A DNA stretch of 64,000 bases from Tetrahymena elliotti 4EA (lineage: Eukaryota > Ciliophora > Oligohymenophorea > Hymenostomatida > Tetrahymenidae), in NCBI GenBank assembly GCA_000231825.2, contig JH720310.1, positions 612,813-676,812 on the forward strand. The letters are read 5' to 3'. A model generated the notes under the pieces. The model was not told the origin of the DNA. It worked only from the letters and a program-made list of their open reading frames with translations, and ran no database searches. The translations under genes and the position numbers were made by a program. Position 1 is the stretch's first letter. Each line of letters begins with the position of its first letter. Below are positions 1 through 64,000 of this stretch, one piece after another.

Positions 1-689
1 CAGCCAGCCAGCTATTAAGCTTGCTTGTTAAATATCTGAATAGTTAAACTGAAAATATTAAGAAATTAAGAATATTCTGTGATATTAAGAATGGTTAAAA
101 TTTCCAAGATAAAGTGAAATAGAGGGTTTGAATGGATGGAATATTAAATAAATAATTTACGTTTGATGCATCTAAAATTTTTATTTAAGAAGGGAAATAC
201 GCTCTTAACAGATGGTTTTATTAACTTTGTTGTTTATCATCTAATTTTTTAAATTTAACAAAGTTAAGTTAAAACCTTACATTGTCATAATCAATAAATT
301 ATTCTTATCTAAATAAATCATATTTTATGTAGATACCTACCAAAACTTAAGTTTTGATGTTGTTTGTTTGTTTGTTTTTGTAATGTTTTTTTGATAGAAA
401 AGGAATTTAAAATAGATACCTCTAAAATAAAAAAAATGTCATCAACATAATCAACAATTGTTGGTATTTTTTAGAAATCAATAGGTACTTTCCCATTTTT
501 CACATACTTTATTATTCCTTCTTCACATATTAAGGTTGTCTAACATTAAGAATAAAAGAATTATGTAAATCTCTTTGTTTTTGAAATCCAAATTATTAAT
601 AAATTTTAATTAATGAATGGTATTCCAATAGATAAAAATTGTTTTAATTTAAAATAAAATTAATCTATTTTGACCATAGAATCTTTTAA
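1..689. other. Intergenic AT-rich stretch
   Basis: No coding frame supported on either strand. It holds short simple repeats (CAGC at the left edge, GTTT near 360) and poly-A/T runs. It lies downstream of the minus-strand gene that ends at 690. Confidence 0.5.
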
Positions 690-1591
690 TCAATTTACAT
701 CCTCAGCGGGTGGTAAGAGGGGTATTTCATGCTTTTTCCAATCTATATAAGGATTTCCATCTTCATCGATGTCAACATACTTTTGCAAATTATCAACTTA
801 ATTTTAATTAAATATGCATTAAGAGAGATGAATTAGTAGATTGTTGATGTAAATGATCATGTACAAAGAATGAATAAATAAAATAATAAAATGTAAATGA
901 TTGATTAATTTGAAATTCAAATTCTGTTTAAGAGATAAGAAAAGTGAGAATACTTACTTGAATGTGTACGAAGGAATTAGTATTAATCTCTTAATTTCAA
1001 AGATTCTAATACGTTTTTGGCAGCAGTCATTTGTTCTAAATAAAAAACTGTATCTTTTATATAATTACACTCCTCTATTTTAATTTTGTCATAAGAGTAC
1101 TCGAATTTAGATGTGTTGTATTACAAATTGGCTACTAATTTTTTTTGCATGAGTAAATCTGCTAAGGGAATAGTGGGTTAGTCACTAATGCTGTTGAAAG
1201 CCACTTTGCAGGTTACTTATTGATTACTATCCTAACTATTTACACTATGCTTTGGAGAGGATTAAAAAGCTTTTGCAACAGTGCTTTCTCTTCTTATTTT
1301 GGAGAATGCTTCATAAAGAGTTATCTTTTCTTACTATGTTGGCTGTTCTTGCTAGTTTCCTCCTCCCCCCAGATTTGTTGAATCTTAAAGAATCAGTTTT
1401 ATTTGAGATGTTCTTCTAGCTAATTAATAATTAAATTAGAATTATAAATTGATTCTACTTGTTTAACATCTCAAATATCTTTATCTCCATGCAAAATATA
1501 ATTCAATACCTATTATAGGAGAATGTGGGGCCTCTGTATCGCTATCTGTATTTGATAATTCGGGGAAAAAATTTATTTTAGAGTTATTCAT
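690..1591 (-). CDS. Hypothetical protein, three exons, 216 aa
   Basis: The minus-strand frame starts with ATG at 1591 (MNNSKINFFPEL). Exons are 1591-1510, 1419-958 and 796-690, with GTATTG and GTAAGT donors and TTAG and TAAG acceptors, and codon phases agree at both junctions. The TGA stop is at 690-692. The protein has a Ser/Asp-rich N-terminus, a GGGGNQQEQ low-complexity patch, a helical charged middle (YDKIKIEECNYIKDTVFYL) and a distinctive tail, VDIDEDGNPYIDWKKHEIP, with an acidic loop that resembles but does not match an EF-hand. I do not recognise the family, and no membrane segment or signal peptide is visible. It stands alone, with long non-coding DNA on both sides. Confidence 0.8.
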
Positions 1592-4500
1592 TTTTGCTTA
1601 TTTTCTAATAAATCTTGATCAATCACTTTCTTACTTTACTTGCTTGCTTTATTAGTTGTTAAATATTAAAGAATAAAAGAAAGCTGATTTCAAAAAAAAA
1701 AGTTTGCTTAATTAATTAAACAAGGGGAGGTAGGGAGGTAGGAGGTATTTAGATTAAAAAAGTAAATCTGATTGAAAAAATATTTGGTAATTAGTTAGAT
1801 AAAGACTTGTCATCAAAATTTATCAAATTTTTTTGTAAAAGGCAAAGCAAGGATTTAAATTTGAAGGCTTTATTGTCAGAATAAAAGCGAAATAGAATAA
1901 CGAGATCTTCTATGCTTCATTATTTCTTCTAATAAAACAAAGTAAAGAGCCTTTGATACAATAATGAGTAAATAAAAAAATAAACATAAATTAAGTCTAT
2001 TTTTGAAGAGGATTAATAGGATTTTGCATCAAACTATTGATGGATCTCCGTTGTTGGTTCAAGAATCAAAAGTGAAGAATATTTCAACAAATTTTATTTT
2101 ATTGATTTTACTAGAAAAGTTATTTGAATAAAAGAATTCTTTGATGAGATCTTTTTAAAATAGACTGAATGTCGTCAAAGGTGATTCTAGTTACTTTGAT
2201 ACTAAATATCATAAGCTAGATTGGTTTCCAAATTTTTATGTCAGGCTTTGTATTTACAAGAAACCAAAGAAACAAGCAAACAAATGAATGACATTATTTA
2301 TTTTATAGGGTAAGTATTTGAATAGCTTTTCTTGTGACACTAATTATTGTTTTTGTATTACTTTAATCACTTTTTTATTTAGAAAATTTTTAATTTAAAA
2401 AATAATATCCTTTGACAATTTTATGTTTAGTTTCTATGCTCGTTACTCAGTTTAATATCTTAACAAATATTTAAAAATTAAGAATCTTTTCCTCTGATAT
2501 CTGCCTATCATTTCTGGTATTTGTAAAAAAATGTTTTTTTTCCATATTTTATGATAACAATTTGTTAATTTTTCCTTAAAGGTAATTTAATTTCCAATTT
2601 GTGTTAATTAGTTAAATCATTCGTGTTGAAATAAAAGATAAATAAATGACTTATTTGATTGAACTCTTTGTTTTTTTCTTTTATTTGTACAAATTGATTA
2701 TAGGTTACAAACTAAAAAAGTGCAGCTGCGTCATTAATTCCTACATGCGCAAAACTAAATATTTTCTTTTTCTACTTAATCACATTAAGGCTTTTATTGT
2801 TCACTATTGTAAGAAGTAAATACAGTTTACCAACACCAACAGATATTTGCTCAACAAGTAAACGAACAAAAAAATAAACAAATAATTTGAATTAAGATAG
2901 ATGTATGGCAGAGAGACAAAAATCTGTTTAATTAATGCAGTTTTATTGAATTGAATGTAAATTTAAAAGCAAAGATAGAAAATAGAATTGCATGACATGG
3001 TATAGAAAAATTATCATTTAGTTTTATCTATGGTGGGAGTGCTTACTGTTCCAAAAAAGTAACAAATTTACCCAGTTGTTTAAATTTAGTAAATTCTTTT
3101 AGATATTTTTTATTGATTTGATTTACTGAATAAAAGGGGAATTTGTGAATTTAATAATCTTTATTGATCAAGACTAAATTGATCAGTCAGTCAGTCAGAT
3201 AGACAGAGAGTCAGCCGCCAAACACTAAAAAAGGTATATAAGTAAGTACAGCAAATTTAAATATCTTTAAATTAAGAAATACTAAAAAATACAAATTTCA
3301 AATATAGAAAAAAAATTGCTTTAATTTTGATCAAGTATTTAGGGGTAAGACAAGCAGGCAGGTAGTTTCATGCTATATTAATAAATAAATTTATTGTAAA
3401 GAGTTGCAATTTGAAGTGCGTTAATTTATTTTATTTATTTTTAGTATACAATTCCGAGATAAGTAAAGCAGTTGATTCAAAATTTACAGCTTTTTTTAAT
3501 TGAAGTGAGTAAAATAGACGAACATTTATCAATTAATTACTATTTTGTTTTTCCATTCATACAGTTTAGTACTATCTTTTATAAATTCAAATAAAAGTTA
3601 TAAGTATAGATTTAATGTAGGAAAAAAAAATTGCGGCGATTGAATTATTGGTGTTTAATTGTATTTCAAAAATAGAAATTTTGAAAAATACAAAATATTA
3701 CTGTGTTTATAAAAATTTTTAATTTTTAGAAATATTTACTCGAATCTATCTCAATTATGGAAAGTATATTTATTTATTTAAGATCTTATTACCTTGCTCA
3801 TTCATTCATACATACCTAATACACTTGCTTAACATCAAGATTACTAAATTTAAAGCAAATTTAAATCAAGCTTATTTAAATGAATCAAATTTTTTTGAAA
3901 ACTAAATCTAACAAAATTGAAATGGATGAATTTATCTCTGAGAACTGTCATCACTGCATAGTTTATAAGAGATCATATGTATTTACAATTTTTGGCTAGA
4001 GTGTAAAGTCTATGAAAATTACTCTATATTTGCTTGATTGTTTATTTATTTTTCCGTCTATCATAAGATTCACCTACTCGCTTGCTTGTTTTGAATTCTG
4101 GAATTATTTAAAAAATAAATTAGATAAAACATGTGATAAAAATTAGTGCTTAGGTGATTGAGAAAAGAATGAAAGATAGTACTCAATTAAGTGAAAAAAG
4201 ATTAAAGCGAAAATGAAAAAATAAAAAAAGAAATTAATTAATTAGTAAGTAAAAAGGATGCGGTGGGATAAATAAATAGATTCTTTGATTGATTGGCAAA
4301 TTGTTTAATTTTAATTTTGAAATGGGGAATGGGTATTTATCAAGAAAAGAGTGCTTTTTCAGCACAGATTTCATTAAGAAAGAAAATAACTAACTAACAA
4401 AAACTAAATTATGAATTTAAAACTCATGCAAATAGATATATCGATATACCGCCAGCCAACTTGATTGCTTAATTGATTGAAAGATACATAAATAAATAAG

Positions 4501-4829
4501 CAAAATAAAAGAAAAGAAAGCGAGTATATTATATGTTTGTATATTTTTAGGAACAAGTAACTATCTTCATCTTCTCCTTAATTATTTCATTCCGCTTGTA
4601 CAAGAATATATCTATCTATCTCTCTATCATTCTATCTATCTATTCGTAAATTTCTTTGTAATTTGTTTAATTAAATTATTTCTTTTGTTTATTTTAATTT
4701 TTTTGTTAGTTTATTTCTTGTTTATTTGTTTTTGTTTGTTTGTTTGTTTGATTTGACCAATTTATTTTTTTAGTGTAATTAGAATTGTTTGTTTGTTTGC
4801 TTGCTTGCTTTTTTGTTTGGTTTGATTAG
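1592..4829. other. Long non-coding stretch with simple repeats
   Basis: No convincing exon was found here. Short tetranucleotide runs occur, for example CAGT near 3184, CTAT near 4610 and GTTT/GCTT near 4735-4810. The unidentified 5' exon or exons of the next gene must lie somewhere at its right end, because the exon at 4830 has no in-frame start codon. Confidence 0.45.
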
Positions 4830-7800
4830 AAGGAAATCAAATATCTTAAAGACTGATCAAATGCAATTATTTATAATAATTATTGAGGGAAAAATTTTAA
4901 TATAAATCATATTATTAAGAGTAAATAAAAACTTATAAATAAACCTGTAGTAATTACTACTTTCAAATTTCTAATAAGGAAGGCCGACAGCTAATCCCAA
5001 ACTTTTTTAAAGAAAAGATAGATCTGAAAATACCCTTTTACAAAACAGAGACAGTCCGTATTGCTTTTATCAAACTCAGAGAGCAATCCATTAAGAAAGA
5101 TAAGTAGTCTATCTCAGATAAGGGATATAAATTAAAGAAAACAGATTAAGTGATCTAAAAATTAAATATTTTTAAAAACAGGTATATATCAATTAACTAA
5201 CTTTTTTTACATAGCACTAATTTCTTTCTTTATTTAATTTTTCCGATATGTTTTTTTTTTCTCTTGAGTTTATTCTTTTCGCAAATTCAAATTTTAGGCA
5301 ACCACCCAACCCAATTCAATATTTCCGAATTTTCATTTGTTAATTTATTTATATACGTATGTGTCGTATTGGGAACTCAAGAAAGCTAAACCTGTTTATT
5401 TTTTTATATTACATAATAGATGAATATCGGAACTAACATTGGTATTTCAAACAGTCAGTAGAGTTCACTTTAAAGCTCTACTAATATTAGCAGTCCTATT
5501 ATTACTAGTCAAGGATTACCCTTTATGTATTAGCATCCATCAAGCTTGAGCCATATTCCTTTTATGAATATGCCATTTCCTTAAATCCCGAATATGCCTT
5601 CTATTGATTAAATAAACAACAACAATAACAATAATAACTCTGTTTTGAGTTAGAGTGATTAACATCAGTTTTAACTACCATAATCATAGCAAATGATTTT
5701 AAGATAATTGAATGAAATGAATGGACCAGCAAGCTCCTCTTAAATGGAGTTGTAATCTATGAATATGTAGAGGAGCTGCAGCTTAAATTAAATGTTAAAT
5801 AATGAACAAGCAGCAGCAGTAAATTAATAGTAGTAGTAGTAGTAGTAGTAGTAGTGGAAATAATAACTCCATTTTGCACAAAATCATATAAGTCCTTTGC
5901 ATTAAATAATGGCAGCAGAATAAGAGAAATAAAAACAAATTCTAAAAAACTAAATAAACGAGAATAATAACAACAGCAGCTTGATGACCAAAAATTTAAA
6001 TAAAAATAGCAATTCGAGCGGAGTTGTTACTCCAAACGAATTAGTATAGTAATTAAAAGAAAATCTTCCAACTCTAATGTACATGTAATAAGTGATTGAG
6101 TAGTATATCGCATACCACAAATATTATATTTAGTAAGCAAATTTATAATAATAACAATAAGCAAATATTTAATTAGACCAATTCTTACCTCCATTTAGCT
6201 AGAATATTGTCCCATTCAATGCATTTGGCTCAAACTCTTCATCATAGGCAAGTTCGCAATCCCAAATCAATCCTAGTACCAACTTGAGCTAGATAGAAAT
6301 TTCTCCTGCAAACTTAAATGTTTCAGTAAGCAATATCAGTAATCTTAACCAGATTTAGCTTAAATAGCAATAGAGCGATTAAAATTAGTTAAATTCACTT
6401 TCAGAATCTGCGAATTTGCAGGCTTCATTTAACGATAAGCTGAACTTAAACCCAAGTATCTAAGAAAAATTGCTGAAGAGACAAAAGGTTGCAGAAGAAT
6501 TAGCTGATTTGATGCATTTTTTAGTTGATAACATGACTGTTTTAAGTACTGACAAAATTTTTGAAAGAAAAAAGGATATTAAGTATTTGAATGAAAAAGA
6601 GTCCTCAATTTATGACTAAATCGTAAATAAATATTAATATTCCAAAAAAACAAAGGAAGAGATGATTAAGTTCATTCTTAGAAAGTGTTTTAAGTTTTTG
6701 AAGTCTGACATGAAACAAATCGACCTTTCCCAGCATCGCGAAATGGACAAGGCTTTCTTTGACAAGTATTTTGATTCTGCTGAATTTTCTACTGACGATT
6801 AATTCATGCCTTTCAAGTAAATTTCTATTCTCAATTACTTTTGCTTATATACAGAAAATTACAATTAAAAGTGCACCAGCTCTATAATATAGAATAGCAA
6901 ATTTTTATTTATTTTAAAATCATGAATCCTAGCTAAGCAAAGCTAAACTAAGCTAGCTGGTTTTACTAAGATAAATTTTAAATGAGTGATTATCATCCTA
7001 CTAGCTCAATTTTCCCAAAAGATAGACACAACCATACATTCTTACATACATAAATAGATACATAAGTAGTTAAATAGTGTTAGTGATATGCATTTTTCCA
7101 AATATCTTACAATACATATAATTATTTTCATAGCTGCCTATTCTCTCACTCACTATTATTATTTTTACCGATTTTCATCGACTTCAGATAAATATCAATG
7201 AAAATAATTACTTATTTATCGATTTATTCTCTATGAATTAAGAAACAAACAGCCCAATTCACCAAATGAATGAAACATACATTTATAATTTTATTTAGCA
7301 AAATTAATTTTTTTTAAACTTTCATTAGTACTGAGTCCAAAACTCCTTCAATTATAGATAAATTACTGACTACTTCCATTTTTGCCATTTATTTTTATGG
7401 CCATTTTACTTGACAGAAAATTGGATTACATTTTTTTTGAAACATTTTCTTTCACTCGACAAAGATATTCAATAAACAAACAAAGGAAGATTATTAAAAG
7501 AATATGCTGATTCAGCTTAGATAAGCAAAAAATGAATATTTAAAAAAAAATAAATAAATACCTTTAGTATTTATCATTAAGTACTTAGTACTGAATTAAT
7601 TCATGGCAAATAGATTTTACAAATTTTAATTATTTCCATAATCAAGCGCGCATGACTTTCTTTGTTTAATTACTTGCATGCTTGTAAAAATTAATTTGAT
7701 TTCAAAAAAACAAAAAAAAAAAAGCGAGCTAGTTAGCCACGAGTCTCATAATCTATCTATCAATCTATTGATCATTCTATCTTTAAATCAAATAATTACT

Positions 7801-9472
7801 TTTATTATAAGCAAATTTGAAATTTACTTGATTTGATTCCAAAAATATCTAGCAGGAATCAATCAAAGTTGTTCTTACATATGAGTGAACAATTGTGATT
7901 TTTAAAATTTAAAAATAAACGATATCATATCGGTTGTTTCATTTTATGATGCGAAAAGCTTCCCAGTAAAAACATATTTACTTATTTGTTTTCTAATTTC
8001 GAATAGGAAGAAATCCTCATTGAAGACGATGAACTCATAGTTTTTAAAGAAAATATTTAAGAGCCCTTCATTCTCTTAAGGATACCACTAATATATAGGT
8101 AATTACTTACTTACTCTGATACAAACTTCGTTTTCCACTAATTTTTTATAAAAGAAATAAATTCTGAAATCACATAATTTAATAACATGTAATAACAAAT
8201 TTTAAATCCTTACCATAAAAACATAAATTATTCATTAATTTATTTTATTTATATTATTCCTGACTAATCTCATCCCTTTCTCTCTCTCTCTCTCTCTCTC
8301 TTACTTACTTACCCCCACCTAACTAAATTTGTAATCCAAAGTTTTTTTTACTTAAGGAATCTTGAATTTAGTTTACACTCTCAAAAACTGTTCTCTCATA
8401 ACCAAAAAAGAACCATTTTCTCAGAAATAATTTGTCTCATTTAGAGATATAAGAAAATGATGCTAAATATTTACATTCATTGAATGATTACTTTACTTTT
8501 TTTGTTATCTTAATTTGATCTAAATCAAATTTAGATTCCTGATTAAAATTCAATTTTTTAAATCAAGAAGTATCTATCTATCTATCTAACTAACTAGCTA
8601 TCTTTTTAAATAAAAATGTAAATTATTATAGAGAAGTTTGAAGAAATCTCAGCCAAGGAAAACGAAAAAAAAGTCAAGAAATTTGTTAACTACATCCTTG
8701 AACTCATGGACAAAAATAAACTTGATGTAACATATCTATTTTTTCATATCAAACCCATTTTAACACATTTATGATTACTACATTATAATCTAGAAAATGA
8801 AGAGTTTTAAAAGACTCCCCTGGCTTAAAATATGGCTCAAGGACACTCACGAAATAGCTAAATCACTTCTTATTTATGAAGAATAGACCCCTTGTTAACG
8901 TAAATAGATTTAATTTTCTTCTCCTTTCAAATCTTTATCCAATAACCCCTATAAAAGCAAGCAAAAAAACAAATTATGCTTTTAAAAAATAAATTAATTA
9001 AACACTCTAATAATAAATAAGACTTTGTTTGCATGGTTTTATTTATCCTACTATATCTTATTCTTCCCCTTATTTAAAAAAATTGATTGAATTTGCTTAA
9101 AAATGAATGACTTTTCAAGCATGATTGATTGGTTAAAATACTTTCCTATAAATAGAATCACAAGAAATCTCATTCAGCAACTTGAAGAAGAAGCAAAAAT
9201 GTGAAGATGAGGAATAAAACTCTATCTCTAAATTGAGCAGTAACTATAACATGAAATCGGATGTAATTAAAATAGAAACAGATGATGGCATCAAGTAAGC
9301 CTATTAGTCTAACTCCGATAAAAACTTCAAATCTCCAATAACATAACCTATATAACAATTAACTTAAGTCAATAATCAATACCCTATCAACCCCTTAAAC
9401 CTTTCTTCCTCTGTTATGATATCTTCTAGTAAAGGTCTGAGCGATGACACTTCTATCCAAGATACTCATTGA
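4830..9472 (+). CDS. Q/N-rich ciliate-family protein, 5' end unresolved
   Basis: Exons are 4830-5181, 5455-6816, 8007-8098, 8632-8726, 8794-8899 and 9156-9472 (TGA at 9470-9472), and every junction keeps phase. The first exon reads in part LKIPFYKTETVRIAFIKLRE and has no ATG, so an upstream exon is missing. Its AG|GT end joins in phase to the CAAACAG acceptor before 5455. Alternatively translation starts at ATG 5420 (MNIGTNIGIS), giving 668 aa. The middle is Gln/Asn-rich, including nine consecutive TAG codons. The conserved C-terminal part contains EEMIKFILRKCFKFLKSDMK, then KTMNSQFLKKIF, then KSFKRLPWLKIWLKDTHEIA. From memory this order of blocks recurs in a ciliate-restricted family of unknown function. 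The 6817-8006 intron is unusually long (1190 bp). Confidence 0.75.
5828..5854 (+). repeat. (TAG)9 trinucleotide run coding poly-Q
   Basis: Nine TAG codons in frame inside the Q-rich exon, preceded by another TAA/TAG-type Gln codon. It directly illustrates the reassigned code and is a likely length-polymorphic site. Confidence 0.95.
8277..8301. repeat. (TC)n microsatellite
   Basis: About twelve TC units inside the intron between 8098 and 8632. Confidence 0.9.
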
Positions 9473-12013
9473 TTGATCAGTCAGTCTATCTAACTAAATA
9501 CAAATCTCTAACTCTCTATCTATCTAACTCTCTCTATTTTGATCAATCTATGATTCCCTAAAACTGTATAGTATAAATAAATAAAAAAGATATTTCAATC
9601 AATCAATATAAACCCCAACAAAAATGTATTATTATAAGTAGTAAGCTTTCAAATCAAAATTAAATTATGTATTGGTAAATTAAATAAATTTCGCTGCCTT
9701 CCTTTCTCTCTCATATGCATGCATGAATTAGTATGAATAAATAAATAAATCAATAAATAAATATGGCTATTAATTAGTTGCTATTTGATTGATGTTTATG
9801 GGTATACACGAATTACACTCAGTTCAAATAAACATCATACAAATTATTATTGGAAATCAAAGAAAACCATTCATTTGATTAATCTATAAAAGAATACAAA
9901 CAAACAATCATAAAGTCAAGAAGTAGCAAAAGTAAATAACAAACAAACAAACAACTAAACGAACTAAGAAACAAACAAAGAAAATAAAGATAGAAGAATT
10001 AAATTATTTAAACAATGTTTTAAATCTAAAACTAATGGTGAATATGAGCAAATACTAATTTAAAAATGTGCTTAATTGAATATATATATTAATATAATTA
10101 AAAAAGATAATCTTATTTACCGTTAGCTCTGCGAATTGGTTGAATTTTCTATCTAATTAAATATGAGTGAATCGGTATTTTTAAATCTTATGAAATTTAC
10201 TTCAATAAATTATTACCTACTATCTAACATCTAACCCTTATATTATCTGATAAAATATACTATGAATAAGTAAAAAATGAATAAACTAGCAAAGCAAACT
10301 AGCAAGCATATGAATTAATAAATCATTGTATTTATAATATATTTTTTTTGTCTATAACTCTTTTTGAATTAGTATAACCAACCTGCTGCTACTGCCTCTG
10401 TTTTTGTTTGTTCGTTTGTTTGTTTTATTTCGAATAATAAATAATCAATCAATCATCCAAATTAATTTGAAAACAAAATAATACAAAAAAATAATATATA
10501 AACCGTTTGATTGGTTTTTGTTGAAGCTTTCACTATCAAAGAATTAAAAAAAAGCGAAATAATACTTTTTTACTGTCTTTAAATTAAATTTTACAATTTT
10601 TTAGGCTGAATCATTTATCTCATAATTATTAAATTTCTCATACATACATACATACATACAAACAATAATACATTCATACATACTTATCGAAAAAATATAT
10701 CTTAGTGTAAATAAACTCTTTTCAACCTTTTATTCAAGTATCGTTAGGCGATCTTATTTTTAAAAAAAATCTTAATTACTTCCTTTATTATTTATTCTGG
10801 CTAAAAGGGTATCTCAACAATGCTATTTATTCATCACATCCTAAAACACACAAACAAAGTAAAAAACGTTTTAGCTTTTTTGAATATTTGTATCAAAAAG
10901 ATAAACGTCTATTTTTAAGCTTGTAAGAGTAAGAATTTTATTTTATATTTGTTAATTGACTATTTAGAAGTATTTGATTAAATTGATTTTATTTGAAAAC
11001 TATTCAAAGTCTTGTAGGTGAAGAATTTTAAAAGCAAATTTTGATTCTTAGTTGAGGAGATTTAGTTGATAAATATTATTTTTGATAGGTAGAATTTTAT
11101 ACAAGAAATCTTATAATACTTCGTGGTAAAAATAATAATCTTAAATATAAATCATCTTATAAATTTGTTGGTCTTTGTATATAAATTATGCCCGAAATAG
11201 CAGCACTCAAAGGAGCATTTACATGTATTTATATGCAAATAGTAAGTATTGAGTTACATTAATTAGGTTCCTTTTTCTAACTCGAAAAATAGTTTCTTGT
11301 TCGAGTAAATTAATATTCATCCTATACTTTAACTAGTAAAAACACTTTAATGTAAAATAATACAGATAAATTGTAAAAGCGCGTTTAGAGCCAACCTCTT
11401 AAAAAAAAGTATTATTAAAAAATGCTGGATATTAAGAGGAACTAAAAAATTGATAAAATGAATAAAAGAGGTATAATTTCGTTAAAAACCCTAAAGTAAA
11501 ACTAAATATAGTGTTTTATATATAAATCTAATAGTATTTTTATATTCGAAAGGAGGCTATAACAATGTCAAATTAAATTCACTGATTTGAGCTCTAAAAC
11601 AAACAACATATAATTAAATCAATCTAAAATAAATCAAAACAATTAAAATCCCTTTAAACATTTTTTCATAACAGTGATATTCAATATCTGCTTTTGATTA
11701 TCAAATAAAGGTAACCAAACAAAACAACCTTGTATCGTTCGTTTCTTCTTACTTTCAAAGAAGTTAAATATAAATCAAAAAAGTAATCTTTTTAGTATAA
11801 ACTCTAAACTAGAGGCTCTTATTGTCTGTCTCCAATAATCAATCATAATAGGTTAATTAAATTTTTTGTTTGTTTGTTTATTCATTCAGAAAATTTATAA
11901 AGCAAAAAATAAGGCTTACAAAAAATAACCTAGTAGAAGAAACCACCAAAATATCGAAGTTTCTTATTAAAATTAAGGATAACTTATTAATAATTAGACT
12001 ATTAAAATTCACA
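9473..12013. other. Intergenic region with microsatellites
   Basis: No gene was recognised. The stretch contains an ACAT/CATA run near 10640-10660, AAAC runs near 9940 and AAAT runs near 9740. A partial match to the Tetrahymena chromosome-breakage core lies at 11391-11400 and is judged not functional. Confidence 0.5.
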
Positions 12014-13290
12014 ATGGGATCTTCTCCTAGCATAGCTTAGAATAAAAAAAACTAATAAATTGCCAATTACAATACTCTTAAAAAGTAGGAGGAGGTTAAA
12101 TTGAATGAAGAAAATGATTTTAATATGCATAACAAAAGATCCCTCTTAGCGAATAATAATACCACTAAAAAAAGGAGTATACTTTTGAGTCATAAAGATG
12201 CTGAATCAGAATAAAACTAAGATGAAGTTTCCATAAAACATAGATTAAACAACAAGCAAAATAGAGGGTCTTTCTCTGATTTAGATGACAGTGATCATTC
12301 AAAGCAAGATGTATTTTCTCGCACTGAAATAAAACTTCAAAACAACAACGGAAGCATTTTTAGCAATCAAAAAAAGCATGGTGGATTCACTTAACAAAGC
12401 TCATTCCAGTAAAACCATTCTTTTAACTAGCATTACAAAGAAAGCTCATAAAAATCAGCATTTCCCATGCAATAGGAAAAGAGGCTTTTTGGAGATTTTT
12501 ATGTAAGTCCTGTAAAAGAGGTTGAAGACAGTAGATCTCCTACATATTTGACACACTTTAACAATGTACCTACTTATATATATATATATATATATAGCTT
12601 ATTAAAGAAAACATTACTTTGATAATTGGTTTAAAAATATTCTCTTAATTATTTGCATAGCACAATCATACTAAGCTTGAATATGAAAAACTTATTGTCA
12701 TCTTTGAAATCATTTTAAAAGAAAATAAAATAATTCTTCTTAGATTTTTAAAGAATAAAAAAATTTAATTTCTGGCTGATTATTGAGAAGTAATTTAAAA
12801 AATAATTTGTTATAAATAGGATGAATTAAGCACAACCGCTCCGAAAGAAGAAATGCAAAAGAAAAGAAAATAAAATGGATATGTTATCAGTGAGGAAAAA
12901 AAGCTGCCTGAAGGTAAACTTTTTGAGAGCAGAAACATTGTGGAAATAAAAGACAGGAACCAAAATTTCTTCACGAAAGGAAATGTAGTGCTCTCCGTAA
13001 ATCATTACAGTAACTTTAAAGCTTAAAGATCTGAAAATTAAGAGAAATTTTAGTCAGAGTTATTAAAGTAAGTGGTGGAATTAGGAATTTAGCCTACTGA
13101 ATACATACTTGATAACGCCATTAAGCAAGAATACGAAGATAAAAAGAATATAATATCTGATTTAGAGATTCAAGGATCCAAAAATTAAAAAAGTAGCAAC
13201 CGCCAAAAAGTTTAGATCATCATCTATCCAGGCTTTCATGAGGTTTTCCAAAATAAAACAACTTAAAAGAAAACGATCCATTCAAACTGA
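12014..13290 (+). CDS. Hypothetical protein with possible N-myristoylation site
   Basis: Two exons, 12014-12565 and 12820-13290, give 340 aa. The junction is AAT|GTACC to AATAG|GAT in phase 0, and the stop is TGA at 13288. The protein begins MGSSPSIAQ. Gly2 with Ser6 fits the general N-myristoylation pattern, so attachment to a membrane is possible (inference). The first exon is polar and rich in Asn, Gln, Lys and Ser, and is probably disordered. The second exon looks more ordered (LPEGKLFESRNIVEIKD, then NVVLSVNHYSNF). It ends with a hydrophobic segment, QIIIYPGFHEVF. No known domain was recognised. The intron contains a TA dinucleotide run. Confidence 0.82.
12575..12596. repeat. (TA)n microsatellite in intron
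   Basis: A run of about eleven TA units just inside the donor of the 12566-12819 intron. Confidence 0.9.
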
Positions 13291-16200
13291 GGTGTTTGCT
13301 TGTCTTTCAGTTTGTTTACTTAGATAACATTAATCATATTATTTAAAAATGCATAATTTGTCTAGTAAGCAAAAATTTTTCTTTTTCTCAAGCAAGTCGT
13401 CTTAATTTAACAAAATCTATAAAAAATAAGAAGTAAATCGGTTCAGTAAAAATAATCAAAAAAAATGAAACAGTGACAAATTTCAAATAAAAAATTACAC
13501 TGAACTATCAGTACTGACTTACAAATTTATGCTAACAAAATTTTGCATCGCTAACTAAGAATCTCACAAATTTCATGTTCACTATTTCATTTCTTTCCGC
13601 TAGCTTTGCCAGTAATTGTTTGATTCAAGCTATCATCAAAGACTTATAAATAGAGATAGACTTCAAAATAATCAAATTTATCAATTAATAAAATTGTTAA
13701 GCCAGCAAACCAACCAACCTACGGGCCCGTTTATGCCAAAAAAGCAAATCAAAACTAATTTATTAAAGTGCAGGGAATAATAACAGATGCAAAAGCAAAT
13801 AGAATTTTGTGATAAACTAAATCAATTTCCAAATGCATAAATAACAACTAATTAAAAGATTAGAAAAAACTACCCCAGAGAAGACAGAAACTTGATATCT
13901 AATATATTTATATATTTATTTACTTCTAACGATACTAATTACAATCACTTAATATAATGAAAACAATAATTACCATAGAAATAATAATGCAAAATGCAGA
14001 TTTTGTATGAAATATCTTTTATTAATTAAAAAAACTAAATAAATAACAATGAACAATAGTTAATACTTATCCTATTTATTTTTCTTACATTTACATATTA
14101 CTTAATCATGTATTAAGTTATAACGATAATTAGAATATATCTATTTATTCTATTCTATTACATATATTCTTCTAAAAGTTATTCTGCTAGCCTGTAAAAT
14201 ATTTATCTATATTATCATTTCAAAATATTAATTTAGAATTTGTAAGATGCTTTTTACAGCAATTTATTTAAATTAATATTGGCTTCTGCTTTTTTAATTT
14301 GTGAATGTAATCTTTCTATCGCACTTCATAAAAAAAATGTAAAATATAATCAAATATTATGTTTAAACTGATTTGGAATCTTTTTTCCGAAAAATATCTT
14401 CTGTAAATTAAACCAAGTAATTCCAACCCCTCACAACAAATACCAATTCATAATTTTATTCGTTCTTTTAAATTTTTATTAAGTAACAAAACTTTCTGAA
14501 TTTGTTTATTCACTTAAATATTTTCGTACTAGATGAACTATTCTTTTGGCATTTCTTTCTTTACCCGAGTACGAAGCAACTCATTATTCTTTATATTTTT
14601 GAGCATCTCTAAATGCAGCCAGTGGCAGTCTTTCATACATTATGAGAAAATGATAAAATAAAGCAAACCTTTTTAATTTTTGCTTCAAAGGATTTAAAAT
14701 ATTTGTATCGTTGAAAAATAAACTTTAGAAAATGTTAAAGTATATACCTAAAAAAATTCAAGTGCTTGAATTTTTGAGAGAAATCGAAAAAGAGGTAAAA
14801 TAAAATAAAATTACACAAAAAATAAAATTAATTATTCATAAATCTAAAAATATTACTTTAGCCTCTGTTTATGACCTATAAGTTTACTATTCTTTTAATT
14901 TATCTAATTTAAAACTAATTTTTTGCCTTTTTTAAATGAATTTTCCTCACTAAAACAACCAAAAAATTGCTATTTTTTGCATGAATTGTATGAAATAACT
15001 TTATTTATTATGATGTAATGACAGCTTTTATGAACGAATACGTAATTTCTAGTAAAGGGTTGAGAAAATAAACATTGTTATAATTTGGAGTAATTATTTA
15101 AAAAAAATTATGTTTGTTAATGGAATTGATTGATTATCTTGATATTGGGTGGGACTGATTAGCTTAATAATGTGAAAAAATGATGAAATATTAAATTATT
15201 ATTTCAAATAGTAAATATCGGTTAAGGCTTATATTTATTAAAGAGTAATCTAAATTCATCGCTGCACGTATTTTTAATATAAAATAGTAAGGGAGTCTAT
15301 GATTTAAATAAATATAAATGCATTTTCAGGTCTGACAAGACTGAAATGTACTTTTAAAATTGTTTACAATCCATATTATTTTAATCTAAGAGTAATCAAA
15401 AGTTTAGTTACTATGAATATTTTAACATAAAACATTAAGAAATAATAAGATTATAACATTTTTAAATACGCTTTTGAATAACAATCAAATCTGTTTACAT
15501 TTTAATCTTTCTATTTGTTAAAAATTTACTCAAAAAAAAAAAGTAAAAAATTTGTATGTGAATTAATTTTGTATTTTTAAATATATCTATTATTAGTTTT
15601 ACTTTATTTACATAATTTATTCACATCTTCTTGTAAACACTCTAAGTAAATAAGCATATAGATTTAGATGAATCATTATTAAAAATTTTTTTAAAGGTGT
15701 ATCTGACTGATATTTTTAAGCAATCAAAAATATAAAAAAACTTACATTATTTTCTATGATTTGCAAATTATTATGATTAGTAACTCAAATCTTTTTATTT
15801 TCATTCATTATTTTACTATTCACTAATAAATATTAGTTTACACTGCTATATATGTATTTTTCTTATGGATTACTTTCTAATCATAGACATTTATTTTCTA
15901 TTTAAATTACATTTTACACTAACCATTCCATCTTTAAGCTTATTGTAAATTAAACTACATATTATATTGGGATAAAATAACTTGAAACCATTCAAAAATC
16001 AAATAAATGTAGTTTTAAATTTTTTAAAAACTTTATCAACCAACTACATAATATTTTATTTACCTTAAATTATTACAACAAAGTAAATTATTTTAGATTT
16101 GAATTTATCTCAAACTAAAATTTACCATTTTATTTTGATACTTAAAATAAAATAGTTTTTCAAGGTCAAAGTTGAATTGAAAATATTTTTTTATAAATTT

Positions 16201-17596
16201 ACCTATCCTTTACATTAAAAAAGTATTAACTCTTTAAAAGTTTCTAAATAATACCTTGAAATAGAACTAAAAAATACATAAAAATTTCTTCAATTTTTAG
16301 GAATAATTTTTATTAAAACAAAATACAAAATAGCAAGTAGTTTATTTTTTTTAATAAATTAATGCTACAATTTATTATCAATTTAATAATACTTATTTCA
16401 GAACTGATTAGAGTAATTTCTCCATAAGTCAAGATTGTGGAGTATTGATTAATATCTATAGAAATAGTTAGTTTTATTATACATTTAAATTCAAACTTAA
16501 ATCATCAACCTGCTTTTTTTAAGAAAAATTGAAAAAAATAATCCATAAATGATTTAATTTACTTTAATATTGAAATAGTTAGTATTATTATACATCAGTC
16601 TGCTTTTCCTAAGTATAATTGAAAACATTAATTGATAAATTAATCAATTTCCTTAAAATTGTACTAAAAAAATATAAATAATAATATTTGTTTTTATTTT
16701 AAAATTAAGAAATTTATTTTAATTAAGTTGAACACTTTTATTTTAATTTGCTTTTATTTTGAAACAAATTTGTGTTTTAAATTAAATAACAAAAATGATA
16801 TCATTTTTCTTTAAATTCATCAAAACATTTTTAAATTTTAATTTAATGAAGCTAAAATGAATGGAAACTAATTTTAAATAAAAAACAACAATCTAATCTT
16901 ATTCTTCTTAAAATATTATGTTTAAAGCTATTTTATACATTTTATCTGTTTAGATTCAAAATTATATATTTACAGTTGCAAATAAGGAAATAATTTAATA
17001 AATAAATAGATGAAAGTAAAAAGACAAATAAAAATGTCTAATTAGCAATATAAAAATAACAAATTTTAAATAAAATTTTAAGAAAATAAATTTTTTTATC
17101 ATTAATTTTCATTTTGAAGTATTGAAAAAGAATAATTTTTTGTTATGAGAAGAAATATTATTGAGTTAAAAGAAAACATAAATATGTCTAAATTTTAAAC
17201 TAAATTAGTTGAATCAAATATTTGTATCATAAATTTATTATTGATTGATAAAGTGTTTCAGTAATTTGGTAAGAATAAAAATAGAATTAGATTCTTATTA
17301 TTTCTAAAAAGGAAATATGCATGTATCTATTTATTTATATTTCTAGCTATTAATTCATATAAATAAGTCTGACTCATTCATTTATTAATTGATTGATTGA
17401 GTTAGTTATTTAAGTAATTAATTATTGATTTGTCTATTAAGACAATTAATATAGAAATTTTAGATCTAAGGTATAGGCTATTAATTAAATAATATTTGTT
17501 TGTTTGTTTAGCTTAAATTAAATTAAATAATTAAAATTTTAGAACAATAAATTATCACTAGAATTACTTTGATTTTTCACAATCTAAGATTGATTT
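13291..17596. other. 4.3 kb very AT-rich non-coding stretch
   Basis: No supported gene. It includes a 10-bp GC palindrome, ACGGGCCCGT, at 13721-13730, which stands out in this context. A 94-codon open frame from ATG 14731 lacks coding character after its first 20 residues. The part from about 14800 to 17550 is especially AT-rich, with few codon-like patterns. Confidence 0.5.
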
Positions 17597-20500
17597 ATGG
17601 AGTAGCAATATAAATATAATGAAAGAGGACAAAAGCCTTCTTCCAATTAAAATAATTAAGGATATAATAATGGCAATAACAGTAGTAATAATAACAGCAA
17701 TTACAATAACAATGGGCCTCAGAGTAATTAACTACTGAATTATTTACGATTTTGTTTATGCTATAAATTTATTATTAATAATAGATTAGTTTAGAGATAG
17801 AGAAAGGGAGGAAGAAGAGCATTACTATTAAGCTTAAAATAAAAGAAGATAACAAAAAGTATATCAAGAATATGAAACAAAGCAAGGGAATAATTAAGAG
17901 AGTGGCAATAACTATCAAGCATAGAAAAATCAAAGATAGTATTAGAGAGATGGGAACAAAAATACTAATTAAAATAATATTGAGAATAGAAATCACAATA
18001 ATAGTTAAAAGCAGAATGGAAATAAAAATGAATTTTATCCTAGAAATTAACAAAGATAAGCCAATGACGATTATGATGATAGCGAAGATGATTATGATGA
18101 TAATTCTTTCAACAATTCAAGAAATGGAAAAAAGAAGAATTAAAATAGAAATTAAAATCAGAATAATAAGTAAAAATAATACGATAGCAGCGATGATGAT
18201 TGCAGCGAAGGCAGAAGGAAAAATAGAAGAGAGAAAAAAATAGATCCTAATGGACATAACCCAAATGCTAATATTGACTAATAATATGACAGATCTAAAA
18301 TAGAGCATTATTTCAATGGTAAAGACATCAAGTTTAGCAAAGATAAAAGATTTAACATCTATCACCAAAAAGACGAAGAATACTTTCATAACTCCAAAAA
18401 CAGAAACGGTGCTAATAAAATAGAAAGAAACTCAAACAGCAACCACAGCAGCATTAACTAAAAGAGCAATGAAGATTTTACTATTGAAAGCCTAGTGGAT
18501 TAAGTAGACTTTTAGGTTAACTTAGATAATATCTTTAATGAAACTAACATGGAAGACTATGATTGGAATAACTTGTATCAATTATTTAAATTATCAGAAA
18601 AGAAAAACTCGCTATTTTTCGCAGTAAATAAATAAACAAACATAATTATAATTAATTTATATGACCTTCTAATAGTTCATTTATTATCACCAATCATGTA
18701 CATTTTAATATATTCATTGTTTTAATTTTACAAATATTCAACAGATGCAAGGAGATAACTAGGTTATTTTTGACAAGAAAGAAATGGAAACTGATATGTT
18801 TAGGCTTTTCTAAAAACTTGCAAAAATCCTCATTTTGGGTGATTTAGAAACTGCAAGTGAAAAGAAGATTGATTAAAGACTTTGGGATATTTATAAGAAA
18901 AAGATTGAGTATAGCAAAAAATTTAAACTTGTTAGCACAAATGTATCAGACCAGCTTCATATTTTCGATTCTAAGATTCAATTCTTAAGAGGGTTGCTCA
19001 AGGATGTTATAGAAGTAATAATATTTTGGTGATATGATAGTTGTTATTAAATAATATGTATAAATATATAAAAGAAATACAAATCAGAATTATGTTCTGA
19101 AATAAAAGAAAAGAATAAAAAGAGAAGAATTATTGCTAACTTATGCTGCTACTTTGGAGAGCTCATTGAGTTAAAGTAAAAAGCCTTTATATTTTTTAAA
19201 ATGTTTGTTTCAATTTTCAAATGTAAAATAGAGAGAAAGTTTCAAGAACATAAACAACTCCTAATATGAAGAACATGCACTTTGCTGCTGGCTAGTACAT
19301 GAAAGCGATCAGCATTTACCCATTTTGTGGCAAATTCTTTTTAGTCTTAGCAAGTAATTTAATTAATATTTATTTATTAATCAATTAATCTATACGAAAT
19401 ATTATTTAATTAAATTGCAAAATATTATAAAATAATTAAATTAAGCTTTAAGTTACATGAGTGATGACTAATTTTCTGCTATTTACTGGTGTATAAGAGC
19501 TCTTTGTAGTTAATAGTCTTATCCTTGTAAAGAAAATCTGTAGGAATTCTTGGAAATAAATAGATAGAAATGCTATCAGTTTATGTAGGAGCATAATAGC
19601 TATGGAAAAATAGACAAAAGGGATACTTTCAAGTTATTTATTTTGCATTTTTTGAGCTTTGTGAATATTGCTTTAACCAAAATTGGAATTGAAAACATGC
19701 AAACTCATGCTCCTATGTTTGAGTATTTACAATAGCATCTCTAACTGTTGCAATCACAAATTTAATCACAACAAGATGTTAGTTTGAAGGATTAAACTAC
19801 TTTGCTTACATATGTTATTATGATGGTAGTATTTGCCTTGAGCAAATTTTAAGAGTATATTAAACTTAAAGATGGTTAAGTTTTGGATGTTAAAATACTT
19901 GAAAATGATATTTTGGCTAGTAACTGTTTGAAATATACCTATGGAATCTTGAACATGATTCTTGAATTATACGTCAATTATGACGTACCTTATTTCACTG
20001 ACTTAGTTATCCCTATTATCTGTTACTTCGTTTCTTATCAAGCTGTTTCAGATTATCTATTTACAAAATTCCCTCACTTCCAAACTCTTTTCAACAAAAT
20101 TCTCTCAAAAACAAAATAGAGATTTGCTAATTTCGAAAAATTAAAGCCAAAAAGCTTTTATGAAAGTCTTTGCGATAACTATTTATGTGAAACTGAAATT
20201 CAAATGATAGGCTACACACCATTCAACCCATATTTCGAAAACAACAAAGATAAATTTAAAATCCTTGAAGACGACTCTCTCCAATATCCCCTTAAGCTCT
20301 TCATCATCCTAGACAAGCTCCCAAAAATTGAATCTTTCAAAATTTTGGAAGAGGATGAATAAATAGACTAAAATCATGATCATGACCAAGAAGATTTTTT
20401 CTTCTTGAAAACAACTCCTCAAAAAGTAAACAAAAAAACAAACAAACATATTCTTTTTTAATAAATAATCTCATCTAAGTTTAATTTAATAAATAATATT

Positions 20501-22179
20501 TATAAAAACAAGAGATGTCTTATTTTTTTTTTAAATACTAATTTAATAAGAATTTTAAAGTGATAATCTCACCTAATCACCTAAGTTAATTTGAATCAAA
20601 AAAATAAAATCTTTAAAAGCAAGATTTTACTTTTAAATGCTTAGGAAATAAAAATCTCTTCTAAGCTAAAATGAATAGCATAAATATAACTGAGAAAAAA
20701 AATAGATCTAGTATTTTCTTTTGAGTGCTACTTAAGGATTAAAAAGATAATCTCATCGAGATTAAATTGAATTGTTTAAATAGAATCGATAATAACAAGA
20801 GAAATATTATTTTACTTTTAAATCCTTATTTAATCTTCTTAGAATTAAAAAAATAATCTCAATTAAATTGAATTAAATTATTCAATTAGAATTTATAAAA
20901 AACAAGAGAAATGTGATTTTATTTTCATCACACAACAAAGCATTTTATTTTCATCACACAACAAAGCATTTTATTTTCATCACACAACAAAGNNNNNNNN
21001 NNNNNNNNNNNNNNNNNNNNNNNNNNNNNNNNNNNNNNNNNNNNNNNNNNNNNNNNNNNNNNNNNNNNNNNNNNNNNNNNNNNNNNNNNNNNNNNNNNNN
21101 NNNNNNNNNNNNNNNNNNNNNNNNNNNNNNNNNNNNNNNNNNNNNNNNNNNNNNNNTTTCATCACACAACAAAGCATTTTATTTTCATCACACAACAAAG
21201 CATTTTATTTTTAATGCACTTTAATCTAAAGAATTAAAAAAAGGGGTATTTATTTGACTAATAAAAGTTAATATTTTAATTTAAAAATTCAGAGAAGTAG
21301 TAATTATTAATTTGTTTGTTTTGAGATATTTATGAGTTGGTTTATTTATTTAAAATAAATATTCAATTAATTTTATCAATTTAAACAAAAGGAAAATAAT
21401 GGAGAACAAGAAAGTAAATAGTTGATTATCATAGATGGAATGAATGTTGCAATAAGATATGGATAATCTACCTTCTGTGCTAAAGGTCTTTAAATTGTTG
21501 TAGATTTTTGGCTGAATCATTAAGCAGAAGTTTTGGTATTTTTACCTGATTTTTGCTTTAGTGCAGATTAGATTGAAAAGAAAAGACAAAAATTCTAAAA
21601 AGAAAAGGTAAAAAATAAATAAAAGAAATTGATAATTGTAATAATCTTAAAATATAAAAAGATTCCTGAAAAATTCAAGACTTTACCTGATGAAGTAGAG
21701 ACTCTAATTAAGCTTAGAGACTAGGTATATTATTATAAAAAATAAATAAATCAACAGATTTAAAATTTATGAAAATAATTAGGGATATGCTACTGGTATA
21801 CCTAACTTTAGTTATGATGATTCTTACATGATTGATTATGCAAGAAAGAAGAATGCCTTTATTATGACTAATGATAGATATAATGATCATATCTAAAACT
21901 TCAAAAATGATCCTAAGTAAATGGAAATAGTGAAGTAATGGATTAGAAACAACTGTATGAGTTTTACTTTTGTCAAAGATGAACTACAACCAGACCCTGA
22001 TTTCATATAGAAAAGAACTAAGATATCTTTAGAAAAGCCTTACTAATGAAATGCAAGAAATGAAACGAAATACTATTAAATTAACTGCAAATGATCAACC
22101 AACCATTCAGCTGAATTCTAAAATGAATGTCTTTACATAAGAAAAGTAATTTGTAGTAAAAGTAGTTTCGAATGAATGA
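17597..22179 (+). CDS. EST1/SMG6-like protein with C-terminal NYN nuclease
   Basis: Nine exons: 17597-17723, 17785-18623, 18745-19014, 19075-19175, 19232-19353, 19446-20425, 21392-21607, 21662-21724 and 21783 to the end. All junctions agree in phase. Residues 1-320 are Asn/Gln/Asp-rich and look disordered. About residues 323-490 resemble the EST1 N-terminal helical domain (LWDIYKKKIEYSKKFKLVS; AAGQYMKAISIYPFCGKFFL). The EST1-type RNA/DNA-binding region follows to about 800 (LSYMSDDQFSAIYWCIRAL; LCETEIQMIGYTPFNPY). Residues about 814-970 match the Regnase/ZC3H12A NYN fold: IIIDGMNVA (D828), YDD (D918, D919), MTND (D937) and SFTFVKDELQPDPD. The catalytic acids are all present. The likely role is endonucleolytic RNA decay. 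The frame as given stops at 22049 (994 aa), but one extra A would extend it to 22179. The alternative is two genes, the nuclease starting at ATG 21332. Confidence 0.78.
20917..21212. repeat. 26-bp tandem satellite spanning an assembly gap
   Basis: Near-identical 26-bp units (core TTTTCATCACACAACAAAGC) are seen three times left of the gap and about twice to its right. The gap was evidently left because the array could not be assembled, so the true array length is unknown. Confidence 0.93.
20993..21156. other. Assembly gap of 164 N
   Basis: A run of N flanked on both sides by the same 26-bp satellite unit. Confidence 0.99.
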
Positions 22180-23761
22180 TAATCAAAAGTTAAGTAAGTC
22201 CCTCTTCATTGATTTCATCTTCCTTTTATTTTATTATTAAACCTAACTTTTTATTCATTTTTTCTGAAAGTTGATTATAAGTGCTAGCCAAATAAACTAA
22301 GAAATTATTGATGAGGTGAGGTGAATCAATATATAACTTACTAATATTTTCAGAAGTATTTTTGGTACAAACTCAACTATTCAACCCATCCAGTTTATTT
22401 AATTTAACTAACTAAACCCCTTTAGTTGATTTAATTTAGCTTATAATCAAAAAGGAATAAACTCATTTTAAAAGTTATTTCATCTACAAAAACTCACTCT
22501 TCATTTTTTTTGAAGAAAATTAACTATTTAAAAGAAGATAATTTAAAGGACAATAATTCTTATTATCAAAGATGAAAATATAAAGTTTAAGATTATTAAT
22601 CAATGCCTTTAGATAAAATTTTTTAATATTTCTTGAAAAATAAAAATTTGATTGAAAAAATGTATTAAAATGGTTTATTTAATTGTTAGTTATTTCATTT
22701 AGAAAAACTCAAACTATCTCATCTTTATTCAAAACTATTTAAAAAGATCTTCAAAGATAATGTAAAGGATAATTGATAAGTTTATTAATTTTGATGATGA
22801 AAATAGAAAGTTTAATAAATTTAATCTTTATTAAAAATTCAATTAAAAATATTTTTAAGTTATTTTAAATTGCTTTGAAAATTTATATTTTTTTAACAAA
22901 TAGGAAATAATTTTCATAAATAAAAGTAAATATGAAGAGATCTAACTTCTAAATAAATTATATGGTTATTTATCTATAAATTAATACCTAGTTGATTGTG
23001 ATTATCATCAATCACTAAATACATACAAATCCTCATAAGTAAGTAAACTGACAATTACTATATTTCCTCTTTTTTTATAGCAAGTTGAACAAATTCTCAA
23101 TCAGCAAAAGCTATTAAACCAATACATAACTATAATTATTAAATGAATGAGATAAAAACCAAATAAAGATTGATTGCAAACGAATGACTCATTAAAAAAT
23201 AAATAGATTAAATATAATATGTTATTGTTTTTTTTGTAAAATTAATTATGCTATACTCATATCAATTTATCTTCAATATTTTTAGTGTTTTGTTTGATCA
23301 GCTTTCATAAATAAACAAATAAATAAATAAATAAATAAATAAATAAATAGATAGATACATACATACATGCATAAATACTTTTAGTTTATATAGATAGAAC
23401 TAATAATTATTTTATCATTCCTTTTTTAGGCATAAAAAAAAAAACAGTAATTTATCGACTAGATAGATTGTATTCAGATTAATTAAATATTCAATTTATA
23501 AATATTATTTAATTTCTAAAATATAACTAATTAGTTAGAATTATGACAGATTACTAGGGTAAATCTTAAATAATATGCAAGCAAAATCATTTTATTTTTT
23601 CTTATTAAATAAAGAAAATCAAAAATCATTCAAAGCTCCAATCACTTAGGTAGATAAATTCAAAAAGAAAAGTAAAATTTTGCTTTATTTTGGAAATTGA
23701 TGCAATATAATTAATATGCTACTTATTAGATGAAATCAATACAGGTTTAGGAGGTATTAAA
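22180..23761. other. Intergenic stretch with diverged duplication
   Basis: No gene seen. Two blocks of about 200 bp near 22440-22620 and 22680-22860 share order and sequence (GTTATTTCAT, CTATTTAAAA, AAAGATAAT, AAAATA-AAAGTTTAA) and look like an old tandem duplication. Confidence 0.5.
23316..23349. repeat. (AAAT)n microsatellite
   Basis: About eight AAAT units, followed by short GATA and CATA runs up to about 23370. Confidence 0.9.
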
Positions 23762-25478
23762 ATGGAAAATTCTTCCAAGGATTGTTTGCAGATTTCAAAT
23801 TAACTTGAAATGACATTGATTGAACAGAAAAAGGAAAACAAAAGGCTGCTGGATGAAATTGAAAATAGAAAAGACAGATTTTTGAAAAGAGAATAAGAAT
23901 ACAGAAAGATTATTGATGATCTCAAAAATGAAATTAAAAACAAAGCAGTCCCAGAGAATGCAGAAAGCAAAAAGTTAGAAGAAGCAAAAGATTATCATAA
24001 AATGATTATGGATAATATTGACAACATTCAATTAAAAACATCCAAAATCATTCTTGATCAAGAAAAGGATATTCTGCGTTTCTTTAATAATAAAATCACT
24101 GAAATTAAAAAGCAGTTTGAAGATGAAAGAATAAAGAAGGGCAAAAAGTAATTCTTCAAACCAATTAATTAATTTTTATGTTCTATTTCTTAGGGACCAA
24201 GATTATGTAGAAAAAGAATTAAAGCTCACAAGCAAGTTAGAATGGATTAAAAATATTGCACAGAAAATTGACAATGAAAACCACAATTTGATGAAAAAAT
24301 ATATGGACTTGAAAGCATAATATCAGACATAAGAAAATGATAGAGAAATGTTATTAAAAGAATTAATTATGAAAAAAAAGAAAAATGCCATTTTAAAAAG
24401 CCAACTAGAGTAATACGAATAACTATTTAAAGAAGCTACTAAAGACATTGATGATGATGAAAACGAAGAATTGAGAAAAATAAATTCCTCATAAAAATTT
24501 AAATAGCTTTTAAATGATAAAAATAATCCAAACAACAACACCCAATCAAGATACAGTAAATTATTTCTACTATATTCAAATAAAACACAAAATAAGGAAA
24601 GAGCTATCTATCTTTCTATTATAATAAATAGATTAATCCAACAAAATACCAAATAATTTTTATTATTTCATAAATGAAACTTTAATATTTATGAAGCCAT
24701 TTTAACTTTAAAGTAAAAGAGAAATTAAATTGATATTTTGAAATTGAATGTTAAATTCAAACAAGTTCATATTTAGTTTATTCTTTTCCATTCATGATCA
24801 AGTTCTGTTTGTTTATCATAAAAGCAATGATTGACAAGAAAAATGTTAAAAGAAATCATTCATTTTAATGGATAATTTGAATATGTTGAAGATATCTAAA
24901 TTTATTTTTACTTAATATTGAGTAGTTTAAACTTTTTTAACATTAAATAAAGATATGGATAAAACTGGAAATTCTTTTAATGCATCAAACTTGTATAAAT
25001 AAGGTACAGGTTATTATACCAAAGAAGAATAATTATATAGGTAAACAAATTATTTCTGAATTTGATGTCAATTTTATCTGCTTTTTATTATAAAAGATCT
25101 TAAAAAACTCTACACACATTGTAGAATACACTGAGAAAGGAATAGAGAAGAGCGAAAGAGTTAAAGTTAATGTATTTAAAGGAAATAGAATCTAAGAGTG
25201 AGTTGGAGGTTATAATTAAGAAAAATGTTGAAAAAATTAAATAAGAAAATCAATTAAAAAATCCTTCTAGTAAACATCTTATGAGCACTTTATAAAGCAA
25301 ACACAAAAGTGATTAGAAAGAATCATTTACAAAAGAAATGAGAGAAATTTTAATCGAATAATTATTAAATGATGATAAAGTATTAACTTTGGTTTATGAT
25401 AAAACCTTTTATCCAGATTTAAATAATATTTAAATTGATGAAAATAATGATGAATATTAAGAAACAGAGTAGGTTTGA
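23762..25478 (+). CDS. Coiled-coil protein, four exons, 405 aa
   Basis: Exons 23762-24147, 24194-24555, 24953-25040 and 25097-25478 join in matching phases. Starting from MENSSKDCLQIS, residues 10-270 are almost unbroken charged heptad-like helix (LEMTLIEQKKENKRLLDEI; LEWIKNIAQKIDNENH). A short Gly/Tyr-containing linker (NSFNASNLYKQGTGYY) follows, then a second Lys/Glu-rich helix ending ETEQV. There is no signal peptide or membrane segment. The composition fits a cytoskeletal, axonemal or basal-body scaffold, but that is inference from coiled coil alone and the family was not identified. The first intron is only 46 bp. Confidence 0.82.
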
Positions 25479-26086
25479 TAAATATTTGTATTCTTATTCA
25501 TATTTTTGATAACTAACTTAATTCAAACAAAATAACTTAAACTATTATCAATATCTATTTAGAAATAATAAAAAATTTCGAAAATATATTTAAAACTTTG
25601 ATTTTTTACAAACCAACTAATTAAACCCTATCTCAAAATGAAAAAAAAAAAAATTAGATTTTTATAACAAAAAAGTGTAGAGAAAAGTAATAAATTTATA
25701 TGAAGATGAATCCAAATGGCTTTATCTGTTTCTAAATTATTCTCGTTCATATCGAAATTTCCTTATAAAAAATATTAAAAATGTCTTTTACATTTATATC
25801 TTTGATTTACTACAAAAAAACAAACAAACTTAACTATTATCAAAAATTTTTTAGAAAATAAAAAAAACGTTTTTAAACAACTTGATTAATTATTTACAAA
25901 CCAATTAAACTATTAACAAAATTTGTTTAGGAAATTATAAAAAACATCTTTTTAACTGGATTTTCACTCATTATTTATTAATTTATTTGTACTTTAAAGT
26001 TAATATGCTAATTTACATTATTAATTGTTTAAATTAAATTGATTGCAATTAGATAAATAAGTACAGAAAAATAGAGACGCTTGTTA
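25479..26086. other. Intergenic stretch with degenerate ~100-bp repeats
   Basis: Three loosely similar blocks near 25525, 25815 and 25905 share ACTATTA-CAAAA-TTTTAG-AAAT-ATAAAAAA followed by ACAAACCAA. No coding frame was seen. Confidence 0.45.
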
Positions 26087-27304
26087 ATGGATATAAAAAA
26101 TAAGAAAATAAAAACTAAATGCCTGAAGCATTCAGACAAAGATATTAAATATATTAATGTAATAGATCCAACAGATACTAGTATTTAATTGATTTTATGT
26201 GATGATTGTCTATCTGAAAGTGAAGTTAAAGGTAAATTAATCGCCATTAAAAATATCATTTCTAATTAGCCAATCGAAAATTGGCCATATTCTCAAAAAA
26301 ACCCTGAGAAATAAAAAGAAATTAATCAATAAAAAGAGATAATATCTACTCTTCAGTAAGAGATAATGAATTAATTCACCTCATTTAAGAACCAAATAAT
26401 CTCTATTATTGATGAATATCAGAAATCAGTTATCTCTTATTTATAAAATCTAAGTGAAGAATTAACTATTATTTCAGATTCATTCTCCTAAAATGAATAC
26501 AAATCATAGATATCTAATTTATTATTTAATAGTAAATAAGATGTTTTAGAAGCAGAGCTAAGAAATATTCTATCTTTGATGAAATCTAATTATGCTAATT
26601 AAGAAAAATAAAATGATAGTTAATCTAGATTAAACTCAATTAATAAAGTATCTGATAATATAATAAATACTTAAAATGATATATTAGATTATACCACCAA
26701 ATCATTAGAAAATTCTATTTAAGGTATTCACTCTCTTCTGTTTAATAGCTCATCTGTTATGGATTAGCTTGACATTCAACCTTCACAATTTAATAATTCA
26801 TAAAGTAGTATATTAATTAAAAAAAACTAAGAAGGTATTTCTATTGTAATTGATTCTTCATTTTTTCGCTAAGCAGTTTCAAAATATTAATTTGAAAAAG
26901 ATAAAAAATATTTAATACATATTTAAATTGAGAGTAAATCAGTTAATAATGGACACCCTTTGATAGGATTAATTAGAAGTGATAAAATTCATTCTACACA
27001 TCTTTATAAAGAAAATTTATGTTTTTATATTTCTCCTTATGGCTTGCATAAAATAATAAAAGGGGAAAATGTATACAATACATATCCAAGAGAAATAGTA
27101 TTATTTATTAGCATAGATGAAAATAAGATGTATGCAGCTGATTATCCTAGTTATTAAAATGTTAATACACTTCCAGATAATAATAATAATCTCATAAATT
27201 ATAAGAATTTATGTTTGGCTTTTAGTTCAGGAAGTTTAGTATATCTAAAATATAACATAAAAGAATGCAAAATAATTAATGAAGATCCAGATTGGATAAA
27301 GTGA
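26087..27304 (+). CDS. B-box-like plus coiled-coil protein, single exon, 405 aa
   Basis: One uninterrupted frame runs from ATG 26087 to TGA 27302-27304. The N-terminus has a Cys/His cluster, KCLKHSD...LCDDC, with Cys-x2-His and Cys-x2-Cys spacing like a B-box-type zinc finger. Residues about 90-240 are Gln/Glu-rich and predicted helical, suiting a coiled coil. Residues about 265-400 form a mixed hydrophobic domain (YLIHIQIESKSVNNGHPLIG; LCFYISPYGLHKIIKGENV; NLCLAFSSGSLVYL) that recalls a beta-sandwich at the C-end of TRIM-like proteins. The order zinc finger, coiled coil, beta domain is TRIM-like, but no RING is present, so a ubiquitin-ligase role is not supported by sequence. Confidence 0.85.
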
Positions 27305-28177
27305 TAAACAGACATATTTTGGAGTGTTTTGAAAATGTAATATTAATTTCAATCAACTACCATTCCTTGATTATATTTCATAGACTATCCCAATAATAAA
27401 TAAACCTACATTAAAAATAAATTGTAATAGAATCAATATTTTGTCTTGTTCTATTTTTTAGAAGGAACTATTTATTACATATTCATTAATTGTTCAAAAA
27501 AATACAAGAGTTGATATTTTTTATCAAACTTTTATTCTAGTTCTAGCATGCAAATCATTTGTTAACTCAGTTCTTCATTATCTTTAAACAAAGTTAAAAT
27601 ATTTACAAGAAAGATCATTATTTCAAAAATATACGAAGAAAAAAATTTTTTATCAAGAAGAGTAGTTAGTTAGTTAGTTAGTTATTACAAATATGAATAA
27701 AATAAATTTCTCAAAATTATTTTTATTAATCATTCTTAAGATTTTGTTTTGTTTTTTTGAATTTTAAGGCAAGTCCTAAACAAAATAAAATAATATTTCA
27801 AATTTAACTTTTTACCATTTCTATTTTTTTAATTTGCAAGTAATAATTTTTAATGCTTGTTATTTCCTCAACAAAAAACAAATTCTTTGGTGAAACATTT
27901 TTTATAATTTGAGGTTCTAAACCTATTCAGATTTATTTTTTTATTTTTTATGGTTTTTAATTAAATACCAAAAAGATTTTCTATTATTTTTTAATGAGCT
28001 ATTTATTAACAAGAAAAGATCGCTAAACTAGCAAGCAAAGCAATATTCCTCATTTCCTAAATTAAGGTAGAGAATTAAAATATGCTCCTAATTGATAAAT
28101 TGAATTTGTTAATGAGTTTTTTGTTACTTTGAAAGAAAATTGAGGTAATTAATTTTTCAAAGTTTAGATAAAGATAG
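27305..28177. other. Convergent intergenic region
   Basis: The space between two gene 3' ends. It is AT-rich with a TTAG run near 27665. No feature was recognised. Confidence 0.5.
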
Positions 28178-29353
28178 TCAGTTGATTTTGATAATTTTAG
28201 AGCTTTTATTTTAATTATATTTGCGATTAAGCATTCTGATAGCTTTGATATGTGCTTCTCCTATTCCTTCTCCAAATGAGTTAGGATAAATTCCAACAAA
28301 GCAATTATGGCCAATAGGAAAGTAATTGTGATTAATTGATATTCCTGTTTCTATCTATTATTATAAAAACTCACTGTTGTCTATTGAGGTTTCATCTACC
28401 AATTTATTTAGCAAATCTAAAGGAACCCAAGCACTATAATCAATCTCTTTCCTTTATTAAGATAGTTAAATATCTTTAAAAGACTCTTTTATCTTAAATG
28501 TGTAAAATATCACCAAACTAGATCTTTGTGGGTAGTTAATAGTTAAACTAGTTGGGAATACGCTTTCATATAAAAATAAAGGTTTTGGATCTTCAGCTAA
28601 ATGAACAGTACTTTTAGTCAAAAAATCTTCTTTCTTAGGTTATTGATTGGTATCTACTTTCTTCTTCTAATCTTACATTTTTTTCTACAATCTTGTTTAT
28701 CTTTTGAACATATTTTCTTCTTCATCTTCTCCACCTATTTCTTTCTCTTCATTAATAGCTTACTAATTATTATGAGATTATTATTCAAAGTCATCTTCTA
28801 AGTCAAAGATTTCCTCTTAGTTCTATGGCAAAAGGATATTTAATCCTACTTCTTCTTTAATTTCTCTAAAAGCTGTATTTATTAAACTTTCTCCTACATC
28901 AACTTATCCTCCAGGAAATACCCAACAACGAGGATATGTTCTCATTTCTGGGTTTCTCTTAGTGAGTAGAACATAGTTATTCTTATCGATAATAATTCCA
29001 CAAGCGGCTACTCCAATTGTTTATTAACTAAGCTAAAATTACTAATCTAATCTACTAAACTAAAAATGAGGACAAATATTGGCATGCTAAAATGTGATAT
29101 TTTAGTAAACTAAGTTTTATTTATCTTGCTATTACTTTTAAGCATCAGTCAACCTAGCAAATCCTTATTTCTGATCATAATACAAATTAACCTGTATCTC
29201 ATCTAGCTGCTTTTCAAAATGGCCATTTTTTACCTTTTCTAATAAACAAGTTCCAATTTTTTGAAATTAAGAGTCTTCTCCAACTTTCAGTTTAATCACT
29301 TCTGGTTTAGAATTAGCTTAATTTTGTTTTTTACCTTTATTATTTATGTCCAT
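28178..29353 (-). CDS. Nudix hydrolase, NUDT17-like
   Basis: Single-exon minus-strand frame of 391 aa, ATG at 29353-29351 and TGA at 28180-28178. The Nudix box lies at about residues 148-171: GGQVDVGE, then REIKEEVGL, matching G-x5-E-x7-REUxEExGU with all metal-binding glutamates present. Just upstream are CGIIIDKNNYVLLTKRNP and YPRCWVFPGG, the usual beta strands before the box. The N-terminal 130 residues include a Gln-rich stretch and NICPHFQF. The region after the box has a charged insert (EKEIGGEDEEE), then FLYESVFP and WVPLDLL, the typical C-terminal half of the fold. Nudix enzymes hydrolyse nucleoside diphosphates linked to another moiety. Arrangement and size suggest NUDT17-like, but the substrate cannot be read from sequence. 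Confidence 0.92.
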
Positions 29354-30789
29354 TTCTACTTACAATTTCGTTTTTAATTATTCAATCTAATTGTTTTTTT
29401 TAATTAATTAATTTATTTTGATAATATGAATTATAATAAATATTGTTGATTTAATTCCTTCTTTCTAAAGATACAATCTACTTAGTTAGCTATTCTATTC
29501 ATTCCACTTTTATCAGAAAATTTAAATGAAGTAAGTATCTATTTTAAGAATCTTACTGATAATAAGTGTATTTTCAAAGCCTAAATTTATGAAATTTGAT
29601 GTCATTCTTCATTAACCATAATAAATACAAATTAACTAAAATAATAATAGAAACATTTCTCATAAAATAATTAATCTCATGTTTTTCAATCTTATTAGTA
29701 GAATTTGTTTAATTAGATTTTTAATTTTAATTCCAAAATAATAGATTATTATTTAAACGCAAAAGATAAATAATTTAAACTTTTCAAATTTAGCTTTAAA
29801 TACTTAAAAAAGAAATCTTCAAATCAAAATTATTATTAGCTAATCAAAAATCGAAACAAAAATTAATAATTCTTACTTAAAATCTTAATCATCTTTTTTA
29901 AAATCAAATTCATTTTTATTTTAAAAAAATATCTTTTTAGAAATTCGATAGAAAATTTAAGAAAATAAAAATAGAAATTTTAAATTCATTTTCATTTTTT
30001 ATGATCAAATCAATGATTATTTTAAAAATACATATTTTAAAAATGATATTTAAATTAAAGAAAAATTAAAAATTATTAATTTATTTTATATTATTATCAA
30101 TCAGATCAACAAAACAAACTCACATTTTTACGAATCTTGAAAAAAATAAAGAAGTTAAAAACCATTTTGTTTGTTTGTTTGTTTTGCTTGATCAAAAAAT
30201 AAATATTTTAAGATTTTTGAAAGAAACATTGTAAAATTTCAGAAAAATAAAAAATCATTTTCATATTCACTACAACAAAATCAAATCAACAATTGTTTTT
30301 GGAAAAATACATATTTTAGGTCATTTTGAAAAAGTAGTTGGATAATAAAGTGTTTTAATTAATAATTTTTCTTATAAAAGTTATTAATTATCAACTAGTT
30401 ATTATGAAATGCTTAACATTTTGATGATTTCTTTATAATTCTATAAATAAATCAAAATTGAATTAGAACTGCTCATTAAATTTTGTGAAGGAATATTTCT
30501 TAATTATTGCTTTAATCAAACAACAAATAGAAAATTTGAGAAAACAGATTGAGAAAAAATTGTCAATTTTTCTTTTTCAATATTTTTTTATTTTGTGAAA
30601 ACAAACTATTTAGTTTTTAAACAATAAATTCATTTTTTTATAATTTTAAAAAGATTTGCCTGATTTTGTAATATTAATTGATTTGAATATTTAACTATTA
30701 TTTTATATTAATGATTAGATGTTTGTTTATTTTGTATTTATCTTGTTTATGTTATTATAAATAAAGATTTTTCAACTTAATAATTTGTA
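29354..30789. other. Divergent intergenic region
   Basis: The 1.4 kb between the divergent Nudix gene and the next plus-strand gene should hold both promoters. No motif beyond poly-A/T tracts and a (GTTT) run near 30168 could be singled out. Confidence 0.5.
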
Positions 30790-31875
30790 ATGAATAATCA
30801 ATTTAATTAATAACGCAAAGATAGCGATGATGAAGGGACTAATTTAGATATTTTAGAATTGAGGAATAATAAGATTCCAAAAGTCTTGATGGTATTCATG
30901 TACATTCTAGGATTTATTAGCTTCATTCTTATTAGTATTTCTTTTGGCTTCATGTTTTTTAATCCAGTTAATGAGTAGGATTATCTAAATAATATAAAAT
31001 TGTAGGAATCTATTTAACATTGGGTACATAACCATATGGCTGAGGAGTTTAAATCTTATAAATTTGAATTAAATGTAAAATCATTTTCTTCAGAAAAGAA
31101 GCTTTAGAAGATTCCCTTTTACACTGAAGATAAAAGATTTAACTTGACATAATCACCTGGATATTTTGAAAAATAATTTAAAGATAATGAATATATGTTT
31201 GGTGTCTTTGATTTTGAATACTTCAATGTTCCTTTAGGAAATTCAGCTGATTATTGCTTATAAATTAAATATTATGACAAGGTTAAAAAAGTTATTTATC
31301 ATAAAACAAGCTATTCTTCATTATAAAAAGAGCCATAATGTTCTTTGTTATCTAGCAATAAATACAACAAATTAGATGCAACTGGAATTAAAATATCACC
31401 ATGGAGATAAATAAAAACTGAATGTAAAGAATGTGTCTGTCCCCAAGGAATTAAATAAAATATAGATGGGTAATAGTACTGCTTTTAGTATCAAGTTTTA
31501 ACCTAAATTTGTATTGTCGTCCAAATAAATGTTAATAAATAAGTAGAGTATGTAAGAGGATGTTTTAAAAATAATACTCACCAAGTATTTAGAACAGCTT
31601 AAGTGCATGAAAATTTGTCTTTTGAAGATTTGACTTTATAAATTAGAGAAATTAAGGACCCCTATATAACGGCTCTTAGTCTTTCTTAAAATGATGTACC
31701 TATCAAATTCGAAAATGCTAATTTTCCTTCTATAATCAGACTATTATTTGAGATTGGTTTCGGAATCCTAGTCTTTACAATCATGTTAAATTTAGTTTAT
31801 AAAGCAAATAGATCTCCAAGTGCCAACAGAAGACGCACAAGGATTACCTCAATCATTTAATTAAAGGACTAATGA
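30790..31875 (+). CDS. Two-pass membrane protein with extracellular Cys domain
   Basis: Single exon, 361 aa, ATG 30790 to TGA 31873-31875. After a short polar N-terminus there is a membrane segment at about residues 33-56 (VLMVFMYILGFISFILIS). A lumenal or extracellular domain of about 260 residues follows, with clustered cysteines (ECKECVCPQG near residue 215). A second membrane helix lies near 322-344 (IIRLLFEIGFGILVFTIML), then a basic tail with SPSANRRRTR. The topology is two helices enclosing one large loop, like several receptor-scaffold or channel-accessory families, but no family signature was recognised. The basic juxtamembrane tail suggests its end is cytosolic. Confidence 0.87.
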
Positions 31876-33102
31876 AACGTGCTCAAACCTCTCTGTTTGA
31901 TTTAAATATCAACCAAAAAATATTAATTTACTTACAATCATTTTCAAATTTAAATTAACAATCAAAATTAAATATTAAGCTTAAATTGCCATCTTTTAAG
32001 TCTTTGCAATCAAAATTTATATTTTTGTAAATCCATTTAGTCTATTAATTTCATTTCTTTCAATATATTTAAAAAGCAAAAACTAACACTTCAATATAAT
32101 AAAAAAAAAGTTTTTTTTATTTTTTGTTTGTGTTCATAAATCAATTGTTTTAAATTTATTTTTAAAAACAACTTGTTTCTAATATGGAAGTAATTGTTAA
32201 AAATATTTCTTTTTCATCAAAAAATAAAATGAAAAAGAATAATTAACAAATATTAAAATGAACGGTTTAATCTATAAGTGAGAAAAAAAATTATTTGAGG
32301 GGGGTCATTTTAGGGGAATTAGTGAACCATTCAAATTACTATAAATGGTATTTTATAGTTTGAAGTATAAAAAACGTAACTACCCCAGAAAATACCCCCA
32401 CCTCCCCACAAATTATTAATTATCTTAATGAGTTTTATCAAAATTGAATCTATAACTAAAAAACAAACAAACAAACAAACAAATGTATTTTATTCAATTA
32501 GTTAACAAATAAATAATAATTTCTTAATCTTCTATTTTAGAGTTTAATTTTCCTTGTTAAATTTTTATTTTAATTGCTTGTTTATGATATTAGCGCTTCT
32601 TTATCAGAATTAATTTATTCAATTTATAATAAGCTAATCTATGACTATTTAAAAATCAAAAAATTCAGTTTTTTTTAATGAGATCTCATATTTTTTTAGA
32701 ATAATTTTATGTTTTTACAATTTAAGATTTTTAAAGAAATTAATTAAATATTTTTAGATTATCTCATTTTTTGACCAATATATTTTTTTATAGCTTTTGT
32801 ATTAAGAATTTAATCTTTTTATTTGGTAAAAAATTATTAAATGAAAGATAAAAATGATTTTCAATAAATTTTGTTTAAATATTTTTTAGATTTTTGTGTA
32901 CCATTTAAAATTGATTGATACAAGATTATAAAATCTCACTATAAAGAATATAATGAAATGAGAAGAAACAAATAATCAATTATAAAAGTGATTTGGATTA
33001 ATTAAAAATAAATAAATTCAAACGCTATTTAAATAATTTGGTTTATAGAAAGTTAAGAATTAATTTACTTTCAAGTAGAGTTTTAATTTGATTAAAGAAA
33101 GC
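31876..33102. other. Intergenic region with G-run and C-run patches
   Basis: No gene seen. It has a G-rich patch at 32297-32315 (GAGGGGGGTCATTTTAGGGG) and a C-rich patch at 32384-32407 (ACCCC repeats), unusual in this AT-rich setting. A (CAAA)n run lies at 32461-32482. Confidence 0.55.
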
Positions 33103-36100
33103 ATGAATAGGTCTACCTTTTTTGTTTTTGACTGTTTAAATAAAACACTTATTTAATAAATAAATAGATAAAGTTTTTGTACATTATTTTTATCAAACAA
33201 AGAAAAGTAAAAAAAAGCAAGTATCACTTAAATAAGATATTAGCTATTAGGAAATTAGTTAGTTTAGAGAGATAAGATGAGATAAGCAATTTAAGTAAGG
33301 GGATTTAATTAATAGATAGCAAGTCCTTTACTTGATGAGTTAAAATAATTTTATATTAATGATATTTACCAACTATTTAAGTCAACAAAAAGGAATTTGA
33401 ATTTTTCAATTCTTATTTTTTGCTTTCAATAGATTGTACTCATTTAACTGCAAATTGATAACAAAACATACAAAGACTTAGTGTCAAGTTAGAAGATTTT
33501 CTCCTAATTTATAGGATACCTCTTCTTTGTCAAGGAATTCTCAAAAGACACTCAAAGTTAATAGAAACTTAACACTGCAGTTGAGCTTTTCTTGATATTC
33601 AATTGTTTATTTTTGTTCTTTTTGATATTGAGTTTCATTTTTAGAAGTAGAATTAAAAAATATTCTTTTCCAACCTTTTCTTTGGTGTCTCAAAGCTATG
33701 AGTACTTAATAGCTCTCCCTTCTTTGTATATTTCGTTGTCAAATTACCAATATGCTATATCATTTTTCAACTTGGTACTTACTATGTTCATTGGTAAAAA
33801 ATCTATTTTTTTTATTCATACTAATAATAAATAACTTCATTTAATAATAGGATCTTTAGTAATATCTCTGGATTATAGCTACTTTTTTCAAGATAATGAT
33901 GTATTAATTAAATGTGATTCCCATTTAAATCCAACTTTATTTCACTTAGACTTAATTATTTCTATAGCAAGCTGCTTTTTTGATATTTATGAAATCCTAG
34001 GTGTTTCTTTTACTATTAATATACTTAAAATAATCTTGATATTAAGAAACCACACATATCTAAACAAAAAAACTCTAAAATGGTATTTAATCTTCCTTGT
34101 ATTTAGGATCAACATGGTTTTTTCTTTTTTTATATACATAATTAATGATTCCGATTAAGATCTTCTATTCTTATCAATAATCATCTTTTTACCATTATCT
34201 TATCAGATAGGAAATATTGTTTTTTTAAGCTATTATGAATATATTAACTTGTAGGCTGGCTTATAAAATATATAAAATTAAGATTTTAGCTTATTTAAGT
34301 TTATTTTAAATGACCCAAATAAATAACTTGATATATTCTGTAGATTGCTTTTTGATAACACCAAAGAAAGACTGCATTTCTCTTCCCATTTAGAAAACTC
34401 TACTTTTCTATTTACCAAGCAAATATTTGAACAAGAAAATCAAAGTAATAATACCATTGAATAACTGGAATAAGATGACCATTCTCCCAGCTAATCTAAA
34501 TAAAAAAAAGTAAAAATTTATTAATTTTATTTTACTTAAATTATCTGATCAATACTCATCTTTCCAAACAAAATTTTAAACCATTTCTTCTTATATAATT
34601 ATTTTGAGAGCTCTCTACAATTTTTATCTTTGTGAAATATTTTTTCAATTCTCATATTTTTCAGGCAAAGTTTAAAACTATTTCTTCCAGTACAATTTTT
34701 TTAAGAGTTAAAAATTAATACTTCAAATTAATTTCTTTATTTTATCTTTCTTAAATTATTACTCATCTTTGCAGGCAAAATTTAAAACATTTTTGATAAC
34801 TATTTCTTCTTAAATAATTATTTTAATAATTAAAAATTATTCCTCTCATTAGTATTTTTACAGCAAATAAAATGTTTTTTAATTGATTTAATTGAGCGGA
34901 AATTTAATTTATCTTAATTTATTTTGAACTGAGTATTTATCAATTTTTGTTACTTCCGAAATATGTTGAAATCAATCAAATTATTTATTTACTTAATTAA
35001 CAGGGTTTGAAAAAAGGAGAAAGCTAATAGAAGCAGAAGATTGATGAAAAGGAAATTTTAAATGATTCTTTTAACGTTTAAGCTATGAAGAATATATTGT
35101 GTTTATATGAAGATCATTTGAAATCTAAAAAAACAAATAATTGTTTAAATGAGCTTCATTTTTCTTATTTGACGTTTCTTGCTTCTTTGAGTTTGAATTC
35201 TTGTTTTTCTTACATTTAAATATTAAATCTTAAGTCAAACCAAAAGCTTCGCTTAGGGTGGAAAGATTAGCAGAAGATGCAATATATTATGAGGTAGGCA
35301 GAAATTCAATCTCTGATTAATCAGTAAAGAATGAAGAAGGATGAAGAGTTTTAGCTTTATCTGATTTTGCAATTTGAGGATGAAATGAATAAGCTGCAGT
35401 AGCAATACTTTTAGTGTTTAAGACAATATAAAATAGCTGTAGAAAAATTATCAATGAGTTTTGTTGAGATAAATGAGATATTTTTGATATTGAAGGAATA
35501 CAGAGATGAAAGAAATAAATTAGAGTAAAGTATTATTCATTAATTATAATTGAATAGCTAGAGTGAAACTCTAAAGAATCTTTGCGTCAATTTTGATTTT
35601 TACATGCTTCATAAACAATCCCTGCTAAAATTTTATGAGAACTAGAATAGACAGCAAATATAATAGTTGAAAAAGAAAGACTATTATAGCAAAAATAGTT
35701 GCTTTATTTACATTTCTTTACTTGAAAAATCTTTTGGGATCATTTAAAAAGCAAATAGATCTTTTGTGAAAGCATTTGGATTTTAAAATAAATAATAAAT
35801 TCTTGGAAAATCTATTTAATAAATTTTACCTGAATAGTTTTTAAAGAAATCTTCTGAAACAGCTCTATCTTAGATAATTACTGAAGAGTTCTTATCCCTC
35901 TATAATGAAACTGTTTAAATGCCTCTTTTTATAGCTAAAAATTCATTAGGCTATTCAATTCCTTTGCAGTTGAAAATTCAAACTTAGATGATAGATACTA
36001 ATGATTTTGGTCTAACAATATGGGCTAAACCAATAAAAGACGATAACATATACATCATGTTAGATTAAAAAGATCATTCCATGATAAAAGTAGCAAGCAG

Positions 36101-39100
36101 AAGCTTTTATTAAGAATTTATTTATGAGGGTTTTAATTTGCAATAAATAAAAAGCATAAGAATGGATAGTCTCATACCTTTGCTTGATCATTTCATCAAG
36201 GTAAGTCAAACAGACAAAGGAAGAAAATTTGAAACTCTTTTAGTTTAGCCATTTGATAGAATCGAAGCAAAAGTAAAGCCAAACTTAAAAGACCCTAATT
36301 TCTTAAATAATTTAAAATTCTCTTAAATTCATGTCATTAATGTTTCTTTTTAAACATTTGAGTCGAAACTATCACCTTATATTAACATGGTCATTGAAAA
36401 TTATGAGCCTTTATACTATGAAAAAGACAAGATTTAATACATTTAGTTATATTAGACTCAAATTAAAGAAATTTGTGGAATTTCTTTGCAATTTGATCCT
36501 GACTACTAATTAGAAGATGTTATGAGTGATATGAGGGTCAAATCATTTAAAGTTAAAGATAATTTCAGCAGTAGAATAGTTAAAATACCAGAAGTATAAG
36601 CAAGTAGTCTACCCCAAAACGAATCAACAACTATTCAATATCATTAAAATAGTAAAATATAAAATTAGCGAAACAGTGTGAAAAATGAGCTTGAAAAGCA
36701 AATAACTTTTTCATAGAAAGAATAAAAAATAGAAAATTTTGAAATTTAATGCACAAGTCCATCTAAAACTCAAGATAAAGACAACAACAGTTTTTATGTC
36801 AATGCTTAGGAAAAATAATAAAGTGAAGATCCTAATTACACAATCAATTTGTATAGTTTCCATAAATAGGAAAAGGATTAGAGTTCAAATATAAATGATG
36901 AATCCTTTTAAGTGATAAGGATAGCTCAACTTGCCAGTTAAAATATTTAAAAAGAAAATTTTATAAATTAATATAGCCAAGTAGAAAAAGCTCAAAAGGA
37001 GAATGATCAAAATTAAAATAATGAAAATTATGATGCAAAATAAATGTTTAAAGGCTGTGAATCAAAAGAATTCAATTAAAACCCTATGAATGAAACTCTA
37101 AATAACAAAGAAATAAATCTAGAAATTAATTCAAAGGACTCTACTTAAAAATTCTATGATGAACTTGACAAAAAAGTTAAATAATTCCAGAACTTAAATT
37201 CAAGAGAGTCTTCCTTTAATTAGCTACTATCAACTAAAACAGGCTTTTAATTCTCAGCATTTCAAAGCAAGAGATTCAAGTTAGCAACAGATGAAAGCAA
37301 GCCTATTAATCAAGAAAAAGAAAAGGAATTATCTGCTGAAATCTAAAGTAAAATGCCTATCACCTTAGAAGAAAGTCAGAAAAAACAAAAAATTGACTTG
37401 CAATCTGTTTCTTCTTCCAATAGATCTGTTTAAAATCAGTAAAAATTTTCAAATATTTTTCTAATAAAAACTTTTATTTCTTTTTACAATCCAATCCACT
37501 TAAAGCCATTTAATTTCATGCATGAATATCTTTGGTTTGAAAATCTAATTAAGACTAGTAATTTTCTAAGAATAATTCTTCCATTAAATTCAAAAAAATT
37601 TTTAAATCAAGTCAATCAAGGTTTTTTTTATTGTTTGCATACTATAAAAATATGGGTAAAATAAATATCCATATGAATTTGAATATAAAAGTATAAAGCA
37701 TCTATATATCTAATATTTCAATAGTCTTAAAGATCTTAATCCATTGAAGAAATAATTAATTACCTCTGTTTTTTTAGTTATTTTTTATCAAATTTTATTT
37801 AATTTATCATTTTATTTCAATTAAAAATTACCATTTATTTGCTTATCAATTTATTGATGAAAATTAGATATTTATTTTAGATGATTCACACAAAGAAATA
37901 GATGAACTACCTGAAGATAATAAATGCAATAGGAATAATTTCAGTTTTGGCAACACTTTCTTTAACTTTTTCTGGTTTTTTTACATTTTTCACAAATTTG
38001 AATTCTTAAAGGGAGAATTTTAAATATATAAACTGGATTTATATAGTGAATATTCAAATGAGCTATGCTCTTTCTGAGACTTACATAAATAATTTGAATA
38101 GTTAGGGTTATTTGCAAACTTCTGCTGCTGATAGTTAAGCATTCTAGCAAGAGATATAAAAACAAATAAAATCTAGAATTGACTTAAGCTAAGATAATAT
38201 AATGTCTTTGTACAACAATACAAACACCAACATTGAAGTCTTTTAGATTATAAAATAAAAACTGATTCAACAAGCTATTTTCAGTAGCAAAACATCAAGC
38301 AATTAGTATAATTTTTCTCTGCTATACTCTATGTTATTACAAACTGCAGGTATTTATCACTTTGCTTCAGGTTAAGATCCAACTGGGATATTTCTCTAAC
38401 AAAATGAGCAAAATTACCCAAATCTGAATTCTCAAGTTTAATTAGTGATCGAATAACTAAATTCTCAGTACTAAAGTCAACTAAACTCAATATTAAACTA
38501 AAGCTTGATTCAATTATATGTTGTCATTTTAGTAACCTTTTTCTTCCTTCTTAGCATCATACCAAGTTATGTATTTGCTAAAATAAGACAGTAAAAAATA
38601 TTAGAACTTTTTGCTACTTTTGACCCTAAATCTCTGAAAGAAATTTTGGGCCAACTTACAATTTAGTTATCTCAATACACAAACTTCGAAAAGAACTAAA
38701 CTATGGGATCAAGATCAAATTATTCAACAAATTTAAATTAAACTCATTTATCCAAGTAAATTTAAGCTTAAGTTAACATTGAAAAAAAATTAAATATTAG
38801 TAGAACTTCTGCTCTACAATATTCATTAAAGTATCTCATTTTTGGTTTAATTACAATCTTCTGCCTAATTTTAATCTATCCTATCATAAACTATATCATC
38901 GTCAGGTAGTTCATAGATAATTCCACAGTCATCAATAACTTTAATAGTAATGTTTTAATTTATTTATTTATTTAACATTTCTTCCTTATTCTTATTTTTT
39001 TAATAAAATTTCCTAATTCCCACCCATCCCAAAGTTTTATTAGATTAATTTAATATATATTCACTCATATAGAACGATAATATTATTTTTTAAAATGAAA

Positions 39101-40179
39101 ACCTAAATAAATATATCATCTAAAATTTTTATTTTTTTATTCAAAAATAAATTTCAAATATTGCTAATTTTACTGTCATCTAGTTTAACATTCATAGATA
39201 TACTGCAGTTTATCATATTTTAAATTTTGGTTAATTGTCTTTAATTTTGTTATTTTAGTTTATTTAATATTTTATATATCCACAATTTTAATTTTGATTT
39301 TAAAGTTGGTGAGTTAATAAATTTACAGTAATTAATCATACAGCTTTAGGCAATTTTTCAAAAGAAATATTTTTCAAAATTTAACATTAAGATAATCTAA
39401 ATTTTTTTAATTAACAAATCATAGATGCTGTTTGTCTTTCATATTTTACTATTGTAAATTCTTTAAGAGCAAGATAAGGTCTTGCAACAGCATTTTTAAT
39501 TCCAGATTAGTAATCAATTTCAATATCAACATACTAAAGTTTGTTTGAAGATATAACTGAATAGATAAATAAATTACCAAGCTTAATTAATGAAAACATA
39601 GGTAAAGTAGGATCTACTAAGATGTATAACCAATAAATATTTAATGATTATTTGAATAGTGTGTATACAGGTAATGCTTGCAATATTATGAAAGAATTTC
39701 CTCAGTATTAAAATGGAGATTTTATTTTTACTCAATGCAACAGTGTTGGTAAAGGGTCACTTTAATAAGGTTTACTAAATGGTATAGTCTACTTTATTAC
39801 TTAATTTAAAGATTTTACTTCTTTTATATACAGTTATAATTCAGATGCCTTTTAGCAAAACTTGAATAAATTTAACAAAAATTCTTCAAGCTATAGACAA
39901 TTTTTGTTTAAAATTGAACTATCAAAAGCTCATGAATACCTTCTTAACTTCTTTTAAGATCAAAATCTGTAACTCTATAACTATTATGAAAGAATCTCTG
40001 TAATCTTGTTTATCTTTTAAGTTTCATTTGTTTCATTAATCTTTTCTATAAGTTGGTTTTACTATATCAAGAGCATTAATAGATTGATTTTCTCAACGAA
40101 AGAATTTTTAGACATCTTCCCTTAGCAAACTCTCATTCAAAATACATATATTATGTCTTTCTTAAGAAAAAGCTAATGA
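33103..40179 (+). CDS. Large multi-pass membrane protein with PAS-like domain
   Basis: Five exons, 33103-33793, 33851-34509, 35004-37438, 37868-38946 and 39425-40179, all in phase, give 1872 aa. Residues 1-400 carry about eight hydrophobic helices (for example LFLIFNCLFLFFLILSFIF). Residues about 450-1260 are cytosolic. They hold a helical linker, then a PAS-like core near 750-860 (MPLFIAKNSLGYSIPLQLK; KDDNIYIMLDQKDHSMIKV), then a long Gln/Asn/Ser-rich segment. The C-terminal third has two more units, each with an extracellular loop bracketed by helices. The last includes CNIMKEFPQYQ...TQCNSVGKG and ends STKEFLDIFPQQTLIQ. This order recalls ciliate tmcB-like PAS membrane proteins, presumed sensors. 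The start may instead be ATG 33277. Confidence 0.83.
34510..35003 (+). repeat. Diverged tandem repeat inside intron
   Basis: The intron between exons 2 and 3 of the PAS protein has about three related blocks of roughly 100 bp (near 34540, 34660 and 34770). They share CTCATCTTT-CA-GCAAAATTTAAA and ACTATTTCTTC-AATAATTATTTT. Confidence 0.6.
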
Positions 40180-40803
40180 GTTAACATAAAATTAATATTC
40201 TATTTCCTCTATTTATATTTCTTGTAAATAAAAATTATTTAAAAATCTAAAAGTAGAATTTTATATAAATTTAATTAAATTCTTAGATTATCTTTAAATT
40301 AATGCATTTCTATTTCTCTTCATTTTTAATAAATTTAATTCAATGCTTAGATTGTTTCTAAATAAATTAATGCTTTTTACATATAAAACAATCAATCTTC
40401 CAAATGTAAAAGAATATTTTTGTTTAGAATTTTTTAAAAATTTAATGCTAAAAAAGAGTTTTTATTTTCAACAATTAATTAAAGAATTTTTGGAAATTTT
40501 AGCATAAATTGATTAATTACATTTAAGTTGAGTTAAATTCAGAAAAACTTGAAATTTTGAATGTTGTTGAATATTCAAAAAATTATTAATTTTTTAGAGA
40601 AACAATGATTTTTTGATAAAATAGTAAAAATTGAAGAAATAGTAAATGAAATTTAATAATATTAGTGATAATTAATAATTTGAATAAGCTATACAAATAG
40701 GATGGATTATTTATAGATTATAAATACATTATTTTGAATAAATTTATTTAATGAATCAGATCAAATTTGATTGAAATAACAAATTATAAAGTTGTTTATT
40801 TGT
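40180..40803. other. Convergent intergenic region
   Basis: Separates the 3' ends of the PAS protein (+) and the glycoprotein (-). Poly-A/T-rich, with no feature recognised. Confidence 0.5.
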
Positions 40804-43108
40804 TCAAAGATCGATTTTCTTATTATTGAAGTTGTTGACATTCTATTATTATTATTAGACGGGAACAGCGTAAGTACCGTTAACACTCCAGTTAGCTAAT
40901 TATTATTAAAAAGAATTTATTAATAAAATAAAATAAAATGAATTAAATTTTTTAATCATTTACCAGGAATATCGAGGTTCTTTTCAGGTCTAACGGTGTT
41001 GTTCTTCCACTTTCTGTCATGACCAACATCGTTGTAGTCAATGTTGTTGGCATTAGGACCGAAGGTTTGCTTATAGTATTATCTGGATCTTTCAGTAGTA
41101 AGACCGCTATCTTGGATAACAACTCCTGAAGCAGAGATGGAGTGAGTTTCGCTCTTAACCTTGGAGTGTTCACTTCCGAATCTTAGGCCTTCAGTGGAAG
41201 TCTCAACGAAGTCAAGGATAACCTTGCTTTTATTCCACTTTCCTATTTTCATAATAAATATTATTTAACTTATTCTCATACTTTATTTTAATAGATTTAC
41301 TTTCTTCAACAGTGACATTTCCGTTATTTGAGATACTGCGGGTATTGAAACCTCTGTTGATCTTGTTGTCACCCTTAGAAGTTTTGTTTTAAGCTTGGGT
41401 CAAGAAGATGGTGTCTTCAACGTATTCAGAGAAAGAAGTATTTTCAGTAGAGTTTTAGTTAAGAACAGTTTGGCTGGTAGAATTCTTTTCATAAACTTCA
41501 CCTCTCTTATCTCCACCTTAAAAGACTGAGTAGTTAGCCAAAGATTCCCACTTGCTAGTTTCATTCTTAGAACCAGAGACTTTGCAGGTAACTAATGATG
41601 ATTTAAAAAATTACTTTAGTTTAAAATAATAAATATAATATGTTTATTTACTCTTAACGTTTCCAGTAGAGTTGGTGTAAGTGAAAGTACCATTTTCAAC
41701 AGCAGTTCCATTGACTTCAGATAAGTTCCAGTTATATTCTTATTCACAAACAGCTAAATAATTAAAAATAAATTATTTTATTTAATGCTTTCATAAATAA
41801 GTATTTATTTAAAGAGTATTTAATTAAGATCAATTTATTACTTCCGTTGTTAGAGAATCTGAATCTACCAGTTTCGGCAGTGGAGTTAGAGTCTATTTTA
41901 AATTAAATATAATTAATAAATTTTTTAGAATAAAAACAAATCTAAGGATTTTAGAATTTTTTTAATTTGCAAATAGCATTTATTTATTTGTTCATTGTTT
42001 TATTAAAAATTGATTATCAATTTAATGAAAAACTAAACTAAATTTGATTTTTATTTAAAATAGACAGATATCAATATCTATGTATCTTCTCTATTCAATT
42101 TAATAATGCATTGCAGACAAATAAATAAATAAAATTAATTTTATTGAATGAATGAATGAAATACTCCAATTTTGCCATTGGTTTTCGAAAGTAGAGTTGT
42201 ATTAGTTGATCAAGCAAAGGTTTTTAGCAGCAGTTACAGGTGCTTAGACTTTGTTGAATTCATTTAATAAGCAGTGAACTTTCTTTTAACCTGTTTAAAA
42301 ATAAAAAAATCATAATCAGTATTGATATTTTTTGAAAAATTCATATTCTACCTGCTAGTTTGTGGGAAGTCAAGTATTGGGTATCTAAAGTTCCATTCCA
42401 GAAAGTGTGCTTAGCAACTTTAGCAATAACTTCTTGGGTGAAATTTCTAGGAGGTTCAATTTTAGGTAATTTAACCTTGGGAGCCTTTTCTTCCTTAGGA
42501 GCTTTAGCTTTTTCTTCCTTGGGGGTCTTAACCTTTTCTTCCTTGGGAGCTTTAACCTTTTCTTCCTTGGGGGCCTTTTCTTCTTAGAGAGCCTTTTCTT
42601 CCTTGGGGGTTTTAATCTTTTCTTCCTTGGCAGCCTTAACTTCTTTAGGGGCCTTTTCTTCCTTAGGGGTCTTTTCCTTGGGAGTTTTAACCTTTTCTTC
42701 CTTGGCTTGCTTTTCTTGCTTTTCAACCTATTATTCAGAAGTGTTTTAAGCAGATTCCTTTTGCTTTTCTTCTTTAGGAGCCTTTTCTTGCTTTTGGGTT
42801 TTTTCTTCCTTAGTGACCTTTTCTTACTTTTGAACCTTTTCTTCTTTGGTAGCCTTTTGTTCCTTTTCTTACTTGGTAGATTTATCTTACTAGGGCTCTT
42901 TGACAGGTTTTTCATCTTCTGATTCTACTTACTTTGTTTGAACCTTTTCTTTCTTAGCTTTTTCTTCTTTGTTCTTGGATTTTTAAGATGATTCTTGTTC
43001 CTTTTATTCAGTTTCAACTTGCACAGTCTTTTCTTTTTAGACCTTAGCAGCTTCTACTGATAAAAGTAGAGCAACGAGAAGTAAAGAAATGATAAATTTC
43101 TTATTCAT
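40804..43108 (-). CDS. Secreted glycoprotein with KEEK-type repeats
   Basis: Seven minus-strand exons: 43108-42352, 42290-42165, 41892-41842, 41753-41652, 41591-41301, 41242-40964 and 40895-40804, all phase-consistent with phase-1 junctions, give 565 aa. A clear signal peptide (KKFIISLLLVALLLSVEAA) begins it. Residues about 25-220 are Lys/Glu/Pro/Thr repeats of the type APKEEKVKTPKEEK, highly charged and probably extended. The rest is a folded region with few cysteines, many N-glycosylation sequons (NST, NGT, NKT, NVT, NNT) and repeating W/NGT motifs (YNWNLSEVNGT; NWSVNGT). It resembles a surface or secretory-granule matrix protein. No established family was recognised. The exon-1 antisense strand is open under the standard code only because of the repeat. 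Confidence 0.87.
42400..42960 (-). repeat. Tandem coding repeat (KEEKxxKAPKEEK)
   Basis: Short imperfect repeats of 18-36 bp encode Lys-Glu-Glu-Lys blocks separated by Ala/Val/Pro/Thr. They fill most of the first exon of the glycoprotein gene. Confidence 0.85.
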
Positions 43109-45775
43109 TTATATATTTATTTGCTTTGATTAATTTACTTTCAATACGAATGTTTTGGTGTATAAATAATTATATTATTATTATTCAACTAATTGATTTA
43201 TAAAATACAAAATTATCTTTGTGTTTCCTTTTTATTTTTGTTTAATTTACACTTTACTACCACCAAAACGCCCCCACCGCCCCAAATATAAGATATTTCC
43301 TTCCTTACACTTTTCAAAATTTATTATTATTCTAATCTGAGACACTAACATCATCACATTCTTCATTCAAAAAATCATATCATCACTAAATCTAGTTATT
43401 GTTTATTTATTTATTTCCCTTTTTCATAACCCCCAAGCCAGTGATGGTTTAAAAGTTTTACTTTCTACTTTTTTTCCAAGCAGCTCAAACAAAACATGCA
43501 ACTAAACTCAAAATTAAATACTTTCTTAAATTACTTCGTCTAAAAAGAACTTTAATAGCTTAAATAAAGCATTGATAGGCATCTGATCTGTCTAATAAAC
43601 ATTTAACAAAATTAAATTTGATACCTATTTTATAAAAACACCAAAATTGATCAGATTTTACGTGTGAATATATTATCAACTCATAGTTTTTCTTCACGTG
43701 TAAAGATTTTAATAAAAAAAATAGTTGCATGCTTGTCTTAATTTTCAAAAGTATAATTAACAAAACTCTATTTGACTCAAATAAAACAGAAATAAGCTTT
43801 AACGATGAAATCTCTTAGAACAAATATTTTATTTTAAAATTAATTTTCTTGATTTACTATTATTAATAATAATTTCAATGAAAATAAATGGATTATTTTT
43901 AGAATTTGTCAATTTTAATTACAGTCAAGTCAAGCAACCAAAAAAGCAAGCAAGTTCTACATCTTTCTTTTATTAGAAATTAAGAAAAATAAACAAATGA
44001 AAAAGAACAAAAGTTAATTAAACATCTCATGTCTTATTAATTTATTATTATTTTTTTCAAATAATTCGTAGATATTCTGATTGCATTTTTGAAATAAAAG
44101 ATATTTTGTAAATAAAATCACACTAAAAATATTAAAAAATCGCAAGATTTGATAGATTTAAATACACGTAAAAATATGCCTATTTAAACTAAATTAGATA
44201 AACATTAATGTTATATGCCCTCCAAATCAAAAATCAACATTGTTTCTTTTTTAATTTTTCAAAAATAATCCATTAAAAATCTATTTCACTTTTTTGTATA
44301 AATTGTAAAAAAAGAAAATCAAAAATTAATCCATCCCTCCCTCCAATCTATGTATATATATCTATTTCTTATTTTTCTTAATTATTATCTATATCACTTA
44401 ACTTTAATTAATTACGTATTTTTATTATTCTGTCAATTTTAGATTTTAATAGAAGCTCATTGAATATCCTCTAAGTTACTAAAAGAATATTATTCTTAAA
44501 CATCTTTGAAATTTGATTGCTAAATTTACTTTCAAATTATTAAATATTATCTAGATTAATAAACTTTAATCTAAATTCTACTTATCCATTCTTACTTATT
44601 TTTGTGCATTTAAAGAAATTCAATTCAGCATCATATAATTTTTTAATTAACTAACATAGCATTAGTCCTTTCTTAATTAATCAACACTTGTATTTATTTC
44701 ACAATTAAGGCAATTTATCAAAATTTAAGAATAGATTATTAATATTTTTGTTTTGTCATTTCTTTTAATTTTTTAGTTGGAAAATAATTTTAAGTTATTT
44801 AACTTTTTTATCAAAAAATTATAATGGTAAAAGAGAAATTTTCACAAATATTATTGAACTAAATAAAATTAGGTAGAGTTCTACATAAAAATATTACAAT
44901 CTAATAATTCAATAGAACAATGATAGAATTTAACAACAGAAATTATAGTATAAATTATTATATTTTCAACAAAAAAATTTTAGTTCTAGAAGCATAAAGA
45001 ACTTAACTTGCTTTTCATGAAAGTAGATATTGCTCTAAACATTTATTGTTATTTTGCCTACTAAGTTAATATAGATGGGTTAAAATAAGATCTCATTTTA
45101 ATCATTAGATTATTTCTAAATACACATTTTTTATGTACAAGTCTATTTAAAAGTAAAACTCACTTTAAAAAGTCAGATGAAAAGGATTGTTTTTTTAATA
45201 AAGAAATTGAAAAAAGAAGATGGTGTCCTTTTGAATATTGAACTATGTACCCTTAAGTAATCATTCTCTTGATTAATTGTAGCTAGCATTAGTGTTTTAT
45301 ATACAACTCTCTAAGATAATAATGCATAATTACTGGATTTTAACAAAAATAAAATAAAAATAATTTCTTTGAACTAAAATATTGATTATTAATAAAAATT
45401 GATTTAAAAAAATAAATAAATTTATATTTTAACTTATTAATTTTATTTTAATCTTAATCATAATCATACCATAAGTATGAGATAAATAATAGATAGAAAT
45501 TAGTTAGTGTTGATACAACAAACAAAAAAATTAATTATCTTAAGTTCCCGTTATTTGATTAAAAAATTTTTGAAATAAATTAAAAAATTTCATCAAAATC
45601 ATCAAGATCTTTTAGATTTTGCTCAAAACTAAAAATCAATTAATTGTATATTAAATAAAAAATTCTATGAAGTTTTTATGAAAATTAAATAAATACTACT
45701 TCTATTCTATATTTACAAAATCCAAAATATTAATTAATAAAAATAATAAATAGGTTAGTCAAAATATAAAGAGTT
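43109..45775. other. Intergenic region upstream of the glycoprotein
   Basis: No gene supported. A C-rich patch (CACCAAAACGCCCCCACCGCCCC, about 43261-43283) stands out about 155 bp upstream of the glycoprotein start and could be regulatory. A weak coding-like stretch on + at about 44993-45180 (LEAQRTQLAFHESRYC) has no neighbours to support it. Confidence 0.45.
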
Positions 45776-46420
45776 TTCTGTTATTTTAAAGTTGAATTTT
45801 TAACTCTTTTATTTCTCCTCTTAAAAATAAATTAATATCTCTATAAATTAATCATTTAAATTTTTATCAATTTAATATAATTGTTTCCTCTTACAAAACT
45901 AAGAGCCATTTATTTATTTGCTTTTTACTTTAAGAAATTTCCATTTTTGTTCTGAAACAGTTGATTAAAATATTTTCCTGGTTAATGCTGGATAAATAAT
46001 TAGTTAAAAATCTATATAAAAAAAATAGCTTTATATATATGTAGAAATACGGGAACGAGCTCAAAATCCTAAAAGTAAAACAGCCCTCAACATTTTCTCG
46101 ACAAATCGAGAAAATGTTGAGGGCTGTTTTACTTTTAGGATTTTGAGCTCGTTCCCGTATTTCTACATATATCTTTATGAGATTTTAAAGTTGAATTTTC
46201 AACTCTTTTAATTTCTTTCTCCACTTCAAAATAAAAAATATCTATTATGAGTATTTAAATTAATTATTTATATTTTTTAAATAATTCTTTTACAAAATTA
46301 AGATTTACTTTTTTGCTGTTTAGTTTATGAAATTTCAAATTTTGTGATAAATTAGTTGATTATAATCTTTTGCTGATTAATTCTAGAGATGCTTATAGAA
46401 AAATATTAGATTATTTATTA
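45776..46420. repeat. Diverged direct repeat flanking a perfect palindrome
   Basis: Copy A is about 45783-46030 and copy B about 46180-46420. Both begin TTTTAAAGTTGAATTTT-AACTCTTTTA and proceed through CTTTTACAAAA...TTAAGA, AGTTGATTA-AAT and GATAAAT/TTATAGAAAA motifs in the same order. The palindrome sits exactly between the two copies. Confidence 0.65.
46035..46172. repeat. Perfect 67-nt inverted repeat, 4-nt loop
   Basis: The left arm 46035-46101 is the exact reverse complement of the right arm 46106-46172, with a CAAA spacer. The arms are clearly GC-richer than their surroundings (they include ACGGGAACGAGCTC and CAGCCCTCAAC). The RNA of either strand would form a 67-bp hairpin. It could be a miniature inverted-repeat element, a small-RNA precursor, or a fold-back assembly artefact. 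Confidence 0.97.
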
Positions 46421-46496
46421 TTTTTAGAAAATTATAAAGAAATTAAATAATAATTTGTTCAAAATTTTTATTTTTTTTACATAAAATTAAGTAAAA

Positions 46497-48449
46497 ATGA
46501 AATCAGTATAAAGCTTAAAAGTAAATCTTCACTCTTAGTTTCATCACCAGAATTATTTTGTCCATACTTTAGATGAGGTTAATTTGAATGAAAATATTCA
46601 TAACATTTAACTTGAAGTGACCACAAAAAAGCTAATGGATTAAAATATTAAACAATGTCAAATTTGCAAGAATAATTTAATAAATTTTTTGGAAAGCTAG
46701 AGAAATCATATTTCTGCTATTTAATTTACCATGTATGATTTTTAAATACTTTAGATGTTTTTAGATGATCAATCAATAGCAGACGCATTCAAATTACTTA
46801 ACTTAAAAGAACTCACAATCAAAAGTTTTAGGGGAGAACTAAGTTAGCTGAAGTAAATAATTGATATTGCTCTTCGTATTTTCAGCTTAATTGAATCCGT
46901 TACTTTAGAAATAGCTTTTTTAAAGACTGAGATACAATAAATTCATTTATTGAGCTCTTTACTGCATTTATAAAATCTTAAACAGTTTTCTATGAAACTT
47001 AGACAAGTAGAATTTCCTACAAACCTATTTGTAGAGTTGTTTGAAAATGACATAGGAAGTGTTATTCAAAAACTGTAAAAAATTTAGTTGAGTTTTACTA
47101 AAATAAACTTTAACAAAAACAGATTTGATTTATTTAGAGTTTTTGAATAGAATAAACTAAACAATTTGTTAGAATTTAGCCTATCTTTAGATTATATAAT
47201 AGGAAACATTATATTTCCTCCTAACCTTATGGAGTATGCTGATAATTTAAAGCTATTTAGCTTGTAAATTAGTAATGGATAATTTATCCATGAAATCATA
47301 AACACTCTTAAGAATGTAAGTAAAATAACTTCTTTAGAGCTCTTTAGTTTAAAGCTATTAGAATGTGATATACCTGCAAAATTATCATTAGATTTAGCTG
47401 ATTCTATGAGATCCCTTTAAAATTTAAAGACTTTAGATTTGAAACTTGTTCCTTAAAAAATAACAATGAAAACACAAATACTAAAACCATTATTCTCATA
47501 ATATGAGTCGATTATTAGAGATATCGTATTTTAGAATTAAAATTTGGAAACCATTTGCATAAACTTAGAAAATTAATCAACAAAAACTATGCTAGATGCT
47601 GTAGGATTCTATGAAAATATTTAGTTTACTGATTTTTTTACAGAAAAATGTTATCAACACTTAAAAGAAATAAAATACTTAGGTTTTTTCATTTAAATTT
47701 AAATTAAAAATATTTACTTTATTTTTTATTATTAAAAATATAAAGACTGTAGTTATAGTGGAGTTAATAGATATAATGCAACAAGCATGAATGACTTTAA
47801 TTTATTTTAACTCAACAAAAACAAAAATTTACTTTCATTTCTTTAAAGCAACTAATAGATAGTATTTCTATAGATTTGTGAAATATTAGTGAATAATAAG
47901 TTCATTTAGGAGTTTTCTGATGTTGTTAGCAATATGAAATCTTTAAAAACATTAGAAATAGAACTTAGAGAGCTTTCTTAAGAGGGGATCATGGATTAAG
48001 ATGATTAAAATAGCTTGTTTAATTAAATGAGCAGTTTGGAGTTTATTAAGCTTAAAGTTACTGATCTTAGAAAATATTTAAATCTGTTTACTAACAAAAA
48101 TGTGAAAGTATTAACCCTCAACCAATATAATTAATTTATAAAATTAGAAAATTTCATACTTTAATTTAAAGTCTAAAAACTAATATGCTGCCAAAAAGCT
48201 ATTATAAGCAGATTGCAGAGATTTTTAGATTTTAGACAAGATGAATTTACCAAAATAATAGTTTTAGAAGAGGGTGGTAATTTGTTTTTTTAACTACTTG
48301 ATTGCACAGTAGTTAACAAATTAAATGGCATTTAATACTTCAATGATCAGAAACAAACCTTTTACAACTTTATTTTATTTTATAAATATTTATTTCATGA
48401 AATTAAATACAGTCCTTAACAAACTCTTTATGATTTATATGAATAATGA
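46497..48449 (+). CDS. LRR-like protein, single frame, 650 aa
   Basis: One open frame with no TGA from ATG 46497 to TGA 48447-48449. Near the N-terminus is a Cys pair, CQICKNN, that might be half of a zinc site. From about residue 90 the protein consists of irregular leucine-rich units: LKELTIKSF, IESVTLEIAFL, LKQFSMKLRQVEF, LEFSLSLDYI, LKLFSLQIS, LKTLDLKL, LKTLEIEL and VKVLTLNQY. This is the usual look of degenerate LRR proteins in Tetrahymena. No F-box or kinase motif was recognised. An AT-rich part near 47690-47745 could be an unspliced intron, though the frame remains open. It probably acts in protein binding. Confidence 0.8.
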
Positions 48450-48943
48450 GTTATTTTGTATATAATACTATTTCCAAAATAACAAATTATTCCTCTTTTT
48501 ATTACACCTCATGAAATTTCTCATAAATAAAAAAGATTATTTATATATTTAGCATGATTAAATATATGTATTAGAAATCATTTTAAAATAATGAAATGAA
48601 AGAATTTGTTCAAATAAAGATATTAGATTTTCGAAATCACATTAGATTTTAATTAAGAGCAAATAATACCTTTAAGTCAATTAAAAACGGTAATAACTAA
48701 ATAATTTATCAATCAAACTATTTATTAAATTTTTAAGAAGTCTATTATTTACATATATTCACTAGTAAGGTAAAATAGGGTATAAACTCAAGTTATTATC
48801 TATTTTAGTAGAGAAAAAAAGAAAAATTGAATGCTTATCAAGAAATATGGAGAGTCATTAAATATTTAGAAAATAATTATAATATTTTCGATGCTTATTT
48901 TTTTAGTGAAATCACAAATAAGTAGAAGAAATGATCAATTTTA
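48450..48943. other. Intergenic AT-rich stretch
   Basis: No convincing exon. A first exon or signal-peptide exon of the next gene might lie here. Confidence 0.4.
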
Positions 48944-49799
48944 ATGTCTGGTGAGAATGGATTAATATTAATACAGTCTCTATTTATTAGATAAATAAGG
49001 GTAATAACTAGACTTACTTAGCTAATTAATTATTTTTTATAATAATAAAATAGTGGATTAAAGATGTAATATAATGATGTGAGCATAAATATCATGTTTT
49101 GCAACTCTTTAAAACAAGATGAGACATGTGAAAATGAATAAAATATATATAATGAATATGCTTCTATAAAAACGAGCTAATCTTGTGAATATTTATATGT
49201 TTCTAAATATGAAAAGTTAAGTAAGTTTGTTTCTTTTTATCTATCAATAAAATATTTTCTTTAAACTGCTTTTTATAAATTTTAACTAAAAAGTTGAATA
49301 AAATGCAGAAAAAGGAGTTTAAGTATATTTAGAAGGTAAGTCTGGTGCTAAAGTTCTAGTTAAACTAAATTGTGATTAAAGAACCTAATTAAAAAACGTA
49401 GAAATTATAAGTAATGAGGCTAATAGCTATGTGATATCTGCAGATACACTAAATGGTATAAAAAAATATATTTCAATATGCTTTTAAATCATTAATTTTA
49501 CTCATAAATCAGAAAATAAAATAAATGATTTCTATATTAAAAATATTATATTTATTAATTTAGCTTGTCCATCAATAGATATATCTTCTCCTTGGGGATA
49601 CTTTGAAGACAACTCTGAATTATTTTCAGCTATTTTCTTTATTTTAGGAATTGCTTTGCTCTTTCATTTAAAAGAAACAGATTTCATCATTAAAATCACA
49701 CTAAGCATCCTATTAGGACTAGTTATTACAACAGTAAATATAGTATATTATCTACTTTATATTCTATTCTATAATATGTTCCTAATTTTATAATTATGA
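48944..49799 (+). CDS. Membrane protein with C-terminal helices, about 260 aa
   Basis: Exons 48944-49220 and 49294-49799 join in phase (TTA A|GTAAG to AAAAG|TT GAA) and end at TGA 49797-49799. The N-terminal half has Cys residues (INIMFCNSLKQDETCE; TSQSCEYL) and a beta-rich section (KGVQVYLEGKSGAKVLVKLN; VEIISNEANSYV), which suits an extracellular domain. Two hydrophobic helices follow near the C-end (LFSAIFFILGIALLF; ITLSILLGLVITTVNIVYYL). The 5' end is uncertain because an extra 62-bp intron (GTAATAAC...TTAAAG, about 49000-49060) can be removed in frame. Family not recognised. Confidence 0.65.
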
Positions 49800-50027
49800 T
49801 TACAACAAATCTTAAACCCCATCTAAGCAGATTAAAAATGATTCATCTTTCATAATCAAGTAAAACAAAATAAATAAAAAATAGTTTTTGAAAACAATAA
49901 AAAGGTTTTATTCATTTTAAATAGCAATAAATTGTTTTAAAAAAATTGAAGTTAAAATGAGTTGTTTAGATTAAATTTTATTTGTTTTTAGATAATATAT
50001 TAGTAAAATTATGTTGGAAATTCTTGG

Positions 50028-50594
50028 ATGAGCTCAGTAGAAATATTTAGATTTTCTTTAGGCATAGGTCTATGTACCTGTGCATTTTTATTTGCCTTTA
50101 AAGATCTTTCTTATTTCTTAAATGGTGCATTTGTTGGATACTTTATAAACTTAGCTTTGTTTAATTTAATTTATACAAATAGAGATAAAAATATAGTAAA
50201 TATTTATTCATTTAACTTATTCTTATTTAATTAACATTATTAATTAATATATCAGTTTATATTTTATCAGCTTGAGTTATTTATAGTCACATTGTTTGGT
50301 ATCCTAAACATAGTCTTTCAAGAGTAATTTCCTTATTTTAATTTGAACAAATTTCTCATATTCTTTTTAAAACAAATTAATCACAAATAATCTATTATTA
50401 TTTAGCTTAATATCATATTAACAAGTTTGTTTTACTTTCAAGCATTGTTTGTCCCTAAAATAATAAGTTAAAATATCTTAAAAGAAATTCAAAAGGACTT
50501 TATTTAAACTTTTTTTAATAAAAATAGAAATTTCTTATTTCTTATACATTAGATAAGATTTAATTGTAATTTTCTAATCCTCAATAATAGATGA
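50028..50594 (+). CDS. Small four-helix membrane protein, 188 aa
   Basis: Single open frame from ATG 50028 (MSSVEIFRFSLGIGLC) to TGA 50592-50594. Hydrophobic segments appear near residues 9-25, 33-50, 84-105 and 135-150 (LGIGLCTCAFLFAF; GAFVGYFINLALFNLIY; LFIVTLFGILNIVF; IILTSLFYFQALFV). It follows another plus-strand membrane-protein gene by only 228 bp, so the two may be exons of one gene or a functional pair. I found no splice phase joining them. Family not recognised. Confidence 0.62.
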
Positions 50595-52539
50595 ATAAAT
50601 ACTTGATATAATAAATTATTATTTTTTTAAATTCTAATCACAAAATTTATTCTAATTTCTTTTCTATCAATTATGATGATAACTTTATTAAAACTTAAAT
50701 TTTCTTCAATATTTTTGGATTGATTTGCAAAAGATTGAATTATTATTATTGAATTGTTTTTTATAATTGATATTTACTTTGATAAAATATAGATAGATGA
50801 CAGTCACAACCTATAAATTTTTTAGTGCTCTTACTCTTTAATTTAGTGTGGATTTGATGGGAAGTAAAAAATTTGTTTTGTATTTCTTTTAAAAAGATTA
50901 CAAATCAGTGATAACTACCAATCGTTCAAAGCGCAAAAATATCAGCGAATTTATTTGCTTTTTAATTTGTGATCGTAAAATTTCAATTCAACAAAAAAAT
51001 ATCAGTATATTTTGAAAGGTTTAGAAATTGAAATCTTACTTTTACTTTTTTAAAAAAATAAAATTAATCAAGAAAAAATTTTAGAAATTTAATATTTATT
51101 TGATAATTTGAATGAATCTCCATCATTTTAAAAATAATAATTTTTTTTGATAAAATATAAAACTTAGCGCAATACGAGTATATGAATCTATTTAAAGGAG
51201 GAAAGCAATTAAAAAATGTAAATTAATATAATTTTTTGATTATTCTACTTAATGTTAAATAAATTTAAAATAAAAAGGATGACAATAAGTATCTTTATAT
51301 AATAAATACATGCTTTATATTCTTGATTGGGTTAATATTGCAAAAATTGCAAAAGAAATAAATGGCTTGAGTTGAGTTTCAATTTATTTGTTTTACAAGT
51401 ATTTCTCTCTTGATATCATTAATATTTCTAAATCTAAAAATATTCTAAATAACAAATAAGACGAAAATAATATATAATTCTATGGGTGCTAATTCATTCA
51501 TAATAACTTATCTTGTAATAATTTTATTCTAAAAGTTTGCTAGCAATTATCCTTATAATTACCAGTAAAGAAGAATAAGTAATCATCAAATTTATAAAGA
51601 GAAATTAACATAAGGAATACATGCTTAATAAAAAATATATTTACTATAGAATATCTTGATTAAATACATGCAATACATACTTAATTAATAATATATTTAT
51701 TTACTTTTATATATCTATTTTTACTAACTTTATTTTAGTAATAGTTATTCGCTTTCTAAAATCAATCAAACTTAAAATAGATTTTCTATTAAATTTCTAA
51801 TAGATTTATATTAAGAGCATTTGCATTTATTGATTTCCATAAAGTAATAATTTTTTTTTTTTGATTTGCTAGAAATAGAAATTATTTAAGATTAACATTT
51901 GATCACAAAAAAAATTGTGAGAAAATTTAAATTTGGTTGATATTGAAAACCACAAAACAATTTCTTATTTAGTGAGTTGAATTATTTTAGAAATGATATG
52001 ATGAAAAAAGAAAAAAATTTATTAATATTGATTAACTATTTAACCAAAACAATTTCCTTATTGATTGGGGAGTGAATTTGAAATATATGTTAAATTAGTT
52101 CAATCAATGATAATTATATATTATGTAGTGCTTGAGGTTAAGCAAGTAAAGAAATAATGATTAACTTAAATAAGTAAATCTGCTCTAAAGTCAAGCTTTA
52201 TTAAGCAAGCAAGTAAGTCAAGCAGTAAATTTCTTTTTAGAAAGAAAGAAAAATTTGTTTTGTAAGTAAAATAGATAAAACATGCATAACTTAGAAAGAA
52301 GATTTCTGGAAAAATGTGATCTTTTATGGATCAGTTCTTTTGTAGGACTATGAAGCCAATAAAACCTAAAGATTTTCCTAATAAGAAATCTATAAATTTG
52401 ATTAAAATTTACTCATTTTTTATCAAAAAGTAATTTAATATATTATTCAAAGAGGAGCTAGATAATTGAGCCTTTTGATATAATAATTTAATATTAAATA
52501 GATCAAAAAAGTAAATCAAACAAGCAAGCAAAGTTTTAA
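50595..52539. other. Intergenic region, about 1.9 kb
   Basis: No exon supported on either strand. Contains short AAGC/AAGT runs near 52150-52220 and 52520. It should include the promoter of the flavokinase gene. Confidence 0.5.
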
Positions 52540-54105
52540 ATGGGCTCGTGCCAACAAAAAATGAAAAACGTATACATCAACTTCAATTTAGTCTTCGACT
52601 ACAACTCTTTATTGTTCTGCGCATTGCGTTCTTATCTTTTACCCAAGGGATTCAATATTTAAAATAGCACTAGAAGTCTTTACGAGCTTAAGCTACCTTC
52701 ATAAGCCTACTAAGCTATTCCTAAAGATTCAATTAATGATTAGTGTAATGAAGCGGATTTCCTTGCCTTGCTCAAGGAAAACTTCAAGGCAATTAAACCC
52801 ATTGTAGGTGCAATCGACACAAGTACATTATTTATCTATTCCCTCCCTTCCTATCATTTATATTTTGGTTTTTTTAATGCTAACTCTTTTTTTTGATATT
52901 TTTAGTATAGTATCTCAACGACAACGGCTATGATGTAGTTATTTACACCAACCTTCCAAAAGAATACTTCCAAAATATCACAGATCCTCATTAAAGTACT
53001 TGAATAGTTTTAATATAATGTTTAGGTGTATAAAATAAAGCTAATTTTAAATAAAAATAGAATGGTTTGCACAAAATAAATTGAGTTATTATGAAGAATT
53101 AAAGTAAATATGGGATGAATCTAATTTTATTATTGATGGAGATAGATAGTTATTATAGCATTTTAGTGATCTTAACAAGCATTTAGAAATAAAGAAGACT
53201 CTTGTCTACATTAAAAACTAATAGTTCCATATTAAAGATAAAAAGTTTGAAGTAGAGGGATGCCACAATTATCTTAAATGGGAAGATATTAAGTGGTAAG
53301 AACTAGTAAAAGAGCATATTTTGAAAGAAGAAATTTCTTTCCCTGCTCCTGAATATTTCTTGAAATTAAAAGAAGCTCCTACTAGTAAAGCTGTTCTAGG
53401 ATTCACTGAAAATGTTAAGCTTCAATAAAAAGTTGTTTGTGAAAGCAAGGTCATCCATGGACATGGTAATATAAAACAACAATTCTTTAGATAAATATTT
53501 CTTCATATAGTGGCAATTTTCATTCAATTTAGCAAGATAAAAAAAATATTTAAGCAAATGATTGGCTAATTAAATTAAAAAATATTGTAAAGTACATAAA
53601 TAAAAATTATTATTATGTTAAAATTTAGGCAAAGCAGCCAAAGAATTGGGTATTCCAACAGCTAATCTTGAAGTAACTAAAGAAATAGAATAAAAAATAA
53701 ACCATTTACTGACAGGAGTTTATGCTGGCGTTGCATATCTAAACAATTAATAATATCAAGCACTCTTTTTCATAGGATCTAGTTAATATTTCGAAGATTC
53801 TAAAAAGCAACTTGTAAATTATTAGAATATAGATTTTTCTAGCATTTTATTTCAATTTTAATGTAAATTATTTGTAAAGGAATGTTATGTATATCACGAT
53901 TTCGACAAAGATTTTTATGACTAGAGTATTAAAGTAGAAATCACGCATTTTACAAGACCTGAAGCCGATTTTAAGGAGTTTGGTAATAATTATCATTAAA
54001 TCATTCTCTCAATTTTTATTAATTTTAAAAATAAACAAACAAATAGATCATCTAATTAAAGTTATTCACTGCGACCATGCTCAAGGAAAATTAATTTAAG
54101 AATGA
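52540..54105 (+). CDS. HAD-like domain fused to riboflavin kinase
   Basis: Five exons (52540-52822, 52906-52995, 53061-53465, 53629-53982, 54047-54105), all phase-1 junctions, give 396 aa. The C-terminal part (about 250-396) is flavokinase: VIHGHGKAAKELGIPTANL holds the ATP/FMN-binding GxG-and-PTAN signature, followed by GVYAGVAYLN, FFIGSSQYFED, the VYHDFDKDFY segment with its acidic residue, and FTRPEADFKEF. It phosphorylates riboflavin to FMN in the cytosol. Residues 9-230 look like a HAD-type domain (NVYINFNLVFDYNSLL; YDVVIYTNLP as motif II), as in plant FMN/FHy fusions. Motif I lacks the DxDx(T/V) aspartate pair, so phosphatase activity is doubtful. A single-function kinase with a vestigial HAD scaffold is the likely reading. 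Confidence 0.92.
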
Positions 54106-55668
54106 AAACATTAACAACTAAATTTCAATTTGTATATTATATTTTAATGTCACTGTTTTATAATTTCATTTGAAAATAAAAAGTAATTTACCCTCTACTC
54201 ACCATTTCTCATCTCATCTTTAACTATCATCAAAAACAAACATATATTTCTAATAGTTTTAAGATAAATTAAAACGTCATAAGTTATTTTTTCAATTAAT
54301 ATTTTTAGATTTAAGTTGATTTTCTATTATAAATTTTAAAATCAAATGAGAAATATTAAGTTATTTTTCTAGTTATTTTAAATTCTTCTTCAGAATATCT
54401 TTTCTTCTAAAATATAAACTAAAATCTAGAAAATTATAGAATATATTTAATATTTCTTTTTCTAAATCAAAAATCAAAAGAGTAGATAAATTTTTTCTGG
54501 TATTTTATATTAAGTAATTGAAGTCGATAAACAAACTTTTTTAAGAGCATTCAAGTTATTCTTTATCAGCATCAAAAAAGGTTTTCTTAATTAATACTTT
54601 AATTATTTTCTCATAAAAACCTCATAAATTAAAATTATTTCATTATTATCTGTATGATAAAATTTATCTCATTTTTTCATGAAAATTTAGCTAAAATTTA
54701 ATCATTAAATCATATAACAATTTAATAAAATGAATTAATATTTTTAATTTTAATTTTTGTCTTTTTCTAATTCTCTACTTTCTAGTTTTCTCATAAATCC
54801 AAAATATTTTAATTTTTATTACTTATGAGCTTTATTTGTTCAAGTGAATTCCTAAAATATCATAATTGCTATTAGATTCTACTATAATTACTTGAATTCT
54901 TCAGGACATCTTTCATACATTTTGATAACTAATAAACATTGTTAATAGTGTTTTAATATGTCTATTACAGAATGAATATAATTTAATTTTTAAGCTGAGA
55001 AGTAAATCTAAACTATTTAAAATGTAAAATTGAGTGAGACATTTGATCAGATAGTATAATATAGAATTTCGAGTATTTTAAATTCCATTTTTACCCTCTC
55101 CCCCTCCCCGGTCTATATATTATAAAATGAAACAAATATTTAGAAACTAGTATTATTTTCATAAAAGTATTAAGAAAATGAACAAATCCTTTTTTCTTTA
55201 TTTAATTTTAGTTCAATTAAGATTTATAAATAAAGTTTGAAGTTACAAAGCAAATATTAATAAAAATTTATTTGAAATGATAATCTGTGATCAATCTAGA
55301 TTTTGATACTTTAACTCTTTTACTAAAAATATTTGATTTTTCTTTAATTATTGTAAATTAGCTTTATTATCAAAATATGAAGAGTAATAATCAGATTAAT
55401 TTAATTTGCTTTATATTTTGCAAAATTCTGTTTGTAAGTGTAAATCTAATTTTTCAGTCAACTATCTCTTAATAGTCTAAATACACTAAACACCCTTTCC
55501 TTCTTTTAATATACCAAAATTCCAAAATGGTCTAAGTTGCCCAAAATACTCTATGACTATTTAAGTAGTTTGGAACATTTTTAATTAAAAAGATTATTCT
55601 CAATATATACTAATATATCAAATAGGCCACATTAATAATAAAAAAATATTTTATCTTCCTTTTTTCAG
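54106..55668. other. Intergenic region, about 1.5 kb
   Basis: No exon firmly supported. A CT/C-rich patch (ACCCTCTCCCCCTCCCCGG, 55093-55111) is unusual for this background. An open + frame beginning near ATG 55550 runs into the next coding-like fragment but has intron-like composition. Confidence 0.45.
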
Positions 55669-56542
55669 AATTGAGTCCCATAAACTCTATTCAGAAAGCA
55701 TAAAATTGTATTTCAGAACCTTCAATATTCAAATTGATAGGTAATAATCAAAATTTCTTATTTTGACTTAATAGATTTAGAAATATTTAGACCAAATAGG
55801 ATGTATTAAATGATGGGAGTGCAGAAGAAGAGTACGCAAAAGAAGGGCGTTAAGTGCATTATGACTATTTAGGGTGTATTAAATAATTTTTCATAATAAG
55901 TATTAATTCATTAATATCCTATTAAATATCTAAACAAATTTTAGAGATAGCCTTTTAATTGTGTTGAAAACCCTTTTTGAAAATTATGTCCTTAAAGCCT
56001 ATCTATGCTGTCAATAAAGTCTTTAAGGGTATTTTTTAAGGCTTTTTATTCATTCATCAATTTAATATATATTTTTTGATAAGGTAAGATCTATTTTGTG
56101 GTTTAATTAATCTGATAAAGGAAACCACCTGAATTGTAAGATTATTTTCTGCTTAAAGGCAAGGCTAATGTAATAACATTAAGTTTTTGAAGGTATGATT
56201 AGATGATAATTTATTTGGTTAGTACTTACTCATTGATAATTAATTGGAAAATTAAGGCAACATTTAAATTTCTTTTGATTTTGATAAACTTCAATATTAT
56301 TATTTCTACTCATTTTATCATTGAAAAGACATGATCAGATATCTGCAGATATAATTATGGTTAGAAATCAAAATTTTAATTAAAAGAAGTGTGTACATAA
56401 TCTATGGTTGAAACATTTGTATTACTTCTCTTAAAAGTTGGAGTATGTTAAAGGTTAAAATTATACAGTTAAGGTAAAGGGTCAGTTTGTTCATTGTAAT
56501 CCCTACAGAAAATAAATTCATGGTGATCGATTAAACTGAATT
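55669..56542 (+). pseudogene. Unresolved coding fragments, broken gene or unsolved exon set
   Basis: Several plus-strand segments have clear coding character. 55669-55749 reads ESHKLYSESIKLYFRTFN. 55790-55872 reads DVLNDGSAEEEYAKEGRQV. About 55944-56030 carries either GDSLLIVLKTLFEN or MSLKPIYAVNKVFKG. About 56116-56190 reads NHLNCKIIFCLKARL. About 56253-56320 reads ISFDFDKLQYYYFYSFYH. 56334-56542 reads RNQNFNQKKCVHNLWLKHL...GQFVHCNPYRKQIHGDRLN and ends at TGA. I could not link them with consistent phase, and one junction runs into a TGA at 56322. Either it is a decaying gene or I have missed small introns. No family was recognised. Confidence 0.45.
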
Positions 56543-56892
56543 ATTAAGTTTTGAATCCAATTAAAGAGTGTGTTTCTTTGTTTTTACCAAATTGAAATTT
56601 TTTAGCATATTTTCGAGAAGAAAGATATTAAAAATAATAAATATTTTATTCAAATAAATTCTAAAATTAAGTTTTGTTTAGAAATATTTGTTAAAGAATT
56701 TTAAAAAAATTATTGATTTTTATTTTAATATTATGGTAGTTTATTCAAATAAATTTCGTTTTATATTTTACAACTTAAATACTATTAATTGATCTATCTA
56801 TAAGAAGACGAGCTTTTAAGGTATGAACCATTTTTAATTATCTTACATTTTTTTCAAATAAGAAAATATATTTTTTTAAATTATTTAATGTT

Positions 56893-57210
56893 TCCAAAAA
56901 TATTGTTATATTTTATTAATATCTTAAATATATATATAATATTATTAAATATTTTTGTATACTACCCAAAAAAGTTTTATTTTACTATTACCTAAATCAC
57001 AATCTTTTCAATTTTGTTCAGAAACGTTAATCAAATTTTTCATATTAACTATATAACAAATTTATTCAGATATAAATACATTTTTATTTTTATCTATTTA
57101 AAGTTACTCAGCTCTAATTTAAGTTCTTACTTAAATCTTCGTATAAACTGCGTAAAATTATTAATGTTTCTTCAAAATAATTGAATCTCTAAATTCTGAT
57201 TTCTAATTTT
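56893..57210 (+). repeat. Left arm of divergent inverted repeat
   Basis: It matches the reverse complement of about 63640-64000 in order. Shared segments include AATATTGTTATATTTTATTA, TGTATACTACCCAAAAAAG, TTAATCAAATTTTTCAT, ATTTTTATCTATTTAAAG and CTACTCAGCTCTAATTTAAG. Its inner end abuts the first recognisable copy of the LRR array. Confidence 0.8.
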
Positions 57211-57212
57211 GT

Positions 57213-60200
57213 TAGCATTTTGGAAAATAAATAAGATTTTAATTTACTTGGTATTGATTGTTTCTTATTTAATTTAAATTTTTATATTTTGTCATTCTTT
57301 TCAATATTTCTTAAATTTATTTATTTTTATTATTTATTCAAAGTTATAAGGATATTGGTGATCTGGGTGCATAAAAATTTGCACCTAAGTTAGCAAAATG
57401 CTCTAATGTCTAAACTTTAACTCTTTATCTTGAGTAAAAATAGTCTTTCAATATTAATTATGCATTGTATATTGAATAAATAAATAAGATTTTAATCTAA
57501 AAGTGACAAACTGACTATTTAAATTGGTTTACTTGATATAAGCTTGGCTAACTCTTCCATTAATTTTATTTGTTGTTTTCTTATTAAATTCAAATTTTAA
57601 TGTTTTTCTCATTCTTTTCTGTATTTCTTTATTTGGTATTTATTTTTATAATTGTTTATAATTGTTTAAAAGAGGGAACAATATTGGTGAAATAGGTGCA
57701 TAAAAATTAGGCAGCGAGTTAGCAAAATGCTCTAATCTCTAAACAATGAATATTGACCTTACGTAAAAATAGTGTTTCAATATTAATTATGCATTAAATA
57801 ACGAATAAATCAGATTTTAATTTACAAGTAACTAACTGACTAATTTAGGTGCGCTGACTTGGTATTAGCTTGACTTACTCATTTATTCATTAATTTTGTT
57901 TTTTGTTTTATTATTTAATTCATATTTTTATGTTTTTCTCATTCTATTCTATTTTTTTATTCAATAATTATTTTTATAATTTTTTCAAAGTTATAACAAT
58001 ATAGGTGAAATGGGTGTATAAAAATTAGGATGCGAATCAGTAAAATGCTCTAATCTCTAAGCTTTGAATATTTACCTTAGGTAAGAATAACGTATCAATA
58101 TTAATTATGCATTTTATAATTGAATGAATGAATGAATCAGACTTTAATTTACAAGTAACTAACTGACTAATTTAGGTTTATTTACTTTATATAAGCTTTA
58201 TTTGCTCATCCACTAATTTTTTATTTGCTATTTTCAAATTTAATTCAAATATTTATGTTTTTCTCATTCTTTTCTCTATTTCTTTATTTAATAATTATTT
58301 TTATCATCTTTTAAAAGGACTACCAAGATTGGTGAAATGGATACATAAAATTAGTATCTGAGTTAGCAAAATGCTCTAATCTCTAAAGTTTGAGTCTTGA
58401 TATTAGGTAAAAATAGTGTTTCAGTATGAATTGTGTATTTTGGAAAATGAATAAATTAAATTTTAATTTACAAGCTACTAACTAACTTTTAAATTAATGT
58501 AATCATTGATTAATTCATTCAAAAATGCACTAATTTAGATTGGTTGTCTTGATATTAGCTTCACTTACTTATCCAAGAATATTTATTTATTTATTGTTTT
58601 CATATTTAATTAAAATTTGTATGTTTTTTTCATTATTTTCAATATTTCACTATTTAATTTTTATTTTTATAATTTTTTAAAAGTTCTAACAATATTGGTG
58701 ATTTTGGTGCATAAAAATTATCATTTGAGTTAGCAAATGTTCTAATCTCTAAATTTTGAGTCTTGTACTTGGTAAAATAGTGTTTTAACATTAATTATGC
58801 ATTAAATATACATAAATCAGACTTTAATTTACAAACTACTAACTCTCTAATTAGGTTGCTTTGCTTGGTTTACTCATCCATTAATTTTTATTTGCTGTTT
58901 TCTTATCTAATTCAAATTTTTATGCTTTTCTTAGACTTTTCAATATTTCTTTACTCAATATTCATTTTTATCATTTTTTAAAAGTTCTAACAAATTTGGT
59001 GAAATGGGTCCATAAAAAATAGTATCTGAGTTAGCAAAATACTCTAATCTCTAAAATTTGAGTCTTGGTCTTGCGTAAAAATAGTGTTTCAATGAATTAA
59101 TAAATCAGGCTTTAATTTACAAGCAACAAACTATTACTCATCCAATAATATTAATTTGTTGTTTTCATTTCTTTTCAATATTTCTTTATTCAATATTTAT
59201 TTTTATAATTTTTTAAAAGCTCTAACAATATTGGTGATATGGGTGTATAAAAATTAGAATGTGAGTTAGCAAAATGCTCTAATCTCTAAACTTTGAATAT
59301 TTTACCTTAGGTAAGAATTATGTTTCAATATTAACTATGCATTTTATCATGAATGAATAAATAAGACTTTAATTTACAAGTAACTAACTGACTAATTTAG
59401 GTTTGTTTACTCATCGACTAATTTTTAATTTTCTATTTTCTTAATTAATTCAAATATTTATGTTTTTCTCATACTTTTCAATATTTCTTTACTCAATATT
59501 AATTTTTATCATTTTTTAAAAGTGAAAACAAGATTGGAGAAATGGGTGCTCAAAAATTAGTATGTGAGTTAGCAAAATGCTCTAATCTCTAAGCTTTGAG
59601 TCTTGATCTTGCGTAAAAATAGTGTTTTAATAATTGTGCTTTTTCGAATTAATAGATAAGAGTTTAATTTACAAGCGAATAATTAACTAATTTAGATTGG
59701 TTTACTTGATCTTTGCTTGGTTTACCCATCCATTAATTTTTATTTGTTGATTTATTATTCAATTCAAATTTTTATGTTTTTCTCAATCTTTTCAAATATT
59801 ACTTATTTGATATTTATTTTTTAAAAGAGATAACAATATTAGTGAAATGGGTGCATAATAATTAGGAAGTGAGTTAGCAAAATACTCTAATCTCTAAACT
59901 TTGAATCTTTACTTCTTGTAAAAACAGTTCTTCAATATTAATTATGCTTTTTGGATGAATAAATAAGATTTTAATTTATAAGAGGTTAACTGATTAATAA
60001 GATAGGTTTATTTGATATTTGATTGGCTTACTTGTTCATTAATTTTTATGATATTTAATTCTTGTTTTTATGATTTTCTTATTCTTTTAAATATTTCTTT
60101 ATTCAATATTTATTTCTATCATTTTTTAAAAGCTCTAATAATATTGGTGAAATGGGTGTATAAAAATTAGTATCTGAATTAGCAAAATGCTCTGATCTTT

Positions 60201-60425
60201 GGTAAAAATAGTGCTTCAATATAAATTGTGCATTTTGGAATGAATGAATAAATCAGATTTTAATTTACAAGCAACTAACTGACTAATTTAGGTTGGTTTA
60301 CTTGATATGGGCTTTGTTTACTCATCAACTAATTTTTTATTTGCTGTTTTCTTATTTCATTCAAGTTTTTATATTTTTTCATTTTTTTCTCTTTTTCTTT
60401 ATTCAATAATTATTTTTTAAAAGTT
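57213..60425 (+). pseudogene. Tandem LRR exon-intron array, headless and frameshifted
   Basis: Ten units of 235-366 bp each carry one ~90-nt LRR exon and one intron. Exons are 57344-57433, 57673-57762, 57991-58080, 58318-58406, 58684-58771, 58985-59074, 59220-59310, 59523-59612, 59828-59917 and 60133-60201. The consensus is NNIGEMGAQKLGSELAKCSNLQTLNL, the cysteine-containing LRR type common in ciliates. Most units enter with one base and leave with two, so they would splice in frame. Unit 4 lacks one A, unit 5 lacks one base before CTCTAATC, unit 7 has an extra T, and unit 10 has lost its 3' third. Neither a start nor a final exon is visible. This looks like a relic of a larger LRR gene, although sequence errors could mimic some of the breaks. 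Confidence 0.85.
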
Positions 60426-62312
60426 TTTTATGTTTTATAATATTAATTTTATTTTTTAAAATTGATTTTTTTGGGGGGTAAAATTGATTTTTGATAATAA
60501 ATTCCTTTTTAAAATTGGTTTTAAAAATTTGATAATTTTTATCATATTTTGCTTATTAAAATAATTTGAATAAAATAAATAAGTAGGGTATTTATTATAA
60601 TTTTATTAAGAAGTACTTTGAATGATTTACAAAATTTAAGTGTTTACCTTTTTAATTAAAATTCACATTATTAATAAAAAATTTAAATTCATAATTAATC
60701 AAATATCTAAATGAAGAAAATAGATTTAATAAATTAAATAAAATCCTCTTCTGTATTCTTTTAAAATTTTATTTTCATCCTACTTGAATTAAATTAATTT
60801 ATACAATAAATGAATGTATCTTTTATAAATGTAGAGTACTTTGATAAATCAACATATTAGGCAACCTATTGATAATTTTTTCTAAATAGGAAAATAAAAA
60901 TTAATGTTTAAAATAAAAACCATAGAAATAGGCTAAAACCAAAAATACAATCAGATCACATTAATTTACACCATCAAAAAACTTTAGAGAAAAACTTCAA
61001 ATATTTGAAAGAATCATATTTTACAATTGAAAAAGTATTTTGTATAAGTTGACATCATCAAAAAACTTTTGAGAAGAATTTAAATTATTTTATTTTATTC
61101 ACTCGCGTTTCTTCTTTCGATTCTTTAAATCATCTTGGAATATGGAAATATTTTCTGATTGCACTAATCAATAATAAAATATTAACAAAATGAAAAAAAA
61201 TTTTAATTATAAAACTACATACATGTTAGTTTGATAAGCAACAGCTTCAAAATATTTTATTTGGTTTACAAAGTCTTTCAATGTCAGATGGCTTTAAAGC
61301 CGTCCTTTATTTTTTGTTCTTTTAGATATCTGCCTCCTAAATAACTTAGATACATTTCATTTATTGAAATATTTAAGTCAAGGAATAGAAAATCTTAAAA
61401 TATTAAAAATAAAAACATGATGCAATTTTAAAATAAAATATTAGTTTATCTTTCAGTGAAAGAATACATTTTAAATAAAATATTTTTTATTCAGTAAAAA
61501 TTAGAATAATAATCTATCTAATAAATAAATCATTTTGATGAAAATTTTTATCAATAAAAGAATTAAAATAGTAATATTTTAAAGAAAAAAGGATAGCGAT
61601 TATTATTCCAAGTTTTTTCTTTTTTTGTCAGATAAAAATTTATATTCTACTAAACAGCTTTGGCCATTTTGGCCAATACATTTATTTGTTACTTTTTTAA
61701 TCAAAAAAAGGTAAATGTTTGAAAAATAAATTAATTCTATCTTTATGATGTAAAAAATAAAATACTAAATTAGTTTTATAGAAAATCTCTACTCAAATTT
61801 CAAATATGGATTTGTAAAAATAGGGAAAAACAAATGAATATATGTTACTTAATTGTATTGGATCTTTTGATTGGAAGATAATTACCTAATAAAATTTGGA
61901 TGAGTTTTAAATATAATTTTTTTAGTTTAATTTCAAAGTAGTATTATTAATTTAAAAAAAGAAAATGAGAGATTGAAATTTAACTATTTCAAAAAGAGAG
62001 GAAATTATAATAATTATTTAATTATTATTGTTTTTTAAATATTTTATTTTTTAATAATAGTAAGAATGTAAATAAGCTCATTCATATTTATTGATCTAAT
62101 CAAATAGAAAATATCAGAAATTAGAGTAAAATTAATTGATTAGCATCCCTAATAATTATGAATCAGCTAACTAATCTTAATCAGCAACCTAACAAATTAA
62201 GAAAAATGAATTATTAATTTTTGTGGAAATTTAAATATTAATTCTTTTGGACATTCTAATCTTATAATTAATTAAAAAAATAAATAATATTAATAAATTT
62301 AAGAATAATTAA
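60426..62312. other. Non-coding stretch after the LRR array
   Basis: The LRR repeat similarity stops at the last TTTTAAAAG acceptor (about 60424). Beyond it are poly-A/T-rich DNA, a G-run (GGGGGG near 60472) and a small palindrome, TTGGCCATTTTGGCCAA, at 61660-61676. No gene was seen. Confidence 0.5.
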
Positions 62313-62705
62313 ATGAATAAATTCCTCGCTTTATTGCTCGTTTCTTTGCTTGTTTGCCAAGCCACTGCTTTCTCTTTCCTTTCTGATAGTGGTGAAGATC
62401 ACGGTGAAGATGGTGGTGAATTCTCTGGAAGATGGTATGAATAATTCAACTCTGACAGTGGTGAAATTGCTGACTCAGGTGAATTTGAAGGAACATACTT
62501 CATCGATGACTATGGTGAGCTCCATGTCTCTGCCACTTACTCCAGATACCACTACAAGACTTAAGACTTCGGAGAATATAACTACGAAACTGACAAAATC
62601 TCAGACAGTGGTGAAATCTCTCATATTGCTGTTGGTGGTAATCATCTTTCTAATGAACAAGTTTCTAACTTGATCTTAAAGAGACTCAGAAATAAACAAA
62701 ATTGA
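62313..62705 (+). CDS. Small secreted acidic protein with SDSGE repeats, 130 aa
   Basis: Single exon, ATG 62313 to TGA 62703-62705. It has a signal peptide (MNKFLALLLVSLLVCQATA) with probable cleavage after ATA. The mature protein is Ser/Asp/Gly/Glu-rich, with SDSGE-type repeats (SDSGEDHGED, SDSGEIADSGE, SDSGEISH) around an aromatic core (GTYFIDDYGELHVSATYSRYH). Asp/Glu clusters could bind calcium or be phosphorylated. The C-terminal 25 residues form an amphipathic basic helix (NEQVSNLILKRLRNKQN). Codon use is noticeably less AT-biased than in its surroundings, with many TCT, GGT, GAC and AAC codons, as in highly expressed ciliate genes. Family not recognised. Confidence 0.88.
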
Positions 62706-63584
62706 TTTCTACGTAAAGATTGCTTAAAAGTCTTTACTTGAATGAAAAGATCAATGCCTATATAAAATATAAAATATAAAAATAAAGAAATAAAAAAGTT
62801 GATAAAAAATCTCTTCTATGTTAGAAAAAATTATTTGTCAATTTTTCATGCATTTAAACACACTAATTTTATTTTAACAAAGCTTTGAAATTATCTTCCA
62901 TTTTTAATTGAAAATGATGCAATTAAGAATTCTTTTACTATTTTAAATATGCATAAGAATTATTTTTTTCAGTAAAAAATTCCTGAATAAATGTTAATTA
63001 AAAATATGATTATTTTTTACCTTATCTCATTTTTAATAAATGCTATTTTTTATTTATTCAAACAAAAATATTCTTTTATTTTATTTATCGCATTATAATT
63101 GAATCATTTTATCTTAAAAATTAAACTTATTTTTTACAAATTATTTTTTAATTGCTATCTCATAATAGATTTCTTAAATAAACAAAATTTTACTTTGAAT
63201 AGGTGTAGAAACATTTTTTTTCTATCAAAGTCAATTTCTTTTTCTAAAATAAATGAAAAAATAGGAATGAGAAAGTTTTGTTTATCCCAAATGATCAAAA
63301 ACTATAAGTAGTAAGAGATAGTAAATAGAAGAAGTATAGATTTTGTATCTTATCTGATTACTTTTCTCAAAGATTATCACCAAATAATTTAAAAAACTTG
63401 TGGAAATTAAGTTACGAGACAGAATTAAATTTATAATTTTTTTTAATTTTAAAACTTCAAATTAAATGCTGAAATAAAATGAAATTAAACATTTTAATTA
63501 TTTTATACACAATAAAAACTTAAAGTTTTATTTTTTCTATTATATTTAAGCAATTTTTTACAGTTTCATTCTTATAAACCAAAT
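62706..63584. other. Intergenic AT-rich stretch
   Basis: Downstream of the secreted-protein gene. An open frame at 63099-63311 has a strongly hydrophobic/Lys AT-driven composition and is not supported as a gene. Confidence 0.5.
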
Positions 63585-64000
63585 CGAATCTTAAAATTCT
63601 GATTTAAATTTAAATCGAACATTATAAATAAACATTAATAATTTTACCTAAGGTCGATATGAAGATTTAAGTAAAAACTTAAATTAGAGCTGAGTAGCTT
63701 TAAATAGATAAAAATTCAAATTATTTATTTTTCAATAAAAATTGAAGTACATCAGTTAGATTTGTAAAATGCTTTATATTTTATATCAACATTTTTTTTC
63801 AATTTATTCATGAGGTTGACAATGAAAAAATTAATAATAATTTTATGAAAAATTTGATTAACATTTGAAAAACATATTGAATTAAACTGATTAAGTAATA
63901 GTAAAATAAAAACTTTTTTGGGTAGTATACAAGAATATTTAATTATATTAATAATAAATTAAAAATATTTAAGATATTAATAAAATATAACAATATTTTT
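63585..64000 (-). repeat. Right arm of divergent inverted repeat, cut by window end
   Basis: The reverse complement aligns in order with 56893-57210, with the best-conserved cores at 63680-63720 and 63905-63935. A longer spacer of about 100 bp (about 63715-63830) is inserted relative to the left arm. The repeat reaches the last base, so its outer end lies outside the window. Confidence 0.78.

Follow-up and report, generated by a model that had tools for sequence, protein, structure and literature searches.

Does the locus at 17597..22049 on the forward strand of the window, the 64,000-nucleotide stretch of Tetrahymena elliotti DNA analyzed here, encode one protein that joins an EST1-type scaffold to a nuclease, and would that protein be the endonuclease of nonsense-mediated decay (NMD)? 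An initial annotation had read it as an SMG6-like architecture in which a Regnase-type NYN nuclease takes the place of PIN. A protein of this description, SMG6L of Tetrahymena thermophila, reportedly goes back to Tian et al. in NAR in 2017. In a 2018 review, it is described as a member of the SMG5/6/7 family with a C-terminal NYN nuclease that appears to act with UPF1 in NMD, in an organism that has lost SMG1, and the question is left open there whether SMG6L contacts UPF1 directly or through phosphorylation (PMC6173133).

Gene structure and coordinates

Under ciliate code 6 (TAA and TAG read as Q) and with GT-AG introns, the coding region comprises nine exons, all on the forward strand, that specify 994 amino acids and end with TGA at 22047-22049; the product is collinear over its full length with P0001, a protein of T. 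malaccensis. Exon 1 (17597..17723) supplies the start ATG and an N/Q-rich N terminus, and the protein start agrees with that of P0001. Exon 2 (17785..18623) encodes a low-complexity N-terminal region. The 14-3-3-like/EST1 helical domain begins in exon 3 (18745..19014), where K373 is the equivalent of SMG7 K66, and continues through exon 4 (19075..19175), which holds a GELIE sequence with E444 at the place of the GDxxR arginine of SMG6 and SMG7 (SMG7 R163). Exon 5 (19232..19353), whose junctions agree with P0001, and exon 6 (19446..20425) complete it. After intron 6 (20426..21391), the NYN nuclease begins in exon 7 (21392..21607) with D828, runs through exon 8 (21662..21724), and closes in exon 9 (21783..22049), which contributes D918, D919, D937, and D941 and then the C terminus. 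The span first annotated had run to 22179, beyond this stop. An alternative last exon reaching 22179 was considered and rejected because the T. malaccensis protein ends at the same residues as our model.

Elsewhere in the window, 10 of the 52 code-6 open reading frames of at least 220 amino acids were scanned against Pfam; a NUDIX-domain frame at 28181-29512 on the reverse strand was found (3.4e-14), and the other nine gave no match at an E value of ≤0.001.

One polypeptide or two neighboring genes

The initial annotation joined the EST1-type exons to the NYN exon on two grounds. One of them holds in our independent nine-exon model, as both exon ends (20425 and 21392) are in phase 0. The other, that no in-frame ATG lies near the NYN exon, is false: an ATG at 21332-21334 is in frame with that exon and no code-6 stop intervenes, so the argument from a missing ATG fails and the conclusion of fusion rests on homology. 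That same ATG would suit two neighboring genes, the first EST1-like and ending near 20560, the second coding for a small NYN nuclease of its own and starting at 21332. The open frame does continue beyond 20425 until it meets a stop at 20561, and intron 6 is long, 966 bp where the other seven measure 54 to 121 bp; inside it lies an assembly gap of 164 N (20993-21156), which the initial annotation passes over. Most simply, the gap would be an unresolved repeat array, since a perfect 26-bp tandem repeat (20916..21211, unstranded) stands on either side of it, with 100% matches at 20916-20992 and 21157-21211.

Homologues speak against two genes. A search with residues 310 to 994 against 5.8 billion proteins (E value of ≤0.01) gave five matches: P0001 from T. 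malaccensis (94% over residues 310 to 994), P0002 from Pseudocohnilembus persalinus, P0003, a JGI protein on a 2.7-kb contig that lacks its N terminus, P0004 from Paramecium octaurelia, and P0005 from Paramecium sonneborni. The Pfam families RNase_Zc3h12a and EST1_DNA_bind are both matched on one chain in all five at an E value of ≤1, including those from T. malaccensis, Pseudocohnilembus, and two Paramecium species. RNase_Zc3h12a is above the cutoff in every case (5.7e-20 or better) and EST1_DNA_bind in four of five, with P0002 slightly below (21.5 versus 22 bits; E value of 1.9e-4); the precomputed domain lists of the database give EST1_DNA_bind in only two (P0001 and P0003). Further protein searches with alignment A1 and with P0003 returned solely P0003, among the approximately 8,000 best word-sharing candidates scored.

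P0001 and our model are identical at 865 of 994 positions (87%) from the first to the last residue, straight through the junction TTPQK/EN, and at 22 of the 25 residues (801 to 825) that span it. The T. malaccensis entry may itself stem from ab initio prediction, and the other deposited homologues may be predictions as well. Together, the collinear protein and the shared pair of families support splicing into a single polypeptide with an EST1 scaffold and a C-terminal NYN nuclease, and we regard two separate genes as highly improbable.

Domain content of the fused protein

The window protein has an SMG5/6/7-Est1 helical domain and a C-terminal NYN nuclease with its acidic residues. When the two halves were scanned separately with Pfam models, the first matched EST1_DNA_bind (2.3e-10; residues 466 to 749) and the second RNase_Zc3h12a (2.3e-39). 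The third family expected, the N-terminal EST1, was not matched in the window protein at an E value of ≤1; this part of the scaffold is backed instead by profile and structure matches. No match to PIN_4, which we take to be the Pfam family of the SMG6-type PIN domain, was found in the nuclease half at an E value of ≤1, nor was zf-CCCH in the window protein at the same threshold, and the chain stops shortly beyond the NYN. By sequence, the closest PDB entry to the NYN is KHNYN (1.3e-10). The SMG6 PIN domain is not among the best 50 structure matches listed, which excludes nothing. The predicted structure was built on five sequences with a mean pLDDT of 61.3 and is weak in the pocket region, residues 301 to 390 (blocks of 44 to 69).

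NYN domains are themselves members of the PIN nuclease superfamily (PMC6615859, PMC10226599). What had been called a swap of nuclease fold is thus a change of branch: a different nuclease from that of animal SMG6 does sit on the same kind of scaffold, but the fold is the same. As the review places the gain of PIN in the animal lineage, during the diversification of SMG5/6/7 (PMC6173133), independent acquisition of NYN and PIN, and with it the convergence first proposed, would fit.

Catalytic site

The acidic residues named in the initial annotation, D828, D918/D919, and D937, occupy the claimed positions in our own model. With D941, the window protein has five such acids, and the same five are invariant in the five homologues. 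PRORP1 likewise has five (D399, D474, D475, D493, and D497), whereas animal SMG6 is described, in a finding of 2026, as having four and taking its fifth, D893, from SMG5 (PMC12923823). The spacing 919-937-941 equals that of PRORP1 475-493-497, and an aspartate also stands at the 941 position in the aligned structure of KHNYN; the fifth acid therefore looks like a normal NYN feature, presumably supplied in cis. With this acid in cis, SMG6L would thus need no SMG5-like partner.

Phosphoserine pocket and UPF1 docking

SMG7 binds phosphoserine through K66 and R163; K66E alone abolishes binding, and R163E added nothing further (PMC6739308). In SMG6, the K66 place is taken by Tyr649, and SMG6 and SMG5, with Tyr there, are reported to bind phospho-UPF1 weakly (PMC4132714). 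In alignment A3, the K66 place, four residues after a conserved Trp, is Lys in the four rows that cover it. The R163 place reads E, E, E, Q, and E in its five rows. P0005 was left out of A3 and reads like P0004 at both places. The R163 place was taken from HMMER alignments to human SMG6 (GDIAR) and Caenorhabditis elegans SMG-7 (GDLMR); the corresponding alignment to human SMG7 is shifted at GDIARYR, i.e., at the very place in question.

Glu or Gln at the R163 place hints at recruitment independent of phosphorylation. Our reading is that the phosphoserine site may be half lost and UPF1 held by another surface. As K66E alone breaks binding in SMG7 and the lysine is kept here, some phosphoserine binding could persist. 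One surface by which UPF1 is held in other systems is the arm motif RGX5LWDP, described for animal SMG6 and yeast Nmd4 (PMC11463774). A pattern search for it (RGx3-6[LIVMF]WxP) gave no match in any of six sequences, the window protein included, P0003 being without its N terminus.

The N-terminal tail is variable. Between the two Tetrahymena proteins, residues 1 to 290 are 77% identical overall, and the proteins from Paramecium have no N/Q-rich tail, their N termini lying close to the EST1 domain. Within this faster-changing tail, an island in exon 2, residues 201 to 250, is identical at 47 of 50 positions and is a candidate docking motif.

NMD factors elsewhere in the genome

The window lies in contig C18 of a 90-Mb genome in 134 contigs. 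A genome search with PF11977 gave two matches, both exons of this gene, and one with P0001 gave eight, all within it; a diverged SMG5/7 paralogue in the same genome is possible. An exon-by-exon search for PIN_4 yielded no candidates in this genome, with 9 of 14 controls matched. Searches with EST1_DNA_bind, Upf2, and SMG1 were blank and say nothing on absence, because their controls were blank too. UPF3 gave a weak match (1.6e-6). UPF1_Zn_bind gave five matches at two loci, on contigs C9 and C27. Judged by eye against what we take to be the canonical UPF1 set, the helicase motifs at the C9 locus look canonical.

The C27 locus, outside the window, encodes a second UPF1-type helicase (C27:982971-986354; open reading frames 196-2343 and 2285-3382). 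It carries three evenly spaced tandem Cys modules, with CxxC at 88/139/163, 282/330/354, and 445/493/517. Scanned whole, the frame shows three UPF1_Zn_bind stretches; scanned singly, the second and third modules match and the first does not. The helicase part is nearest NAM7/UPF1 (2.5e-40). To our knowledge, a UPF1 paralogue with a tripled domain of the UPF2-binding type is unusual.

Identity and proposed function

The family first assigned is borne out: SMG6L as the review gives it (PMC6173133) is built in the same way, with a Regnase-type NYN at the C-terminal end of an EST1-type scaffold. Judged from sequence, the gene is very probably the Tetrahymena SMG6L, an endonuclease of NMD. As the same build is described there for T. 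thermophila, the architecture is already known in kind; the find is real, not new. A fused protein whose main job lies elsewhere, for example in telomere work, as for yeast Est1, or in general mRNA turnover, as for plant DNE1, seems unlikely to us, as SMG6L is reported to act, apparently, with UPF1 in NMD of T. thermophila (PMC6173133) and as profile scores lean toward SMG6 (42.3 bits) over SMG7 (27.2 and 21.7 bits), although structural scores tilt slightly to SMG7.

As an NMD endonuclease, SMG6L would use its EST1 scaffold to dock on UPF1 where a ribosome terminates prematurely. Docking is more likely to be direct than through phosphoserine, since the aligned rows have an acid or an amide in place of the pocket arginine. 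Cleavage of the mRNA would then fall to the NYN, whose D828, D918, D919, and D937 would hold the metal, with D941 as the fifth acid, and exonucleases would remove the pieces.

More tentatively, SMG6L may be a self-sufficient, one-chain NMD cutter. Its NYN would bring its own fifth acid, and its 14-3-3-like pocket would have shed the phosphate-binding arginine, so that recruitment to UPF1 would no longer call for an SMG1-type kinase. This stronger reading is possible, though we hold it doubtful. If it is true, one polypeptide does in ciliates what animals need SMG5 and SMG6 for, and the review's question of direct or phosphorylation-mediated contact with UPF1 is answered. The pocket and fifth-acid residues permit single-substitution tests of how an NMD endonuclease is recruited and activated.

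Comparison with known systems

The closest relative in kind is SMG6L of T. thermophila, likewise an SMG5/6/7-family protein with a C-terminal NYN in a Tetrahymena genome with UPF1; at the level of the review's description, we found no difference between the two (PMC6173133). Bare sequence from T. elliotti confirms what that review reports, a ciliate Regnase-type nuclease on an SMG6-like scaffold.

Regnase/ZC3H12 proteins and KHNYN share the NYN domain with its acidic residues, but they carry a CCCH zinc finger or a KH-like domain where the window protein has an EST1 scaffold and nothing beyond the NYN. In Regnase/ZC3H12 proteins, the CCCH zinc finger stands after the NYN. Such a finger is documented for ZC3H12A (PMC6615859).

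In yeast (Ebs1 plus Nmd4) and in plants (SMG7 plus DNE1), too, an EST1-type protein works around UPF1, as does a protein with a PIN or NYN domain (PMC6173133, PMC11463774, PMC10226599). In both cases these are two separate proteins, whereas the window gene encodes one chain. In addition, the PIN of Nmd4 is described as lacking catalytic residues (PMC11463774), while the acidic site of the window NYN is complete.

Animal SMG6 resembles the window protein in having a low-complexity N-terminal region, a helical scaffold of the 14-3-3-like/TPR kind and, after it at the C terminus, a nuclease of the PIN superfamily. However, it has an SMG6-type PIN in place of an NYN of the Zc3h12a family, it has the arm motif that the window protein lacks, and it takes from SMG5 the fifth acid that the window protein has in cis. 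The pocket differs as well, with Tyr in SMG6 where the window protein has Lys at the SMG7 K66 place and, at the R163 place, Glu or Gln in the ciliate proteins. SMG6L thus offers a clean comparison with the SMG5-completed animal enzyme: a one-chain cutter of the PIN superfamily on an EST1 scaffold, in a lineage reported to be without SMG1.
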